Shown here one piece after another: positions 1 to 64,000 of a DNA stretch of 64,000 nucleotides; positions within the stretch are counted from its first letter, which is position 1; each line of letters begins with the position of its first letter. A program made the translations under genes and the position numbers. Below the pieces are notes generated by a model. It saw nothing but the letters and a program-made list of their open reading frames with translations, had not been told where the DNA came from and did no database searches. This stretch comes from Halobacterium salinarum DSM 3754 (GTDB taxonomy: Archaea > Halobacteriota > Halobacteria > Halobacteriales > Halobacteriaceae), in the NCBI RefSeq assembly GCF_008124605.1, contig NZ_VRYN01000005.1:1-64000 (forward strand), written 5' to 3'.

Positions 1-1
1 T

Positions 2-85
2 CACTACTTCAATCCAGTTGTCGGGCTCACGGTTTTCGCGTCCGGATTCCTCGGAACTATTGGTGTATTCATGGATACTGAGTAG
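2..85 (+). CDS. C-terminus of a membrane protein, 5' end outside window
   Basis: The frame is open from the window edge and ends at TAG 83-85, giving 27 residues. They include a hydrophobic helix (VVGLTVFASGFLGTIGVF) followed by a short acidic tail, MDTE. This looks like the last transmembrane segment of a protein encoded mostly outside the window. It is not part of a DMSO reductase catalytic subunit, although the next reading frame is, so a rearrangement junction probably lies between them. The function cannot be determined from this fragment. Confidence 0.4.
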   Translation, partial: HYFNPVVGLTVFASGFLGTIGVFMDTE

Positions 86-119
86 GCGAATTCGCTCAAT
101 CCGCAATCCCACTTAGCGG

Positions 120-818
120 GTGATTCGATACATATGGCCTGAAACTAACCCTTGTGAATCGTTCTATGACACCCTATATGACAGGTTAGTCGAACAGGGG
201 ACTGTCCATATTGACGACGACCCGGTGCTGTACAAGGGGGAATTCGATACTCCTACTGGACGGCTCGAAATATACGACGAAGACGCTCCAACCGAAGACG
301 GCGACGACATCGATGGAGAAGTCTCACTTGAAGTACCGGACCCAATTGAGAGCCGAACGGACGACGATGGGGACTACCGGGATGAATACCCACTCATGTT
401 CATGCAAAAACACTCGAAGTGGCGGATCCACTCACAGTATGAGTACCAACCCTGGGTTCGAGAAATAAACGAGCAGCCACAACTGGACATCAATCCAAAA
501 ACGGCCAAGCGGCGGGGAATCGAGGACGGTGATTACGTTCGGGTGTTCAACGATCGTGGCCAAATGATCGTGAGGGCGAAATACAACGACGCGATCCGAC
601 CAGAGATTGTCAACACTGATCAAGGTTGGTGGGAACGAGACTACATCAAGGGCCATCACAACAACCTCACCCATATGGATATTTGCAACGCAACCGGGAA
701 TTTCGCCTTCTACGACACGGCCGTTGAAGTCGAACCGGCCCCGGAAGACCTTGACACCAGCAAATACACCGAATCTAATCCGCGTGGATCGACGCCGGAC
801 TCAGCGGGAGGTGAGTGA
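120..818 (+). pseudogene. dmsA: dmsA remnant: C-terminal part of a DMSO/TMAO reductase catalytic subunit
   Basis: The 232 residues match the C-terminal end of a molybdopterin oxidoreductase of the DMSO reductase family, including the dinucleotide-binding domain (about residues 90-215, with SKWRIHSQYEYQPW near its start). A complete subunit is usually around 800 residues. The N-terminal twin-arginine signal, the iron-sulfur segment and most of the Mo-bisMGD domains are absent. An in-frame TAG at 114-116 stops the frame just before GTG 120, and the sequence before that encodes something unrelated. It directly precedes dmsB in the expected operon order. Base composition here is visibly lower in GC than in dmsC. 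I read it as a 5'-deleted, inactive gene; a short translated product cannot be excluded. Confidence 0.75.
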
Positions 819-820
819 TT

Positions 821-1609
821 ATGACGAACTATGGTCTCGTGATCGATCAAGAACGGTGTATCGGCTGCCAGACCTGTGCCATGACGTGCAAACAGGAGAA
901 CAACGTCCCGATGGGGCAGTTCTGGAACCGCGTGCTGACGGTTGGTGGAGAGCACGTCGATACACCGTCGGGGACCTATCCGGAGGACGGCGAAAGTGGC
1001 GACCTGGACATGAATTACCAGCCGACGGCGTGCCAACACTGCGAGAACGCGCCCTGTGTGAAGGTCTGCCCGGTGAACGCCACGTACACCCGGGACGACG
1101 GCATCGTGGAGATCGATTACGACAAATGCATGGGGTGTCGGTACTGCATGGCGGCCTGCCCGTACAACGCCCGTGTGTTCAACTGGGACGAGCCCGAGCA
1201 CCGCCCCGAAGACGGCACGGGAGACGTGGCCGAACGACCACAGGGCGTCGTCGAGAAATGCACGTTCTGCAGCCACCGCGTCGAGGACGGCCTTGACCCC
1301 GCCTGCGTCGTGAACTGTCCGGCGGACGCCCGCATCTTCGGTGATCTGGACGACGACGACAGCACCGTCTCGAAGTACATCTCGGAATACAATACCGAAC
1401 AGCTGCTCAATGAGAAAGGCACCGACCCAAGTACGTATTACGTACAGGGGAAGATGACACCAGGCCGGCCATGGACAAGCGATAAGCTTGAAACCGAGCT
1501 TGGGGACGATGAAGCGGCACAGGCGACGCGGCGGCGGAACGGTGCCCCAACATCAGAGCATGGGCCAACGCCGCACGTGCCGGCGGAGACCGCGGGAGGT
1601 GACGACTGA
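821..1609 (+). CDS. dmsB: DmsB-like four-cluster ferredoxin subunit
   Basis: This 262-residue electron-transfer subunit of a DMSO reductase-type complex would pass electrons from the membrane anchor to the molybdenum subunit. Cysteine groups for four 4Fe-4S clusters are visible: CIGCQTCAMTC near the N-terminus, CQHCENAPCVKVCP, CMGCRYCMAACP, and CTFCSH followed by CVVNCP. ATG 821 is preferred; an in-frame GTG lies two codons upstream at 815. Its TGA overlaps the dmsC ATG as TGATG, so translation is probably coupled. The gene looks intact even though its partner dmsA is truncated. Confidence 0.9.
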   Translation: MTNYGLVIDQERCIGCQTCAMTCKQENNVPMGQFWNRVLTVGGEHVDTPSGTYPEDGESGDLDMNYQPTACQHCENAPCVKVCPVNATYTRDDGIVEIDYDKCMGCRYCMAACPYNARVFNWDEPEHRPEDGTGDVAERPQGVVEKCTFCSHRVEDGLDPACVVNCPADARIFGDLDDDDSTVSKYISEYNTEQLLNEKGTDPSTYYVQGKMTPGRPWTSDKLETELGDDEAAQATRRRNGAPTSEHGPTPHVPAETAGGDD

Positions 1610-2916
1610 TGGCGGACGCCGACACGACCGCACGCCGCCCCGTGCTGTCGTCGTTCGGGACACTCGGGCGCGGCTGGCTCGGCGTGCTCGCGCTCCTCCT
1701 GGTGATTGGCCTCGGCGCGTGGGCGTACCAACTCCAGCACGGCCTCATCGAAACCGGGATGCGCAACGTGTTCTCGTGGGGACTGTATATCATGCTGTTC
1801 GTGCTGTTCGTGGGGCTGTCGGCCGGCGGGCTGATCCTGTCCAGTGCGCCGAAGTTCTTCCACTCCCAGCGCTACGAGGGGTTCGCTCGGCTGGGCGTGC
1901 TCGTGAGCCTGGGCTGCATCATCGTCGCGGGGCTGTTGATCCTGCCCGATATCGGGCGTCCGGACCGCATCTACCAGTTCGTCACCTCCCCGGACTTCCG
2001 GTCGCCGATGGTCTGGGACTTCGGCATCGTGATGCTGTACGGCGCACTCAACGTCTGGTACCTGTGGCTGTTGACGCGCCGCGATCTCGCCGCCCGAGGG
2101 TCGCGGCTGTCGCTGTGGGTGTCCGACTCGGCCGCCGGCCGCGACCGCGACCGCACGCTCATGTTCTGGACCGCGGTCTGTGCGCTGCCCGCGGCAGTCG
2201 CGTTGCACTCCGTGACCGGCTGGATCTTCGCCACACAGGTCGGCCGCGGCGACTGGTTCAGCCCGCTCGTCGCGCCCGTGTTCATCGCGAAAGCGCTGGT
2301 CTCGGGGCTTGGACTACTGCTCGTGGTGTCGATCCTCGCGGACCGATTCACGGCGTTCACCGCCGACCGCGGGGAGCTCACCAGCCTGGGCAAACTGCTG
2401 GGGATCTTCCTGGCGTTCCACGTGGTGTACCTGCTCGCCGCCGAGCGCCTCCCGCACGCGTGGGCGCACCACTTCGGGTTCTGGGCGATCACCAGCAACT
2501 TCCTCATCGGGGACACCGTCTACTTCTGGCTGTGGACCGGTCTCGGCGGCGCGGTGCCACTGCTGTTGTTGGCCACGCCGTCGCTTCGCAGGCGCACGTC
2601 GGTCATCTTCACTGCGAGCGTGCTGGCGGTGTTCGGCACGCTCTTCGAGGGGATCCGCCTGGTGTTCACCGGCTACCAGCGCGTGAACATCAACGCCGCC
2701 CCGGGGATCGCAACCGGCGGCGAGTACGCCGGCCTCACGACCGACGCCTGGGCGACCGCCGGCACGTACACGCCGACCGCGGTCGAGATCGCGGTCACAG
2801 TCGGCGTGATCTCGATCGGCGCGTTGATCGTGATGGCGGGTCTCCGCTATCTCCCCCTGCAGCGCGCGGCACCCGATGCAGCGTACGCTACTGACGGCGG
2901 TGATCGAACACAATGA
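1609..2916 (+). CDS. dmsC: DmsC/NrfD-type membrane anchor subunit
   Basis: A 435-residue protein with about nine or ten hydrophobic helices, of the NrfD/PsrC/DmsC type that oxidises membrane quinol and anchors the iron-sulfur subunit. The first helix lies at about residues 24-42 ([18 protein letters not shown]). The start ATG overlaps the dmsB stop, and the last codons overlap dmsD by 4 bp (ATGA), giving a tight B-C-D operon. No defect is visible. Confidence 0.82.
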
Positions 2917-3491
2917 CACCAGCCACCCGGAACAACGACAGCGCAGTCGCAGTTGCCGACGCGTTCGATGACACGGGCGACGGTCCGCCGACCGCAGCCC
3001 GCTTCGCGGCGCTTGCGGCCTGCTGGCGACAGCCCGATGACGACCTGCAGGCGGCGCTTGCCGCCGAAACCGACACGACAGTCGACGCACAGTCGCTTCG
3101 GGCCGAGTACACGCGACTGTTCGTCGGGCCCGGCCCGTCCCAATCACCGCCGTACGAAAGCGTCTACCGTGACGGCGAACGCGACGCGGACCTCGGCCCG
3201 GTGTACGGGCCGTCGACGCAGGCGGTCGCCCGCTGGTACAGCGAGTACGGCCTCCAGCCCGCCGCCTCGGAGTCAGCACCCCCGGATCACATCGCAACCG
3301 AACTCGAGTTCGCGGCCTACCTGCGCGAGCACGAGGGCGCCGAAACACTCGAACAGTTCCTCACCGAGCACCCACGGAACTGGGTCGAGTCGTTCGCCCG
3401 ACGCGTCCGGGACGCCGACCCGAAGCCGTTCTACCGAACTCTCCTCAACGTGACCGTGGACACGCTGGCCCGTGCTGACACGCCCCCGTGA
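2913..3491 (+). CDS. dmsD: TorD/DmsD-like redox-enzyme maturation chaperone
   Basis: A 192-residue all-alpha protein of the TorD/DmsD family, cytoplasmic chaperones that bind the twin-arginine signal of molybdoenzymes and assist cofactor loading. The family pattern [17 protein letters not shown] (about residues 67-83) matches the usual LFxGP...P.ESVY signature, and a LxxEL-like patch follows ([11 protein letters not shown]). It overlaps dmsC by 4 bp. Its client should be the DmsA subunit, which is reduced to a remnant upstream, so the chaperone may now be orphaned or serve another enzyme. Confidence 0.85.
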
Positions 3492-3563
3492 CTCCCCGCT
3501 GGGGCCCGGATCTCCGGCAAGCAGAAGGGTCATAATGACCGACCGAAATCGTGAGACATCAGT

Positions 3564-4454
3564 ATGCCTGACACCCAGCTAGCATCACTCCTTCAAACAG
3601 CAGCGATGCGAGAGGCAGCGAGCGCCGTCCTCGAAGAAAGCGACGCCCGAACCGGGGACCTCCAGTGGGACGACGTCAGCGACGCCGTCTCCAGCAGTCA
3701 GTGGGGGCGACTGATCTCCGCGGGCGTGCTCACGAGCACCGACACGGGGTTCGTGGTTGCGGACCCCGACGAACTGGCGGCCGAGCTGGCGGCACACACT
3801 GACGCCGAGTCGACCGAACACACCGACGCGCCGGCGATCGAATCCGCGTCCTGGACGATCTACGACAAGGCGGCAGCCGTCGGCGCGATCGGGCTGTTCG
3901 CGGGATACTGGAACAGCTCCATCCAGACCACGATCGCATCGGTCGACAACCAGCTCCTGGCCCCGGTGATGAACCTGTTGCCGTTCCACATCGTCGTGTT
4001 GGTGTTGGCTGTCACCACCGGCGTCTACTCCACGTACCTCCAGTCCCGGCTCATGGACCACGAGACGCTCCAGGCGTACAAAGACCGGATGGCGGCCCTG
4101 AAAGAACGCCGGGAGGCAGCCAAAGAGCGCGGCGACGACGAAGCACTCGAACGCATCCAAAGCGAGCAGATGGACGCCGCTGGCGATCAGCTCGGGCTGT
4201 TCAAGCTGCAGTTCCGGCCGATGGTGTGGATCATGCTGTTGACGATCCCGGTGTTCCTGTGGCTCCGCTGGGAGGTCCGTGGCGGACACCTCGGCGCGAG
4301 CGAGCACGGAATGGTGGTCCCGCTCGCCGGACACGTTGCCTGGCAGCACGCACTGCTCGGACCGATGGCGACGTGGATCGTATGGTATTTCGTGTGCTCG
4401 ATGGCGTCACGCCAGTTCCTCCAGAAGACGTTCAACATCCAGGCCTCGACGTAG
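3564..4454 (+). CDS. EMC3/TMCO1-like (DUF106) membrane protein
   Basis: A 296-residue protein. The N-terminal ~90 residues are soluble and acidic. A hydrophobic segment around residues 133-158 follows, then a charged coiled-coil stretch (about 165-212, KDRMAALKERREAAKERGDD), then two further helices (about 217-236 and 263-285). This layout matches archaeal DUF106 proteins, relatives of EMC3, TMCO1 and YidC/Oxa1, which help insert membrane proteins. The soluble N-terminal extension is longer than in short archaeal members. It follows dmsD by 72 bp and may be transcribed with it or separately. Confidence 0.75.
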   Translation: MPDTQLASLLQTAAMREAASAVLEESDARTGDLQWDDVSDAVSSSQWGRLISAGVLTSTDTGFVVADPDELAAELAAHTDAESTEHTDAPAIESASWTIYDKAAAVGAIGLFAGYWNSSIQTTIASVDNQLLAPVMNLLPFHIVVLVLAVTTGVYSTYLQSRLMDHETLQAYKDRMAALKERREAAKERGDDEALERIQSEQMDAAGDQLGLFKLQFRPMVWIMLLTIPVFLWLRWEVRGGHLGASEHGMVVPLAGHVAWQHALLGPMATWIVWYFVCSMASRQFLQKTFNIQAST

Positions 4455-4465
4455 CGAGCGCGGCT

Positions 4466-4828
4466 CTAGCGGTCGTCGTCGGGCAGCGTTGCGGCCAGCC
4501 GATCGGTTACCGTTGGGTCGATGATGCTCGCCAACTCCATTGCCTCGGATTCGTGGGTCTCCAAGTCGAGCACGCTTCGGAAGAACCACGACAGCGTCAC
4601 GTAGGATTCGTGGAGCTCCGTGGCGCGCTCACGACCCGCATCAGTGAGGCGTGCACCCTTATACGGCGTGTAGGTGACGAGCCCGTTCTCGTCGAGTTGC
4701 TTGAGCATCTCCGTCACCGACGGTGCGGCCTTCTCTAGGCGGTCGGCCAGCTGTCCCGTCGGCACGGGGCTGTCGTCGCGATGGGATTCGATGTAGATCG
4801 CCAGTAGGTACTGGTCCGCGCCACTCAT
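4466..4828 (-). CDS. idr2: DtxR/Idr2-like metal-responsive transcriptional regulator
   Basis: A 120-residue DtxR/MntR-type repressor. It has an N-terminal winged helix (TGQLADRLEKAAPSVTEMLK, about residues 24-43) and a C-terminal dimerisation/metal domain, with no SH3-like third domain. ATG 4828 gives the family start MSGADQYLLAIY; a GTG at 4840 is an alternative. The family usually has a Leu-Glu-His trio in the second metal site; here the region reads EAMELASIID, so the His seems to be replaced. The gene is convergent with the DUF106 gene and divergent from the halocin-like gene. The Idr2 assignment rests on resemblance to the Halobacterium iron regulator. Confidence 0.8.
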   Translation of the reverse strand: MSGADQYLLAIYIESHRDDSPVPTGQLADRLEKAAPSVTEMLKQLDENGLVTYTPYKGARLTDAGRERATELHESYVTLSWFFRSVLDLETHESEAMELASIIDPTVTDRLAATLPDDDR

Positions 4829-5173
4829 TGGTCGGTCCACCGGGAGCCGGGTGTGGATGATTGGGTCTGTGCCACTCGTATGTGAACGTTGGGCTGCAGC
4901 GGGATAAGACTGCTACCGCATCGGTGCGCGCGCGACCGTGGTTTGACTACATCACTCGCCGCTGGACGGTATGACTCGCTCGTGCAGCCGAGTGTGTACA
5001 TAGCACATATCATTCTGAGAGTGGATTCCGGGGTCGTGGTGCCGGGTTCGACCGGTGCTCCGCCAGCCGCTCAGTCGGTGGTTATCAACGAGTGCGAATC
5101 TAGCAGGCAAAACACTTCCGGATTCTAGGCTAGCCTACATTTCTGGGGTGCGTACAAACCACCACCTCACAAC
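4829..5173. promoter_or_regulatory. Divergent intergenic region between the DtxR-like and halocin-like genes
   Basis: These 345 bp contain no convincing gene. They must hold the promoters of both divergent genes. GC is lower than in the core regions, especially from about 4960 onward. A perfect 12-bp palindrome lies near the halocin-like gene and is listed separately. No tRNA or clear transposon end was recognised. Confidence 0.6.
5126..5137. promoter_or_regulatory. 12-bp perfect palindrome upstream of the halocin-like gene
   Basis: TAGGCTAGCCTA is its own reverse complement and ends 36 bp before GTG 5174. If the transcript is leaderless or nearly so, this places it at or just upstream of the core promoter, where a dimeric repressor could block TBP/TFB. 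An AT-rich stretch (ACATTTCT, 5137-5144) directly downstream could be the TATA element. The link to any regulator, including the neighbouring DtxR-like protein, is inference. Confidence 0.35.
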
Positions 5174-5938
5174 GTGCCACGTGCGTTCACGCAGCTCCGC
5201 GAAAAGGCCGTGGACCTCGGCTACTCATTCGCCTGGAGTGATACTACCCTCACCGTGGCTGTTACTGAGACAGAAGACTTCAAACGCGAAGTTGCCTCGT
5301 ATGAGCTTCAGGACGCGGCAGAAAACAGTCGTGCGGGGATCATTCTCGGACGCCACCCCGAATCCCAGGAGATCGCCATTGCACAGCTCGACGTCGAGCG
5401 TTCCCACGACGATGGCGCATTCAAAAAGCTCGAACGAGACGACCTGCTGGGCGACGATTCATCCGAGACCGACCCAGCCATTGCGACTGACCGTTCCGGC
5501 GGAATCGATGGCTCGTTCACGAAGACAACCGAGGAACCGAGCAAACAGGCTGTCGAGGCGTTGATCGATGACCTCAGCCACGTACAGGATGCAAAAGGCC
5601 CGAGCGCGCAACTCGACCTGCCATCCCTAGATGACCTCCCGGACCTTCCGGATGAGCTAGACGTCAGTGGCTGCGATGGCTGCTATTTCGCCTCAGGAAT
5701 TATCTGCAAAAAGCTCTGTGGGGCCTTCGGCGGGGTAGTTTGTGGGGTTCTCGGCAGAAGCGTTGTCGGAGGTGTTGGGTATGGTACGCTCGTCACGGCT
5801 GTCTGTAAGGTCGCCGAGGCCGCAACCGATGGATGCGGCGACAGCATCGGTGCGACAATCTGTAAGTCCTCTGGGATTGGTGTGTGTGGACCGGATAAGC
5901 CAGGTGAAATAATTGAAGTACCGCTCCCGAATATATAA
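5174..5938 (+). CDS. Halocin C8-like bacteriocin precursor
   Basis: A 254-residue protein. The N-terminal ~140 residues are acidic and soluble, with no twin-arginine signal or membrane segment; an acidic Leu/Pro/Asp linker follows (about 147-163). The C-terminal part (about 163-238) is small, hydrophobic and Cys/Gly-rich, with nine cysteines at 167, 170, 178, 182, 190, 211, 221, 230 and 238. The spacing and neighbouring residues (GCDGCYFASGIIC, GGVVCGVLG, DGCGDSIGATIC) closely follow mature halocin C8, which from memory is a 76-residue, ten-cysteine peptide released from a larger precursor whose N-terminal part gives immunity. Here the tenth cysteine position is Tyr-Gly, and a 16-residue tail follows the last cysteine. 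GTG 5174 is the only in-frame start after the upstream stop at 5126. Confidence 0.82.
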   Translation: MPRAFTQLREKAVDLGYSFAWSDTTLTVAVTETEDFKREVASYELQDAAENSRAGIILGRHPESQEIAIAQLDVERSHDDGAFKKLERDDLLGDDSSETDPAIATDRSGGIDGSFTKTTEEPSKQAVEALIDDLSHVQDAKGPSAQLDLPSLDDLPDLPDELDVSGCDGCYFASGIICKKLCGAFGGVVCGVLGRSVVGGVGYGTLVTAVCKVAEAATDGCGDSIGATICKSSGIGVCGPDKPGEIIEVPLPNI

Positions 5939-5946
5939 CGTAAATA

Positions 5947-6159
5947 ATGGGAGACGTTACTATTGGATTCGGACTAGGCAGCGTTTCCACGCGGGCAGCC
6001 GCTGCTGCCGTCGCTGTCGGCTCATCGCTGCTGATGCTAGTGGCCTACATCGCCCTTGGTCGGAACCCGATCGCCGCCCTCTCTGAGGCTACATTGAGTG
6101 GGATCGTTATTGGCGTCGCCTACTACATCGGTCTGTCAGTCCGGTCCGTGGCGAACTAA
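5947..6159 (+). CDS. Small two-helix membrane protein in the halocin-like operon
   Basis: A 70-residue protein starting 8 bp after the halocin-like stop, so almost certainly co-transcribed. It has two hydrophobic helices, at about 17-38 (AAAAAVAVGSSLLMLVAYIA) and 47-65 (ATLSGIVIGVAYYIGLSV), joined by a short loop. No family is recognised. By position and topology it could be an immunity protein, an export helper or a membrane partner of the precursor. Function is inference. Confidence 0.65.
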   Translation: MGDVTIGFGLGSVSTRAAAAAVAVGSSLLMLVAYIALGRNPIAALSEATLSGIVIGVAYYIGLSVRSVAN

Positions 6160-6721
6160 ACCGTCTCGTCCCGAGGAACAATCGTTACCGTAACTTGGGG
6201 GCGCTGGCTGGTAGATCGGATCCAATCACTACGCCGCTGGCACCACCACCATCAAGTGACAGGTACAGCAGCCAGTTATCGCGGCTTAGCCATTTGATTG
6301 CACTCAATCCTGCACGCTTACCGGTGGTTGAATCCACCTAATACGCTCAAACCCTCGAATCCAGTACAGGCCGTGCTTTTCGTATATCACTCTCAGATTT
6401 ACGACTGTCTTCATTCCAATACCAGGAATCGTGTGTTCCAAGCAGCTCGCTTCCGCAGACAGACGCCACACACCGGATTTGGTGATCGTCGGTTCACCAC
6501 CTCGCACGGATCACAGTGGAAACTACGCGATGAGGAACTTACCATGCGCAGATTTGGACGTGAACACCGGTTGGCGGAACATAGCCACCGCTTGGCAATC
6601 GTTGTCTTGCTGTTGCAGGGGTGTACAACAGTTCTACAGGACTGCGTGATCCGCGTTTTCCCCACTCAAAGGGATAGAACCAAAGAGTGCCGTGGTGATG
6701 ACTGTCCCGGAAATTCTCTGG

Positions 6722-6940
6722 CTAACTCCGACAGTATTCTGCGTTGACCTGAGTAACGTCGTCAAACGGAAGATCTTGATACGCTGTGTTGATTCCCCAC
6801 GTGAGCGTCACGGTAAGTTCCACCCGTGTACTATGAGGAACGCCGCCAAGATAATCAACCAGCTGTGTGCGTAACGCAATCACTCCGGCCACCGACCAGT
6901 GAGACAGGGTGATGCATTGGTCCACCATGGTCGATACCAA
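6722..6940 (-). CDS. Possible small gene of unknown function in the gene-poor segment
   Basis: A 72-codon minus-strand frame, or 68 codons from the second ATG at 6928. Its composition is protein-like, with few Arg, regular hydrophobics, and segments such as GVIALRTQLVDYLGGV and WGINTAYQDLPFDDV. A TATA-like TATATGTATAAT lies about 20-30 bp upstream of the second ATG. No family is recognised. It could be a small accessory protein or a surviving piece of a decayed larger gene. Confidence 0.28.
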   Translation of the reverse strand: MVSTMVDQCITLSHWSVAGVIALRTQLVDYLGGVPHSTRVELTVTLTWGINTAYQDLPFDDVTQVNAEYCRS

Positions 6941-7636
6941 AAGTTAACGCGATTATACATATAGTTTGGCCGATGTAACTGTGGCCACGAGCCGCGGACT
7001 CCACAGGGCATCCAGACAGTAGTACGGTACTCACTGACCCACCGCCTGCCGAGCTTGGGCAAACACATTCTGAGCCGAGCTGTGGCGGCCTTGCTGGTCG
7101 GCGCAAAGCGGCGCACCACCGGCTCTTCGATACCTGCGTTCAGATGCCATCGGATCGTCAATACTCTGTGGCGAAGCCTTCGGCACCGGGAATTGGTCCA
7201 ACATTGCATCACGAGGAACTCACGATTTGAACATCGCTGATGTTACGCCGGGCTCCGTTCGGATAGAACGTGGTGTCCCCTTCAGGTTGGCTGTTTTGTG
7301 GGCTGGTCTGAGGGCGCGACACGTATACGGCTGCGCTAGACCACGCAGCTATCGACGGTCGCCTACCGAGTGTGCCGGGGTCGCCACTGTGCCGGCGTCA
7401 GTGAGTTGATCGCCGAGTGCCAGGTTTCCGGCTGTGTACGAGTTCAAGACCGCCCACTCGATACACGGTTATACACCGGCGTGCAACCTCCCCTCATCCG
7501 GTGGCATCTATTTATCTTTTTGTGTGGTACTCCACGTTCCAGCGGGAATCCTCTTCTATGGAATCAAATCGAAAGAAATCCTCTTGTCTAGACCTTCTTT
7601 GGCGACCTGAACCAGGCCCGGAGAACCGATAAAAAC

Positions 7637-7643
7637 ACTTATC
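7637..7643 (+). promoter_or_regulatory. TATA-like element before the DUF5805-like gene
   Basis: CACTTATC within ATAAAAACACTTATCTC is the best TATA match upstream of the DUF5805-like/integrase pair. Its distance favours the downstream ATG at 7688, leaving a leader of about 20 nt, over ATG 7649, which would lie too close. Confidence 0.35.
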
Positions 7644-7687
7644 TCTGTATGGGGAACATTGAAGTGAGCCGTGGCTGTTGGCCCTGT

Positions 7688-8065
7688 ATGGGAGACACTG
7701 ATCGCGCCGTCGTGAAGACGTACGTGCCAGCGGACCAGAAAGCCACGTGGCAGGATCACGCCGAGCGATTAGATATGACGCAAAGCGAGTTCCTCCGAAC
7801 GATGGTGCAGGCCGGACGACGGGGGTTCCTGGACGACAGTCCAGACGGTGGTTCTAGCGACGCAACCCCTAGGGGTGATGCCCTCGAAGACCGGGTTCAA
7901 TCGATGGTCGACGAAGGGGATGCGGTGTCCTGGGATGAGTTAGTCGCTCAACTGGCGGGGGACTTCGAGGACCGGATCGACACCGCGGTGCAGTCCCTCG
8001 CAGACGATGGTGTGATTCGGTTCGACCCGCGACGCGGTGGCTACGTTTCCCAGGCTGATGAGTGA
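7688..8065 (+). CDS. Small DUF5805-like protein coupled to the recombinase
   Basis: A 125-residue acidic protein. The N-terminal half (RAVVKTYVPADQKATWQDHA, then LDMTQSEFLRTMVQAGRRGF) matches, from memory, a haloarchaeal family (DUF5805) often found directly before integrase genes and resembling a ribbon-helix-helix DNA-binding fold. The C-terminal half (about 75-120) looks like a small winged helix ending in FDPRRGGYV. ATG 7688 gives the family-like start; ATG 7649 would add 13 unrelated residues. It overlaps the recombinase gene by 8 bp (ATGAGTGA). A role as excision or expression modulator is inference. Confidence 0.65.
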   Translation: MGDTDRAVVKTYVPADQKATWQDHAERLDMTQSEFLRTMVQAGRRGFLDDSPDGGSSDATPRGDALEDRVQSMVDEGDAVSWDELVAQLAGDFEDRIDTAVQSLADDGVIRFDPRRGGYVSQADE

Positions 8066-9131
8066 GCCACGTGATTCCTTGGCGAGGGAGACCGATGCTG
8101 ATGCGCGTGACGATCCTATCGGCTACTTCCTCGAGGACATGCAGTATCACGGCAAAGCAAAGCGAACCCGGGACGCGTACGCACGCGTCCTCCGGTCGTT
8201 CGAAGCGTTCCTTTCGAACGCCGGCGCGCAGCCGGTCGACGCCGGCCGCCGGGATTGCTTGACCTGGGTGCATCACCTCCGCGAGCAGTACGCCGAAAGC
8301 ACGGTCGCGACGTACGCGTCGTACGTGAACCGGTTCTACAGTTACATGCAGCAGGTCGGCGTCGTTGACGGGAATCCGATGGCGTTGGTCAGCCAGGAGA
8401 TGGACGAGGCCATCGACACGAACCCCACTCGGAGGGACATCTCGGTTGCGGCGATGCGGGAGTTCATCGCGGACATCACCCACCCGTTGGAGCGCGCCGT
8501 GATCGTTGGACTGCTGAAAACCGGGCTTCGAGTCGGCGAGCTCTGCAACCTCGACCTCCGGGATGTCAACCTGGACGCGCCGGCTGTCTCCTCCGCCTAC
8601 GAGGTGGGGGTACGCGGCCAGCTCGGCAGCCACCCCGACACGCTGTACGTTGATCCGGCGATGAGCCGTGGCGAAACGGTCAACGGCGAGCAGCGCTCGG
8701 CGTCGAACAAGCGCAAGCGTGCCACGCTCGTCCCCCTTGACCGGGAGTTGAAAACCGAACTCGTCCGGTGGTTGGCGATTCGACCGGACACCACATCGCC
8801 TGCCGACCCGGTGTTCGTGAGCACGCAGGACGCATGGGGCAAGCGTCTGACGCCGGAGATGGTCCGAGGGATGGTGCGGCGACACGCCGAACCCCGCGGG
8901 TGGTATCACAAAGGTGGGGACGCCGCCGAGAACGTAACGCCACATTACTTCCGGCATTTCTTCACGACGCATCTCCGGAACCGGACTGGTGATCGCGGCG
9001 TCGTGAAATACCTCCGCGGCGACGTGGCCGACGACATCATCGACACGTACACGCACAACTGGGGGGATCGAGTACGGGAGGTGTACCTCAATCACATCTA
9101 TTCGCTGACTACCACCCATGGAGGAGGTTGA
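8058..9131 (+). CDS. Tyrosine recombinase / integrase (XerC/D-like)
   Basis: A 357-residue recombinase of the lambda-integrase family. The N-terminal SAM-like core-binding domain spans about residues 20-110 (KRTRDAYARVLRSFEAFL). The catalytic domain has the box I Arg in LLKTGLRVGELCNL (about residue 155), a basic Lys strand (NKRKRATLVPL), and HYFRHFF with the His-x-x-Arg pair. The third-position His (usually LGH) reads LRGD, and the nucleophile is probably the Tyr of DTYTHNW. From memory, this LRGD variant occurs in other haloarchaeal integrases. ATG 8058 overlaps the upstream gene, implying coupled translation. No attachment site or tRNA could be recognised nearby. Confidence 0.85.
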   Translation: MSEPRDSLARETDADARDDPIGYFLEDMQYHGKAKRTRDAYARVLRSFEAFLSNAGAQPVDAGRRDCLTWVHHLREQYAESTVATYASYVNRFYSYMQQVGVVDGNPMALVSQEMDEAIDTNPTRRDISVAAMREFIADITHPLERAVIVGLLKTGLRVGELCNLDLRDVNLDAPAVSSAYEVGVRGQLGSHPDTLYVDPAMSRGETVNGEQRSASNKRKRATLVPLDRELKTELVRWLAIRPDTTSPADPVFVSTQDAWGKRLTPEMVRGMVRRHAEPRGWYHKGGDAAENVTPHYFRHFFTTHLRNRTGDRGVVKYLRGDVADDIIDTYTHNWGDRVREVYLNHIYSLTTTHGGG

Positions 9132-9394
9132 TAAACCGCATTCAACGATAGAGAGACGTTGGAGGTCGGCGTTGTGGCCACAACAGGCTTAATCGGCTAT
9201 TGATGCGTCTTTTTGCCCGATCCAGTGAATGGACCCCCCTCAGACGGCTCTCCAAACGCCCACTCTCAGATCCGACGTCACGGATGTGGGAGCATTCAGT
9301 TGTCGGGTTCTATATTCATCCGTTCGTTAACTATCGGGGGCGTAGCATCGAGTTCCTGATGTCTGTCTTCGGCGCCGATATACGGTTCGGAGGG
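9132..9394. other. Intergenic segment downstream of the recombinase
   Basis: 263 bp of lower GC between the recombinase and the HD-like relic. A 74-codon plus-strand frame (9200-9424) crosses it but has basic, irregular composition and runs into the convergent relic, so it is not called. The segment could hold an attachment site; no repeat pair was found by eye. Confidence 0.35.
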
Positions 9395-9733
9395 TCAGAT
9401 GAAAGAATCCAGTTTCTTGCGTAGGGTCTTTCGTAGCTCCGCCGAGCCACCCAGCCCGTAGTAATCACTGTTCCCGAGGATGTCCGCAGCTTTGACCATC
9501 ACCGCACCACGTCCCACCTCGAAACATCGTTCATAGATATCGAGATCATCGTCGATGGTCTCGTCGAAGCTAGTGGCGTCCGCGATGTTCGCAACGTCGT
9601 CTCCGAACTCCGAGCGAGTCTCAGCAGACGTCACGTGTGTATCTACCACAGATCGTGGAGGAACCCAGATGACGACAGACGTGTCATACTCCCTGTTGTA
9701 GAGGTCCGTTCCCACCGTACTGTGGCGGATCAC
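9395..9733 (-). pseudogene. Truncated HD-domain-like protein (C-terminal half)
   Basis: A 112-codon frame whose C-terminal half (GAVMVKAADILGNSDYYGLG, then a Lys/Arg-rich helix) resembles the end of HD-superfamily phosphohydrolases, where VKxADxLDN follows the metal site. The upstream His-Asp motif expected about 80 residues earlier is not seen, and GTG/ATG starts are ambiguous. It lies at the edge of the low-GC island beside carbonic anhydrase and may be a 5'-truncated remnant. Another possibility is a small unrelated protein. Confidence 0.35.
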
Positions 9734-9773
9734 CGGTTTCGGATTCTCGCCCGAAGAGCGCAGTCCGCCGCGG

Positions 9774-10457
9774 TTAGTAACTCCAGAGCCGAGTGATCCG
9801 TGACGCGATTTCGGGCGCTTGCTCGCGGAGCGCCGATGGGTCGGTTTCGCCGTCGACGTTGATCACGTGTGCTTCGCCACGGGAGCCCGGGTACACGTCC
9901 TGGAAGTCGTACACCGCGCCGACGACCGAGACGTCGTCGTCGACGCGGTCGCTTTCCAGAAGGAACTGGACCTGCTGGTCGACGTTGTATTCGACGAGTC
10001 GGTTGATCGCTGCGGACTCTGAGAGGTCCGCCGGGAGCAGATCCACCCCGGCCGCTAGTCGCGTGCGGATGGGAGTCAGCGAGTGCGCGATCCCCGGCGG
10101 CTCCGCCCCAGTGTCGCCGGTGAGATCCCGGTACGCTGCTGTGACCGCGCCACAGCCGGTGTGACCCACCACGACGGCTGTCTCCGTTCCAGTGTGCTCG
10201 ATGGGGTAGAGCACGTCGCCGGAGACGACGTCTCCGTCGGGGGTTTGTTGGATCACTCGGTTGCCGATGTTCGCGCAGGTGAAGATACTTCCGGGGTCCG
10301 TGTTCGCCCACAGTTCGTCCTGAAGCACCCGTGAGTCGGCACAGCAGACAGTGACTGCGTCGGGGTGTTGTGCGTTCTGGACGTCGTCGAACCGGGACTG
10401 GAACTCGGCGGCATGGCGCTGGTTGCCCGCCAGCATGTCGACGATCACGTTGTCCAT
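9774..10457 (-). CDS. Beta-class carbonic anhydrase
   Basis: A 227-residue zinc enzyme interconverting carbon dioxide and bicarbonate. The beta-class signature is clear: CCADSRV (Cys ligand plus the Asp-Arg dyad) and HTGCGAV (His and Cys ligands). ATG 10457 (MDNVIVDMLAGNQRHAAEF) starts the family helix; the longer upstream frame encodes Arg/Pro-rich sequence without a family match. It is transcribed alone, toward the island edge. An 80-bp gap separates it from the methyltransferase gene. Confidence 0.9.
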   Translation of the reverse strand: MDNVIVDMLAGNQRHAAEFQSRFDDVQNAQHPDAVTVCCADSRVLQDELWANTDPGSIFTCANIGNRVIQQTPDGDVVSGDVLYPIEHTGTETAVVVGHTGCGAVTAAYRDLTGDTGAEPPGIAHSLTPIRTRLAAGVDLLPADLSESAAINRLVEYNVDQQVQFLLESDRVDDDVSVVGAVYDFQDVYPGSRGEAHVINVDGETDPSALREQAPEIASRITRLWSY

Positions 10458-10537
10458 GCACACACCGACGGGGTGCCCCATGATATATGCGGGGGCCAAG
10501 CAGCCCGTTGCCTCCAACGGTGGCCGCCGTGGGTGGG

Positions 10538-11347
10538 TCAGGCGGCGCCGTCGACGACGCCGCGGGCGAGGAGGTACTCGACGCGAACCGTGTTGTCCGC
10601 GAACCACTCATCCAGCGTGGCAAGCGCGTCTTCGCGGAGGGCGCTCCGCGCGCCGGGGTCGTCGAGCGCGCGCAGCGCCGGTGAGAGCGGGCCGGCCTCC
10701 TCGGCGAAGTTCCGCCAGAAGTGCTCGGGGGAGACGTACCGGAAGCGCGCGATGCGGCGCTCGAAGGTGAGCTCGCAGGCGTCACCCAGGTGGTCGCGGA
10801 CGAACTCCGGGTTCCCCCACCGGAGGTGCGCCCAGGGGTCGTGGTCGTCGTGTCCGACGTAGTCATCGAGCACGTCGGTGAGCGCTCCCACCAGGCCGTC
10901 GGGGGACCACGCGGTGAACGCGACGCGGCCGCCGGGCTGGGCGACGCGCAGCATCTCGCGGCCGGCCTCGGCTGCGGCCGGGGAGAACACGTGGCCGAAA
11001 CTGGAGAGCACGACGTCGAAGGCGTCGTCGGGGAACGGGAGCGTGCTGGCGTCCCCGGCGACCCAGGAGATGTCGTTGTAATCCGTGAGCTGTGTGGTGT
11101 CACGGGCGAGTTCGAGCATCGACCGCGTGACGTCAAGCCCGGTGACGGTTGCGCCGGCGCGGCGGGCGGTGAGGGCGGCGTTCCCGGTGCCACAGCCGAC
11201 GTCCAGGACCGTGTTCCCGGGGTCGACGCCGCAGGCGCTCACGAGGCGTGCGATCGCGGGCAGCAGGTTCGGGGCCAGTGAGGGGTACCGGCCCGCCGAC
11301 CACGTGTACGTCGCGCGTTCGGTCCCGGTGTCGGGAGCGGTGTTCAT
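10538..11347 (-). CDS. SAM-dependent methyltransferase (class I, UbiE/type 11)
   Basis: A 269-residue Rossmann-fold methyltransferase. Motif I VLDVGCGTGNAAL is at about residues 49-61, motif II is GLDVTRSML, and later motifs are VAGDASTLPF and PGGRVAFTAW. The substrate is unknown; the family includes quinone and small-molecule methylases. ATG 11347 (MNTAPDTG) is chosen because the frame upstream runs antisense to the HTTM gene. It is divergent from the HTTM gene, with 135 bp between the two starts. Confidence 0.85.
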   Translation of the reverse strand: MNTAPDTGTERATYTWSAGRYPSLAPNLLPAIARLVSACGVDPGNTVLDVGCGTGNAALTARRAGATVTGLDVTRSMLELARDTTQLTDYNDISWVAGDASTLPFPDDAFDVVLSSFGHVFSPAAAEAGREMLRVAQPGGRVAFTAWSPDGLVGALTDVLDDYVGHDDHDPWAHLRWGNPEFVRDHLGDACELTFERRIARFRYVSPEHFWRNFAEEAGPLSPALRALDDPGARSALREDALATLDEWFADNTVRVEYLLARGVVDGAA

Positions 11348-11450
11348 CAGCGTGAGAAGGGCGTGCGTGCTCAAGAATACCACGGAAGGCGAGGATGTGG
11401 TGGGAGTCGTGGCGGCGCCCTGCCGTGGTCGTGGGGACACGTGCCAGGCA

Positions 11451-11460
11451 ACGTTTATCA
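11451..11460 (+). promoter_or_regulatory. TATA-like box of the HTTM gene
   Basis: ACGTTTATCA is centred about 28 bp before ATG 11483, the spacing expected for an archaeal leaderless transcript. The same ACGTTTATC core precedes the kynureninase-like gene at 63607-63615. Confidence 0.5.
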
Positions 11461-11482
11461 GCGTCGGGGGCCAGTCGGGTGT

Positions 11483-12958
11483 ATGCGTTTCCGAGCAGCG
11501 GTCGCGTCGCGTCTCGGCGTCGACACGCGATCGTTGGCCGCGTTCCGTGTCGGACTCGCGGTGGTCGTGCTGGTTGACCTGGCGTTGCGGCTGCAGTCGT
11601 TGACGGCGTTCTACACCGACAGTGGCGTGCTCCCGCGGGCGGTCATGCGCGCACAGTATCCGGTCGTCAGCCGCGCGTCCTTGCATATGCTTTCGGGGGC
11701 GGCGTGGGCACAGGCGGCGCTGTTCGCGGTGACGGCGGTGGCCGCGGTCGCGTTGCTCGTTGGGTATCGGAGCACAGCCGCGACGTTCGCAACGGGAGTG
11801 CTCGTGGTGTCGATGCACGCCCGAAACCCGCTGGTGTTGAACGGCGGTGATCTCGTCCTGCAGATGCTGTTCGTGTGGGCGCTCGGGCTTCCCCTGGGGG
11901 AGCGCTGGAGCGTGGACGCCGTGGATCGGGGGGCGTGGCGGGACCGCGTCGTCTCGGTGGCGACCGTGGGGGTGCTGTGCCAGCTCGTGATCATCTACAC
12001 GTCGAACGCCGTGTTGAAGCTTCGCGGGGACGCGTGGGTGTCCGGGACGGCCGTACGGACGGTGTTCAGTCTGGAGATGTTCGTCGTCGGGCTCGGCCAC
12101 GTGCTGTCGGAAACCCCGCGGTTGTTGGTGGCGTTCGACCGAGTGTGGCTGGTGTTGCTCGCGGGGTCGGTGTGTCTGATCGTGTTGACCGGGTGGTGGC
12201 GGGCGGCGGCGGCGGCGGTGTTCGCGGGGATGCACCTGGGGATGGCGGCGACGATGCAGCTGGGCGTGTTCCCGCTCGTCGCAGTCGTCGGACTGGTGCC
12301 GTTCGTTCCCGGTTGTGTCTGGGAGGCGGCGGCTGCAGCCCGCCCACAGCGCACCGTGCATCCCGTTCGATGGATTGCCGACCAGCGTGAGAGGGCGCCG
12401 TCGGTTCCAGTGCCGTCACTGCCTCGATCCGTTCGAGCGCGCGCTCGAACCGCCGTAACGGGCGTGTTCGTGGTGTTGCTGGTCGGACAGGCGGCGTACA
12501 CGGTCGTCTCAGTCGGGGGTGTGGAAACGCCGGTCAGCGTCGGGCCACTCGACGCCGGCGACGCGCCACCACCGCGGTGGTACATGTTCGCCCCGGAGCC
12601 ACTCAGCGTCGATCACTGGGTGAAAGCGCCGGCCACCACGCCCGGCGGCGGGCGCATCGGGGCGTTCGCTGGCGGCGCGTTCTCCTGGGGGAAGCCCCCC
12701 GACGTGTCAGCCCAGTATCCGAGCGCGCGGTGGCGCAAGTACGTCGTGAACATCGCCGACAGCGACAGCCGCGCGGTCCGGGCGGGGTTGGTGGCCTATC
12801 TGTGTCGGCGGTCGGCGGCCGGAACGCCGCACCGGAGGGTGACGAACGTGACCGTCTATGACGTCCGGCAGCCGACGCGGCTCGGCGGGTCGGAGCCGAC
12901 ACACCGGCGTCGAATCGGGGCAGCGGACTGTCCCGTGAACGCTGCCGAACGGGTGTAG
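11483..12958 (+). CDS. HTTM (vitamin K-dependent carboxylase-like) membrane protein
   Basis: A 491-residue protein. The N-terminal ~290 residues hold several hydrophobic helices. A preserved segment around MHARNPLVLNGGDLVLQMLF is characteristic of the horizontally transferred transmembrane (HTTM) family, related to gamma-carboxylases. A further helix at about 325-342 is followed by a C-terminal extracytoplasmic domain of about 150 residues (WYMFAPEPLSVDHWVKAPA). ATG 11483 sits one TATA distance from the putative promoter. The enzymatic activity of prokaryotic HTTM proteins is mostly unproven. Confidence 0.75.
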   Translation: MRFRAAVASRLGVDTRSLAAFRVGLAVVVLVDLALRLQSLTAFYTDSGVLPRAVMRAQYPVVSRASLHMLSGAAWAQAALFAVTAVAAVALLVGYRSTAATFATGVLVVSMHARNPLVLNGGDLVLQMLFVWALGLPLGERWSVDAVDRGAWRDRVVSVATVGVLCQLVIIYTSNAVLKLRGDAWVSGTAVRTVFSLEMFVVGLGHVLSETPRLLVAFDRVWLVLLAGSVCLIVLTGWWRAAAAAVFAGMHLGMAATMQLGVFPLVAVVGLVPFVPGCVWEAAAAARPQRTVHPVRWIADQRERAPSVPVPSLPRSVRARARTAVTGVFVVLLVGQAAYTVVSVGGVETPVSVGPLDAGDAPPPRWYMFAPEPLSVDHWVKAPATTPGGGRIGAFAGGAFSWGKPPDVSAQYPSARWRKYVVNIADSDSRAVRAGLVAYLCRRSAAGTPHRRVTNVTVYDVRQPTRLGGSEPTHRRRIGAADCPVNAAERV

Positions 12959-12982
12959 CAAGCGAGCAGCGGCGGGTCGGCG

Positions 12983-13888
12983 TTACTGTGGTGGGATCGC
13001 GGTCTCCGTCGGTGCGGTGGTGAGCGCCTGTCGCACACTGGCAACACGCTCCCCAGTGGCCTCGTGTTGGTTCTCCATGAGCACGGTCTCGCTCGGGAAC
13101 AGTTGCTCGCCGACGGTGAGGCCGTGGTCGCGGGCGGTCGATCCCGTGACCGTGAGGTAGACACCGACGCCGGCGTCCGCGATCGCGGCTTCTTCCTCGT
13201 CGTGGTCGGCATCGGGGTAGGTGAACGTCAGGCCCTCGGTCACGGCGGTGCCGAGCACGGCTTCGACGAGGCGCTCGTAGCGGGGGCTGATGCAGACGGG
13301 GCCGCTGTAGGCGTCCAGAAACGCCCGGTCGACGCCCGCCGAACCGTGGGCGTCCGGCGTCGCCAACAGCGTGTGATAGACCGTGTCGCCGAGCCCAGAG
13401 GCGACGCGCACGTCCGTGTCGACGGGATCGATGCGCTCGTTCACGTCCGCGATCGAGGTCAGTGGCTCGGGACGGAGCCCCACCACCTCCTCGAGCACGA
13501 GGTCCGCGCTGTCGAACCCCAGGGCGAACTCGTGCGTGCGGAGCGCGCGAAACGGCTCCTCGCGCCCGATGAGTTCGACGCGCGTCCCCGCCACGGTCAC
13601 GGTGAGCGAGTCGAACACGATCCGGCGTGGTTTCCCCACACGGGAGTCCCGCAACAGCGTGTAGTCGGGGGCCGTCGGCTCGTCGGGAGTGCTGTACGCA
13701 GCGAGCCGCTCGTAGACACCACGAGCGTCGTGGTGGTCGCCTTTCGTGAGCCCCTTCTCGTAGCGCAGCGTCGTGGCGATGTCGTCGGCGACCGACGCCG
13801 CGTCGGCGAGCTCGCCGACGCGGTCGAGAACCGCCTCCAATGGCCGTCCTTTCCGCGGGACGGCGATGCGAACCGGCGGGGGTGTCAT
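12983..13888 (-). CDS. Conserved haloarchaeal protein with a HisG-like start
   Basis: A 301-residue soluble acidic protein. Its opening RIAVPRKGRPLEAVLDRVGE resembles the first strand of ATP phosphoribosyltransferase HisG, and later segments (FALGFDSADLVLEEVVGL) recall the same periplasmic-binding-type fold. The PRPP-binding and C-terminal regulatory features of HisG are not recognisable, so it is probably a divergent relative or only a fold match. It is convergent with the HTTM gene and follows the coiled-coil gene on the same strand by 48 bp. Function unknown. Confidence 0.6.
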   Translation of the reverse strand: MTPPPVRIAVPRKGRPLEAVLDRVGELADAASVADDIATTLRYEKGLTKGDHHDARGVYERLAAYSTPDEPTAPDYTLLRDSRVGKPRRIVFDSLTVTVAGTRVELIGREEPFRALRTHEFALGFDSADLVLEEVVGLRPEPLTSIADVNERIDPVDTDVRVASGLGDTVYHTLLATPDAHGSAGVDRAFLDAYSGPVCISPRYERLVEAVLGTAVTEGLTFTYPDADHDEEEAAIADAGVGVYLTVTGSTARDHGLTVGEQLFPSETVLMENQHEATGERVASVRQALTTAPTETAIPPQ

Positions 13889-13936
13889 TGTTGGGTGCAG
13901 CCAGTGCGCGCCGAAAACCGTTGTGATCCCGAGCGC

Positions 13937-15289
13937 TCAGGCGCTGAACACGTCCGACAGCTGGTCGCGCCAGTCGTCGATGGCGTCGACGTGCTCGGAG
14001 AGCTCGGCGACGTCGGCTTCGAGGGCGTCCACGTCGCCGGAGACGTCGGCCAGCGCCAGCACGTCGTCCTCGGTGTCCGCGAGGCGCTCGTCGAGGGCGT
14101 CCACGTCGCCGCGCAGCCGGTCCAGCGACGATTCGAGGTCGTCGACAGCCCCGACCGTGGCTTCGACGTCGTCGACGCGCTCGTGCAGCGCCGCCCGGTC
14201 GTCGGCGGCAGCGTCGACGGACTGCTCGACGCCAGCCACGTCGTCGCGCACCGTCGATAGCTCGGTTTCCAGGTCGGCCACGTCGTCTTCGAGGTCGTTG
14301 AGCACGTCCTGTGCCGTGCCGTTGTCGTCGATGAACGACTCCAGGGCGTCGGTGTACGCTTCGATCTCGGAGACCCGGGACTGCAGGTGTGTGAGCTCCA
14401 CGCGCGTCGATTCGGGTACCCCACCCATCGCGTCCTGGATGGTTGCGAGGTCCTCGTCGGCGACGGCGTCGTTGCGGATCGCGTCCGCGAGCGCGGCCAC
14501 GATCTCCGAGCCGTCACGGGGCGCAGCGTCCACACCCGCAGCGTCGTCGGCGGCGCTGGTGTCGGCGGCCACCGTGTCGGTTGGCGGGTCGGCGTCGGCG
14601 GTGTCGTCGCCGTCGGTGGTCGCCGTCGCTTCGAGTGCGGCGCCCGTCCCTGTGGTGTTGTCCGCGGGCTGGCCGTCGGTGTCGGGGCTCGTGTCGTCGG
14701 TGTCCTCGGGCTCGGTCCCACCGATGTCGGTGAGCCCGGCGTCGTCGCCGAGGATTTCGGCGTCGTCGGTGACCGGCGTGTCGACATCGGCGTCGCCGAC
14801 GTCCGCTTCGACGGATCCGAACTCGTGGTCGGTGGTGTCCTCGTCTTCGAGCCCGGGGACCGTGTCGCGGTCGCCGCCCGCCAGCTCCCGCACCACGTCG
14901 CTGGACTCCGGCGGGATGGCGTCCTCGATGTCGGGGCCGTCGACGTCGATCTCCGGGGCCGAAAGGAACGGCGTCTCGTCTTGGTCGTCCTCCATGCGGA
15001 CGCCGTAGACGGTGGTGAACGATTCGCCGGCGTCGATCTCGCGCTCGAAGCGCACGACGCCGTCGCCCGTCGCCGTCCAGTGTTCGCTGCCGTATTCGGG
15101 GTGGAACCCGATCTGGTCGATGCCGAACTCCTCGGGGATCTCGTCGGTGATCGTCAGCGTCACCCCGCCGTCACGGGTCGAAGACACGTCGAAGGCGACG
15201 GCCGGCACCGGGAAGTCCTCGGCGTTGAAGAACTTGCTGACGGTCACACCGTTCGTTTCGACGACTGTTTCGTCACTCACGGGCATCAC
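13937..15289 (-). CDS. Acidic coiled-coil protein of unknown function
   Basis: A 450-residue protein in three parts. A beta-rich N-terminal domain (about 1-105) includes VSSTRDGGVTLTITDEIPEE. A low-complexity Asp/Thr/Ala linker follows (about 108-265). A long C-terminal coiled coil (about 290-445) has repeated Leu/Val heptads such as DDLESSLDRLRGDVDALDER. There is no signal peptide or membrane helix. A structural or scaffold role is plausible but unproven. A second ATG immediately follows the first. Confidence 0.75.
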   Translation of the reverse strand: MMPVSDETVVETNGVTVSKFFNAEDFPVPAVAFDVSSTRDGGVTLTITDEIPEEFGIDQIGFHPEYGSEHWTATGDGVVRFEREIDAGESFTTVYGVRMEDDQDETPFLSAPEIDVDGPDIEDAIPPESSDVVRELAGGDRDTVPGLEDEDTTDHEFGSVEADVGDADVDTPVTDDAEILGDDAGLTDIGGTEPEDTDDTSPDTDGQPADNTTGTGAALEATATTDGDDTADADPPTDTVAADTSAADDAAGVDAAPRDGSEIVAALADAIRNDAVADEDLATIQDAMGGVPESTRVELTHLQSRVSEIEAYTDALESFIDDNGTAQDVLNDLEDDVADLETELSTVRDDVAGVEQSVDAAADDRAALHERVDDVEATVGAVDDLESSLDRLRGDVDALDERLADTEDDVLALADVSGDVDALEADVAELSEHVDAIDDWRDQLSDVFSA

Positions 15290-15372
15290 CCTGGAGTGCG
15301 TCGTTCATACAGCAATCTACGCGGAGAGGCCCTTAAATTGCCGGGGGGTAGGTGTATGCGCGAGGTGGGGGC

Positions 15373-16209
15373 CTACGAGACGTCGATGCGGTCGCCGATT
15401 TCGACGACGTCGAGGCGCTGTGGTGACGCCATGCTGCGGGTGTGTGCGTGCAGCGCCGTCGGGTCCGCGGTCAGTCCTTTCCACATGTCCCAGTGCGTGG
15501 GGACCAGCCGGTCGAGTTGGAGGGCGTTCGCGCACGCGACGACCTCCGTCTCCGTGTTGTACCACGTCGTGACCGACGGTTCGCGGGTCTGTTTGTCGGG
15601 GATCTCGCCCGTCGATCCGAACGCCAGGATCCCCACGTCGATGTCGTGGGCCGCCCCGATTTCCGCGAGGGCGTCGGCGGGTTTGGTGTCGCCGCCGTGG
15701 AACACCGTGCCGGCGTCGTGCTCGAAGACGTACGACACCGGCTGGACCGCGTCGGGGTCGTGTGCGGGTGTGACGTGGACGGTGAACGAGCCGATGTCGT
15801 AGGTGTCACCGACGGCGACGCGCCGGTACTGATCGGTGGTGACGGCGTAGTCGTCCTGCCAGCGTTCGTCGTCGCGGGCGACCGCGATCGAGGCCTCGGG
15901 GGCGTACAGCGAGCAGCCCGTGTCGGCGAGCAGCGGGGCCTGGCTCGGGCCGTGGACGTGGTCGGTGTGCTCGTGGGTGGCGAGCACTGCGTCGGCGTCG
16001 GAGACGTCACGGGGATCGAACGGCACGGGGATCATGCGCACCGTTCGCGGCGGGTCGCCGGTCCCCAGGTAGGGGTCGACGAACAGCGTCGTGCCGTCGC
16101 TGGCCTTCAGGATCACGCCGTTGCAGCCGAGATACCAGACCGCGATGCCGTCGGGATCGGCGGCGGCGACGGCTGCGGGCAGCCAGTCGCCCCAGTCGGA
16201 GTGCACCAT
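15373..16209 (-). CDS. MBL-fold metal-dependent hydrolase (UlaG-like)
   Basis: A 278-residue metallo-beta-lactamase-fold protein. The metal motif HEHTDH follows DADAVLAT, with a second ligand region FHGGDTKPADAL and a C-terminal PTHWDMWKG. It resembles UlaG/L-ascorbate-6-phosphate lactonase-type hydrolases, but the substrate is unknown. ATG 16209 (MVHSDWGDW) is selected because the upstream frame overlaps the divergent regulator and its promoter. Confidence 0.8.
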   Translation of the reverse strand: MVHSDWGDWLPAAVAAADPDGIAVWYLGCNGVILKASDGTTLFVDPYLGTGDPPRTVRMIPVPFDPRDVSDADAVLATHEHTDHVHGPSQAPLLADTGCSLYAPEASIAVARDDERWQDDYAVTTDQYRRVAVGDTYDIGSFTVHVTPAHDPDAVQPVSYVFEHDAGTVFHGGDTKPADALAEIGAAHDIDVGILAFGSTGEIPDKQTREPSVTTWYNTETEVVACANALQLDRLVPTHWDMWKGLTADPTALHAHTRSMASPQRLDVVEIGDRIDVS

Positions 16210-16260
16210 ACCGGCCGTTGGTGGCCCGCGTCCTAAGCGTTCGGTGGTTCGGCCAGGGCA

Positions 16261-16282
16261 CTTAACAGCACGTGGACACGTG
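16261..16282 (+). promoter_or_regulatory. TATA-like box with tandem CACGTG palindromes before the Bat-like regulator
   Basis: CTTAACAG (16261-16268) lies about 28 bp before ATG 16292. It is followed at once by CACGTG at 16269-16274 and again at 16277-16282. Two identical palindromes between TATA and start suggest an operator, possibly autoregulatory; this is inference. Confidence 0.4.
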
Positions 16283-16291
16283 TACGATGTG

Positions 16292-16942
16292 ATGAGCGTC
16301 ATCGCTGAACTGTCGATGTCGTCGCCCCGCATGATCCTCTACGAGGCGACCACCAGCGTCCCCAACGTGACGTTTGATGTCGAATCCGTCGACGTGGCTG
16401 ATGGCGGGGACACGGTCAAAACGGTCGCGTGGGCGATCGGCGATGACCTGTCCGCGTTCGACGACGCGATGCGGGCTGACTCGACCACGACCTCGGTAAC
16501 GCTGCTGGATCAGCTGGCCGATCGGCGACTGTACAGCTACCAGAACGCCGACGCGTCGGAGGTCCAGATGTACACCGAGTGGCTGGATCTCGGTGCCGCA
16601 CAGCTGCACGTCGAGTCACAGAACGGCGTGTGGTTCGTTCGCGTTCGGTTCCCCGACCGGGACGCACTGGCGTCGTTTCGCGAGATCTGCACCAGCCAGG
16701 GGGTGGCGTTCACGCTGCACTGCATCTACAGCGGCGTCCCCGAGGCCGACGCCACCCATCAAGACCCGCTGACCGACGCCCAGCGCGAGGCCGTCCGGGT
16801 CGCCTTGGACGTGGGCTACCTCGACGTGCCGCGGTCGGCGTCGCTGTCGGCGGTCTCCGAGCAGCTCGGCGTCACCGAGCAGTCAGCGAGCGAGCGGTTG
16901 CGCCGCGCGACGCGGAACCTCGCCGCCAACGCCGTTGACTGA
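16292..16942 (+). CDS. Bat-type HTH-10 transcriptional regulator
   Basis: A 216-residue protein with the C-terminal helix-turn-helix of the haloarchaeal bacterio-opsin activator family (LTDAQREAVRVALDVGYLDV, then AVSEQLGVTEQSASERLRRA). The N-terminal ~155 residues form the conserved ligand- or partner-binding region of short Bat-like proteins; PAS or GAF domains are absent. The target genes are unknown. It is divergent from the MBL hydrolase and convergent with the YlbF-like gene. Confidence 0.82.
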   Translation: MSVIAELSMSSPRMILYEATTSVPNVTFDVESVDVADGGDTVKTVAWAIGDDLSAFDDAMRADSTTTSVTLLDQLADRRLYSYQNADASEVQMYTEWLDLGAAQLHVESQNGVWFVRVRFPDRDALASFREICTSQGVAFTLHCIYSGVPEADATHQDPLTDAQREAVRVALDVGYLDVPRSASLSAVSEQLGVTEQSASERLRRATRNLAANAVD

Positions 16943-16950
16943 CGGCGCCG

Positions 16951-17349
16951 TCAGTCCTGACAACAGGCACCGGACTCCCCGACGAAATCCACGTCCAGGG
17001 GGTCGCTGATGAGGTCGTTGAGTCCCTCAAACCGTGCTTCCAGGGCGTCCTGGGCGTCGAGGTAGTCCGCCATCACGGGGTGGTCGTGGAGGTGCTGTTG
17101 GGCCTCCTGGACGCGGTTGAGGGCGGCCTCGTCGGCGTCCCCGGACTGGCGGGCGAGCATGAACTCCTGGCGGAGTTGCTCGAACTCCTCGATCCGAGAC
17201 TGCACTTCATCGGTGGTCTCGACGGCGCGCTTGGTCTCCATGAGGCGGCGGTACTCGGGGAGGTCGGCGATCGCGTCGCCGAGCTGGCGCGCGAGGTCGT
17301 CCGCAGCGTGGTCCGCGCTGGGGCCGGCGGCGTCGGTCTCAACACTCAT
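16951..17349 (-). CDS. YlbF/YmcA-like helical protein
   Basis: A 132-residue helical protein of the YlbF/YmcA (DUF964) type, with the core LGDAIADLPEYRRLMETKRA and a following amphipathic helix. The C-terminus ends GACCQD; paired cysteines near the end recall the bacterial Y-complex, where they help bind iron-sulfur clusters, but only two are visible here. ATG 17349 (MSVETDAAG) is chosen. It is divergent from dph2. Confidence 0.7.
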   Translation of the reverse strand: MSVETDAAGPSADHAADDLARQLGDAIADLPEYRRLMETKRAVETTDEVQSRIEEFEQLRQEFMLARQSGDADEAALNRVQEAQQHLHDHPVMADYLDAQDALEARFEGLNDLISDPLDVDFVGESGACCQD

Positions 17350-17456
17350 GTTCCGGGGTTGGTGCTGGCGTCGTTTCAAACTGCCGGAACCCCCGAACGC
17401 CGCCCCCGTACCGCGAACCACGGGGGTTAAACGAGCAAGCCCCCATACCGCAGCTA

Positions 17457-18491
17457 ATGAGCAACGAGGAGGCACGGTCGGCGGGCGATCTCCGGAACAC
17501 TGGACTCTCGCTGCGCCACGACCGGACGTGGGATTACGAGCTCGACCGCATCGTCGACGAGGTCGAGCGGAAAGACGCCGAGAAAGTCGGCCTGCAGTTC
17601 CCCGAGGGGTTGAAGCGCCGCGGGCCAGCGGTCGCCGACGACCTGCGGGCGCGCCTGGACGACACCCGCATCATGCTGTCCGGCCAGCCCTGTTATGGGG
17701 CCTGCGACCTCGACACGTATCTGATGCGGCGCACCGACGTGTTCGTGCACTTCGGGCACTCCCCGATGAAGGAGTCGGATTCGATCATCTACGTGCCGCT
17801 GTTCTCGAACGTCGATGTCGAGCCCATCATGCAGGAGGCCCGCGACGAACTCCACGACGGCGACGTTGGGCTGGTGACCACCGCCCAACACATGAACCAG
17901 TTCGAGGAGATGCGCACGTGGCTGGAGGAGCGCGGGTACACGGTGCACACGCGCCGCGGCGACGACCGCCTCACCAACGAGGGCCAGGTGCTTGGCTGCA
18001 ACTACGCCAGCGCGGACATCGACGCCGACCAGGTGTTGTACGTCGGCGGCGGGAAGTTCCATCCGCTCGGCCTGGCGATGGAACACCCCGAGAAAAACGT
18101 CGTCATCGCGGACCCGGTCAACAACGCGGTGTCGATCGCGGACGCCGAGCAGTTCCTCAAGGAGCGCTACGCGTCCGTTCACAAGGCGATGGACGCCGAG
18201 CAGTGGGGCGTGATCTTCTGCACGAAGATCGGCCAAGGCCGGTTCGATCAGGCCGAGGAGATCGTGGAGAACAACGACAACGCCTACCTCATCACGATGG
18301 ACGAGGTGACCCCCGACCGGCTGATGAACTTCGACATGGACGCGTTCGTGAACACGGGCTGCCCGCGAATCACCACCGACGACGGCCCGCAGTTCCACAA
18401 GCCGATGTTGACCCCCGGCGAGTACGAGATCGCCGTCGGGAACAAGCCACTGGAGGACCTCTCGTTCGACACCTTCCACGGCACCTGGTAG
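17457..18491 (+). CDS. dph2: Diphthamide synthase Dph2 (3-amino-3-carboxypropyl transferase)
   Basis: A 344-residue iron-sulfur enzyme catalysing the first step of diphthamide formation on elongation factor 2 using SAM. The family core GLQFPEGLKRRGPAVADDL is present. Candidate cluster cysteines are Cys79 (GQPCYGAC), one in VLGCNYASADI and one in NTGCPRITTDD. The length is normal for the archaeal homodimeric enzyme. ATG 17457 closely follows CCCCCATACCGC and may be nearly leaderless. Confidence 0.92.
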   Translation: MSNEEARSAGDLRNTGLSLRHDRTWDYELDRIVDEVERKDAEKVGLQFPEGLKRRGPAVADDLRARLDDTRIMLSGQPCYGACDLDTYLMRRTDVFVHFGHSPMKESDSIIYVPLFSNVDVEPIMQEARDELHDGDVGLVTTAQHMNQFEEMRTWLEERGYTVHTRRGDDRLTNEGQVLGCNYASADIDADQVLYVGGGKFHPLGLAMEHPEKNVVIADPVNNAVSIADAEQFLKERYASVHKAMDAEQWGVIFCTKIGQGRFDQAEEIVENNDNAYLITMDEVTPDRLMNFDMDAFVNTGCPRITTDDGPQFHKPMLTPGEYEIAVGNKPLEDLSFDTFHGTW

Positions 18492-18539
18492 CGCCGTGCG
18501 GGCGCAGGGTTCTTCGCCGCCGCCCACCACGGGTGGAGC

Positions 18540-19160
18540 GTGAAGCGCGCGCTCGCCAGGCGGCTCGGCGCAGTCGAGGGGTTCCGGGATCCGGACCCGG
18601 GGCTCGAACAGTACGCCACACCGACCGAGCTGGCCGCCCAGCTCATCGCGCTCGCCGACCTCCACGACGACCTCGCCGGTCGCACGGTCGCCGATCTCGG
18701 AGCCGGCACGGGGATGCTCGGGATCGCGGCGGCAACCCGCAACCCCCACCGCGTTCTGGCGGTCGAGCGTGACCCCGACGCGGTGGCCGTCGGCCGGGCC
18801 AACGAACCCCGCGTTGAGCCGGGTGTGGGCGTCGAGTGGACGGTGGCTGACGCCACGCGGCCGCCGCTGGCAGCCGTCGACACCGTCGTGATGAACCCGC
18901 CGTTCGGCGCGCAGGACGGTGCCGAGCACGCCGACCGGGCGTTCCTGGCGGCCGCCTCGGAGGTCGCGGCGGTGTCGTATTCCGTGCACAACGCCGGCAG
19001 CAAGGCGTTCGTGGAGTCGTTCGCCGGCGACCGGGGTGGAACCGTCACCCACGCGTTCGCCGCCGAGTTTGCGGTGCCCGCTCAGTTCTCCTTCCACACC
19101 CAGGACCGCGCCGTCCTCGACGTGGAACTGTTCCGCGTGGACTGGGGTCGTCAGTCGTAG
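18540..19160 (+). CDS. METTL5-like N6-adenine RNA methyltransferase
   Basis: A 206-residue class I methyltransferase. SAM motif I is VADLGAGTGMLGI, followed by VLAVERDPDAVAV. The catalytic NPPF tetrapeptide (VMNPPFGAQ) marks adenine-N6 or guanine-N2 chemistry. The N-terminal LEQYATPTELAAQL matches METTL5/archaeal rRNA m6A methylases. The start is GTG 18540. Its 3' end overlaps the convergent rhomboid gene by 10 bp. Confidence 0.8.
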   Translation: MKRALARRLGAVEGFRDPDPGLEQYATPTELAAQLIALADLHDDLAGRTVADLGAGTGMLGIAAATRNPHRVLAVERDPDAVAVGRANEPRVEPGVGVEWTVADATRPPLAAVDTVVMNPPFGAQDGAEHADRAFLAAASEVAAVSYSVHNAGSKAFVESFAGDRGGTVTHAFAAEFAVPAQFSFHTQDRAVLDVELFRVDWGRQS

Positions 19161-20947
19161 GATTCGCTGTGCGCGACCGTGACGGTCGTGTTGCCGGTGT
19201 GCGCGAGCAGCCGGCCGGCCGTATGTTCGAACGTCAGGCCGCCCGCCGTGGCGGTGGCGTTGGCCGCCGGCACGCCGGTGGTGGCAAGCGCCGTTTCGTT
19301 TCGCAGCACCGTCAGCGAGAACTGCCCGGCGTCGGCGTTCAGCCGGACGTGGCGGCCGTCCAACACGGGGGCTGCGGTGCGGTTCGCCGACGCGAACACC
19401 GGCCGCAACGATCCGCCGTCCGGCGGTCGCAGGTAGACGTTGTAGACCGGCTGGCCGCCGGTGGCGACCCACCCCTCGCGGTGCACGCCGACGGTCTCCC
19501 GCCAGTTCAGCCCGCCGACAGTGATGGCCGCGTCACCACGGAACGCGAGCTCGTCGGTGCCAACGCGTTCGGTCCACATGCCGCGGTCCGGGTTGGCGAC
19601 GATGACGCCGCTGGCGGAGACGTTCGTCGCGGCCCCCGAGTACGGGATGTCGACCGCCGCAACCCGCTTGTTGGTCGCGTTCTCGGCGTACGTAACCTCG
19701 TAGCCGTTGACCGAAACCGCCGACTGTGCGACGTTCGCGTCCTGGACGGTGGTGAGGTTCACGGGCACCGCGACGAACGCCATCGTCACCACGGGGATGA
19801 TCAGCGCCGCCGCCGCGAGTTTGCGCGCCGTCGCGGTGGTCTCGCCGCCCCGTCCGGGGAGCGTAACGCCGCCGTGCGTGCCCGCGACGACCGCAAACAC
19901 GACCGCAAGCACCACCACGAGCAACAGCCCGCCGGCGCGGAACAGCACGTACTCGGCGCTCCGGCCGTACCACCACACCGCCCACAGCGACAGCGACGTG
20001 GCGATCACGACCGCGCCCAGCCAGACGCGGGCCGGGTTGGGGTGGTCATCGCGGTGCACGAGCACCGCGACCGCCGCCAGCGCGCCCAGAAGGAACCCGA
20101 AGAGGTGGCCTTGGACCGCGACGCCCGCCCACCACGGCGGCCCGAACGACTGGGACGCCGACGCGAACGTCACGGGCTCCAACAGCGTCCGCCAGAACAC
20201 CGAGATGGCGTCCCGGGCGGCGACGGCCACCACCGTCGCCAGGGGGTATTTGAGGAGCGCGAACCCCGCGAACGCGAACACGACCCCGGAGAACCCGACG
20301 GCCGCGCCCCAGGAGAACACGCTGGTGAGAAGCGCCACCGCGAGCACGCCGGCGGGGAACACCACGCCGGCACGGACGTAGGGGTTCGTTCGCCACGACC
20401 CGAACGCGGCGGTGCCGCGGGCAGTCGGGTAATGCGAGAACGCGTACTCGGCGACCGGCGCGAGCGCCAGCGTGCCGATGAGGTTGCCGGTGACGTGGCC
20501 GAGGTTGGCGTGGGCGATCGGCGACGTGAGCACGCCCAGCGGGTAGGCGTACGACCAGGAGATGAACGGCACCACAAGCAGTGTGCCGTCCGGGCCGCGC
20601 TGGACGAGCGTGTAGAACCCGGCCACGATCCCGGCAACCAGCAGCGTCCCCCAGGGCACGCCGAACAGGAGCCGCGACCGAACCGCCTGGACGGCGTCTT
20701 GGCCCGGTCCACGGGTGAAAACGGCGGTGCCGGTCGCAAGCAACACCACGACGGCGGCGTATCCGACGGCCCGCCACAGGTCCAGGAGGCCGCTGCTCCC
20801 CGCCACGACGAGCCCGGCGAGCACCCCGCTGACGGCAGCCCCGGCGAGCCACCGCGCGCGGCGAAAGCGCGGGACGACACTGACAGCGAGCACACCACCG
20901 ACCGCCGTCAGGGCGACGACCGCGGCGGCGTCCGACGGCACGTGCAT
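19151..20947 (-). CDS. Rhomboid-family intramembrane serine protease with large C-terminal domain
   Basis: A 598-residue membrane protein. Rhomboid hallmarks are visible: the His/Asn segment HANLGHVTGNLIGTL, the catalytic serine in VGFSGVVFAFAG, and a later His in VQGHLFGFLLGALA. Further helices follow to about residue 400, then about 190 residues of beta-rich, probably extracytoplasmic sequence rich in Asn and Thr. Substrate unknown. A TTTATTA element (minus sense) upstream of ATG 20947 could be its TATA box. Confidence 0.82.
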   Translation of the reverse strand: MHVPSDAAAVVALTAVGGVLAVSVVPRFRRARWLAGAAVSGVLAGLVVAGSSGLLDLWRAVGYAAVVVLLATGTAVFTRGPGQDAVQAVRSRLLFGVPWGTLLVAGIVAGFYTLVQRGPDGTLLVVPFISWSYAYPLGVLTSPIAHANLGHVTGNLIGTLALAPVAEYAFSHYPTARGTAAFGSWRTNPYVRAGVVFPAGVLAVALLTSVFSWGAAVGFSGVVFAFAGFALLKYPLATVVAVAARDAISVFWRTLLEPVTFASASQSFGPPWWAGVAVQGHLFGFLLGALAAVAVLVHRDDHPNPARVWLGAVVIATSLSLWAVWWYGRSAEYVLFRAGGLLLVVVLAVVFAVVAGTHGGVTLPGRGGETTATARKLAAAALIIPVVTMAFVAVPVNLTTVQDANVAQSAVSVNGYEVTYAENATNKRVAAVDIPYSGAATNVSASGVIVANPDRGMWTERVGTDELAFRGDAAITVGGLNWRETVGVHREGWVATGGQPVYNVYLRPPDGGSLRPVFASANRTAAPVLDGRHVRLNADAGQFSLTVLRNETALATTGVPAANATATAGGLTFEHTAGRLLAHTGNTTVTVAHSESYD

Positions 20948-21046
20948 ACATCACGTCTCCGTGTTGGGACGTAATAAACCAGCGGGCGCACCCCGACGGG
21001 TCGGCCGTTCGAAACGTTGAAACGCCGGACGGGCGAAACCGGAGCC

Positions 21047-21331
21047 ATGGATCTGCGGGTTATTGAGAAGGACGACGCGGAGCTGACCATCGAAGTCGCC
21101 GGGGAGAACCACACGTTCATGAACGTGCTGAAGGGCACGCTGCTGGAGACCGACGGCGTCACCGCGGCGTCCTACGACATGAACCCCGAGCAGTCCGGCG
21201 GCCAGACGGAGCCGCTGCTCACGATCAAAACCGACGGCGACGTGGACCCAGTCGACGCCCTGCAGGCGGCGGCCGGCCACACCAGCCAGAAACTCCAGTC
21301 GTTCGCGGACACCTTCGAAGCCGCGGTCTGA
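21047..21331 (+). CDS. rpoL: DNA-directed RNA polymerase subunit L
   Basis: A 94-residue subunit, homologous to eukaryotic RPB11 and to the dimerisation part of the bacterial alpha subunit; it pairs with subunit D to nucleate polymerase assembly. The signature [19 protein letters not shown] is clear. ATG 21047 ([10 protein letters not shown]) is preferred over the in-frame upstream start at 21017. It is convergent with hisF, with 6 bp between stops. Confidence 0.95.
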
Positions 21332-21337
21332 GCCGGC

Positions 21338-22159
21338 TCACGCGTCCGGGGCGCGGATCGGATAGCCGGCGTCAGCGAGCGTCTCTTTCGTCTCCGCGAT
21401 GCTGTACTCGTCGAAGTGGAAGATCGACGCCGCCAGCGCCGCGTCAGCGCCGGCGTCGTAGGCGTCGGCCATGTCGCCGGGCGCGCCACACCCCGAGGAC
21501 GCGATCACGGGCGTCGAAACGGCGTCACAGACCGCCGCCGTGAGCGGAACGTCGTAGCCGTCCTGTGTGCCGTCGGCGTCGATGGAGTTCACGAACAGCT
21601 CGCCCGCGCCGCGTCGCTGTGCCTCCTGGACCCACTCGATGGCGTCCATGCCGGTGCCTTCGCGGCCGCCGTGGACCGTGCACTCGAACCAGCACGACTC
21701 GCCGTCGACCTGCGTGTAGTGTTGGCCCTGTTCGTCGAAGCGCCGCCGGGCGTCGACGCTGATGACGATGCACTGGCTGCCGAAGGCTTTCGCGCCGCGG
21801 TCCACCAGCGACGGGTCGGCGATCGCGCCCGAGTTGATCGAGACCTTGTCGGCGCCCGCGCGCAGCGTCTCCCGGATGTCGTCGGTGTCCCGGATGCCGC
21901 CGCCGACGGTCAGCGGGATGAACACCTCGTCGGCGACCGCCGAAACGGTGTCGAGCATCGTCTCCCGGCCCTCGGCGCTGGCCGTGATGTCGAGGAACAC
22001 GAACTCGTCGGCGCCCGCTTCGTTGTACCGCTTCGCCATCTCGACGGGGTCGCCCGTGTACGCCAGCTCCTCGAAGTTGACGCCGGTGTACACTGCGGGC
22101 TCCCCGTCGTCGTCGAGGTCCACGTCGATGCAGGGGATGACGCGCTTGGTGAGTGTCAT
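21338..22159 (-). CDS. hisF: Imidazole glycerol phosphate synthase cyclase subunit HisF
   Basis: A 273-residue TIM-barrel enzyme of histidine biosynthesis, forming IGP and AICAR from PRFAR with ammonia from HisH. The family start KRVIPCIDVDL carries the catalytic Asp; later motifs are FLDITASAEGR, PLTVGGGIR, SINSGA and the second catalytic Asp in NSIDADGTQDGYD. No other his genes are adjacent. ATG 22159 fits the family start. Confidence 0.95.
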   Translation of the reverse strand: MTLTKRVIPCIDVDLDDDGEPAVYTGVNFEELAYTGDPVEMAKRYNEAGADEFVFLDITASAEGRETMLDTVSAVADEVFIPLTVGGGIRDTDDIRETLRAGADKVSINSGAIADPSLVDRGAKAFGSQCIVISVDARRRFDEQGQHYTQVDGESCWFECTVHGGREGTGMDAIEWVQEAQRRGAGELFVNSIDADGTQDGYDVPLTAAVCDAVSTPVIASSGCGAPGDMADAYDAGADAALAASIFHFDEYSIAETKETLADAGYPIRAPDA

Positions 22160-22231
22160 CGGTCGGGTACGACGGCGTACATCCGAGACCCGGATAAGGT
22201 GTCCGATCCGCGCGCTCCCCTGGCGTGGCGT

Positions 22232-22702
22232 GTGGATCTCGAAACGCTGACGGGGCCCGAACGCCCAGGCGAACCCATAACATACGTCGTCGCGTTCGAC
22301 AGCTCGCCGCTCGCGGAGGCGGCGCTCCGGCGTGCCGTCACGTTCGCCGACGCCGCCGACGCGGCCGTGGTGGCTGTCACCGCCGTGCAACGCGATCCCG
22401 CGATGGCCCGCGACCGGGGCTGGCTGGGCGCTGACGAGTCGTTCGATGTCGGGACGGTTGCGGCCGCGATCGCGGCGGACGTCCACGAGATCGCGCCGGG
22501 CGTGCCGGTGGAGTACGAGGTATTGGACGCATACGCGCCCCGGGGGCGTGTCAGTCGCACTGTCCGCGAGCTCGCGGTTGATGCCGGCGCGACGGTCGTG
22601 TTCGTCGGCAGCGACAACGCCGGCCACGTGGTCGGCGGCCTCACCTCCGTGGGGCAAGGCGTCTCCGCGGACGACCGCTACGACGTGCACATCGTCCGGT
22701 AG
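22232..22702 (+). CDS. Universal stress protein (UspA family)
   Basis: A 156-residue protein with the UspA fold: ITYVVAFDSSPLAEAALRRA at the first strand and helix, and ATVVFVGSDNAGHVVGGLTS at the C-terminal nucleotide-binding loop. That loop is a weak match to the GxxGx9GS/T ATP motif. GTG 22232 is chosen; an in-frame GTG at 22199 is possible. It is divergent from hisF with a short shared promoter region. Confidence 0.75.
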   Translation: MDLETLTGPERPGEPITYVVAFDSSPLAEAALRRAVTFADAADAAVVAVTAVQRDPAMARDRGWLGADESFDVGTVAAAIAADVHEIAPGVPVEYEVLDAYAPRGRVSRTVRELAVDAGATVVFVGSDNAGHVVGGLTSVGQGVSADDRYDVHIVR

Positions 22703-22754
22703 GCAGTCACTGCGCTTCGATACTGCCAAGTGCGGGCGCCGAGAACCGCCGCGT

Positions 22755-22892
22755 ATGTCCGACGATCACGGCGACGACGGGGGCCGCGTCACCGCGCCCA
22801 TGCAGGAGTTCTCGATTGGACAGGTCACGAACGGGCTCATCGTGCTTTTGGTTGGGCTGGCGGTCGCGTACGCCGTCCCCGTCGTCGTGTAA
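22755..22892 (+). CDS. 45-residue single-helix membrane protein
   Basis: A short gene starting MSDDHGDDGG. An acidic, soluble N-terminal half is followed by one transmembrane helix (NGLIVLLVGLAVAYAVPVVV, about residues 26-45) running to the C-terminus. It resembles small conserved haloarchaeal membrane proteins of unknown role. It lies between the UspA-like gene and the convergent purL. Confidence 0.6.
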   Translation: MSDDHGDDGGRVTAPMQEFSIGQVTNGLIVLLVGLAVAYAVPVVV

Positions 22893-22899
22893 TCGCCGG

Positions 22900-25002
22900 T
22901 CAGTCCAGCTCGCGGGCGATGACGCCGCGGTGATCCCGGATCGTGGCGGCGTCCCGCGTCACAGTCTCGTCGTCGACGGTCACCGACAGCGTGCCGTCCG
23001 TGGTCGCCGACCCGAGGCGCACGACGGGCACATCAAGGGCCGCTTGGAGCGCGTCGGCGTCGCGTGTTTCGACGACCGCACGACCAGGGCATTCCGAGAA
23101 CAGCGCCGCCAACCCGGGCACGGTGACGGTCGCGCCGGCGTCCGCGGTCACCATCTCGGCGAGCGTGACCGCCAGCCCACCGTCGCTGATGTCGTGGACG
23201 GCCAGCGTGTCCGCTCGCGTGGCGGCCTCGCGGACGGCGTCCACGCCGGCTGCGTCGGCGGCCGGGAACTGGTCGGTGCCACCCAGCGCCTGGAGGTAGA
23301 CCGACCCGCCGAGGCCGTCGGCGTGCCCGCCGACGAGCACGAGATCGCCGTCGCCGGCGAGGCCACTGCCGGGGACGGGGTGCTGGTCGCGGTAGCCGAC
23401 CACGGCGAGCGTCGGCGTCGGCGCGATGGGGCCGGTCGCGGAGTCGTTGTACAGGCTGACGTTGCCGCCGACGACCGGCGTGTCGATCGCACGACAGCCG
23501 TCCGCCAGCCCCGCAACCATCGCCTCGAAGCCGCCGTACACGTCGGGGTCCTCGGGGTTGCCGCCGTTGAGGCAGTCGACGGCCGCCAGCGGCTCGGCAC
23601 CGGCCGCCGCGAGGTTCGTGGCGTTCTCGACGGCGGTGGCGTACGCGCCGGCGTACGGCTGGCAAGCCGTCCACCCCGGATTCGCGCCCGCGGACAGCGC
23701 GACCGTCGTCCCGTCGTCGGCCTCGTGCAGCGCCAGCCCGGCGGCGTCCTCCCCGGGGCGCTGGACGGTTCGCGCGCCGACCTCGTGGTCGTACTGGCGA
23801 TACACCCACTCGTTGCTCGCGGTGTTGGGGGCCGAGAGCACGGCGTCGATGGCCGTCCCGAGCGCCGGATCCGGCCGGTCCGTGGCTGGCGCTTGGGGTG
23901 CCGTCGACGGCTGGTCGGTTGCCGGCGCTCCGTCCGCGAGAACCGTCGCGGGCGCGTCGACGACGGTCTCGCCGTCGAACTCGCAGACGTAGTTGCCCGT
24001 GGTGACCTCGCCGATGACCGAGCAGCCCAGGTCGTATCGCGTGGCGACCTCGCGGACGGCGTCGACGTCGGCTGGGGCGACCTCGTAGCACATGCGCTCC
24101 TGGGACTCCGCCAGCAGGATCTCCATGGCGTTCATCTCCGGTTCGCGCTGGTGGACCGCGTCGAGGGTGATGCGCGCGCCGAGTTCGCCCTGCGCGACCA
24201 TCTCCGAGGACGCCCCGCCGAGCCCGGCGGCCCCGAGGTCGCGGGCGGCGACCACGAGGTCGCGGTCGAGCAGCGTCTCGTTGGCCTCGATGAGGAGTTT
24301 CTCCGTGTAGGGGTCGCCCACCTGGACGGCCGGGCGGTCGGCGGTTTCGGCGTCCTCGGCGAGGTCCTCGCTGGCGAAGCTCGCGCCCCCGAGGCCGTCC
24401 CGGCCGGTGGCGTTCCCCACGAGCACGAGCTTGTTCCCGGGCGATTTCGCCGCCGCCGTGACGAGTCGGTCCTCGGTCACCAGGCCGACGCACGCGACGT
24501 TCACCAGCGGGTTGCCGGTGTAGCCGTCGTGGAACTGCGTGGCCCCGGCGACCGTCGGGACGCCGATGGCGTTGCCGTAGTCGCTGATCCCCTCGACCAC
24601 GCCGTCCAGGAGGTATCGGGCGTGCTCGTCGTCGAAGTCACCGAAGTACAGCGCGTCGGCGAGCGCGATGGGATAGGCCCCCATCGAGAGGGTGTCCCGG
24701 ACGATGCCGCCGACGCCGGTGGCGGCACCATCGTAGGGGTCGACGTAGCTGGGGTGGTTGTGGCTCTCCACGCCGACGGTCACGAGTTGGTCGGTGCCGG
24801 GGACGCGCACGACGGCGGCGTCGTCACCCGGGCCGACGACCACGGCTTCGCTGTCGCTGTCGAACGCGGACAGCAGCGACCGTGAGGAGCGGTACGCGCA
24901 GTGTTCGCTCCAGAGGTTCTCGAACAGCGCGGCTTCCGCGGGTGTGGGGTCGCGGCCGAGGGCTGCCACGACGCGCTCCCGATCCGAGTCACCAAGAGAC
25001 AT
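22900..25002 (-). CDS. purL: Phosphoribosylformylglycinamidine synthase PurL
   Basis: A 700-residue small-type PurL, the ATP-dependent synthetase of the fourth purine step, working with PurQ and PurS. Typical blocks are present: LFENLWSEHCAYRSS, VVGPGDDAAVV, TVGVESHNHPSYVDP, GATQFHDGYTGNPLVNVAC and GGASFASEDL. Two tandem AIRS-type domains are evident. The length is normal. It is divergent from the PHP gene; TATGCATA-containing sequence near 25043-25050 could belong to either promoter. Confidence 0.95.
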   Translation of the reverse strand: MSLGDSDRERVVAALGRDPTPAEAALFENLWSEHCAYRSSRSLLSAFDSDSEAVVVGPGDDAAVVRVPGTDQLVTVGVESHNHPSYVDPYDGAATGVGGIVRDTLSMGAYPIALADALYFGDFDDEHARYLLDGVVEGISDYGNAIGVPTVAGATQFHDGYTGNPLVNVACVGLVTEDRLVTAAAKSPGNKLVLVGNATGRDGLGGASFASEDLAEDAETADRPAVQVGDPYTEKLLIEANETLLDRDLVVAARDLGAAGLGGASSEMVAQGELGARITLDAVHQREPEMNAMEILLAESQERMCYEVAPADVDAVREVATRYDLGCSVIGEVTTGNYVCEFDGETVVDAPATVLADGAPATDQPSTAPQAPATDRPDPALGTAIDAVLSAPNTASNEWVYRQYDHEVGARTVQRPGEDAAGLALHEADDGTTVALSAGANPGWTACQPYAGAYATAVENATNLAAAGAEPLAAVDCLNGGNPEDPDVYGGFEAMVAGLADGCRAIDTPVVGGNVSLYNDSATGPIAPTPTLAVVGYRDQHPVPGSGLAGDGDLVLVGGHADGLGGSVYLQALGGTDQFPAADAAGVDAVREAATRADTLAVHDISDGGLAVTLAEMVTADAGATVTVPGLAALFSECPGRAVVETRDADALQAALDVPVVRLGSATTDGTLSVTVDDETVTRDAATIRDHRGVIARELD

Positions 25003-25117
25003 TCACTTTCGTGGTCTGACTCGGGTGGTTTAGTCGTTTCCATATGCATAGTCGTGGTGTGTTCGGCGGCGCACCGGTACCGAGTCGTTTTTCTTCCCAC
25101 CACGGCAAGCGTTGACT

Positions 25118-25801
25118 GTGCTGTCTGTCGAACTCCACGCGCACTCCGAGCGCTCCTACGACGGCCGTGACCCCGTCGAGATGCTGCTGGAGCAGGCCCA
25201 GGCCGTGGGGCTCGACGCGCTTGCGGTGACAGATCACGACGAAATAGACGCAAGTCTCCGGGCCGCGGAGTTGGCCGCCGACTACGATCTCGTCGGCATT
25301 CCCGGGATGGAGGTGACGAGCGCGGACGGTCACGTGCTCGCCATCGGTGTCGAGCGCGCCGTGCCCGCCGGGCTGCCGTTCGCCGAGACGCTGGCCGAGA
25401 TCAGGGACCGCGGTGGCATCGCCATCGTCCCCCACCCCTTCCAGTCCTCGCGCAGCGGCGTTGCGCCCCACATCTCGCGGCGCGAACTGGCGTCCGCGGA
25501 CGCCATCGAGGTGTACAACTCCCGGCTGCTGACCGGGCTCGCGAACCGGAAAGCCGAGACGTTCGCGGAGCACAACGACTGCCCCATGACCGCCGGCAGC
25601 GACGCGCACATCGCCGAGATGGTGGGGCAGGCGGTCACGCGGATCGACGCCGACGGCCACACGGTCGAGGCCATCCTGGACGCCATCCGGGCGGGCGAAA
25701 CCACGGTCAACGGGAAACGAACCCCGTGGCATATCAGCTTCCGGCAGGCGGCCGGCGGCGCGAAGCGCCGGATCACGAACCGCCTCGCGGAGTTCTTCTG
25801 A
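25118..25801 (+). CDS. PHP-domain metal-dependent phosphoesterase
   Basis: A 227-residue PHP-fold protein. Metal motifs are LHAHSERSYDG at the start, VTDHDEID, PGMEVTS, VPHPF, and GSDAHIAEMVG near the end. It probably hydrolyses a phosphoester; the substrate is unknown (the family includes RNase AM/TrpH-type enzymes). GTG 25118 is preferred over TTG 25112. Its TGA overlaps the ATG of the AsnB-like gene, so the two form an operon. Confidence 0.82.
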   Translation: MLSVELHAHSERSYDGRDPVEMLLEQAQAVGLDALAVTDHDEIDASLRAAELAADYDLVGIPGMEVTSADGHVLAIGVERAVPAGLPFAETLAEIRDRGGIAIVPHPFQSSRSGVAPHISRRELASADAIEVYNSRLLTGLANRKAETFAEHNDCPMTAGSDAHIAEMVGQAVTRIDADGHTVEAILDAIRAGETTVNGKRTPWHISFRQAAGGAKRRITNRLAEFF

Positions 25802-26883
25802 TGCGGGGCGCTGCCCCCGACGCAGTGCTGGACGCCGTCCAGTCGGGCGACCCGCTGCCCGGAACCGGCGGGTTCGCGGGCGAGCTGCCGGACGGCCGGC
25901 TCGCACGGGACGTGTTGGGCCGCCGGCTGTGTTACGTCGACGGCGACGAGTGGAGCCACGACCCACGGGATCTCGCTGCGCCGACGCTCCTGCCGGCCGG
26001 CCACGTTCGCGCTCCGGGCGCGACCGGCAGCGGACGGCCGGTGTGGTCGCTCCCGGAGCCGGCGCCGACCGGCGACGAGCCGGTCGAGCGCGTCCGGGAC
26101 GCCGTTGCGGGCGCGCTCGGGGGCGTTCCTGCGGGCGACGACCTGGCGGTGGCGTTCTCCGGCGGCGTCGACTCCGCGCTCGCCGCGGCCGCGCTGGACG
26201 CGCCGCTGTACGTCGTCGGCTACGCGGACAGCAGCGACATCGCGGCGGCCCGCGAGTCGGCGGCCGCCATGGGGCGTGCCGACGACCTGCGCGTGCACGA
26301 AGTGACGCTGGCGGACATCGAGGCGGCCGTGCCGACGGTGGCGCGGGCGATCGGCCGCACGAACGCCATGGCCGTCCAGATCGCGTTGCCGTTGTTCCTG
26401 GTCGCCGCCCGGGCGGCCGCCGACGGCTACAGCCGCCTCGTGGTCGGGCAGGGGGCCGACGAGCTGTTCGGTGGGTACGCGAAGGTCGCGAAAGCGCCGA
26501 CCGACCCGCGCACCGACGCCGACACTGTGCGCGGTGCGCGCCGGGAGACGGTGCAGTCGCTGCCGGCCCAACTGGAGCGGGATCTGCGCGCGCTGCGGGC
26601 GGCCGGCGTGGAGCCGGTGACGCCGCTGCTGCACGACGACGTGGTGCGCGCGGCGCTCGCGCTGCCGGGGGAGTGGCTCGTGTCGGGCGACACCCGGAAA
26701 CGCGCGCTCCGGGAGGCGGCCCGATCGTGGCTGCCCGACGCGGTAGCCGACCGCGACAAGAAAGCCGTGCAGTACGGCAGCCTGGTCGCCCGCGAGGTCG
26801 ACCGGCTCGCCCGCCAGGCGGGGTTCAAGCGCCGCATGGACGACCACGTCACACAGTACGTCGAGGCCCGCATCGAGGAGTGA
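25801..26883 (+). CDS. Asparagine synthase-like ATP pyrophosphatase lacking a glutaminase domain
   Basis: A 360-residue protein. The C-terminal synthase domain has the PP-loop DLAVAFSGGVDSALAAAAL (about residues 114-132) and the downstream VVGQGADELFGGYAK, as in AsnB. The N-terminal ~100 residues are short and do not start with the nucleophilic Cys of a glutamine amidotransferase, so it should use ammonia or another nucleophile. The real substrate is unknown. It is coupled to the PHP gene by a TGATG overlap. Confidence 0.75.
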   Translation: MRGAAPDAVLDAVQSGDPLPGTGGFAGELPDGRLARDVLGRRLCYVDGDEWSHDPRDLAAPTLLPAGHVRAPGATGSGRPVWSLPEPAPTGDEPVERVRDAVAGALGGVPAGDDLAVAFSGGVDSALAAAALDAPLYVVGYADSSDIAAARESAAAMGRADDLRVHEVTLADIEAAVPTVARAIGRTNAMAVQIALPLFLVAARAAADGYSRLVVGQGADELFGGYAKVAKAPTDPRTDADTVRGARRETVQSLPAQLERDLRALRAAGVEPVTPLLHDDVVRAALALPGEWLVSGDTRKRALREAARSWLPDAVADRDKKAVQYGSLVAREVDRLARQAGFKRRMDDHVTQYVEARIEE

Positions 26884-26898
26884 CCGGGCAGCCGGGGG

Positions 26899-27372
26899 TT
26901 ACTCCCCGGCGGCCGCTTCGATGGCTTCGATACCGATCCGCGCCGTGTCCGGGTCGACGGCGGCGTCCGCGCGCAGGGCGGCCGGCGAATACCACTCCCA
27001 GGCGTCCGGCGGTGCCTCGCCGTCGTCGGGCGCGACCGTGCGGGTCGGCACCGTCCCGAAGTAGACGTGGTCGATGTGTTGGTGGCCGACCGAGCCGTCC
27101 TCGTGGACGTTGATGTCGTAACAGAGCTGGTAGCGCGGCGTCGGCAACGCGACCCCGGCGGGAGCCGGGATCTCGGGGCGATCCCCCAGCAGGGTCGGTT
27201 CCTGGCCGAGTTCCTCGCTGACTTCCCGCAGGCCGGCCTCGTGGGGGAGCTCGTCGCGGTCGACGTGGCCCCCCGGCGGGATCGTGAGGCCGAGGCGGGC
27301 GTGCTCGTGGAGCGCCGTCGCGCCGTCGTTGACGACGTAGACGGTGGCGGTGAAATGCCGCGTGGTTTCCAT
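26899..27372 (-). CDS. Nudix hydrolase
   Basis: A 157-residue Nudix protein. The box reads GGHVDRDELPHEAGLREVSE and continues with ELG, matching Gx5Ex7REVxEELG with Asp/Glu variation. It starts METTRHFTATVYVVNDGA. The substrate (nucleoside diphosphate derivative) is not predictable. It is convergent with the AsnB-like gene and lies 32 bp downstream of tfb on the same strand. Confidence 0.85.
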   Translation of the reverse strand: METTRHFTATVYVVNDGATALHEHARLGLTIPPGGHVDRDELPHEAGLREVSEELGQEPTLLGDRPEIPAPAGVALPTPRYQLCYDINVHEDGSVGHQHIDHVYFGTVPTRTVAPDDGEAPPDAWEWYSPAALRADAAVDPDTARIGIEAIEAAAGE

Positions 27373-27404
27373 ACCCAGCGGTGGCGCGACGCCCCGAATA
27401 TGGG

Positions 27405-28391
27405 TTACGCTTCCACGCCGGGTTCACCGCCCGCGTCCAGGATCTCGTGGTAGCGGTTGCGGATGGTGACCTCGCTGACGTTCGCGACGGTGCTGACCTC
27501 GTTTTGCGTGACGCGCTCGTTCGTGAGCAGCGCCGCCGCGTACACGGACGCCGCGGCGAGGCCGACGGGCGACTTCCCGGACGTGATGCCGGCGTCGGCG
27601 GCGGCGGCCAGCAGGTCTCGGGCGCGCCGTTCGACGTCGCCGGACAGCTCCAGGTCAGAGCAAAACCGGGGAACGTAACTCGCGGGATCCGTCGGCGCGA
27701 CTTCGAGGCTGAGCTCGCGGGCCACGTAGCGGTACGTGCGCGCGATTTCGCCGCGGTCGACGCGGCTGACGCTTGCGACCTCGTCGAGGCTGCGGGGCGT
27801 GTTTGCCTGCCTCGCGGCGGCGTACAGTGCGCTGGTGGCGACGCCCTCGATGGAGCGCCCGGGCAGCAGGTCCTCGCCGAGCGCGCGGCGGTAGATCACC
27901 GACGCGGTCTCCCGGACGCTGTCCGGCAGCCCGAACGCGGAGGCCATGCGCTCGATCTCACCCAGCGCCTGCTTGAGGTTGCGTTCCTTGCTGTTGCGGG
28001 TGCGGAAGCGCTCGTTCCACTTGCGCAGGCGCTGCATTTTCCGCCGCTGGCGCCCCGACAGGGTGTTGCCGTAGGCGTCTTTGTCCTGCCAGCCGATGTT
28101 CGTGGACAACCCCTTGTCGTGCATCATGTTCGTGGTCGGAGCGCCCACGCGGGATTTCTCGTCCTGTTCTTGGGCGTTGAACGCGCGCCACTCGGGGCCG
28201 TGGTCGATGCCGTCCTCCTCGACCACGAGGCCGCACTCGCCGCAGGTGGTCTCCCCGCGATCCTCGTCGGTCACCAGGTCGCCGTTGCACTCCGGGCACC
28301 CGTGGTCTTCGTCGGTGGACTCACGGCTGCGCTGCGTGGGTACTGATTCCGTGCCGTGGCTCCCGTCTCGTGTTGTGCGCTGGTTTGTCAT
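27405..28391 (-). CDS. tfb: Transcription initiation factor TFB (TFIIB homologue)
   Basis: A 328-residue general transcription factor. The N-terminal zinc ribbon has CPEC and CGEC pairs about 16 residues apart, a B-finger/linker follows (WRAFNAQEQDEKSRVG), and two cyclin-like repeats (about 130-225 and 230-320) end with a helix-turn-helix that contacts the BRE. Haloarchaea encode several TFB paralogues; which one this is cannot be told. ATG 28391 is chosen over the upstream in-frame ATG at 28448. It is divergent from gatC across a 160-bp AT-rich spacer. Confidence 0.92.
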   Translation of the reverse strand: MTNQRTTRDGSHGTESVPTQRSRESTDEDHGCPECNGDLVTDEDRGETTCGECGLVVEEDGIDHGPEWRAFNAQEQDEKSRVGAPTTNMMHDKGLSTNIGWQDKDAYGNTLSGRQRRKMQRLRKWNERFRTRNSKERNLKQALGEIERMASAFGLPDSVRETASVIYRRALGEDLLPGRSIEGVATSALYAAARQANTPRSLDEVASVSRVDRGEIARTYRYVARELSLEVAPTDPASYVPRFCSDLELSGDVERRARDLLAAAADAGITSGKSPVGLAAASVYAAALLTNERVTQNEVSTVANVSEVTIRNRYHEILDAGGEPGVEA

Positions 28392-28551
28392 TGTGGGGCT
28401 GGCTGCGGGGGGCCGGTGTGGTTGTCCGCTCGTGTGGATAATGCACATGCACGGGCAAAAGTACTTTGATAACTGTTACCACATATCATTAATTTGCGTG
28501 CTCGGTCCCGCCATCGAAACGCTTACCGCCGGCACGCGCGACCACTCGCGT
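28392..28551. promoter_or_regulatory. Divergent promoter region of tfb and gatC
   Basis: A 160-bp spacer whose middle part (about 28434-28500) is strikingly AT-rich for this genome. It includes GCAAAAGTACTTTGATAAC and CACATATCATTAATTTG. These contain several possible TATA elements for both directions; none can be assigned confidently. Confidence 0.4.
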
Positions 28552-28827
28552 ATGACTGACGCCGTCGACGCCGAGGAGATCCGGCACGTCGCGGACCTCG
28601 CGCGCCTCCGACTGGACGACGAGGACGTCGACACCGTCGTCGACCACTGTGGGGACATCCTCGAACACTTCGAGCGCCTCGAAGAGGTCCCTGAAGTCGA
28701 CGCCGAGCCGGAGCTGGTGAACGTGATGCGGGCCGACGAGATCGCGGACTCCCTCGACCAGGACGACGCGCTCGCAAACGCCCCCGAAACCGAAGACGGC
28801 CGGTTCAAAGGCCCCAACGTCTCGTAA
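28552..28827 (+). CDS. gatC: Aspartyl/glutamyl-tRNA amidotransferase subunit C
   Basis: A 91-residue GatC, wrapping GatA in the amidotransferase that makes Asn-tRNA(Asn) or Gln-tRNA(Gln). The family pattern EEIRHVADLARLRLDDEDVD is clear, with the C-terminal FKGPNVS matching the usual FxxPxV ending. Its stop overlaps the gatA start (TAATG). gatB is not adjacent. Confidence 0.9.
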   Translation: MTDAVDAEEIRHVADLARLRLDDEDVDTVVDHCGDILEHFERLEEVPEVDAEPELVNVMRADEIADSLDQDDALANAPETEDGRFKGPNVS

Positions 28828-30098
28828 TGAGCCTGAACGCATTCATCACCGAGACGACCATCCAGGGAGCGGCCGACGGCCCCCTCGACGGCACGACGGT
28901 GGCCGTCAAGGACAACATCTCCACGAAAGGCGTGCCCACCACGTGTGGCTCGAAGATGCTGGCCGACTACGAGCCGCCGTACAACGCCACCGTCGTCGAG
29001 GACCTCCTCGCGGCCGGCGGGACCATCGTCGGCAAGACCAACATGGACGAGTTCGGCATGGGGACGACGACCGAGACCTCGTACTTCGGTCCCACGAAGA
29101 ACCCGGTCGACGAAACCCGGGTGCCCGGCGGCTCCTCCGGCGGCTCCGCGGCCGCCGTCGCGAACGGCGACGCCGACCTCGCGCTCGGCTCCGACACCGG
29201 CGGCTCGGTTCGCGCGCCCGCCGCGTACTGTGGCGTCGTCGGCCTCAAACCGACGTACGGCCTGGTCTCCCGGTACGGACTGGTGGCGTACGCAAACAGC
29301 CTCGAACAGATCGGGCCGATCGCGCCCACCGTCGAGGGCGCGGCCGAACTCCTGGACGTGATCGCCGGCCCCGACGAACACGACGGCACCACCCGCGACG
29401 CGGGCGCAGACGCTGACTACGCCAGCGCCGCGACCGGCGACGTCGATGGGTTGACCATCGGCGTCCCGCAGGAACTCACCGACGGCGCTGACGACCGCGT
29501 CGTCGAGCGCTTCGAAGCGGCGCTTGCGGACCTCCGCGCGGAGGGCGCGACAACCGTCGACGTGGCGTTGCCGTCCTGTGAGTACGCCGTCGCCGCCTAC
29601 TACGTCATCGCCATGTCCGAAGCCTCCTCGAACCTCGCGCGCTTCGACGGCGTCCGGTACGGCACCGGCGGCGGCTTCGACGGCAACTGGAACGAGACGT
29701 TCGCGGACGCGCGCGCCGACGGGTTCGGCGACGAGGTCACGCGCCGCATCCTCCTGGGTACGTACGCGCTGTCGGCGGGCTACCACGACAAATACTACAA
29801 GCAAGCCCAGGAAGCCCGGGCGTGGGTGAAACAGGACTTCGACGAGACGTTCGCCGACGTCGACGTGGTGGCGTCCCCGACGATGCCGGTGCTCCCGCCG
29901 AAGCTCGGCGAGAGCCTCGACGACCCCGTCCAGATGTATCTCGCGGACGCCAACACCACGCCGGCGAACCTCGCGAACCTCCCCGCCATCTCGGTGCCCG
30001 CCGGCGACGCCGACGGCCTCCCGGTCGGCGTTCAGCTTGTCGGCCCGAAGTTCGGCGAGGAAACGATCATCAACGCCGCCGCCGCCGTCGAACAGTAG
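28827..30098 (+). CDS. gatA: Aspartyl/glutamyl-tRNA amidotransferase subunit A
   Basis: A 423-residue amidase-signature enzyme releasing ammonia from glutamine for transamidation. The Ser-cisSer-Lys triad is present: Lys in VAVKDNISTKG, the glycine/serine loop GGSSGGSAAAVA, and SDTGGSVRAPAAYCG. Slightly shorter than bacterial GatA, as usual in haloarchaea. Translation is coupled to gatC. Confidence 0.93.
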   Translation: MSLNAFITETTIQGAADGPLDGTTVAVKDNISTKGVPTTCGSKMLADYEPPYNATVVEDLLAAGGTIVGKTNMDEFGMGTTTETSYFGPTKNPVDETRVPGGSSGGSAAAVANGDADLALGSDTGGSVRAPAAYCGVVGLKPTYGLVSRYGLVAYANSLEQIGPIAPTVEGAAELLDVIAGPDEHDGTTRDAGADADYASAATGDVDGLTIGVPQELTDGADDRVVERFEAALADLRAEGATTVDVALPSCEYAVAAYYVIAMSEASSNLARFDGVRYGTGGGFDGNWNETFADARADGFGDEVTRRILLGTYALSAGYHDKYYKQAQEARAWVKQDFDETFADVDVVASPTMPVLPPKLGESLDDPVQMYLADANTTPANLANLPAISVPAGDADGLPVGVQLVGPKFGEETIINAAAAVEQ

Positions 30099-30105
30099 CC
30101 GCCGC

Positions 30106-30573
30106 TCACAGCTCCTGGTGTGCCTGCTCTTCGTGAGCCTCCATCGCCGCCGCCCGCAGGCCGGTTTCGGCGTCTGACTCACACGCCAGATCCGGGACCG
30201 GGATCGGGGAGCCGTCGTCGTCGACCGCGACGAACGTGAAAAACGACGATGTCGTCTTTCGGGTTGCACCCTCACGGGGGTCCTCGGCGTGCACGTCGAC
30301 TTTCACGTCGATGCTGGTCGAGCCGGTGTCGAAGACGTACGCCTCGACCACCGCCACCTCGCCCATCTCGATGGCGGTGATGAAATCCACGTGATCCATC
30401 GACGCGGTCACGCACTGCGAGCCGGCGAACCGCATCGACGCGATGGCGGCGCAGATGTCCATCCAGTGCAGGACTGTCCCCCCGAGCGCCCGCCCGAGGT
30501 TGTTCGTGTCGTTCGGCAGCAGCATCTCGGTCATCTCCGTGTACGACTCCATCAGCCGGACCGTGTCGGTCAT
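30106..30573 (-). CDS. Hotdog-fold acyl-CoA thioesterase (YciA/BFIT-like)
   Basis: A 155-residue hotdog protein. Characteristic blocks are LLPNDTNNLGRALGGTVLHW (substrate/CoA pocket), a strand with ASMDHVDFI, and TSSFFTFVAVDDDG. It probably hydrolyses acyl-CoA esters; chain-length preference is not evident. It is convergent with gatA. Confidence 0.85.
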   Translation of the reverse strand: MTDTVRLMESYTEMTEMLLPNDTNNLGRALGGTVLHWMDICAAIASMRFAGSQCVTASMDHVDFITAIEMGEVAVVEAYVFDTGSTSIDVKVDVHAEDPREGATRKTTSSFFTFVAVDDDGSPIPVPDLACESDAETGLRAAAMEAHEEQAHQEL

Positions 30574-30675
30574 GCGCCGTCGTTTTCACCGGAGCGGTTG
30601 AAAGCTTGCGGGAGCGGCCGGCCAAGCATCGGGCCATCGACAGGTGTAAGGCTGGGCCCCCGTATCCGCTAGGTA

Positions 30676-32190
30676 ATGAGTGAGGACGCCGCGTCGGCCG
30701 ACCGCGAGGGGTCGGTGCGGGTCGTCGGCACGGCGCACGTCTCCTCGGACAGCGTCGAGGAGGTCGAGCGCGTTATCGACGACGAACACCCTGACACAGT
30801 CGCCGTAGAGCTCGACGAAGGCCGGTTCCGGCAGATGCAGGGCGACGCCCCCGATGACTTGGACGCCACGGACCTCCTGAAAGGCAGCATGGCGTTCCAG
30901 TTCCTGGCGTACTGGCTGTTGTCGTACGCCCAACGGCGCCTCGGCGAGAAGTTCGGCATCGAGCCCGGGGCCGACATGCAGGCGGCCGTGGACGCCGCGA
31001 ACACCGCGGGGGCCGACGTGGCGCTCGTCGACCGCGACATCCAGGTGACCATCCAGCGCTTCTGGGCGCGGATGTCGCTGCCGGAGAAGCTCCGAATGGG
31101 CGGCGAGTTGGCGCTCGGCGTCACCGACAGCCTGACACTCGGCCTGACCGTCGGCGGGCTGATCGGGGCGTTCGTGGGTGTGATCGCCGAGCTGCTCGGC
31201 GGCCTCTACGTGCTGCCCAGCGTGCCACCCGGACTCGGTGTGTTGGCAGGTGTGGTTGGCGTGATCGCCGCGATCACCGAAGTCGGACTGTTCGCCATCG
31301 CGGGCGGTGCCGTGTTCGGCATCGCGTTCACGGCGGTGTTGGCTTGGACCGCGCCGGACACGGAGACGGATGTCGCGGAGTTCTCCATGGACGAACTCAC
31401 TGACGCCGACGTGGTGTCGGCGATGATGGCCGAGTTCCGACGGTTCAGTCCGGGCGGCGCGCAAGCGCTCATCGACGAGCGCGACGCGTTCATCGCGCAC
31501 AACCTGCTCGCGCTTCGCGCCCAGGGCAAAGACGTCGTCGCCGTCGTCGGTGCGGGCCACCGTGACGGCATCATGAACTACCTCGAAAACCCCGATTCGC
31601 TGCCCCCGATGGAGTCGCTGACGGGGAAAGAGACCGGGGGGTCGTGGCTGCTGAAAGGCGTCGGGCTGGCGTTCACTGTGGGGTTTCTGGTGTTTTTCGC
31701 GCTGCTCGTGATGGCCGGCGTGGGCAACGACGTGCTGTTGCAGGTGTTCGGCGGCTGGTTTCTGTTCAACGGCGTGTTCTCGTTGACCACCGCGAAGCTC
31801 GCGGGTGCCCACTGGACGTCGGCCGGCGTCGGCGGCGCAGTGGCGTGGCTCACGTCCGTGAACCCGCTGCTCGCGCCGGGCTGGTTCGCCGGATACATCG
31901 AACTGCGCTATCTCTCCGTGCACGTCACCGACATCGAGACGCTGAACACGCTGTTGGACGACGAAACGCGTCCGGTCCGGGAGATCGTCTCGGAGATGCT
32001 CGACGTGCCGTTGTTCCGGCTGATCGCCGTCGTCGCGATGACCAACGTCGGCAGCATCGTGGCGTCGGTGCTGTTCCCGCTGGTGGTGTTGCCGGCCATC
32101 GGCGGGCCGTTCGACTCGCTGCACGCGGTTTCAGACGCGATGGTGCAGGGCGCTGAGAACAGCGCCCGGGCGTTGTGGGGGCTGCTGTGA
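30676..32190 (+). CDS. TraB/PrgY-family membrane protein
   Basis: A 504-residue protein. The N-terminal TraB domain (about 10-245) carries VVGTAHVSSDSVEEVERVI, VAVELDEGRF and a conserved VVGAGHRDGI near 290. At least seven hydrophobic helices follow or intervene. TraB/PrgY proteins are thought to act on signalling peptides or as metal-dependent membrane proteases. The gene overlaps the M50 gene by 4 bp (GTGA). Confidence 0.85.
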   Translation: MSEDAASADREGSVRVVGTAHVSSDSVEEVERVIDDEHPDTVAVELDEGRFRQMQGDAPDDLDATDLLKGSMAFQFLAYWLLSYAQRRLGEKFGIEPGADMQAAVDAANTAGADVALVDRDIQVTIQRFWARMSLPEKLRMGGELALGVTDSLTLGLTVGGLIGAFVGVIAELLGGLYVLPSVPPGLGVLAGVVGVIAAITEVGLFAIAGGAVFGIAFTAVLAWTAPDTETDVAEFSMDELTDADVVSAMMAEFRRFSPGGAQALIDERDAFIAHNLLALRAQGKDVVAVVGAGHRDGIMNYLENPDSLPPMESLTGKETGGSWLLKGVGLAFTVGFLVFFALLVMAGVGNDVLLQVFGGWFLFNGVFSLTTAKLAGAHWTSAGVGGAVAWLTSVNPLLAPGWFAGYIELRYLSVHVTDIETLNTLLDDETRPVREIVSEMLDVPLFRLIAVVAMTNVGSIVASVLFPLVVLPAIGGPFDSLHAVSDAMVQGAENSARALWGLL

Positions 32191-32795
32191 CACGGTCGTG
32201 GGTGTCCTGGCACGAGGCGCGGGATCTCGGCGCGGCGTGGCTGCTGCTGGGGCTGGCGTTCGCGTTCTACCGGGTGCCGGTGTCGCCGACGACGCTGACG
32301 GACGTGCTCGCCAGTCAGGTGTTCGCCCGCGCGTTCGCGTTGAGCCTGGCGACCGTGGGCGTGGCGTTCCTGCTGCACGAGCTCGCACACAAGGCGGTGG
32401 CACTGCGGTTCGGACAGGAGGCGGAGTTCCGCGCCGACTACGGAATGCTGGGGCTTGCGGTCGCCGGCGGGCTCGCGGGGTTCCTGTTCGCCGCGCCGGG
32501 CGCGGTCCACCACCGCGGCTACATCACGCCACGCGAGAACGGCCTCATCGCACTGGCCGGCCCGCTGATGAACGTCGTGCTCGGTGCGGTCTCACTGGTG
32601 GTGTTGGTGACGGTCGCCCCCAGAGTCGGCTACTGGGGGGTGTTCATCAACGTCCTGCTGGCGGGGTTCAACATGATCCCGTTTGGCCCTCTGGACGGCG
32701 CGACGGTGCTGGAGTGGAGCACGACGGCGTACGCGCTGTCGGCGGTGGTCACGATCGGGCCGGCGGTGTTGTTCTTCGCGGGCGTCCTCGTGTAG
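32187..32795 (+). CDS. M50-family (site-2-type) membrane metalloprotease
   Basis: A 202-residue intramembrane zinc protease. HELAH (VAFLLHELAHKAVAL) supplies two zinc ligands and the catalytic Glu, and GPLDGATVLEW near the C-terminus supplies the third ligand. About five or six helices and no PDZ domain. GTG 32187 overlapping the traB-like stop is chosen; an in-frame GTG lies at 32175. Coupling to a TraB protein suggests both handle membrane proteins or peptides. Confidence 0.82.
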   Translation: MTRSWVSWHEARDLGAAWLLLGLAFAFYRVPVSPTTLTDVLASQVFARAFALSLATVGVAFLLHELAHKAVALRFGQEAEFRADYGMLGLAVAGGLAGFLFAAPGAVHHRGYITPRENGLIALAGPLMNVVLGAVSLVVLVTVAPRVGYWGVFINVLLAGFNMIPFGPLDGATVLEWSTTAYALSAVVTIGPAVLFFAGVLV

Positions 32796-32819
32796 TTGGG
32801 TGGACGCGCATATACCAGT

Positions 32820-32829
32820 ACGCTTAACG
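32820..32829 (+). promoter_or_regulatory. TATA-like box of purM
   Basis: ACGCTTAACG lies about 28 bp upstream of ATG 32853, fitting a leaderless purM transcript. It resembles the CTTAACAG box of the Bat-like regulator gene. Confidence 0.4.
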
Positions 32830-32852
32830 CCACGAGTTGCGCACGTGCGTGT

Positions 32853-33848
32853 ATGACTGCTGGCGAGAACGCCGATGGCGACCCGGACGGACTGACCTAC
32901 GCCGACGCAGGCGTCGACATCGCCGACAGCGAGGCCGCGACGGCGGCGCTCGTCGACGCGGCGTCGACGGGAACCGACGACACCGCGTACGCCGGCCTGG
33001 TGGACCTCGGCGACCAGTATCTCGCGCTCGCCACCGACGGTGTGGGCACGAAACTGCTGGTCGCCGAGGCTGTTGGGGACTACTCCACGGTGGGCATCGA
33101 CTGCATCGCGATGAACGTCAACGACCTCCTTGCGGCGGGCGTCGAACCGGCCGCATTCGTGGATTATCTCGCTGTTGACGAACCCAACGAGCGGCGGGCG
33201 GCCGAGCTCGGCGACGGCCTGGCCGCCGGGGCGGACGCGGCCGGCGTCGCACTCGTGGGCGGCGAGACGGCGGTGATGCCCGACGTCGTGCGGGGGTTCG
33301 ACATCGCGGGCACCGCGGCGGGCGTGGCCACCGACGCGGAGCTGTTCCCCGGTCGGGCCGAGGCCGGAGACGCGCTCGTTGGGTTCCCGTCCGCGGGCAT
33401 CCACTCCAACGGGCTCACGCTCGCCCGCGAGGCGGCGACCCGGGACGGCGGCTACGACGAGCCGTATCCGTACGAGGGCTACGAGACAGTGGGGGACGCG
33501 CTGTTGGAGCCGACGCGCATCTACACCCATTTGCTCGATGCGTTCCGCGAGCACGGCGTCCACGCCGCCGCACACATCACCGGTGGCGGGTGGACGAACC
33601 TCGACCGCATGGGCGGGTTCCGCTACGAGGTGTCGGACCCGCTGCCCGCCCAGCCGGTGTTCGACTACGTGCAGGACGCCGGCGGCGTCAGTGACGCGGA
33701 GATGCACCGGACGTTCAACATGGGCACCGGGTTCGTGGTCGCGCTCCCAGAGGACGCGGCGGCGGCGCTCGCGAGCCAGACGGACGGCGAGGTCGTCGGC
33801 CGCGTCGCCGACGGCGATGGCGTCTCGATCCGCGGGCTGTCGCTGTAG
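32853..33848 (+). CDS. purM: Phosphoribosylformylglycinamidine cyclo-ligase PurM
   Basis: A 331-residue AIR synthetase, fifth step of purine synthesis. The core motifs are LTYADAGVDI, LALATDGVGTKLLVAE, GIDCIAMNVNDLLAAG, LVGGETAVMPDVV and HITGGGWTNL. ATG 32853 (MTAGENADGD) is chosen over the earlier in-frame start. Transcribed alone; purL lies about 8 kb away. Confidence 0.95.
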   Translation: MTAGENADGDPDGLTYADAGVDIADSEAATAALVDAASTGTDDTAYAGLVDLGDQYLALATDGVGTKLLVAEAVGDYSTVGIDCIAMNVNDLLAAGVEPAAFVDYLAVDEPNERRAAELGDGLAAGADAAGVALVGGETAVMPDVVRGFDIAGTAAGVATDAELFPGRAEAGDALVGFPSAGIHSNGLTLAREAATRDGGYDEPYPYEGYETVGDALLEPTRIYTHLLDAFREHGVHAAAHITGGGWTNLDRMGGFRYEVSDPLPAQPVFDYVQDAGGVSDAEMHRTFNMGTGFVVALPEDAAAALASQTDGEVVGRVADGDGVSIRGLSL

Positions 33849-33933
33849 CCGGCGGTAACGGCCAGCGCTGGCGGGGCCACACGGCGCGTTCAGCCGGCAC
33901 CGCCCGGTCGAGACCCCCGGGTTGGCGGGCGGG

Positions 33934-34473
33934 TCAACTGATCCGGGCGGCGATGTCCGCCTGGGTGATGATGCCGACGGTTTCGCCGTCTTCGGTCACC
34001 ATCACCGCCTTGTAGTGGTCGAGGAGGCTGGAGATCTCGTCGAGGGTCGCGTCCGCCGACACGGTGGGGAAGCTCTCGCTCATCACCTCGCGGACGGCAT
34101 GGTCGCCGACGTCCTCGCCGGCGTGGACGATGTCGTTGTCGCTGATCGAGCCCACCGGGACCCCGCTGGAGATGACGGGCAACTGGGAGTAGCCGGCGTT
34201 CTGCATGCGCGCAACGGCGTCGCTGACGGCGTCGTCGGGGGCGACGCTCACGAGGTCGGCGTGCATGAGTGTTGCCGCCCGCACCACGTCGCCTTCGGCT
34301 TCTTCGAGGGCTTCGACGATGCGCCGAAGCGTCGAGAGCCGTGGGTCGACGTCACCGCCTTCGATGCGCGCGATCAGCGGCTGGGAGACGTCCGCGCGGT
34401 CGGCAAGCTCGCTTTGGGTCAGATCGAGGGAGGTCCGCCGCTCGCGGAGATCTTGGGGCGTCGGTAGATGCAC
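33934..34473 (-). CDS. HTH (XRE-type) plus tandem CBS domain protein
   Basis: A 179-residue predicted regulator. An N-terminal helix-turn-helix (LDLTQSELADRADVSQPLIA, about 16-35) is followed by two CBS domains (about 72-120 and 130-178), which usually bind adenine nucleotides or SAM. This HTH-CBS combination is common in archaea; its target is unknown. The TATA region on the minus strand contains ATTAATAACTCC just before ATG 34473. Confidence 0.85.
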   Translation of the reverse strand: MHLPTPQDLRERRTSLDLTQSELADRADVSQPLIARIEGGDVDPRLSTLRRIVEALEEAEGDVVRAATLMHADLVSVAPDDAVSDAVARMQNAGYSQLPVISSGVPVGSISDNDIVHAGEDVGDHAVREVMSESFPTVSADATLDEISSLLDHYKAVMVTEDGETVGIITQADIAARIS

Positions 34474-34513
34474 ACGCCCAGATAACTAGGAGTTATTAAT
34501 AAGTCTTCGGGGG

Positions 34514-34879
34514 TTACGCCTCCTCGGCCGGCGCGTCGCCGTCCTCGATGACGTCGATCACTTCCAGGGGAACGTCACGCAGCGCGCCCCCGACCTCGCT
34601 TTTCGCGATGCGCTGGGCGTGCTCGTCGCTGTCCGCGTTGAACACGGTGAGTTCGAGCACCAGCCCGACGAGGGCGGTGTTGGCCGCCAGGAACGCAGCG
34701 TCGAGGCCCTCGCCACACGCAGGGCAGCCGGTCACGCCGGCCTCGACCTCGACGTAATCGAGGTCCTGGTCGTTCAGTCGTTTGCCGGCTTCGCTCACGG
34801 CGACGCCGATGGCGTCGTCGGAGTTCTCGACGTCACGGACCAGCCACGCAGCTTCCATCGCAACGACGTAGTTGCTCAT
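34514..34879 (-). CDS. UPF0212 (DUF555) family protein
   Basis: A 121-residue conserved archaeal protein. It starts NYVVAMEAAWLVRDVENSDD and has a CPACGEGLDAAFL pair of cysteines (about residues 52-55) that may bind a metal. An acidic tail ends the protein. Function not known. It lies 40 bp upstream of the HTH-CBS gene on the same strand. Confidence 0.85.
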   Translation of the reverse strand: MSNYVVAMEAAWLVRDVENSDDAIGVAVSEAGKRLNDQDLDYVEVEAGVTGCPACGEGLDAAFLAANTALVGLVLELTVFNADSDEHAQRIAKSEVGGALRDVPLEVIDVIEDGDAPAEEA

Positions 34880-35080
34880 ACCACAGTGGACGTGACGGGG
34901 GAAGTCGTGCTTTGTGGTTCCGAACGCTCACGAGACCGCCGCCAGACTGTGTCTCCCGCCCGCCAGTCGTCATCTCACCGCTCACCGCGCTGCATCCAAC
35001 TCACCCGGACGGTGTAACCCACAGGTAGACGGCGTATCAGCCGGTGTTTCGGACTCCCCGCGGAATCCCCGGAAGAGATG

Positions 35081-35090
35081 CTTTTATCAG
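35081..35090 (+). promoter_or_regulatory. TATA box of psmB
   Basis: CTTTTATCAG lies about 28 bp before ATG 35114, the expected position for a short-leader or leaderless archaeal mRNA. The 200 bp upstream hold no gene. Confidence 0.5.
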
Positions 35091-35113
35091 TCCCGGGCTG
35101 GTATCAAGTGGTA

Positions 35114-35845
35114 ATGTTCAACCCGAACAACGGCTCTGAGTTCGCCCGCAATCGGGCGCGACTCGACGACACGCCCAACCCCTACGAGCCGGAGGTCGGC
35201 TCGCTCCCCGAGGGCGACCGCTCGCAGGCCGGCTCGGACACCGTCAACAAGACCGGCACCACGATCGTCGGTCTGACCACCCAGGACGGCGTGCTGATGG
35301 CGTCGGACATGCGCGCGAGCCTCGGCGGCCGCGTCATCTCCAACAAGAACGTCCAGAAAGTCGAGGAGATCCAGCCCAACGCCGCCCTCTCGATCTCGGG
35401 ATCGGTCGGTGGCGCCCAGAGCTTCATTCGGTCGCTGCGCGCTGAAGCCAACCTCTACGAGGCGCGGCGCGGCGAGTACATGTCCATCGACGCGCTCTCC
35501 ACGATGGCGTCGAACCTCCTGCGCGGCGGGCCGTTCTTCCGCGTCGTCCCGATCCTGGGCGGCGTCGACGACGACGGCGGTCACGTCTTCAGCCTCGACC
35601 CCGCCGGCAGTTCGATGTCCGACACGTACACCGCACAGGGCTCGGGGATGCCGTACGCCCTGGGTGTGCTCGAACAGGAGTACAGCGAGGATCTGACGAT
35701 GGCGGACGCCGAACAGGTCGCCGCCCACGCCGTGAAGTCCGCGAGCGAACGCGACACCGCCTCGGGCAACGGCATCCACATCACGAAGATCACCCACGAC
35801 GGCCTCACGACCGTCGGCCACAAGGAATTCGACGCGCTCCTGTAA
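35114..35845 (+). CDS. psmB: Proteasome beta subunit
   Basis: A 243-residue Ntn-hydrolase subunit of the 20S proteasome. A propeptide of about 48 residues ends at NKTG, and autocleavage would expose Thr49 of TTIVGLTTQDGVLMASD as the catalytic nucleophile. The Lys of RVISNKNVQKV and the Asp of MASDMRA complete the active site. ATG 35114 (MFNPNNGSEF) is the start; the frame upstream crosses the TATA box. Confidence 0.95.
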   Translation: MFNPNNGSEFARNRARLDDTPNPYEPEVGSLPEGDRSQAGSDTVNKTGTTIVGLTTQDGVLMASDMRASLGGRVISNKNVQKVEEIQPNAALSISGSVGGAQSFIRSLRAEANLYEARRGEYMSIDALSTMASNLLRGGPFFRVVPILGGVDDDGGHVFSLDPAGSSMSDTYTAQGSGMPYALGVLEQEYSEDLTMADAEQVAAHAVKSASERDTASGNGIHITKITHDGLTTVGHKEFDALL

Positions 35846-35953
35846 CGCGCCGACCCAGAGCCGGTGTGACGGCCCCCGCGCGGGCTCGCCGCGGCAGCCC
35901 GCGTCGCGGCGGCTCACCGCCGTCTGTTTCTCCACTGCCGCTGCGGTTCGCGC

Positions 35954-35962
35954 CGCTTATCC
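35954..35962 (+). promoter_or_regulatory. TATA-like box of the DNA ligase gene
   Basis: CGCTTATCC is centred about 29 bp upstream of ATG 35987. The preceding psmB-lig spacer (141 bp) holds no other gene. Confidence 0.4.
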
Positions 35963-35986
35963 GCGACTAGTCGCTACGTTATCGCA

Positions 35987-37672
35987 ATGAAGTTCGGCTC
36001 GTTCGCCACGTTCGCTGCCGACATCGAAGCCACCGACGCCGACCTCGACGTGGTGGCGCTGGTCGCGGAGCTCTTCGACGCGGCCGACAGCGACCTCGAT
36101 GTCGTCGCGCGGTTCGTCCAGGGACGCGTGTTCCCCGCCCACTCCGAGACGAAACTCGACATCGGGCCACAGCTCTGTTACACGGCGCTCTCGCGGGCTG
36201 CGGGCCGGAACGTCGACGCGGACGACATCGAGGCACGACTGGCCGAAACCGGCGACATCGGGGCCGTCGCCGGCAGCCTGGACCTCGGCGGACAGACCGG
36301 ACTCGCGGCGTTCGGGGGCGGCGACGACCACGCCGACGGACTCACTGTCAGCGGTGTTGCGGACGAACTCGCGGCCCTGGCGGCCGCCGCCGGCGACGGC
36401 AGTCAGTCCGAGAAAGTCACGCTCCTGTTCGGGCTGTTCAACCAGTGCACCAGCCGGGAAGCCCGATACCTCGCGCGGCTGGTGTTGGGTGAGATGCGCA
36501 TCGGCGTCGGCGAGGGGGCCGTCCGGGATGCCATCGCTGAGGCGTTCGACGTGCCGACTGCGGCCGTGCAGCGCGCCCTCCAGGTGTCGAACGACTACGG
36601 CCTCGTGGCCGAAACCGCACGCGACAGCGGCACCGACGCGCTGGACGCGATGGGGCTGGAGGTGGGCCGCCCCGTGCAGGCGATGCTCGCGCAGGCCGGC
36701 ACGGTCACGGACGCCCTCGACGAGTGGCACGAGGCCGCCGTCGAAACGAAATTCGACGGCGCACGCGTGCAGGTGCACTACGACGGGGACGACGTGGTGC
36801 TGTACTCGCGGAACATGGAGAACGTGACGGGGGCGCTCCCGGAGCTCGTGGAGTTCGTCGAGAACAACGTCACGGCCCCCGTGATCATAGACGGTGAGGC
36901 CGTCGCGGCCGACGAGGACGGCGACCCACTGCCGTTCCAGGAGATCCTCAAGCGGTTCCGCCGCAAGCACGACGTCGCCGCGATGCGCGAGGAGATCAGC
37001 GTGGAGCTGCACGCGTTCGACTGCCTGCACGCGCCGAGCGCCGACGGCGGCGAGGACCTACTGGACGCGCCGTTTTCCGACCGCCACCGGCGACTGCGCT
37101 CGGTGGTCGACGACGCGTCGGCGGTCTCGGAGGTGCTCGTGACCGACGACGCCGACGAGATCGCGGCCTTCGAGGCGACCGCGCTGGAGGGCGGCCACGA
37201 GGGCATCATGCTGAAGAACCCGGCCGCCCCGTACACGCCCGGCGACCGCGGGAAAGACTGGCTGAAGCGCAAGCCCGACGTGGAGACGCTGGATCTGGTC
37301 GTGACCGGCGCGGAGTGGGGGGAAGGCCGCCGCGCGTCAGTGCTGGGGACGTTCCTGTTGTCCGCGCGGGACGCCGCCGGCGACGGCTTCGAGACCATCG
37401 GGAAGGTCGCCACCGGGCTGACAGACGAGGAGCTTGCGGCCCTCAGCGACCGCCTGGAGCCACACGTCCGCAGCGAGGACGGCCAGACGGTCGACATCGA
37501 GCCGGCGGTGGTTCTCGAAGTCGGCTACGAGGAGATCCAGGCGTCGCCGACGTACTCCTCGGGGTACGCGTTGCGGTTCCCGCGGTTCGTCTCCGTCCGC
37601 GAGGACAAAACCCCGACGACGGCCGACACCATCGAGCGCGTCGAGCGGCTCGCCGCCCAGCAACAGCAGTGA
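35987..37672 (+). CDS. lig: ATP-dependent DNA ligase
   Basis: A 561-residue archaeal/eukaryotic-type replicative ligase. An N-terminal DNA-binding domain (about 1-215) precedes the adenylation domain with active-site Lys255 in ETKFDGARVQ, then the OB-fold domain. Other nucleotidyltransferase motifs are visible (YSRNMENVTG, IIDGEAVA, EGIMLKNP, WLKRKP). The length is normal. Confidence 0.95.
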   Translation: MKFGSFATFAADIEATDADLDVVALVAELFDAADSDLDVVARFVQGRVFPAHSETKLDIGPQLCYTALSRAAGRNVDADDIEARLAETGDIGAVAGSLDLGGQTGLAAFGGGDDHADGLTVSGVADELAALAAAAGDGSQSEKVTLLFGLFNQCTSREARYLARLVLGEMRIGVGEGAVRDAIAEAFDVPTAAVQRALQVSNDYGLVAETARDSGTDALDAMGLEVGRPVQAMLAQAGTVTDALDEWHEAAVETKFDGARVQVHYDGDDVVLYSRNMENVTGALPELVEFVENNVTAPVIIDGEAVAADEDGDPLPFQEILKRFRRKHDVAAMREEISVELHAFDCLHAPSADGGEDLLDAPFSDRHRRLRSVVDDASAVSEVLVTDDADEIAAFEATALEGGHEGIMLKNPAAPYTPGDRGKDWLKRKPDVETLDLVVTGAEWGEGRRASVLGTFLLSARDAAGDGFETIGKVATGLTDEELAALSDRLEPHVRSEDGQTVDIEPAVVLEVGYEEIQASPTYSSGYALRFPRFVSVREDKTPTTADTIERVERLAAQQQQ

Positions 37673-37726
37673 CAGCCGCCCCGCACTGACCAAAGACCTT
37701 CACGCCCACGCGCCCACACTACCCAC

Positions 37727-38500
37727 GTGACCTACCGTGGCGTCGTTCTGGACCTGGATGGCACAGTCCTCCGTGGAGACACGCTGCTGCCCGGTGCCAA
37801 GGCGGGCGTCGCCGCGCTCCGCGAGCACGCCGACGCGGTGTTGTTCCTGACGAACAACCCCATGCGACCGGCCAGCGAGCACGCCGCCCGCCTGGAGGGC
37901 CTCGGCGTCGACGCCACCCCCGGTGAGGTACTGACCGCGACCGACGCGACGATCACGTACCTCCAGCGATCCCACGACGGCGCGGCAGTGTACCCCATCG
38001 CCGCGGACGCGATCACGACCCAACTGCGCGCCGCCGGCGTCGCCATCACCGCCGATCCGGTGGCCGCCGACGTGGTCGTCGCCGGGTTCGACCCGGCGTT
38101 CGGCTTTCAGGACCTCCAGGCAGCGGTCGACGCGTTCGCGGACGGCACCACAGCGCTCGTCGGCACGGACCCGGACATCACGATCCCGGCCGCGGACGGA
38201 GCCAAACCGGGGTCGGGGGCGATCGTGCAGGCCGTCGCGGGTGTTGCCGAGCGCGACCCGGACGCGGTGCTCGGCAAACCCTCCGAGACGACTGCGCGGC
38301 TCGCGGTCGACCGCCTCGGCGTCCCGCCGGCGGAGTGTCTGGTCGTCGGGGACCGACCGGACACGGACGTGGCGTTAGGTGCGGCCGCCGGGATGACGAC
38401 GGCGCTGGTTCGCACGGGCGTCGACGCCGCCACGCCCGCTCACGCCCAGCCCGACCACGTCCTCGATTCGCTCGGCGAGATCGGGCGGCTGATCGCGTAA
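37727..38500 (+). CDS. HAD-superfamily (IIA) sugar phosphatase, NagD-like
   Basis: A 257-residue HAD hydrolase. Motif I is LDLDGTVLRGD with the nucleophilic Asp, motif II is FLTNNP, Lys is in LGKPSE, and motif IV is VVGDRPDTDVALG. The NagD/PGP-like cap lies between. It probably dephosphorylates a small metabolite. The start is GTG 37727. Confidence 0.85.
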   Translation: MTYRGVVLDLDGTVLRGDTLLPGAKAGVAALREHADAVLFLTNNPMRPASEHAARLEGLGVDATPGEVLTATDATITYLQRSHDGAAVYPIAADAITTQLRAAGVAITADPVAADVVVAGFDPAFGFQDLQAAVDAFADGTTALVGTDPDITIPAADGAKPGSGAIVQAVAGVAERDPDAVLGKPSETTARLAVDRLGVPPAECLVVGDRPDTDVALGAAAGMTTALVRTGVDAATPAHAQPDHVLDSLGEIGRLIA

Positions 38501-38565
38501 CCCCGGTGGCCAACGCGCTGGGAATCACGGCCGGCCATTTATCCACACCGAGCATACACGACGCC

Positions 38566-39360
38566 ATGACAGTCACTGCCGCCGGCGTGACCGTTGATTG
38601 GCTCGGGTACGCGACCACGCGCATCGAGTGGGCGGACGGCACCGTCGCCTACACCGATCCCGGCCGGTACGGCGTGCTCACCGGCGAGTGGACGCCCGGC
38701 GGCTTCGAGGGGGCGCACGAGCACCCGCCGGGGGCGGAGTACCGCGCCCAGGACGGCGATCTCGTCGTGATCACGCACGCCCACCACTACGACCCCCACG
38801 GCATCGCGCGCGTCGCCAGCGCGGACGCGACGGTCGTCGTCTACGACGCGATCGACGCCGCCACCACCAGCCGGGATGTCACACCGGTCGACGCCCTGGA
38901 CTACGACGTCAGGCGCGTCGAGTACGGGGCCCGCCAGCGAATCGCCGGCGTCGCGCTCACCGTGACCGAGGCCCAGACGGCACCCGACGAGCCCGGCGGC
39001 ACGTCCCTACACCCACCCGGCGTCGGCTGCGGGTACACGCTCACCCGCGGGGACACGACGGTCTTCTGGCCGGGTGCCTCCGACGCCCTCGCCAGCCACG
39101 ACGCCATTGACTGCGACGTGTTGCTGGCACCGATCAGCCGCCGCATCACGATGGGAGAAACGGAGGCCGCGGACCTCGCCGATCGGCTCGACCCGGCGCT
39201 GGCTGTGCCGATCCATTACAACACCGTCGAGCGCCTGGCCGGCGACGGCCGCAGGTTCGCCTGTGCCGTGGCGAGCAGCGGGGTGCCGGTGGCGCTTGAC
39301 GAACAGGCGTCTACAGCACGCCCATCTCAGCGAGGCGCTCGGGGAGGTAGGTGTCCGTGA
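38566..39360 (+). CDS. MBL-fold metal-dependent hydrolase
   Basis: A 264-residue member of the UlaG-like metallo-beta-lactamase group. The metal motif appears as [11 protein letters not shown], a slightly unusual HxHxxD context, with further ligands around PGASDAL and a C-terminal [12 protein letters not shown]. The last ~17 codons are Arg/Ser/Gly-rich and overlap the convergent top6A gene by 50 bp, so the tail is probably not conserved. ATG 38566 gives the family start. Confidence 0.75.
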
Positions 39361-40411
39361 CGAAGTCCAGGCCACGGGACGCCAGCGCCTGCTGTTCGGC
39401 CTTCTTGTCGATGTCCAACTGGAGGCCGATCTGCTCGGTCCAGAAGTCACTCTGGAACCGGGGGTCCTCGAGCTCCGATTCGAGGGCGTTGACGTCGGAG
39501 TCGCTCAGCGGGTCCGTCGGCAGGTCGTAGTCGACGATGTCCTGGGGGCGGATGCCGATGAACTGCGCCTGCGGGGTGGCGAGATACTCCGAGAGGTGTG
39601 CGGACTTGATCGAGCCGTAGGCGACGGAGCCGTAGATGCGATACGACCACGGGTCGCCGTCGGTGAACACGGTCACCGGAAGCTCGAGTTCGTCGTGGAG
39701 GCGCTTGGTGAGCCGCCTGGTGGCGCGGGCGGGCTGGCCGCCGAGGTGAACGACGATGGCGTTGTAGTCGTCGTCGAAGCCGTTCTCCACGAGCCGGTCG
39801 CGCATCCCACCGGTCTCCACGCAGAGCACGAAGTCGGCGTCGGTGTCGAGAAAGTCGATCGTGTCCGGGTTGTTCGGGATCTGGTAGCCGCCCTGCCCGA
39901 CGTCCTCCTGGCAGTGGATCTCGCGGTCGCCCCGCCGGGTCTGCTCGCGCAGCCGCAGCGGCCCCATGACCTTCGCGCCGGACTCCTCGGGGCGCATGTG
40001 GAAGTCCTCCCGTTTCACCCCGGAGACGATTTCGAGGTCTTCGACGAGCTTGTCGCTCTCGCTTTGGTCGTTGAACTGGGCTTCGGCCTCGTCCCAGGAC
40101 TCCGAGAGGTAGTAGAGTTCACGCAGCGTCGACGACCGCCCCTCGTCGAGTTGCTGGGCGAGGAAATCGACCGTGTAGACGGATTTCAACAGCTTCCGAG
40201 CGCCACGGACCGAGTTCGCCGAGCGCGTCGACTGGCTGTCACCGTACACCCAGACGTCGGCGTCCTCGTCGTACTCGATGTTGGATTTCGAGCGCGTCGG
40301 CAGCGACATCCGGGGGATGTCGCCGTCGGCGAACTGGTCGTAGAACTGCTCGGCGATCGCCAGCAACTGGTCGCGGGCCTCGGTCTCGTCGGAGGTGTGT
40401 GTCTCGCTCAT
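39311..40411 (-). CDS. top6A: DNA topoisomerase VI subunit A
   Basis: A 366-residue Spo11-like catalytic subunit that cuts DNA. The 5Y-CAP domain has RELYYLSES (catalytic Tyr probably 101, the second of the pair), and the Toprim domain has [10 protein letters not shown] and later metal residues. It overlaps top6B by 4 bp, so A follows B in one operon. It relaxes supercoils and decatenates together with subunit B. Confidence 0.94.
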
Positions 40412-42822
40412 GTGTCAGCCTCGGATACGGTGAGTCGTGCGTCCGCAACGCCCGATACGGAGAGCTCGCAGTCCGCGTCGGCGTCGACGCTGTACGTCAG
40501 CTCCGCGGCGTCGTCGCCGGCCACAGCGGGCGTCCACTGCACGAAGTATTCGTCGTCCATCGCCACGACGCTGGCGTCGTCGCCGACGCCGTCGGGTTCC
40601 GCGGAGACGATGTCGGTGACATCGACGTCCACGCTCCCGGTGCCGTGGTTCTCCACGCGCAGCGTCACCGTTTGCCCGTCGTCGCTGCGCGCACGCTCGA
40701 CGAGCACGTTGTTCATGATGCGGGCAAGCGAGTCCGACACGTCGACGCCGCCGCGGCCGGTCAGCTCGCCGACTTTTTCGGCCATCGTCGGCAGGATGTC
40801 CATGATGACGTCCTGTTTCTGCTGGCGTTTCCGCATCGACTGGCGCTTCTGCAGGAAGGATTTCAGCTCGCGGGCGGCCTCCCGGACCGCCAGCTCGATC
40901 TCGGCCTCGATCTCGGGCACGTTGGCGATGGCGTCCTTGGATTCGCTCGTGAACGGCACGTTCGTCGAGGCGACGTGCACCATGATGACCGCGGGCCCCT
41001 GTGGCAGCCCCGAGCCGCCGGGCTGGCTGAGGTTGTAGTTGCGCCACCCGATGTCCCCGAGCACGTCGGTGGTGGCGCACGCGCCCCGTTGGTAGACGAG
41101 GGGCACGCGGTTCGCGAACCGCATCAGCTGGACGCCGCCCTCGCTGTCGATGTCGCCGCCGTACGCGATGCCGGCTTCGACGATGAACGGATCGCCGCCG
41201 TGCACGTCGGCGTCCCGCGTGGCCGCCGCGTAGAAGTCGGCGTCGAACTCCGTGCGCAGCCCGGCCTCCAGTTGGTCGGCTTCGATCGGCGACAGACACG
41301 ACGTCGGCGGGGCCATCACGCTGACCGACGCCATCGCCGCCAGCAGGTCGCTGGCCGCGTCGCGGTCGTCGGCGAGCGCGCTCGTGTTCGGGGGGTCGTC
41401 GGGCACCGTTGCCATGCGCGCCCAGAGCGCGTCGGCGACGTTTTCGCGGGCCGTCTCACCGATCGTGGCGTCGGCGTACTCGGCGGTGTTCTCGGCGGCC
41501 CGGAAGACGTATTCGTCGAGGGTGTCCCGCGTGACGCGGTCGGTGTCACCATCGGACTCGAACTTCGCGGCGATCCGCTCGGCGAGCCCGCGTACGGTGG
41601 CGTCGTCTTTCTGGACGGTCGTCGCCTCATCGACCGGGCCGAGCACGTCGGCGACGCGGTCACTGGTGAGCGCGTCCCGGACGGCGGCCACGACGTTCGC
41701 CTGCACGGTCTCGCCGAACGACGTGCCGGTGTCGTCCTGTGCGTCGGCGGCTGCGTCCGCGACGAGCGCCCCCAACTCGGCGGGCGCGATGCTGTCGGCG
41801 TCCCGGACGGCGTCGGCGACCGTCCGCGCGAACACGGCCGTGTGTGTGGCGTCCTTGTTCGCAACGGCGTCGGCCACCGTCGCTTCGAGGTCGGCGTCGG
41901 CGGGCGGCCGCCACCGCATCTCGCGGCCGAAATGCTCGTCGCGGAACGCGTCGATGATGCCGGTGGCGGTCTTGGAGCCGACGCGCGTGAACTCCGACTG
42001 CAGGAACCCCGAGACGGAGTGTGAGTCCGTCTCCGCCAGCATCTTGATGAGCGTGCCGAGCTCGACGCCGTGCGGGTGGGGGAGGATTTCGTCGGTTTCG
42101 GCGGGCAGGCTGGCCTCCTCGGCGCGCTCTGATTTGAGCTCGCCGCCGGGCTCCTGTAACTCGATGCGGGCGTGTGGGTTCACGACCGCCGTGTGTTTGA
42201 TGTAGTCGTGGAGCTGCCCGCGAGCCCGCATGTTCGCGTCGAGGGCCATCTCGATGCGCGTGCCATGCGTTCCCCGAAGGTCGCTTTTCGCGGCCGAAAC
42301 CTCCGTTTCAGCGCTGATCTCCGGCTCGTTGGTGTCGGTGTCGATGATGAGCTCGTAGACGTTGGCGGTCTCGGAGTCCTGGGTCCGGCTCTCGATGCGC
42401 ACCGGCTTCCCCGACGTCAGCTGCGAATACAGGACCGCCGCGGAGATCCCGATGCCCTGTTGGCCGCGGCTCTGCTCGCGGGCGTGGAACCGCGACCCGT
42501 ACAGCAGCTTCCCGAAGATCTTCGGGATCTGTGCGTTGGTGATGCCCGGCCCGTTGTCCTCCACGATGAGGGTGTAGTAGTCTCGTCCCTCCGAGATTTC
42601 GACGTAGATGTCGGGGAGGATGCCCGCCTCCTCGGTGGCGTCGAGGGCGTTGTCCACGGCTTCTTTGACGGCCGTGACGAGCCCCCGGGCTCCGGAGTCG
42701 AAGCCCAGCATGTGCTTGTTCTTCTCGAAGAACTCGGCGACGGAGATCTCGCGCTGGCTCGCGGCAAGCTCCTCCGCGATGCCGTCCTCGTCGTCGTCGA
42801 GTGTCGACTGGAACGACGTCAT
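40408..42822 (-). CDS. top6B: DNA topoisomerase VI subunit B with large acidic insertion
   Basis: An 804-residue GHKL ATPase subunit. The Bergerat motifs are [21 protein letters not shown] and [12 protein letters not shown] normal archaeal subunit B is around 530 residues. The extra length is mainly an Ala/Asp/Thr-rich stretch at about residues 305-500, placed within the H2TH/transducer part, plus a C-terminal beta domain (about 690-804). ATG 42822 starts [10 protein letters not shown]. It is divergent from gyrB. Confidence 0.92.
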
Positions 42823-42854
42823 TCAGTGTCCCGTGGTTCACGACCAGCGGCTAA

Positions 42855-44876
<2,022 letters not shown>

Positions 44877-44877
44877 G

Positions 44878-47352
44878 ATGAGTTCCGAATCACCAGACGT
44901 ACCCGACGACGTGGCGGATCGAGTGAAGAACGTGCGCGTGGACGAGGAGATGGAGCAGTCGTACATCGACTACGCGATGAGCGTCATCGCGGGGCGCGCG
45001 CTCCCGGACGTCCGGGACGGCCTCAAGCCCGTGCATCGTCGCATCCTCTACGCGATGCACGAGTCCGGCGTGACGAGCGGGTCGGGCCACCGGAAGTCAT
45101 CGAACATCGTCGGGGACACCATGGGGGATTACCACCCACACGGCGACTCGCCGATCTACGACGCGCTGGTGCGGATGGCCCAGGACTTCTCGATGCGGTA
45201 TCCGCTGGTCGACGGCCAGGGGAACTTCGGCAGCGTCGACGGCGACCCGGCCGCAGCGATGCGGTACACGGAGGCCCGGATGGCCCCCATCGCCGAGGAG
45301 CTGCTGACCGACATCGAGAAAGACACCGTCGCGTTCCAGGCCAACTACGACGACCGCCTGACCGAGCCGGCGGTGTTGCCGTCGTCGTTCCCCAACCTGC
45401 TGGTGAACGGCTCGTCGGGCATCGCCGTCGGCATGTCGACGAACGTCCCGCCGCACAACCTCGGGGAGGTCATCGACGCCACCATCCACCTCATCGACAC
45501 CCCCGACTGCACGGTTCTGGATCTGATGGAGTACGTGAAGGGCCCGGACTTCCCGACGGCCGCAAACATCGTCGGGCGGGCGGACGTCAAACAGGCCTAC
45601 CAGACGGGCCGGGGTCGCGTGCGGATGCGCGCCGAATACCACGTCGAGAGCAACGGCCGCAGGGACAGCATCGTCATCACGGAGCTGCCCTACCAGCAGA
45701 ACAAGTCAACGCTGGTCGAGCGCATCGCCGACGACGTCAGGGACGGCAAACTGGAGGGGATCACGGACCTGCGGGACGAGTCCGACCGCAACGGCGTCCG
45801 CATCGTCATCGACCTCAAGCAGAAGGCCAACACCGACGTCGTGGAGAACCGGCTGCTCGAGAGCCACCTCGAGAAGACGTTCAGCGTCATCAACCTCGCG
45901 CTCGTCGACGGCGAGCCGAAGGTGTTGACGCTGAAAGAGCTGCTCGCGGAGTACGTCAGCCACCGCAAGGAGGTCGTGCGCCGCCGCAGCGAACACGACC
46001 TGGGGGAGGCCGAGGACCGCGCACACATCCTCGACGGCCGGCTGACGGCCTTGGAGAACGCGGACGAGGTCGTCGAGCTGATCCAGGACGCCGAGGACCG
46101 CGACGCCGCCAAGGAGACGCTGAAGTCGGCGTTCGACTTCTCGCAGGACCAGGCCGACCACATCGTGCGGATGCAACTGGGCAGCCTGACGTCCATGGAG
46201 GCGGCGGACATCGAATCCGAGTACGAGGACGTGACCGCGCGCATCGAGCGCCTCGAAGAGATCCTCGGCAGCGAGCAGGAGCTCCTCGATGTGATCAAAG
46301 ACGAGCTCCGGGAGATCAAAACCCAGTACGCCGACGAGCGCCGCACGTCGTTCATCGAGGACACGGGCACGGTGGCCGACGAGGACCTCATCCCGGAGGA
46401 GGACACGGTGGTGGTGCTCAGCGAGGGCGACTACATCAAGCGCGTGCCCGCGGAGACGTTCGACGCCCAGCACCGCGGTGGGAAGGGGATCATCGGCTCC
46501 GATCTGAAGGACGGCGACCGCGTCTCGACGGTGTTCACGGCGAGCACCCACGACTACCTGCTGTGTTTCACCGACCAGGGCCAGGTCTACCGACTGAAAG
46601 TCTATCAGGTGCCGGAGATGTCTCGGACGGCGCGCGGAACGTCGGCGGTGAACATCCTCGATCTCGACGACGGGGAGGAGATCTCGGCGGTCGTCACCGC
46701 CGACGACCTCGACTTCGAGGCCGACGACGAGTATCTCACGATGGCGACCCGGAACGGTTACGTCAAGCGCACCAGCGTCGGCGAGTTCGGGAACATCCTC
46801 TCGACGGGGATCATCGCCATCGACCTGGAGGACGGCGACGCGCTCGCGGACGTCGAGGTGACCGACGGCAGCCACGACGTGATCCTCGGCAGCGAGGCGG
46901 GGATGGCGATCCGCTTCGACGAGGGCGACGTGCGCGCGATGGGGCGCAACGCGCGCGGCGTTCGCGGCATGGATCTGGACGCGGCCGACCGGATCGCCGG
47001 CGTCGCCGCGGTCGAATCCGAGGACGACCGCAGCCTCCTGACGGTCACCGAGTTCGGCTACGGCAAGCGCACCCGCATCGGCGAGTATCGCTCCCAGTCC
47101 CGGAACGGCAAGGGGCTGGTGGACATCAAGACGGGCGACCGGAACGGCGACGTCGTCTCCGTCGACGCGGTCGGCGACGACGACAGTCTCGTCGTGATGA
47201 GCGCGAACGGCCAGATCATCCAGATGCCCGTCGACGAGATCTCGACGGTGGGCCGGAACACGAAGGGCGTCAACATCATGGCCGTCGGGTCGGGCGACGA
47301 GGTTGCGGGGGTCTCTGTGCGCGCCGCCGACCAGGCCGACGGCGAAGAGTAG
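44878..47352 (+). CDS. gyrA: DNA gyrase subunit A
   Basis: An 824-residue cleavage subunit. The N-terminal breakage-reunion domain contains [20 protein letters not shown] and the catalytic Tyr130 ([10 protein letters not shown]). The quinolone-determining segment [10 protein letters not shown] keeps the sensitive Ser91 and Asp95. The C-terminal beta-pinwheel (about 500-815) contains a GyrA-box-like motif (QHRGGKG) that wraps DNA for negative supercoiling. It was probably gained from bacteria, as in other halophiles. Confidence 0.96.
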
Positions 47353-47485
47353 CGCCACGGCGACCGCGCTCGCGAACGCCGCCGCCCGGGAGACTGTTTC
47401 AGGAGCGTGTGGATGGCTGCCCCGCGAATAAACTGGAATCAACACCATCGCGGGTTTGAAGTACGTCTGCGGCGAACGCCACGGC

Positions 47486-48019
47486 ATGTCATCAATCGAG
47501 CTGACCGCTAGCCAGAAGACCGTCCTTCGCGCGCTCGTCGACCGCTACACCCAACAGGAGACCGCGGTGAAAGGCGAGGCGATCGCCGATGAGGTCGACC
47601 GCAACCCGGGGACGATCCGGAACCAGATGCAGAGCCTGAAAGCACTCCAGCTCGTCGAGGGTGTCCCGGGGCCGAAAGGTGGATACAAGCCAACCGTCGA
47701 CGCCTACGAGGCGCTCGACATCCAGCAACTCGACTCGGCGGCCGAGGTGCCCGTGACCCACGAGGGCGAGGACATCACCGACGTGAACGTCAAGAAAGTG
47801 AACCTGACGAGCGTCCACCACCCCGAGCTGTGTCGGGCAGAAGTCCACTTCCGTGGCTCCATCCGGGACATCCACGACGGCGACAGCGTGATCGTTGGAC
47901 CGACCCCGCTGTCGAAACTCCAGGTGTCAGGCACTGTCGACGGGAAAGACGACGCGAAAGGCGTCGTCATCCTGAAGATCGACGCGATGGAAGCCCCGGC
48001 AGACGAACCGGCGCACTGA
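47486..48019 (+). CDS. Winged-helix regulator with HrcA-like N-terminus
   Basis: A 177-residue protein. The first ~75 residues (LTASQKTVLRALVDRYTQQE, then NPGTIRNQMQSLKALQLV) match the winged-helix type seen at the N-terminus of HrcA repressors. The C-terminal ~90 residues form a beta-rich domain (IHDGDSVIVGPTPLSKLQVS) that could sense a ligand. The HrcA heat-shock domain is absent. Target genes are unknown; the NADH dehydrogenase gene lies 45 bp downstream. Confidence 0.65.
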   Translation: MSSIELTASQKTVLRALVDRYTQQETAVKGEAIADEVDRNPGTIRNQMQSLKALQLVEGVPGPKGGYKPTVDAYEALDIQQLDSAAEVPVTHEGEDITDVNVKKVNLTSVHHPELCRAEVHFRGSIRDIHDGDSVIVGPTPLSKLQVSGTVDGKDDAKGVVILKIDAMEAPADEPAH

Positions 48020-48064
48020 GTCACTATCGCAGGCTTTGTATCACCGGCCCACCGAATCCTGGCT

Positions 48065-49234
48065 ATGACCACGCGAGTTGTTGTTCTCGGTGCGGGGTAC
48101 GCTGGTGCGGGGGCAATCGCAGGGCTCGAGTCCGAACTCGGCCCGGACGCGGAACTCGTCTGGGTGGCCGACACGGACTACCACCTCGTGTTACACGAGG
48201 CCCACCGGGTGATCCGTGATCCGGGCGTCCAGGAGAAGATCACGATCCCCGTCGAGGACATCAAATCCCGAACCACGGAGTTCATCGAGGATTCGGTCAC
48301 GGACATCGACATCGACGAGCGCAGCGTCTCGCTTGCGGACGGCGACGACGTCGCGTACGATTATCTCGTCGTCGGCATCGGCTCGGAGACCGCAACCTAC
48401 GGCATCGAGGGGATGGCCGAACACCCACTGACGCTGAAGAGCCTCGACGATGCCATGGAGATCCACGAGCAGGTCCGGGAGGCCGCCCAGGACGCGACCC
48501 GTGACGACCCGGCGAACGTCGTCATCGGCGGCGCGGGGCTGTCCGGCATCCAGAGCGCGGGCGAGGTCGCTGAGTTCCGCGACCGCCACAACGCGCCGAT
48601 CGATGTCACGCTCGTGGAGGCGCTGCCGGAGATCTTCCCGCCGGGCGACAGCGAGATCCAGGGCGCGCTCCGCCACCGGTTGGAGGACGCTGGCGTGACC
48701 ATCCTCACCGACGACCCGATCACGGCGGCGTCCGAGGACGCCATCGAGTTCGACGAGCGGGACAGCCTCGACTACGACGTGTTCGTGTGGACCGGCGGCG
48801 TCACCGGGCCGAGCGAGCTCAGCGACGTGGAGATGGACGCCGAGCACAACCGCCTGCAGGCGTCCTCAACGCTGCAAGCCGACGACGAACGCGTGTTCGC
48901 CGTGGGTGACTGTTCGATGATCTCCCAAGGCAACGACGACGTCGCGCCGCCGACGGCGCAGGCCGCCTGGCAGGCCGCCGACGTGGTCGCGCGCAACGTC
49001 GCGCGCGCCATGGAGGGGCGACCGTTGGAGACGTGGACCTACGAGGACCAGGGCACCCTGGTGTCGGTGGGTGAGACGGCGATCGCACACGACGTGGAGA
49101 TGAGCGGGATCGCAGCGCCGATCCGGACGTTCGGGAACATGCCGGCGAAAGTGCTGAAGAAGGGCGCGGCGGCGCGCTGGATCGCGAAGATCACGTCGTG
49201 GTCGCGCGCGATGAAGGCGTGGGACGCACTGTAA
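48065..49234 (+). CDS. ndh: Type II NADH dehydrogenase / FAD-dependent oxidoreductase
   Basis: A 389-residue flavoprotein with two Rossmann motifs: VVVLGAGYAGAGAIAGL for FAD at the N-terminus and VVIGGAGLSGIQSAGEV for NADH. The C-terminal VFAVGDCSM contacts FAD. The C-terminal region (KVLKKGAAARWIAKITSW) is basic/amphipathic and could attach the enzyme to the membrane to feed electrons to menaquinone. A sulfide:quinone reductase-like role is less likely because no conserved Cys pair is seen. Confidence 0.82.
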   Translation: MTTRVVVLGAGYAGAGAIAGLESELGPDAELVWVADTDYHLVLHEAHRVIRDPGVQEKITIPVEDIKSRTTEFIEDSVTDIDIDERSVSLADGDDVAYDYLVVGIGSETATYGIEGMAEHPLTLKSLDDAMEIHEQVREAAQDATRDDPANVVIGGAGLSGIQSAGEVAEFRDRHNAPIDVTLVEALPEIFPPGDSEIQGALRHRLEDAGVTILTDDPITAASEDAIEFDERDSLDYDVFVWTGGVTGPSELSDVEMDAEHNRLQASSTLQADDERVFAVGDCSMISQGNDDVAPPTAQAAWQAADVVARNVARAMEGRPLETWTYEDQGTLVSVGETAIAHDVEMSGIAAPIRTFGNMPAKVLKKGAAARWIAKITSWSRAMKAWDAL

Positions 49235-49276
49235 TCGAACAGTAACTTTCGAGTACCGGCACGACGAAGCGCCGGT

Positions 49277-49432
49277 ATGCCCTCCGGTTTAGTTGCGCTC
49301 GTGCTCGGTGCGCTCGTCTCGGTAACAGTCCTTTCGTTCGGTGCCTACGTCGGCGCGCTCCGAGCGCTCGACGTGTACTTCTCCGATCAGGACAGTGTGT
49401 TCCTTTCGGACGACGCCGGGCCGCGTGAGTGA
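49277..49432 (+). CDS. 51-residue single-helix membrane protein
   Basis: ATG 49277 to TGA 49430-49432. The protein is MPSG followed by a hydrophobic helix (LVALVLGALVSVTVLSFGAY, about residues 5-24) and a short acidic tail. Its stop overlaps the start of the GrpB-like gene (TGATG), supporting real translation. No function is recognised. Confidence 0.6.
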   Translation: MPSGLVALVLGALVSVTVLSFGAYVGALRALDVYFSDQDSVFLSDDAGPRE

Positions 49433-49953
49433 TGGTCGGGCTAGCGCGCGACACGGTCGAACTGGAACCCCACGACTCGGCGTGGCACGACGCCTACGAG
49501 CGCGAGGCCCAGCGCCTCCGCGAACTCGTCGGCGACCGGGTGCTGGACTTCCAGCACGTGGGTAGCACCGCCGTCGACGGCCTGCCAGCGAAACCCGTCA
49601 TCGACGTGCTCGCCGTCGTTGACGACGACTCGACTGCCGACGACCTCGCCGTGGTGCTGGCGGCTCACGGCTACGAGCACCGGCCGAACGACGACGTGCC
49701 CGATCGCGTGTTCCTCGCGAAGGGGCCGCGCTCGGAGCGCACGCATTACCTCTCGCTGGTCACTCGGGACAGCGACTGTTATCGCGAGCAGATCGCGTTC
49801 CGGGACGCCCTTCGCAGCAGCCCCGACCGCCGCGAGGAGTACGCCGACCTGAAACGCGAACTGGCGGCCGAACACGCCGACGACCGGCGCGCGTACACGG
49901 CGGCGAAGAGTGCGTACGTCGAGCGCATGCTAGCGCTCGTGGACTCGGATTAG
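49432..49953 (+). CDS. GrpB/UPF0157-family nucleotidyltransferase-like protein
   Basis: A 173-residue member of the UPF0157/GrpB family, which has a nucleotidyltransferase-like core. The signature VLDFQHVGSTAVDGLPAKPV, then IDVLAVVDDD, is clear; later RTHYLSLVTRDSD is also typical. ATG 49432 overlaps the upstream small gene. It is convergent with the uridine phosphorylase gene (4-bp overlap). Confidence 0.82.
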   Translation: MVGLARDTVELEPHDSAWHDAYEREAQRLRELVGDRVLDFQHVGSTAVDGLPAKPVIDVLAVVDDDSTADDLAVVLAAHGYEHRPNDDVPDRVFLAKGPRSERTHYLSLVTRDSDCYREQIAFRDALRSSPDRREEYADLKRELAAEHADDRRAYTAAKSAYVERMLALVDSD

Positions 49954-50771
49954 TCGAGGCTCATGCCAGCGTGCCACTGGTCGACGCCCGCCGCCGCCTT
50001 CCGCTGGTCCATTTTCGCGAGCAGGTGGACCGCCAGGCTCGCCGTTTCCGAAGCGGTTGATTCGCCCTCGGTGAGGAACTCGCCGGTCTCGCGGTTCGCG
50101 AACACCGAGCAGACGGCACCGGCGCGCAGGCCGTAGACGTTCGCGAGCGTGCAGATGGCGGCGGCCTCCATCTCGATGTTCTTCACGTTCGCGTCGCGGA
50201 GTTCGTCGAGCATCGCGTCGGCGCCGGGCGCGCGGAACCCCTCGAAGCCGTCGCGGCCCTGGCCGGCGTAGAAGGAGTCCGCAGACATCGTGAGCCCGAC
50301 GTGGTAGTCGTGGCCGAGGCGTTCGGCGGCGGCGATCAGCGCGGCGACGACTTCGTGATCGGCGACTGCCGGGTAGTCCTCGCGCACGTACTCGTCGGTC
50401 GTGCCCTCTTGACGGACCGCGCCGCGCGTGATGACCAGGTCGCCGGGTTCCATGTCGGCCTGGAGCGCGCCACACGATCCGACGCGGATGAACGTGTCAG
50501 CGCCCGCACGCGCGAGCTCTTCGACGGCGATGGCGGCCGACGGCGAGCCGATGCCCGTCGACGTGACGGAGATCGGCGTGCCGTCGTACGCGCCGGTCGC
50601 GGTGCGGTATTCGCGGTGGTGGGCCATCTCCTCGTGGTCGTCCCACAGCGGCGTGATGGTGTCGACTCGCTCCGGGTTCCCCGGCAACAACACGGCGTCA
50701 GCGATGTCCTCGGCGGCGACTTCCAGGTGGTATTGGACCTCGTCGTTGGGGTCCTCGCTCGTTCCGGGCAT
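49950..50771 (-). CDS. udp: Uridine phosphorylase
   Basis: A 273-residue nucleoside phosphorylase (PNP/UDP family I), cleaving uridine with phosphate to uracil and ribose-1-phosphate. Characteristic blocks are DAVLLPGNPERVDTI, TSTGIGSPSAAIAVEELA, RVGSCGALQ and the late EMEAAAICTLA that binds the nucleoside ribose. It is the last gene of the nucleoside operon. Confidence 0.9.
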   Translation of the reverse strand: MPGTSEDPNDEVQYHLEVAAEDIADAVLLPGNPERVDTITPLWDDHEEMAHHREYRTATGAYDGTPISVTSTGIGSPSAAIAVEELARAGADTFIRVGSCGALQADMEPGDLVITRGAVRQEGTTDEYVREDYPAVADHEVVAALIAAAERLGHDYHVGLTMSADSFYAGQGRDGFEGFRAPGADAMLDELRDANVKNIEMEAAAICTLANVYGLRAGAVCSVFANRETGEFLTEGESTASETASLAVHLLAKMDQRKAAAGVDQWHAGMSLD

Positions 50772-50824
50772 ACACCCGCTTCGATGTGCGCCCGCAAAGT
50801 GTCTTGGTGTTCGCGCCCGCTGCG

Positions 50825-51229
50825 CTACGCGTCCAGGTTCGACGCCGTGATGGTGTCCGGCAGCAGCTCGCCGAGCGTGTACGTGACCACGCCGGCGGTG
50901 TCGTCGCCGCTGTCACAGAGGATCGTGAGGTCGTCGGCGGCGAACTCCGCGAGCGTCTGGCGGCACATGCCACACGGCGTCACCGCGTCCCGCTGGCTCG
51001 ACGTGACCGCGAGGCGCTGGAAGTCGGTGTCGCCGGCGCTGACCGCCTTCCCGACGGCGACCTCCTCGGCGTGCAGGCTGTTCGAGTAGTTCGCGTTCTC
51101 GATGTTGCAGCCCGTGTAGACCGCGCCGCTTGCGGTGTCCAGTGCGGCCCCGACCTTGTACTCGGAGTACGGAACGTGGGCGGCCGCGGTTGCGTCACGG
51201 GCCGCCGCAAGGAGGTCATCGGTGTCCAT
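50825..51229 (-). CDS. cdd: Cytidine deaminase
   Basis: A 134-residue tetrameric zinc deaminase converting cytidine to uridine. CNIENANYSNSLHAEEVAV carries the Cys-His-Ala-Glu active site (His-Ala-Glu motif), and TPCGMCRQTLAEF gives the PCxxC zinc ligands. It feeds uridine phosphorylase directly downstream. ATG 51229 is used; the long frame upstream is a shadow of the permease gene. Confidence 0.94.
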   Translation of the reverse strand: MDTDDLLAAARDATAAAHVPYSEYKVGAALDTASGAVYTGCNIENANYSNSLHAEEVAVGKAVSAGDTDFQRLAVTSSQRDAVTPCGMCRQTLAEFAADDLTILCDSGDDTAGVVTYTLGELLPDTITASNLDA

Positions 51230-51279
51230 ACCACATGACAGTTCGAGCACGGACAAGAGTCCGGTGTTCCCGGCGCGGG

Positions 51280-52365
51280 TCAGCGGTCGTCGCCGGACTC
51301 GTAGTACTCGCCGGCCGCCTCCGGGATCCGGGTGCGACCCACGAGCACGAGCACCACGACGACCGTGACGTAGGGAATGACTTGAATCAGCTGGGAGGGC
51401 ACCTCGTAGGGCGTGAACTGCTGGATGCCGATCTGGAGTGATTCCAGTCCGGAGAACAGCATCGCGGCCCCGAACGTCCCCAGGGGGTTGTAGTTCCCGA
51501 AGAGGTAGGTGGCGATCGCGATGAAGCCCTTGCCGTCGATCATCGTGGTGCCGTTGCCGACGAACGACCCGACGTGTCCGACCGAGAGCGCCGCGCCGCC
51601 CATGCCGGACAGCAGCCCCGAGACGAGCACGCTCGCGTACCGGACGCGATGCACGTTCACGCCCGCGGTGTCGAGGGCGTTGGGGTTCTCCCCGGAGGCC
51701 TCCACCCACCGCCCGAAGGCGGTGTGGTTGAGCACGTACCACGACACCGCGACCGCGCCGAACATCAGGTAGACGATGGGGTTGGCGCGCAACAGCACGT
51801 GGCCGACGTACGACAGGATGCCGACGCCGGAGTTCACGAACGCGTCGTGGAGGACCGGCACCGTCCACTCGCTGAAGCGGTTGATCGAGGTCGTGTTCTT
51901 GCCGCCGAACACGACCGAGGACGCGAACGGGGCGAGCCCGAGCGCCACCAGCCACACCGCGAGCCCGGCGATGATCTGGTCGGCCTCGTACTTGATGCAG
52001 ACCACCGCGAACAGCCCCGCGAGCAACACGCTTGCGAGGACGCCGCCCGCGAACCCGGTCCACAGCGCGGCGCTGGTGGTTCCGCCCAGCGCCCACGCGA
52101 CGAGCACCGCGGTGAACGAGGAGATGATGAGCAGTCCCTCCAGGCCGATATTGATGACGCCCGACTTCTCTGCGAAGATGCCGCCCAGCGCCGCCAGCGT
52201 GATGGGGACCGCGAGCCGGAGCGCGATCTCCGCCATGATTGGGCGGGACGCGATGCCGAGGAGTTCCCCGGCGACGCTGCCCGGGAACACCACGCCGAGC
52301 GCGACGACGACGGCGGCGAGCCCGCCGAGCGCGGCCATGAGGGTGCCGCGGTCCGGCTTACGCAT
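51280..52365 (-). CDS. Nucleoside ABC transporter permease 2
   Basis: A 361-residue permease with about eight to ten helices of the BPD_transp_2 type (as in bacterial NupQ). The conserved NIGLEGLLIISSF sits in an early loop, and later TYLFGNYNPLGTFGAAM is a typical cytoplasmic loop. ATG 52365 (MRKPDRG) overlaps the preceding permease gene by 8 bp. The transporter probably imports nucleosides. Confidence 0.85.
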   Translation of the reverse strand: MRKPDRGTLMAALGGLAAVVVALGVVFPGSVAGELLGIASRPIMAEIALRLAVPITLAALGGIFAEKSGVINIGLEGLLIISSFTAVLVAWALGGTTSAALWTGFAGGVLASVLLAGLFAVVCIKYEADQIIAGLAVWLVALGLAPFASSVVFGGKNTTSINRFSEWTVPVLHDAFVNSGVGILSYVGHVLLRANPIVYLMFGAVAVSWYVLNHTAFGRWVEASGENPNALDTAGVNVHRVRYASVLVSGLLSGMGGAALSVGHVGSFVGNGTTMIDGKGFIAIATYLFGNYNPLGTFGAAMLFSGLESLQIGIQQFTPYEVPSQLIQVIPYVTVVVVLVLVGRTRIPEAAGEYYESGDDR

Positions 52366-53581
52366 CGACGTCACCCCCGACGCCGAGGCGGCCGCCAAGC
52401 AGCCTGAAGAACTCTGGCATCGCGACGAACAGGATGATGAGTCCGCGGAGCACGTCCACCAGCGCCGGCGGAACGTTCGTCCCGAACCCGATGGCAGCGG
52501 ACCCGCTTTTGAGCACGCCGAACAGGAGCGCGGCGAACCCGACGCCGAGCGGGTTGTTGCCGGCGAGGATGGAGACGGTGATGCCGTCGAACCCGAGCTG
52601 TGGGAGGTTCGAGAGCCACCGCCCCTGCACCATCAGCACGAGCATCGCGCCCGAAATACCCCCGAGCGCGCCCGAAATGCCCATGCTCGTGACCATCGTG
52701 CGTTTCTCCTTGACGCCGCCGTAGGCGGCCGCCTCGGGCTGCGAGCCGCTGGTGCGGAGGTCGTACCCGAACGAGGTGCGCGCGAGCAGGTACGCGACGC
52801 CGACGACGAGCGCCACCGCGAACAGCAGGCCGAGGAGGCTGAAGTTGTCCCGTGGTTGGAACCCGAAGGGGACGTTGGGGATCCGGGCGGCGGCCGGAAT
52901 GGTGGCGGTCTGCACCAGCGAGCTGTCGGCGGGCGTGAACCACGTCGACACCGCGACGTACGCGAGGTTGGCGGCCACGAAGTTCAGCATGATCGTGGTG
53001 ATCACCTCGTTGGCGTCGGCGTACGCTTTCAGCGCGCCGGGGATCGCTCCCCAGACGCCGCCCGCGAGTGCGCCCGCGACGATGCCGACGGGGACGAGCA
53101 CGAGCGTCCCGACAACGCCACCCGGAACGAGCGGGGCGGCGTAAACGGTGGCGAGTGCGGCGGCGAGCGCGCCCAGGAGCAACTGCCCCTGCACCCCGAT
53201 GTTGAACATGCCCGCGCGGAACGACACTGCGACCGCGAGCCCGGTGAACACCAGCAGCGTCGTGGACCGGAGCAGCGACGCCACCCGGAAATCCAGGGGC
53301 GTCCAGGTGCCGGTCCCGAACAACACCTGCTCGGGGTGGCCGATCGCGCCGAGGAACAGCTCGCTGTAGACCGCAAACGGATCGTAACACGACGGCGTCC
53401 GCACGCCGAAGATGGTGGGGTGCGTGGTGCACGAGGCCGCCAACCCGGCGAGCGTGACGATCACGAAGCCGACGGCGACCGCGAGCACGAGCGCGGCGAC
53501 GCTGATGACGAGGCGTTCTTTCACCGATGCGTCGACAAGCCGTGCGATCGCGCGCCGCCATCGTGGTGTGTCCTGGCTCAT
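52358..53581 (-). CDS. Nucleoside ABC transporter permease 1
   Basis: A 407-residue permease of the same type (NupP-like), with the family loop FNIGVQGQLLLGAL and later VSILAGNNPLGVGFAALLFG. An extracytoplasmic loop contains two Cys (SCTTHPTIFGVRTPSCYDPF). Its ATG overlaps the ATPase gene stop (ATGA), and its 3' end overlaps permease 2. Confidence 0.86.
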   Translation of the reverse strand: MSQDTPRWRRAIARLVDASVKERLVISVAALVLAVAVGFVIVTLAGLAASCTTHPTIFGVRTPSCYDPFAVYSELFLGAIGHPEQVLFGTGTWTPLDFRVASLLRSTTLLVFTGLAVAVSFRAGMFNIGVQGQLLLGALAAALATVYAAPLVPGGVVGTLVLVPVGIVAGALAGGVWGAIPGALKAYADANEVITTIMLNFVAANLAYVAVSTWFTPADSSLVQTATIPAAARIPNVPFGFQPRDNFSLLGLLFAVALVVGVAYLLARTSFGYDLRTSGSQPEAAAYGGVKEKRTMVTSMGISGALGGISGAMLVLMVQGRWLSNLPQLGFDGITVSILAGNNPLGVGFAALLFGVLKSGSAAIGFGTNVPPALVDVLRGLIILFVAMPEFFRLLGGRLGVGGDVDA

Positions 53582-55098
53582 TGTTCCTCCGGGTGTTGGC
53601 CGGCCATCAGGAGGCCGAGTGCTTCTTCGGTCACGGTGTCGGGGTCGACTTCGTCCATGACGCGGCCCTCGTACAGCACCGCGAGGCGGTCCGAGAGGCT
53701 CGTCACTTCGTCGAGTTTCGAGGACACCAACAGCACCGCAGTCCCCTCGTCGCGGAGCTCAAGCAGGCGCTCGCGGATGAACTCCGTCGACCCGATGTCG
53801 ACGCCCCGCGTCGGATGCATGACGACGACGAGATCGGGGTCGCGTTCGAACTCGCGGCCCACGATGAACTTCTGTTGGTTGCCCCCGGACAGCGAGGCGG
53901 CGGTGGCGTCGGCGTCGCGCGGCCGCACGTCGTAGGTGTCGATGACGTCGGTGGCGTGCGTGCGCGCCGACTGCCAGTCGATGCGGCTCCCGGTGGTGAA
54001 CGCGGGGGCGCGCTGGCTCCCGAGGATGCCGTTGGCGACGAGGTCCGAATCCATCACGAGGCCGCGCTCGTGGCGGTCCTCGGGCACGTACGCCATCCCG
54101 GCCTCGATGTGGTGGCGGCGGGAACGCTGGGTCACGTCCTCGCCGTCGAAGGTCACGGCCCCGGCGTCGGGGACGCGCAGCCCGGTGATCGCTTCGACGA
54201 GTTCGGCCTGCCCGTTGCCGTCGACGCCCGCGATGCCGTACACTTCACCGGCGCGAACGCGCATGGACACGTCGGCGACGCGGTCGATGCCGTCCCCGTC
54301 GGTCACCGTGAGCGAGTCCACGTCGAGCACCGTGTCGCCGGGCGCGCCGGCGTCGGCGTCGATGTCGAGTAAGACCTCGCGTCCGACCATCAGCTCGGCG
54401 AGCTCTTCGCGGGTGGTGTCCGCGGTCGGCAGTGCGCCGACGGTCTTGCCGTCACGCAGAACGGTCACGTCGTCGGCGGCGTGCAGCGCCTCCCCGAGCT
54501 TGTGCGTGATGAAGATGATCGTCTTCCCCTCGGCGGTGAGTTCCCCGAGCACCTCGAAGAGGTCATCCACCTCCTGGGGTGTGAGCACAGCGGTCGGTTC
54601 GTCGAGGATGAGCACGTCAGCCCCCCGGTAGAGGGCTTTCAGGATTTCGACGCGCTGCTGGACGCCGACGCTGACGTCCGCGACGCGTGCGGTGGGGTCC
54701 ACGTCGAAGCCGTACCGGTCACAGAGGTCGTCGACGGCGGCCCGAGCGGCCTCGCGGTCCACGCGCAGCCCCCGCCACTTTCGGGGTTCGTTGCCCAGGA
54801 CGACGTTCTCGGCGACGGTCATCGAGTCCACGAGCATGAAATGCTGGTGGATCATCCCGATGCCCGCGTCGATGGCGTCCCGGGGCGAGTCGAACGCCCG
54901 TTCGGTGCCGTCTACGGACACCGTCCCTTCGTCGGGCTCGTACAGCCCGTAGAGGACGTTCATCAGTGTGGTTTTGCCAGCGCCGTTCTCGCCGAGCAGC
55001 GCGTGGACGGTTCCCTCTTCGACGGTCAGCGTGACGTCGTCGTTGGCCACGACGCCGGGAAATCGCTTCGTGATTCCCGACAGGGAAATCGAAGTCAT
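53578..55098 (-). CDS. Nucleoside ABC transporter ATPase (duplicated NBD)
   Basis: A 506-residue protein with two nucleotide-binding domains in tandem, as in sugar/nucleoside importers. NBD1 has Walker A GENGAGKTTLM, signature VSVGVQQRVEILKAL and Walker B VLILDEPTAVLTP. NBD2 has degenerate Walker A-like GVDGNGQAELVEA, signature LSGGNQQKFIVGRE and Walker B-like LVVVMHPTRGVD. The Walker B Glu in NBD2 is replaced by His-Pro, as usual for this family. Confidence 0.9.
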   Translation of the reverse strand: MTSISLSGITKRFPGVVANDDVTLTVEEGTVHALLGENGAGKTTLMNVLYGLYEPDEGTVSVDGTERAFDSPRDAIDAGIGMIHQHFMLVDSMTVAENVVLGNEPRKWRGLRVDREAARAAVDDLCDRYGFDVDPTARVADVSVGVQQRVEILKALYRGADVLILDEPTAVLTPQEVDDLFEVLGELTAEGKTIIFITHKLGEALHAADDVTVLRDGKTVGALPTADTTREELAELMVGREVLLDIDADAGAPGDTVLDVDSLTVTDGDGIDRVADVSMRVRAGEVYGIAGVDGNGQAELVEAITGLRVPDAGAVTFDGEDVTQRSRRHHIEAGMAYVPEDRHERGLVMDSDLVANGILGSQRAPAFTTGSRIDWQSARTHATDVIDTYDVRPRDADATAASLSGGNQQKFIVGREFERDPDLVVVMHPTRGVDIGSTEFIRERLLELRDEGTAVLLVSSKLDEVTSLSDRLAVLYEGRVMDEVDPDTVTEEALGLLMAGQHPEEQ

Positions 55099-55122
55099 CA
55101 GTGTGGTCGGGTGTCGGTGCGG

Positions 55123-56172
55123 CTACGGCTCCGTCGGAACGTCGATGTCCCCGGCGATGAGTTCAGTGCGACTCTTCGAGACGGCGTCTTTGACCGACTG
55201 CGGGATCTCGGCGCCGAGCTGGTCGCCGTAGACCGCCGCGACGCCGTCGTCTTCGAGCCCGAGGCGGGTCGTCTCCCCGCCCGCGAAGTTCCCGTTGGCG
55301 ACCGCGTTGATGGCGTTGTAGACGGCGGTGTCGACGCGCTTGACCATGCTCGCGAGGACGACGTCGGCGAAATCCGACTTGGTGACGGACTGATCGCGGT
55401 CCACGCCGATGGCGAACCGGCCGATGTCCTGTGCGGCGCGGAACACGCCATCGCCGGTCGCAGCGGACGCGTGGTAGATGATGTCCGCCCCGGAGTTGAA
55501 CATCGACCGTGCCTGTGACTGGCCCGCCGACGGGTCGTTGAAGCTGCCGACGTACGACGACAGCACGTCGATGTCCTCGCTGACGTCGTTCACGCCGGCG
55601 GTGAACCCGGCTTCGAACTTCTTGATGAGCGGGGTTTCTATGCCGCCCACGAACCCGACCGTGGTGGCGTCGGGGTTGGTCGCGCCGCTGCCCGCGCTGA
55701 ACTCGCGCTGGGTGAGCAGCCCCGCCAGCTCGCCCACGAGGTAGGAGCCCGCTTCCTCGCGGAACCGGTAGCTCGCGACGTTGTCCTGGTCGACGGTTTC
55801 GTCGACGAGCGCCCACCGCTGGTCGGGGAAGTCAGCGGCGTTCGTCGCCAGTGCGTCCTTCTGTGCGTACCCCACACAGTTCACCAGATCGAAGCTGCCG
55901 TCCTGGGCGTACTGCTGTTGGTCGGTTGCGAACTCGGAGTTGTTCTCCGGCTGGGACTCCTCGTACGTGATGTCCAGCTCTTTTTTCGCCCGTTCGAGGC
56001 CTTGTTTGGCTTGGTCGTTGAACGAGCCGTCGCCGAGACCCCCAGTCCCGTACACCGTGCCGACCTTCGTGGTGTCGCCGCCGCCGCCGCCACTACTACA
56101 ACCTGCGACCAGCGATGCGCCAACTGTTCCCCCCGCTAGTTTCAGGAATTCCCGTCGGTCGAAATCGGCCAT
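55123..56172 (-). CDS. BmpA-family nucleoside-binding lipoprotein
   Basis: A 349-residue solute-binding protein of the BmpA/Med/PnrA type. The N-terminus is a twin-arginine signal with lipobox: RREFLKLAGG, hydrophobic stretch, and LVAGC with Cys25 as lipid anchor. Motifs such as VGTVYGTGGLGDGSFNDQA and VGFVGGIETPLI are characteristic. It captures nucleosides outside the cell. It is first in the operon; ATG 56172 is chosen. Confidence 0.9.
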   Translation of the reverse strand: MADFDRREFLKLAGGTVGASLVAGCSSGGGGGDTTKVGTVYGTGGLGDGSFNDQAKQGLERAKKELDITYEESQPENNSEFATDQQQYAQDGSFDLVNCVGYAQKDALATNAADFPDQRWALVDETVDQDNVASYRFREEAGSYLVGELAGLLTQREFSAGSGATNPDATTVGFVGGIETPLIKKFEAGFTAGVNDVSEDIDVLSSYVGSFNDPSAGQSQARSMFNSGADIIYHASAATGDGVFRAAQDIGRFAIGVDRDQSVTKSDFADVVLASMVKRVDTAVYNAINAVANGNFAGGETTRLGLEDDGVAAVYGDQLGAEIPQSVKDAVSKSRTELIAGDIDVPTEP

Positions 56173-56274
56173 GCGTGCCAATGTTGAGGGTGACAAGTTA
56201 TGATAAACGTGCCGCTTTCGCCAGCTACTGTGGCCGATTTCGACATATGTGTGTGGCTGTTGTCCGCGACGCGA

Positions 56275-57657
56275 TCAGACGTCGCTGACGGTCGACGCCA
56301 CGACGTCGGTAACGGCGTCGACGAGCTCGTCGACGTCGCTGCTCTCGGCGTACACGCGGACGTACGGTTCGGTCCCGCTGGGGCGCACCAGCGTCCAGGA
56401 TCCGTCGGCGAACGCGAGCCGGACGCCGTACTCGGTTTCCACGTCGGCGTCCGGGTGGGCGTCGGGCAGCCGGTCCGCGACGGCGTCCATCACGGCGGCT
56501 TTCTTCTCGTCCGGGCAGTCGACGCTGACCTTCCGGTAGGGGCGCTCTGTCACCGGATCGCGGAGCGGCGCGAGACCGCCGGCGTCGGCGACCAGCCGCG
56601 ACAGCACTGCGGCGGACGCGACGCCGTCGATCCAACCGCCGAACGCAGTGTGGATATGCTTCCAGGGTTCGGCCGCGAACACGACGTCGCTGCCGTCGTC
56701 GCGGGCCGCGGCGATGCCCTCGTGGAGCGCCCCCAACTGGACGCGCTCGACGCGCCCTCCGGCCGCCGTGACCCGGTCGTCGATGCGGCCGCTGGCGTTC
56801 GGCGTGGTCACCACGACCGGGTCGGCGGCGTCGCTGGTCCGCGTGTAGTGGTCGGCGAGGATCGCGACGATGGTGTCCTCGTGGACGATGTCGCCGTCGC
56901 CGTCGACGATGACGATGCGGTCGGCGTCGCCGTCGTGGGCGATCCCGAACGCCGCGTCACCGGTGGCGACGAACTCCCGAAGGTCGGTGACCGTCTCGGG
57001 CGTTGGTTTGCTCGGCCGCCCGGGGAAATGCCCGTCGACGTTGGCGTTCAGCGTGACGACGTGCGCGCCGAGCGCCCGCAGGACGTGGGGGGTGGCGACC
57101 GCAGCGACGCCGTTGCCACAGTCCACGGCGACCGTGGTCCCGTCGAGGGGCGCGCCGTGGTCGCGCGCGAACGCCTCGACGGCCGCCCGGTAGTCGGGGC
57201 GCACCGTCGCCGACTCCGCGCTGCCCCACTCCGCCCACGCGGCGTACTCCGTGTCAGCCGCCACCCGCGTTTCGATGGCGCGCTCGGCGTCGCTGTCGTA
57301 CTCCCGGCCGTCCGCAAACAGCTTGATGCCGTTGTCCGACGGCGGGTTGTGGCTGGCGGTCACCTGGATGCCGCGTCGCCCCCGGCTCGCGTACGCCAGC
57401 GCCGGGGTCGGTAACACGCCGCCGCGGATCACGCGCGCACCGCCGGCGGCCAGCCCCGCAGTGACCGCGGCGATCAGTGCCGGGCCGGTTTCGCGGCCGT
57501 CCCGGGAGACAACGAACTCCGGCGTGTCGCCGGGCGCGGTGGTTGCGGCGGCGGTGCCGACAGCCAGGGCCAGCTGTGGCGTGACCGTCTCGACCGCGTC
57601 CCCCCTGATTCCTGCCGTCCCGAACAGCTCGACACGACCGTCGTCGGTGTCGTCCAT
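56275..57657 (-). CDS. Phosphohexomutase (phosphoglucomutase/phosphomannomutase family)
   Basis: A 460-residue alpha-D-phosphohexomutase. It starts LFGTAGIRGDAVETVTPQLA. The catalytic serine lies in QVTASHNPPSDNGIKLF, the magnesium loop is AHDGDADRIVIVDGDG, and the C-terminal phosphate-binding region is VRPSGTEPYVRVYAES. Family members act on glucose, mannose or glucosamine phosphates; position beside a nucleoside operon raises the possibility of phosphopentomutase activity. Confidence 0.88.
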   Translation of the reverse strand: MDDTDDGRVELFGTAGIRGDAVETVTPQLALAVGTAAATTAPGDTPEFVVSRDGRETGPALIAAVTAGLAAGGARVIRGGVLPTPALAYASRGRRGIQVTASHNPPSDNGIKLFADGREYDSDAERAIETRVAADTEYAAWAEWGSAESATVRPDYRAAVEAFARDHGAPLDGTTVAVDCGNGVAAVATPHVLRALGAHVVTLNANVDGHFPGRPSKPTPETVTDLREFVATGDAAFGIAHDGDADRIVIVDGDGDIVHEDTIVAILADHYTRTSDAADPVVVTTPNASGRIDDRVTAAGGRVERVQLGALHEGIAAARDDGSDVVFAAEPWKHIHTAFGGWIDGVASAAVLSRLVADAGGLAPLRDPVTERPYRKVSVDCPDEKKAAVMDAVADRLPDAHPDADVETEYGVRLAFADGSWTLVRPSGTEPYVRVYAESSDVDELVDAVTDVVASTVSDV

Positions 57658-57702
57658 GCGCGACGCCAGCGCGCCCGCACACTTAGCTATCCCTATCTGG
57701 GG

Positions 57703-58182
57703 TTAGAGTTCGACACCGCTGGGGATCAGGCTGCGCCCCCGCAGGAGGTCGCCGTCGCTGCTGTAGACGAGGAACGTGGCCTTCTCGTGGACAACCAGCT
57801 CCGTGCCGTCGACCCGGATCTCGACGCGGTACCGCCCGTCGGCGTCGCGTGCGGCGTCGGATTCGCCGTACCGCCGGGCGGCACGGACGAACTGTGTGAC
57901 GTCGTCGGCGGCGACGTTCAGTTCGAGGATGAAATCACCGGTGACGCGGTTCGTGACCGAAACGACGCCCGCGGCGTCGGTGTCGTCGGCGGCGTCCGTG
58001 AGCCGGAACGCCGCGTCCGTCTCCGTGGCTTCCAGTACCGCCCCCGTGGTGTCGGTGAGGCGGTCCCGGAGCGCGTCAGTATCGCCCGTGAACTCGATCA
58101 CGACCGTCGGCTGTTTCGGTTTGCCGCCGTTCGCAACCCAGTCGACGTTTGACACGTCGAGTTCGAAATAATCCCGGCGCAT
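57703..58182 (-). CDS. DUF5793-like haloarchaeal protein
   Basis: A 159-residue acidic alpha/beta protein starting MRRDYFELDVSNVDWVANGG. From memory it belongs to a small haloarchaeal family of unknown function (DUF5793). It has no signal peptide, membrane helix or metal motif. ATG 58182 is selected because upstream codons are Arg/Pro/Cys-rich and cross the divergent promoter. Confidence 0.7.
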   Translation of the reverse strand: MRRDYFELDVSNVDWVANGGKPKQPTVVIEFTGDTDALRDRLTDTTGAVLEATETDAAFRLTDAADDTDAAGVVSVTNRVTGDFILELNVAADDVTQFVRAARRYGESDAARDADGRYRVEIRVDGTELVVHEKATFLVYSSDGDLLRGRSLIPSGVEL

Positions 58183-58245
58183 TCCCTGGCAACACCTTGG
58201 GCGGACAGGGAAATGAACGTAACGCTCGTTGTGTGACAATAATCC

Positions 58246-58264
58246 CGCCCCCGGAGCGGGGGCG
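58246..58264. repeat. GC-rich inverted repeat in a divergent intergenic region
   Basis: CGCCCCC (58246-58252) and GGGGGCG (58258-58264) form a 7-bp stem with a GGAGC loop. It lies between the DUF5793-like gene and the small membrane gene at 58359. It could be an operator or a hairpin in a 5' leader. Confidence 0.35.
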
Positions 58265-58358
58265 ACCATGGTCGTGTTAGTTTGGCAGCCGGTCGCCAGC
58301 GAACGCATGCCGACGACGTTAGGGTTTTCAGGGTTCGGCGACTCTCAGTGCTGACAAC

Positions 58359-58505
58359 ATGGCGGTCGGGACACTCGACTGGATCGGACTGTTCGCACCG
58401 TTCGTCGCCTACCTCGTGGCGCTGGTGGTGTACTACGTTTGGGAGGGGCGCCGCGAGCGGCGGCTCCGAGAGCGATACGGGCTCACGGGTGACCACAGTG
58501 AGTAA
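58359..58505 (+). CDS. 48-residue membrane protein preceding the symporter
   Basis: ATG 58359 to TAA 58503-58505. One helix (LDWIGLFAPFVAYLVALVVYYVW, about residues 6-28, quoted here as LDWIGLFAPFVAYLVALVVY) precedes a strongly basic segment (EGRRERRLRERYG). It overlaps the symporter start by 17 bp. The arrangement is like small DUF997/DUF4212 partners of PanF- and ActP-type sodium symporters, so it is probably an accessory subunit. Confidence 0.65.
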   Translation: MAVGTLDWIGLFAPFVAYLVALVVYYVWEGRRERRLRERYGLTGDHSE

Positions 58506-60168
58506 CGCGCTCGCCGGGAGCGCGAACGCGTGGGTGCTGGGCGCGTTCGCCGCCTACCTCGTGGTGCTGATCGGGATCGGCGTCTGGGCGAGTCGCTTCA
58601 TGGACTCCGTGGGGGATTACGTCATCGGCGGCCGCGACGTGGGCCCGGTTGTGACGGGGTTCTCCGAGCGCGCCTCGGAGATGAGCGGCTGGCTCACGCT
58701 CGGCGTGCCCGGTGACGCCTACACCACGGGCATTATGGCGTTCTACAACGGCGTCGGCATGATCCCCGCGGACCTCGCGGCGTGGGCGGGGTTGGCCAAG
58801 CGCCTCCGGAAGTACAGCGAGATCGTGCGCGCGGTGACGCTGCCGACGTTTTTCGCGACCCGACTCAACGACGACACCGGCGTCGTGAAGGCGGTGTCGT
58901 CGTTCGTGTTGATCGTCTTCGAGGGGAGCTACGTCGGCGCGCAGATCGTCGCCGCCGGCACGCTGTTGCGCGTGCTCACGGGCGTCGACATGTGGGTGGG
59001 CATCGTCGCGGGCGGCGTCATCGTCGTCGGGTACACGATGCTCGGCGGCTACTTCGCGGTGGCGTGGTCGGACTACTTCCAGGGCGCGATCATCCTCGCG
59101 GCGTTCGCGATCCTGCCGATCATCGCGTACACCACTTGGGGGCTGCCGTTCGCCGACCTCGCGGCGATGGACAACGGCGCGTCGCTGACGAGCATCACCG
59201 GCGGCGCGACCGGTTGGGCGGCGCTGTTCGGCATCATCTCGTACGCCGCGGTCGGGCTGGGCATCCCCGGGAACCCACACATCATGGTGCGGTTCATGGG
59301 GATCGACCGCGTGCGCAACGTCCGCACCGCAGCGGTCGTCGCACAGCTGTTCATGTTCGTCGCGTACATCGGCGCTGCGCTGGTGGGACTGTACGCACTC
59401 ACGCAGTTCGGCGGCCTCGAAAACACCGACAACGCGATGCCGCTGGTGACGCTGGAACTGCTGCCGAGCGCGGTCGCCGGCGTCGTGTTGGCGGCGGCGC
59501 TGGCCGCGATGATGTCGAGTGCGGATTCACAGCTGTTGGTCGCGACGAGCGCCGTCGTCGAGGACGTCTACCACGGCTTCCTGAACGAGCAGGCAACCGA
59601 AGCCCAGCTGGTGCGGTACTCGCGGTACGTCACGCTCGCGATCGGGTTCGCGTCTATCGGGTTCGCGTACGTCGCCCGGAACACGCCGATCTACGAGCTG
59701 GTGTTGAACTACGCGTGGGGCGGGCTGGGCGCGGCGCTGGGGCCGTTGTTGATCGCCGTGCTGTGGTGGCGCCGCGTCACCGCGGCGGGCGCAGTCGCGA
59801 GCATGGTCACGGGCACGGCGACGATGATCCTGTGGACGCAGTGGCCCACCATCTTGGGGCCGGAGACGGTCAACAGCGTCCACCCAGCAGTGTCGGGGAT
59901 GCTGACCGTGTACGGGCTGTTCCCGGCGTTCGTGGTGTCCGCGGTCGTGCTCGTGGTTGTGTCGCTGTTGACAACGCCGCCCGACCAGGACGACGTTTCG
60001 GAGGCGTTCGACATGATGCATCGGCCGTTGGCGGCGATCACGGACGACGACAGCGACGGCAGCGAGTACGCCACCGACGGCGGGCGCCCCGATCCGGCGC
60101 CGATCACTGAACACGACAGCATCCGGTCCCACGTCGCCGACACCGACTACTGGACGGATGACGACTGA
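58489..60168 (+). CDS. Sodium:solute symporter (SSS/PutP family)
   Basis: A 559-residue transporter with about 13 helices. PutP-like landmarks are VGDYVIGGRDVGPVVTGFSE, AWAGLAKRLRKYSE, GIPGNPHIMVRFMG and AALAAMMSSADSQLLVATSA, the last being the conserved sodium-site region. The closest type by eye is the proline symporter. An acidic soluble tail of about 55 residues ends the protein. GTG 58489 is used; GTG 58498 is an alternative. Confidence 0.86.
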   Translation: MTTVSNALAGSANAWVLGAFAAYLVVLIGIGVWASRFMDSVGDYVIGGRDVGPVVTGFSERASEMSGWLTLGVPGDAYTTGIMAFYNGVGMIPADLAAWAGLAKRLRKYSEIVRAVTLPTFFATRLNDDTGVVKAVSSFVLIVFEGSYVGAQIVAAGTLLRVLTGVDMWVGIVAGGVIVVGYTMLGGYFAVAWSDYFQGAIILAAFAILPIIAYTTWGLPFADLAAMDNGASLTSITGGATGWAALFGIISYAAVGLGIPGNPHIMVRFMGIDRVRNVRTAAVVAQLFMFVAYIGAALVGLYALTQFGGLENTDNAMPLVTLELLPSAVAGVVLAAALAAMMSSADSQLLVATSAVVEDVYHGFLNEQATEAQLVRYSRYVTLAIGFASIGFAYVARNTPIYELVLNYAWGGLGAALGPLLIAVLWWRRVTAAGAVASMVTGTATMILWTQWPTILGPETVNSVHPAVSGMLTVYGLFPAFVVSAVVLVVVSLLTTPPDQDDVSEAFDMMHRPLAAITDDDSDGSEYATDGGRPDPAPITEHDSIRSHVADTDYWTDDD

Positions 60169-60679
60169 CGGCGGCCAGTCGATCCCATCGGTCCCCGCGG
60201 GTGACGACGACCAACGGGTCCGCGAGCACGCCACGCTGGACGTGATCGCGCCCGCGATCAGCCGCGACGAGGTGGCTGCAACCGGCCGGGTCGGCGCGGT
60301 CGCGTATCCGTATCTCGTCTACCGCGCCACGGCCACGATCAGCCGGCGGTTCCTCGGCGACCGCGACACCGAGTACGTCGTCAGCCTCGACCGCGCCCGC
60401 AGGCTCCCGCTGCGCGCGGACACCCACCCGGAGACAACCACCCGAACACTCGCCGACGTGCTCGTGGTGCCGCCCGCCGTGGACCGCGAGCAGTCCCGGG
60501 CGCTGGCGCGCGACGCCGTCTTCAAGTGGACGCTGCGGTCGTATTCGCTGGGTGCCGCCCCCGAGATCGAGCTGTCGGCGCCGGTCGCGGCGCACAAGCT
60601 GTTCTGGCTCGCCGCCCGCGACGGCGGCGACGTGATCGTGGACAGCGTCACCGGCGACGAGCGCCCGCTGGCACCGTAG
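60158..60679 (+). CDS. Conserved protein of unknown function linked to the symporter
   Basis: A 173-residue soluble protein overlapping the symporter 3' end by 11 bp, so probably co-expressed. Its sequence has no recognised motif; YPYLVYRATATISRRFLGDR and TLADVLVVPPAVDREQS are among its more ordered parts. It might regulate or assist the transporter. Confidence 0.6.
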   Translation: MTTDGGQSIPSVPAGDDDQRVREHATLDVIAPAISRDEVAATGRVGAVAYPYLVYRATATISRRFLGDRDTEYVVSLDRARRLPLRADTHPETTTRTLADVLVVPPAVDREQSRALARDAVFKWTLRSYSLGAAPEIELSAPVAAHKLFWLAARDGGDVIVDSVTGDERPLAP

Positions 60680-60748
60680 CGCGCCGGCGAGCACGCCCGA
60701 CCAGAACATCTTCAACCCGGTGGCTGTTAGCCACTGCATACTGACCCC

Positions 60749-61021
60749 ATGACGACAGCACAGCACGCGACCGCCGTGCCCGCGGGTGAGACGCCGGCAG
60801 CCGTCTGCGAGTACTGCCAGCGCCCCTTCCCGTCGGCAACGCGGCTGACCTTACACAAGGGCACCGACCACCCACAGCGCATCGACGACGCCGAACGGGC
60901 GGCCTTCCAAGACGCATACCTCGCCGAAGAGAACGACTTGCGGTCGTTCCGCCTCCGAGCGCTGGCAGTGCTGGTGCTCGTGTACTTCGGGTTCTTGATC
61001 ATGTATGCCATCCTCGCGTGA
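60749..61021 (+). CDS. Membrane-anchored single C2H2 zinc-finger protein
   Basis: A 90-residue protein. CEYCQRPFPSATRLTLHKGT followed by DH is a C2H2 finger with Cys20, Cys23, His36 and His41 (C-x2-C-x12-H-x4-H). One transmembrane helix (LAVLVLVYFGFLIMYAILA, about 70-90) ends the protein. It overlaps the next membrane-protein gene by 17 bp. ATG 60749 is preceded by TTAGCCACTGCATACTGACC with a possible TATA. Confidence 0.75.
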   Translation: MTTAQHATAVPAGETPAAVCEYCQRPFPSATRLTLHKGTDHPQRIDDAERAAFQDAYLAEENDLRSFRLRALAVLVLVYFGFLIMYAILA

Positions 61022-62456
61022 CTGGGAAGGTGTCGGGCGCGTGCTGCGAACGCCGGCGGTCCGCATCGGCGCGCAGTTCGTGGTGTGGTGTGTGGCGCTG
61101 GCGGCGCTGGCGGGCACCGTTGGGGCGTCCAACGGCCTCACGCTCTCGAAGTCCCCCAAGGACACCTTGGCGGTGCCGCGGTGGTTGTACCTCGCGACCG
61201 GCGGCGCGACGATCGGGGCGTCGGCGTTGCTCGCGAGTTTCGTCACCGACCGCGCGTTCATCGCGCGCCTCGACGACTGGTCGTACCCGCTGCCGTCGGC
61301 CGGCCGCCTGCGCCGGCTGGCCGTGTGGGGCGGCCGGACGCTCGGCGTGGTCGTGCTCGTGTTGGCGGTGTACCTCGGGTTCACCGGGCCGGCGCTCCCG
61401 ACCGCGAGCTTCACGATCCTGATCGCGTTCGCCGGCGGGCGGGCCGCGCTCCCGATCCTGTCGTACGTCGTGGGCAACGTGTGGCCGATCCTGAACCCGT
61501 GGCGCGCGATCGCGACCGTGCTCCCGTCGGGGTTCGTCACGTATCCGGCGTCCCTGAAGCGGTGGCCGGCCGTCTGTGGACTGCTCGCGTTGGTCTGGGT
61601 GGAAGTCGTGTTCCCGATCAGCACGGTGCCGTCGGTGCTGGCAACGGTGTTGGTGGTGTACTCCGTGGTGACCGTCGCCGGCGCGGTGCTGGTCGGGCCG
61701 GAGGCGTGGTTCCACAACGCCGACCCGGTGTCGGTGATGCTGCGGTGTTACGGGGCCGTTGGGATCGTGCAGCGATACCCCGACCGGGTGCGGGCCGTGC
61801 TCCCCGGCAGCCGGCTCCAAGACCCCGACGTCGTCACGGACCGCTCGGACATCGCGTTCGTCATCGGGCTCGTCTGGGAGCTGACCTACAGCGGGTTCAT
61901 CACGACGACAGCCGGCGACACGACGATCCGAACGCTCACAGCCGTGCTGCCGGCCGGCTCCACGACCAACCGCGCGATCGTCGTGTACACGGCGGTGTTC
62001 CTCGCCGGCTACGCCGTGTTCTTGGGCGCGTACCTGTACGCGGGCCGGTGGTCGCGCCGGCTCTCGGGGACGTATCTCACCAGCAGAGCGCTCGCGGTGC
62101 GGTTCGCGCCGCCGCTGCTGGCGGTCGCGGCCGGCTACCACCTGGCACACTACGCCACACTGGCCGTCTCGTTGGCCCCCGCGATGGTTGCCGTCAGCGC
62201 GTCGCCGCTGGTGCCGCCGCCGAACCCCGTGGTGTTGTCACCGCCGGGCTGGTTCAACGCCGCCAGCATCGCGTTCGTGCTCGCGGGGCACCTGCTGGCG
62301 GTGTGGGCCGCACACACCGCCGCCTACGACGTGTTCCCGCGGCGACTGGTTGCCATCAAAAGCCAGTACCCGTTCGTGCTCGTGATGATCGGGTACACCG
62401 TCGTCAGCCTGTGGCTGCTGTCGCTTCAGGGTGCCGTGCCGCCGTTCGTGGGGTAG
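61005..62456 (+). CDS. Polytopic membrane protein of unknown function
   Basis: A 483-residue protein with about eleven or twelve hydrophobic helices and short loops. Notable segments are GNVWPILNPWRAIATVLP, a Tyr/His-containing helix AAGYHLAHYATLAVSL, and GHLLAVWAAHTAAYDVF. His residues within helices could bind heme or metal. It overlaps the zinc-finger gene upstream and the convergent P19-like lipoprotein gene by 31 bp downstream. A transport or redox role is plausible, unproven. Confidence 0.65.
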   Translation: MPSSRDWEGVGRVLRTPAVRIGAQFVVWCVALAALAGTVGASNGLTLSKSPKDTLAVPRWLYLATGGATIGASALLASFVTDRAFIARLDDWSYPLPSAGRLRRLAVWGGRTLGVVVLVLAVYLGFTGPALPTASFTILIAFAGGRAALPILSYVVGNVWPILNPWRAIATVLPSGFVTYPASLKRWPAVCGLLALVWVEVVFPISTVPSVLATVLVVYSVVTVAGAVLVGPEAWFHNADPVSVMLRCYGAVGIVQRYPDRVRAVLPGSRLQDPDVVTDRSDIAFVIGLVWELTYSGFITTTAGDTTIRTLTAVLPAGSTTNRAIVVYTAVFLAGYAVFLGAYLYAGRWSRRLSGTYLTSRALAVRFAPPLLAVAAGYHLAHYATLAVSLAPAMVAVSASPLVPPPNPVVLSPPGWFNAASIAFVLAGHLLAVWAAHTAAYDVFPRRLVAIKSQYPFVLVMIGYTVVSLWLLSLQGAVPPFVG

Positions 62457-63526
62457 GACACCGTGGCCGTGCCGCCGGCGGCCCGGAACGCGGTCTCGTA
62501 GCCGTCGTGGCGCGCGAGCTGCGGCGGCGTGTCGACGGTGATCGTGAGTGTCTCGCCGCCCGCAAGCCCCTCGACCGGCGCGCCGTAGTAGGCACCGAGA
62601 TCGGGGTCGAGCGAGGGGGCCAGCGCGCCGTCGAAGCGCGTGACACCGCTGGCGTCGGTCGCGGTCAGTGACAGCGCCATCCGCGGGAGGAGAATGCGGT
62701 TGTACGGGGTGCGTGGGGACACCACCACGTACGGCTGGCCGTCGGCACCGAACCGCGCGCCGTCGCGCACCACGGACACCGCCAGCTCCATGCCGTCGAC
62801 GGATGGCGCTCCGAGAACCGTGCCGGGCAGCGCCGACTCCGCGGGCGCAACCGGCTCCGGCACCCCGTCCATCGACATCAAATCGACGGTCCCGGGGTCA
62901 CCGGCCCGGTCGCGGAGGCGTCGGTATTCGAGGTTGTAGGTGTCCGCCGGGTCGAACGTGAACGGGATGGTCGTGGACGCGCCGGTATCGAACGCGTCGC
63001 CGAACGGCGCGGTGCGCGTGATGCCGACCGGGCCGACTGTGAGCGTGGCGTCGTACGTCCCCGACCCCGGGAGCGCGACGTTGTCCCCGTAGTGGAACCC
63101 CATGTTCGGGGAGAGCATCGGCCAGAGCGTCGTGGTGCCGACAGTCGCACCGTCGTCGTCAGTGATCGTGATGGAGGGATCCACCGGCAGGATCGCCCCG
63201 GACTCGGTGTCCCAGACGGTCGCCATCAGGTGGACGGTGTCCTCGGCGTCGACGACCACCTTGGTCTGTGCGGTGCCGGTGACCGTCCAGAACCGGTGTG
63301 GGAACGAGTGCATGAGCGCGAACCCGACGCGGCCGCTGCTGTCAGTGCCGTAGACGCTCATGCCTTCGACGACCGCCGGATAGTACACGCTGTCCGGGCG
63401 GTCCTCGGCGAGCGGCGGGTCGCGCCACGCCGACTGGCGCTCGAAGCCAAGCGCGCCGAGGCAGCCTGCGAGCGCGGCGGTGCTTCCAAGCCCGGCGCTT
63501 GCGGTGAGGAACGCGCGGCGGTTCAT
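62426..63526 (-). CDS. Tat lipoprotein with a P19/Tp34-like metal-binding domain
   Basis: A 366-residue exported lipoprotein. RRAFLTASAG plus hydrophobic stretch and LAGC give a Tat-type signal with lipobox Cys22. The domain at about 45-175 resembles P19/Tp34 iron/copper proteins: GFALMHSFPHRFWTV, then MGFHYGDNVALPGSGTYDAT is close to the family's GxHYGxNVxLxGxGxY. The C-terminal half is a separate beta domain. It probably binds metal outside the membrane. Confidence 0.68.
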   Translation of the reverse strand: MNRRAFLTASAGLGSTAALAGCLGALGFERQSAWRDPPLAEDRPDSVYYPAVVEGMSVYGTDSSGRVGFALMHSFPHRFWTVTGTAQTKVVVDAEDTVHLMATVWDTESGAILPVDPSITITDDDGATVGTTTLWPMLSPNMGFHYGDNVALPGSGTYDATLTVGPVGITRTAPFGDAFDTGASTTIPFTFDPADTYNLEYRRLRDRAGDPGTVDLMSMDGVPEPVAPAESALPGTVLGAPSVDGMELAVSVVRDGARFGADGQPYVVVSPRTPYNRILLPRMALSLTATDASGVTRFDGALAPSLDPDLGAYYGAPVEGLAGGETLTITVDTPPQLARHDGYETAFRAAGGTATVSYPTNGGTAP

Positions 63527-63606
63527 ACGCGTGCTACGGGCACCGGCGGAGGTATGGGTTCCGGTCCAACACTGGCCACGCCGGCGGGAGCGTGCCAGCC
63601 GGCACC

Positions 63607-63634
63607 ACGTTTATCGGTCTGACACCCCAGGAGG
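63607..63634 (+). promoter_or_regulatory. TATA box and ribosome binding site of the kynureninase-like gene
   Basis: ACGTTTATCG (63607-63616) lies about 28 bp before the start, and AGGAGG (63629-63634) lies 5 bp before ATG 63640. A strong Shine-Dalgarno so near a leaderless-type TATA position is unusual for this window, where most starts lack one. Confidence 0.5.
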
Positions 63635-63639
63635 CAGGT

Positions 63640-64000
63640 ATGGACGACGGGGCGTTCGACGCGTCGCGGTCGGCAGCGCGAATGCGGGACGCGGACGCCG
63701 CGCTCACCGGGCTCCGGGAGCGCTTCGAGCCGCCCGGCGACGGCGTCGCGTTGACCGCCGCGACGCTCGGGGCCCACGGTGACGACGCAGCGGCGACACT
63801 GCAGCGGGCGGTCGACCAGTGGCGCGCCCGTGGCGACGGGGCGTGGACCAACGCCGAGCCGGCGTGGGCCGACTACGCCGAGCTGCTGGGGGATCGCGTG
63901 GCGGGACTCATCGGCGCGAAGCCGTCGGAGTGTGTCGCCGCCGGCGGGTCGCCGAGGACGATTGCGCGCCGGCTCGTCACCGGGTTCCGGCGTGCCGCCG
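63640..64000 (+). CDS. Kynureninase-like PLP enzyme, N-terminal part (runs off window)
   Basis: The first 120 codons are open to the window end. The pattern (an N-terminal helix, then TLQRAVDQWRARGDGAW, then WADYAELLGDRVAGLIGAKP and SECVAAGGSPRTIARRLVTG) follows the start of fold-type I kynureninases, where an LGAxxxEV segment precedes the PLP-phosphate loop. The catalytic Lys is outside the window. Another class V aminotransferase-like enzyme is possible. Confidence 0.55.
   Translation, partial: MDDGAFDASRSAARMRDADAALTGLRERFEPPGDGVALTAATLGAHGDDAAATLQRAVDQWRARGDGAWTNAEPAWADYAELLGDRVAGLIGAKPSECVAAGGSPRTIARRLVTGFRRAA

Follow-up and report, generated by a model that had tools for sequence, protein, structure and literature searches.

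What is encoded at positions 5174-5938 of the window, the 64,000-nucleotide stretch of Halobacterium salinarum DSM 3754 DNA analyzed here? An earlier note had described a halocin C8-like precursor with nine cysteines instead of ten, a 16-residue tail and an N-terminal half without a twin-arginine signal, and had suggested that the peptide leaves by another route, that it acts inside cells, or that the N-terminal half is a new immunity or regulatory domain. We conclude, with a probability of roughly 0.7, that the open reading frame is the relic of a halocin C8-like precursor gene that lost its 5' end recently, and that it is probably inactive. The locus has the following features.

5174..5938, + strand: halocin C8-like precursor ORF, 5'-truncated, 254 aa, with a GTG start and without ~58 N-terminal residues of intact relatives
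5174..5182, no strand: breakpoint; DNA homology to the Haloferax larsenii and Halobacterium plasmid loci starts at 5182-5185 and ends at about 6162
5183..5443, + strand: incomplete Hac8_like_N domain (PF22862) covering profile positions 19-105 of 106; this is the N-terminal/HalI part, 94-96 bits
5672..5887, + strand: halocin C8-like peptide domain (TIGR04449), residues 167-238, with nine of ten cysteines and Tyr for C203, 26.1 bits
5888..5935, + strand: C-terminal tail of 16 residues, matched in length and for the most part in sequence by intact relatives
5947-6159, + strand: intact hydrophobic protein of 70 aa with one clear and one weaker hydrophobic stretch, the conserved 3' neighbor of this precursor subfamily

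The basic description of the ORF was borne out: it spans 5174-5938, has nine cysteines and a 16-residue tail, and has no twin-arginine signal. The halocin C8 profile search proposed in the earlier note returned a match above the curated cut-off (TIGR04449 against residues 167-238, 26.1 bits, cut-off 24), and PF22862 matched residues 4-90 with 94 bits (cut-off 27). Together with the alignment to relatives, these matches support common ancestry with halocin C8. All nine cysteines of the ORF fall within residues 167-238, with exactly 16 residues following Cys238; ten are expected in the mature peptide. The N-terminal half is the known Hac8_like_N domain, incomplete in that profile positions 1-18 are missing, and this match rules out a new N-terminal domain. 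Likewise, the tail is no oddity, as it has the same length in intact relatives (GPNESGDIINVDIPYI in Haloferax) and is standard in the subfamily. An AlphaFold2 model of the 254-aa ORF was unusable (pLDDT 32), the PDB held no related sequence, and a fold search with the model of an intact precursor returned nothing under E 0.001.

Relatives of the ORF are scattered. In a 392-genome sample of the class, PF22862 matched in 22 (E up to 0.001) and TIGR04449 in 47 (E up to 0.01). The other 12 genomes of the genus yielded no homolog of the ORF; the gene is therefore sporadic, and was probably acquired horizontally. We rejected a viral origin, as neither phage records nor viral contigs contained a match (the viral contigs were scanned with short patterns). 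The closest intact relatives, from Haloferax larsenii and Halobacterium plasmids, are 310 aa long and about 60% identical to the ORF. The Haloferax larsenii precursor (WP_206536420.1; also in JCM 13917, L115) shares 61% identity over ORF residues 5-254, the same order of PF22862, TIGR04449 and 16-residue tail, and the same small membrane-protein gene on its 3' side. Unlike the ORF, it has 310 aa, an RR signal, a complete PF22862 domain, ten cysteines and an upstream divergent 75-aa gene. The precursors on Halobacterium plasmids (GSL-19, salinarum and GN101; 58% identity) have the same architecture and neighbors as the ORF but are full length, with the signal and ten cysteines present. In Natrinema strain AS7092, ProC8 is described as a 283-aa protein that is exported by the Tat route and from which processing yields HalI and a 76-aa peptide (PMC11509114). 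Compared by description, ProC8 and the ORF both have a C-terminal cysteine-rich peptide after an N-terminal, HalI-like part, whereas in the ORF the signal, one cysteine and a portion of the HalI-like domain are missing.

Several other members of the family depart from the full-length form. The copy in Halobacterium NRC-1 (L078, pNRC200, 5857-8180) has a peptide part independently broken by insertions of ISH30 and ISH27. L042 (G003, same genus), L016 (G091) and L009 (G033) look damaged as well, with a lost or broken signal, and so does L018 (G057), which has an incomplete set of cysteines and no RR motif. Two further proteins, L028 (G146) and L017 (G343), have the Hac8_like_N domain but neither a Tat signal nor a halocin peptide, and are possible stand-alone immunity or regulatory forms.

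Full-length relatives define what the ORF has lost. Almost every one carries an RR motif near its N terminus (MTDKKPNRRKVLKGMAALGSVGIG in Haloferax; from the alignment), and in nearly all of them this motif plus ~40 further residues precede the point at which the ORF starts. The ~58 residues that precede this point in relatives comprise the twin-arginine signal and the first helix of a predicted helix-loop-helix. Correspondingly, intact Haloferax larsenii matches PF22862 over positions 1-106 with 154.5 bits, and the match of the ORF starts at position 19. Neither the ORF nor the 15 open-frame codons upstream of it encode a twin-arginine motif, and the first 40 residues of the ORF include no hydrophobic stretch and no signal of any kind. 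Searching with the signal-peptide parts of two relatives by tblastn gave zero upstream matches in any frame, and three-frame translation of 4841-5182 contained no Tat-like stretch. A frameshift masking an intact upstream signal was rejected, since no Tat-like stretch lies near the gene in any frame. Intact genes also have the divergent 75-aa gene ~90 bp upstream and are preceded by AT-rich stretches; this locus lacks the former and, as judged by eye, nothing like the latter comes before the GTG of the ORF. At the DNA level, homology to two independent plasmid loci (64% identity) begins abruptly 8-11 bases after the GTG and extends through the downstream gene to ~6162. Thus, the twin-arginine signal is missing because the 5' end of the gene was lost. 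Its absence, which had been taken as a possible sign of another export route, is explained by this loss, the signal being present in intact relatives.

An abrupt stop in homology would also be seen if the contig had been misjoined at about 5180 and the real gene were full length. The assembly is a draft of 40 contigs, and the junction was found in no other genome. However, searches of the genome itself found the missing part on no other contig, and the protein and the junction DNA each matched one place; the stretch 4841-5300 occurs once. In addition, the C203Y change and the faster evolution of the peptide, described below, are independent of the junction. We consider an assembly or sequencing artefact very unlikely.

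The breakpoint itself carries no recognizable signature. There is no tRNA in the window, and repeats or inverted ends at 5180 amounted to short, chance-like matches, ruling out an IS or tRNA at the breakpoint. The upstream and downstream flanks had no match among plasmids, and no empty site could be mapped in the genus, as the closest relative of the gene upstream sits in another context.

The lost segment reaches into the HalI-like domain. For the intact Haloferax precursor, AlphaFold2 predicts helices at residues 47-58 and 61-72, followed by beta strands; pLDDT is roughly 55-80 (moderate) in the N-domain, and confidence is low in other regions. The ORF begins at about residue 59 of this protein, so the first predicted helix (47-58) is gone. 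A helix-loop-helix is reported to be essential for HalI immunity in the title of Mei et al., cited as reference 22 in PMC11509114, and we infer that the predicted helix-loop-helix of the intact Haloferax precursor is this motif.

We propose that a horizontally acquired halocin C8-like precursor gene lost its 5' end. What is missing is the region upstream, the Tat signal and, from the predicted helix-loop-helix, its first helix, and the peptide part has dropped one of its ten cysteines and changes faster than in intact relatives. The product, if made, would stay cytoplasmic and could be neither exported nor processed in the way of halocin C8, and HalI-type immunity would probably be gone. Given this presumed loss of export, maturation and immunity, we read the gene as a recent relic. 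The adjoining gene for a small membrane protein remains intact and may still have a use. The oddities of the ORF would thus follow from a lost 5' end plus drift, removing the proposed new domain and export route, and the idea that the product acts inside cells received no positive support from anything found here. The ORF adds one natural deletion in a halocin C8-like gene.

Changes in the peptide part are in keeping with this reading. One cysteine is indeed missing, as the earlier note had it, but a single Cys-to-Tyr change (C203Y, codon TAT) explains the odd number, the ten-cysteine spacing being otherwise kept. The column is Cys in every intact close relative and in 34 of the 38 aligned rows family-wide (rows that include two copies of the ORF). 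Four family-invariant peptide columns are changed in the ORF (C203Y, F206L, D250P and I251L), and an Ile-to-Arg change weakens the central hydrophobic segment, lowering its hydropathy from 2.28 to 1.66. The TIGR04449 score is 26 bits, compared with 46 in intact Haloferax larsenii. From the sequence, the cysteine loss, the Ile-to-Arg change and the four altered invariant columns are consistent with a loss of toxin function.

We compared rates of change in the ORF and in Haloferax by relative-rate tests with six outgroups. For the peptide region and the two nearest outgroups, the ORF had 26 unique changes against 3 and 1 in Haloferax (p = 1.5e-5 and 4.2e-7), and with the other four outgroups the ORF copy was again faster (p 0.0003-0.03). 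The N-domain showed no significant acceleration in a test with few informative columns and low power, and the downstream 70-aa gene was not accelerated (p 0.45-1). Within the ORF, and restricted to columns on which Haloferax and the outgroup agree, N-domain and peptide rates differed significantly with only two of the six outgroups. Nei-Gojobori dN/dS values were saturated and were not used as a main argument.

Rapid change with nine cysteines kept could be toxin diversification, in which case the ORF would be a diverged but active microhalocin exported by a non-Tat route; its start and stop codons are intact. Such a peptide would, however, have to leave the cell with neither a signal nor an N-terminal hydrophobic stretch, and to work with a weakened central segment and without a cysteine that is invariant in intact close relatives. 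The absence of homologs from the other 12 genomes of the genus also argues against it, and we find this the least probable of the readings considered.

How far has the truncated gene decayed? Its reading frame is open over 254 codons, with no stop or frameshift, and all indels are in-frame. When neutral decay of the whole gene was simulated in a simple way, with as many peptide changes as are seen here, only 2-10% of runs stayed free of stops. Most of the divergence therefore arose under coding constraint, and either the truncation is recent or some function remains. We favor a recent truncation as the probable case. The open frame, the nine retained cysteines and the lack of significant acceleration in the remaining N-domain are the points that speak against a relic.

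The open frame would also fit a functional cytoplasmic derivative, in which the signal was lost, the toxin part decayed and the N-domain persists on its own as an immunity or decoy protein. The peptide part is accelerated and the N-domain not significantly so, and L028 and L017 are precedents for N-domain proteins without a signal or full peptide. However, L028 and L017 keep the helix region (profile positions 2-98/101), whereas the ORF has lost the first helix of its N-domain and HalI immunity is reported to need a helix-loop-helix, and the contrast in rates is not significant with four of the six outgroups. A working derivative of this kind thus seems unlikely.

The truncated relic that we favor still adjoins an intact gene of 70 codons, which begins 8 bases past the precursor stop. 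In Haloferax larsenii and Halobacterium, homologs of 66-68 aa are encoded immediately 3' of precursors. By profile search, this 66-70-aa membrane-protein family (homologs L076:6767-6973, L077:6772-6978, L081-L084) occurs in 8 of the 392 genomes, and in 7 of these 8 it shares a contig with a precursor no more than about 3.5 kb away, one of the seven being a weak match. A second, divergent family of 75-aa membrane proteins (L076:5494-5721 and L077:5500-5727, both on the - strand, and L111-L114) is encoded upstream of many precursors. It gave 17 strong matches (57 bits or more) outside the window genome, 11 of them within about 1.5 kb of a precursor. In several genomes the 75-aa gene lies away from any detected precursor, some of its genomes have no detected precursor, and at G191:C1:1526697-1527209 (L103) genes of the 70-aa and 75-aa types are adjacent with the precursor absent. 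Pfam had no significant match for either family. Small membrane proteins that are encoded beside a toxin gene, and that also occur without one, are candidates for immunity proteins, and on the basis of these gene neighborhoods we suggest that both families may be extra immunity proteins. Extra immunity genes of halocin C8-like systems thereby become a testable idea. There is a small chance that the truncated gene persists as the cytoplasmic remnant of a self-protection module, with the 70- and 75-aa proteins as dedicated immunity proteins besides the HalI part.

Beyond the 70-aa gene, the stretch 6160-7648 holds no recognizable gene. It is followed, 1.5 kb downstream, by genes for a DUF5805 protein (7649-8065) and a tyrosine recombinase (XerA/XerC-like; 8037-9131).
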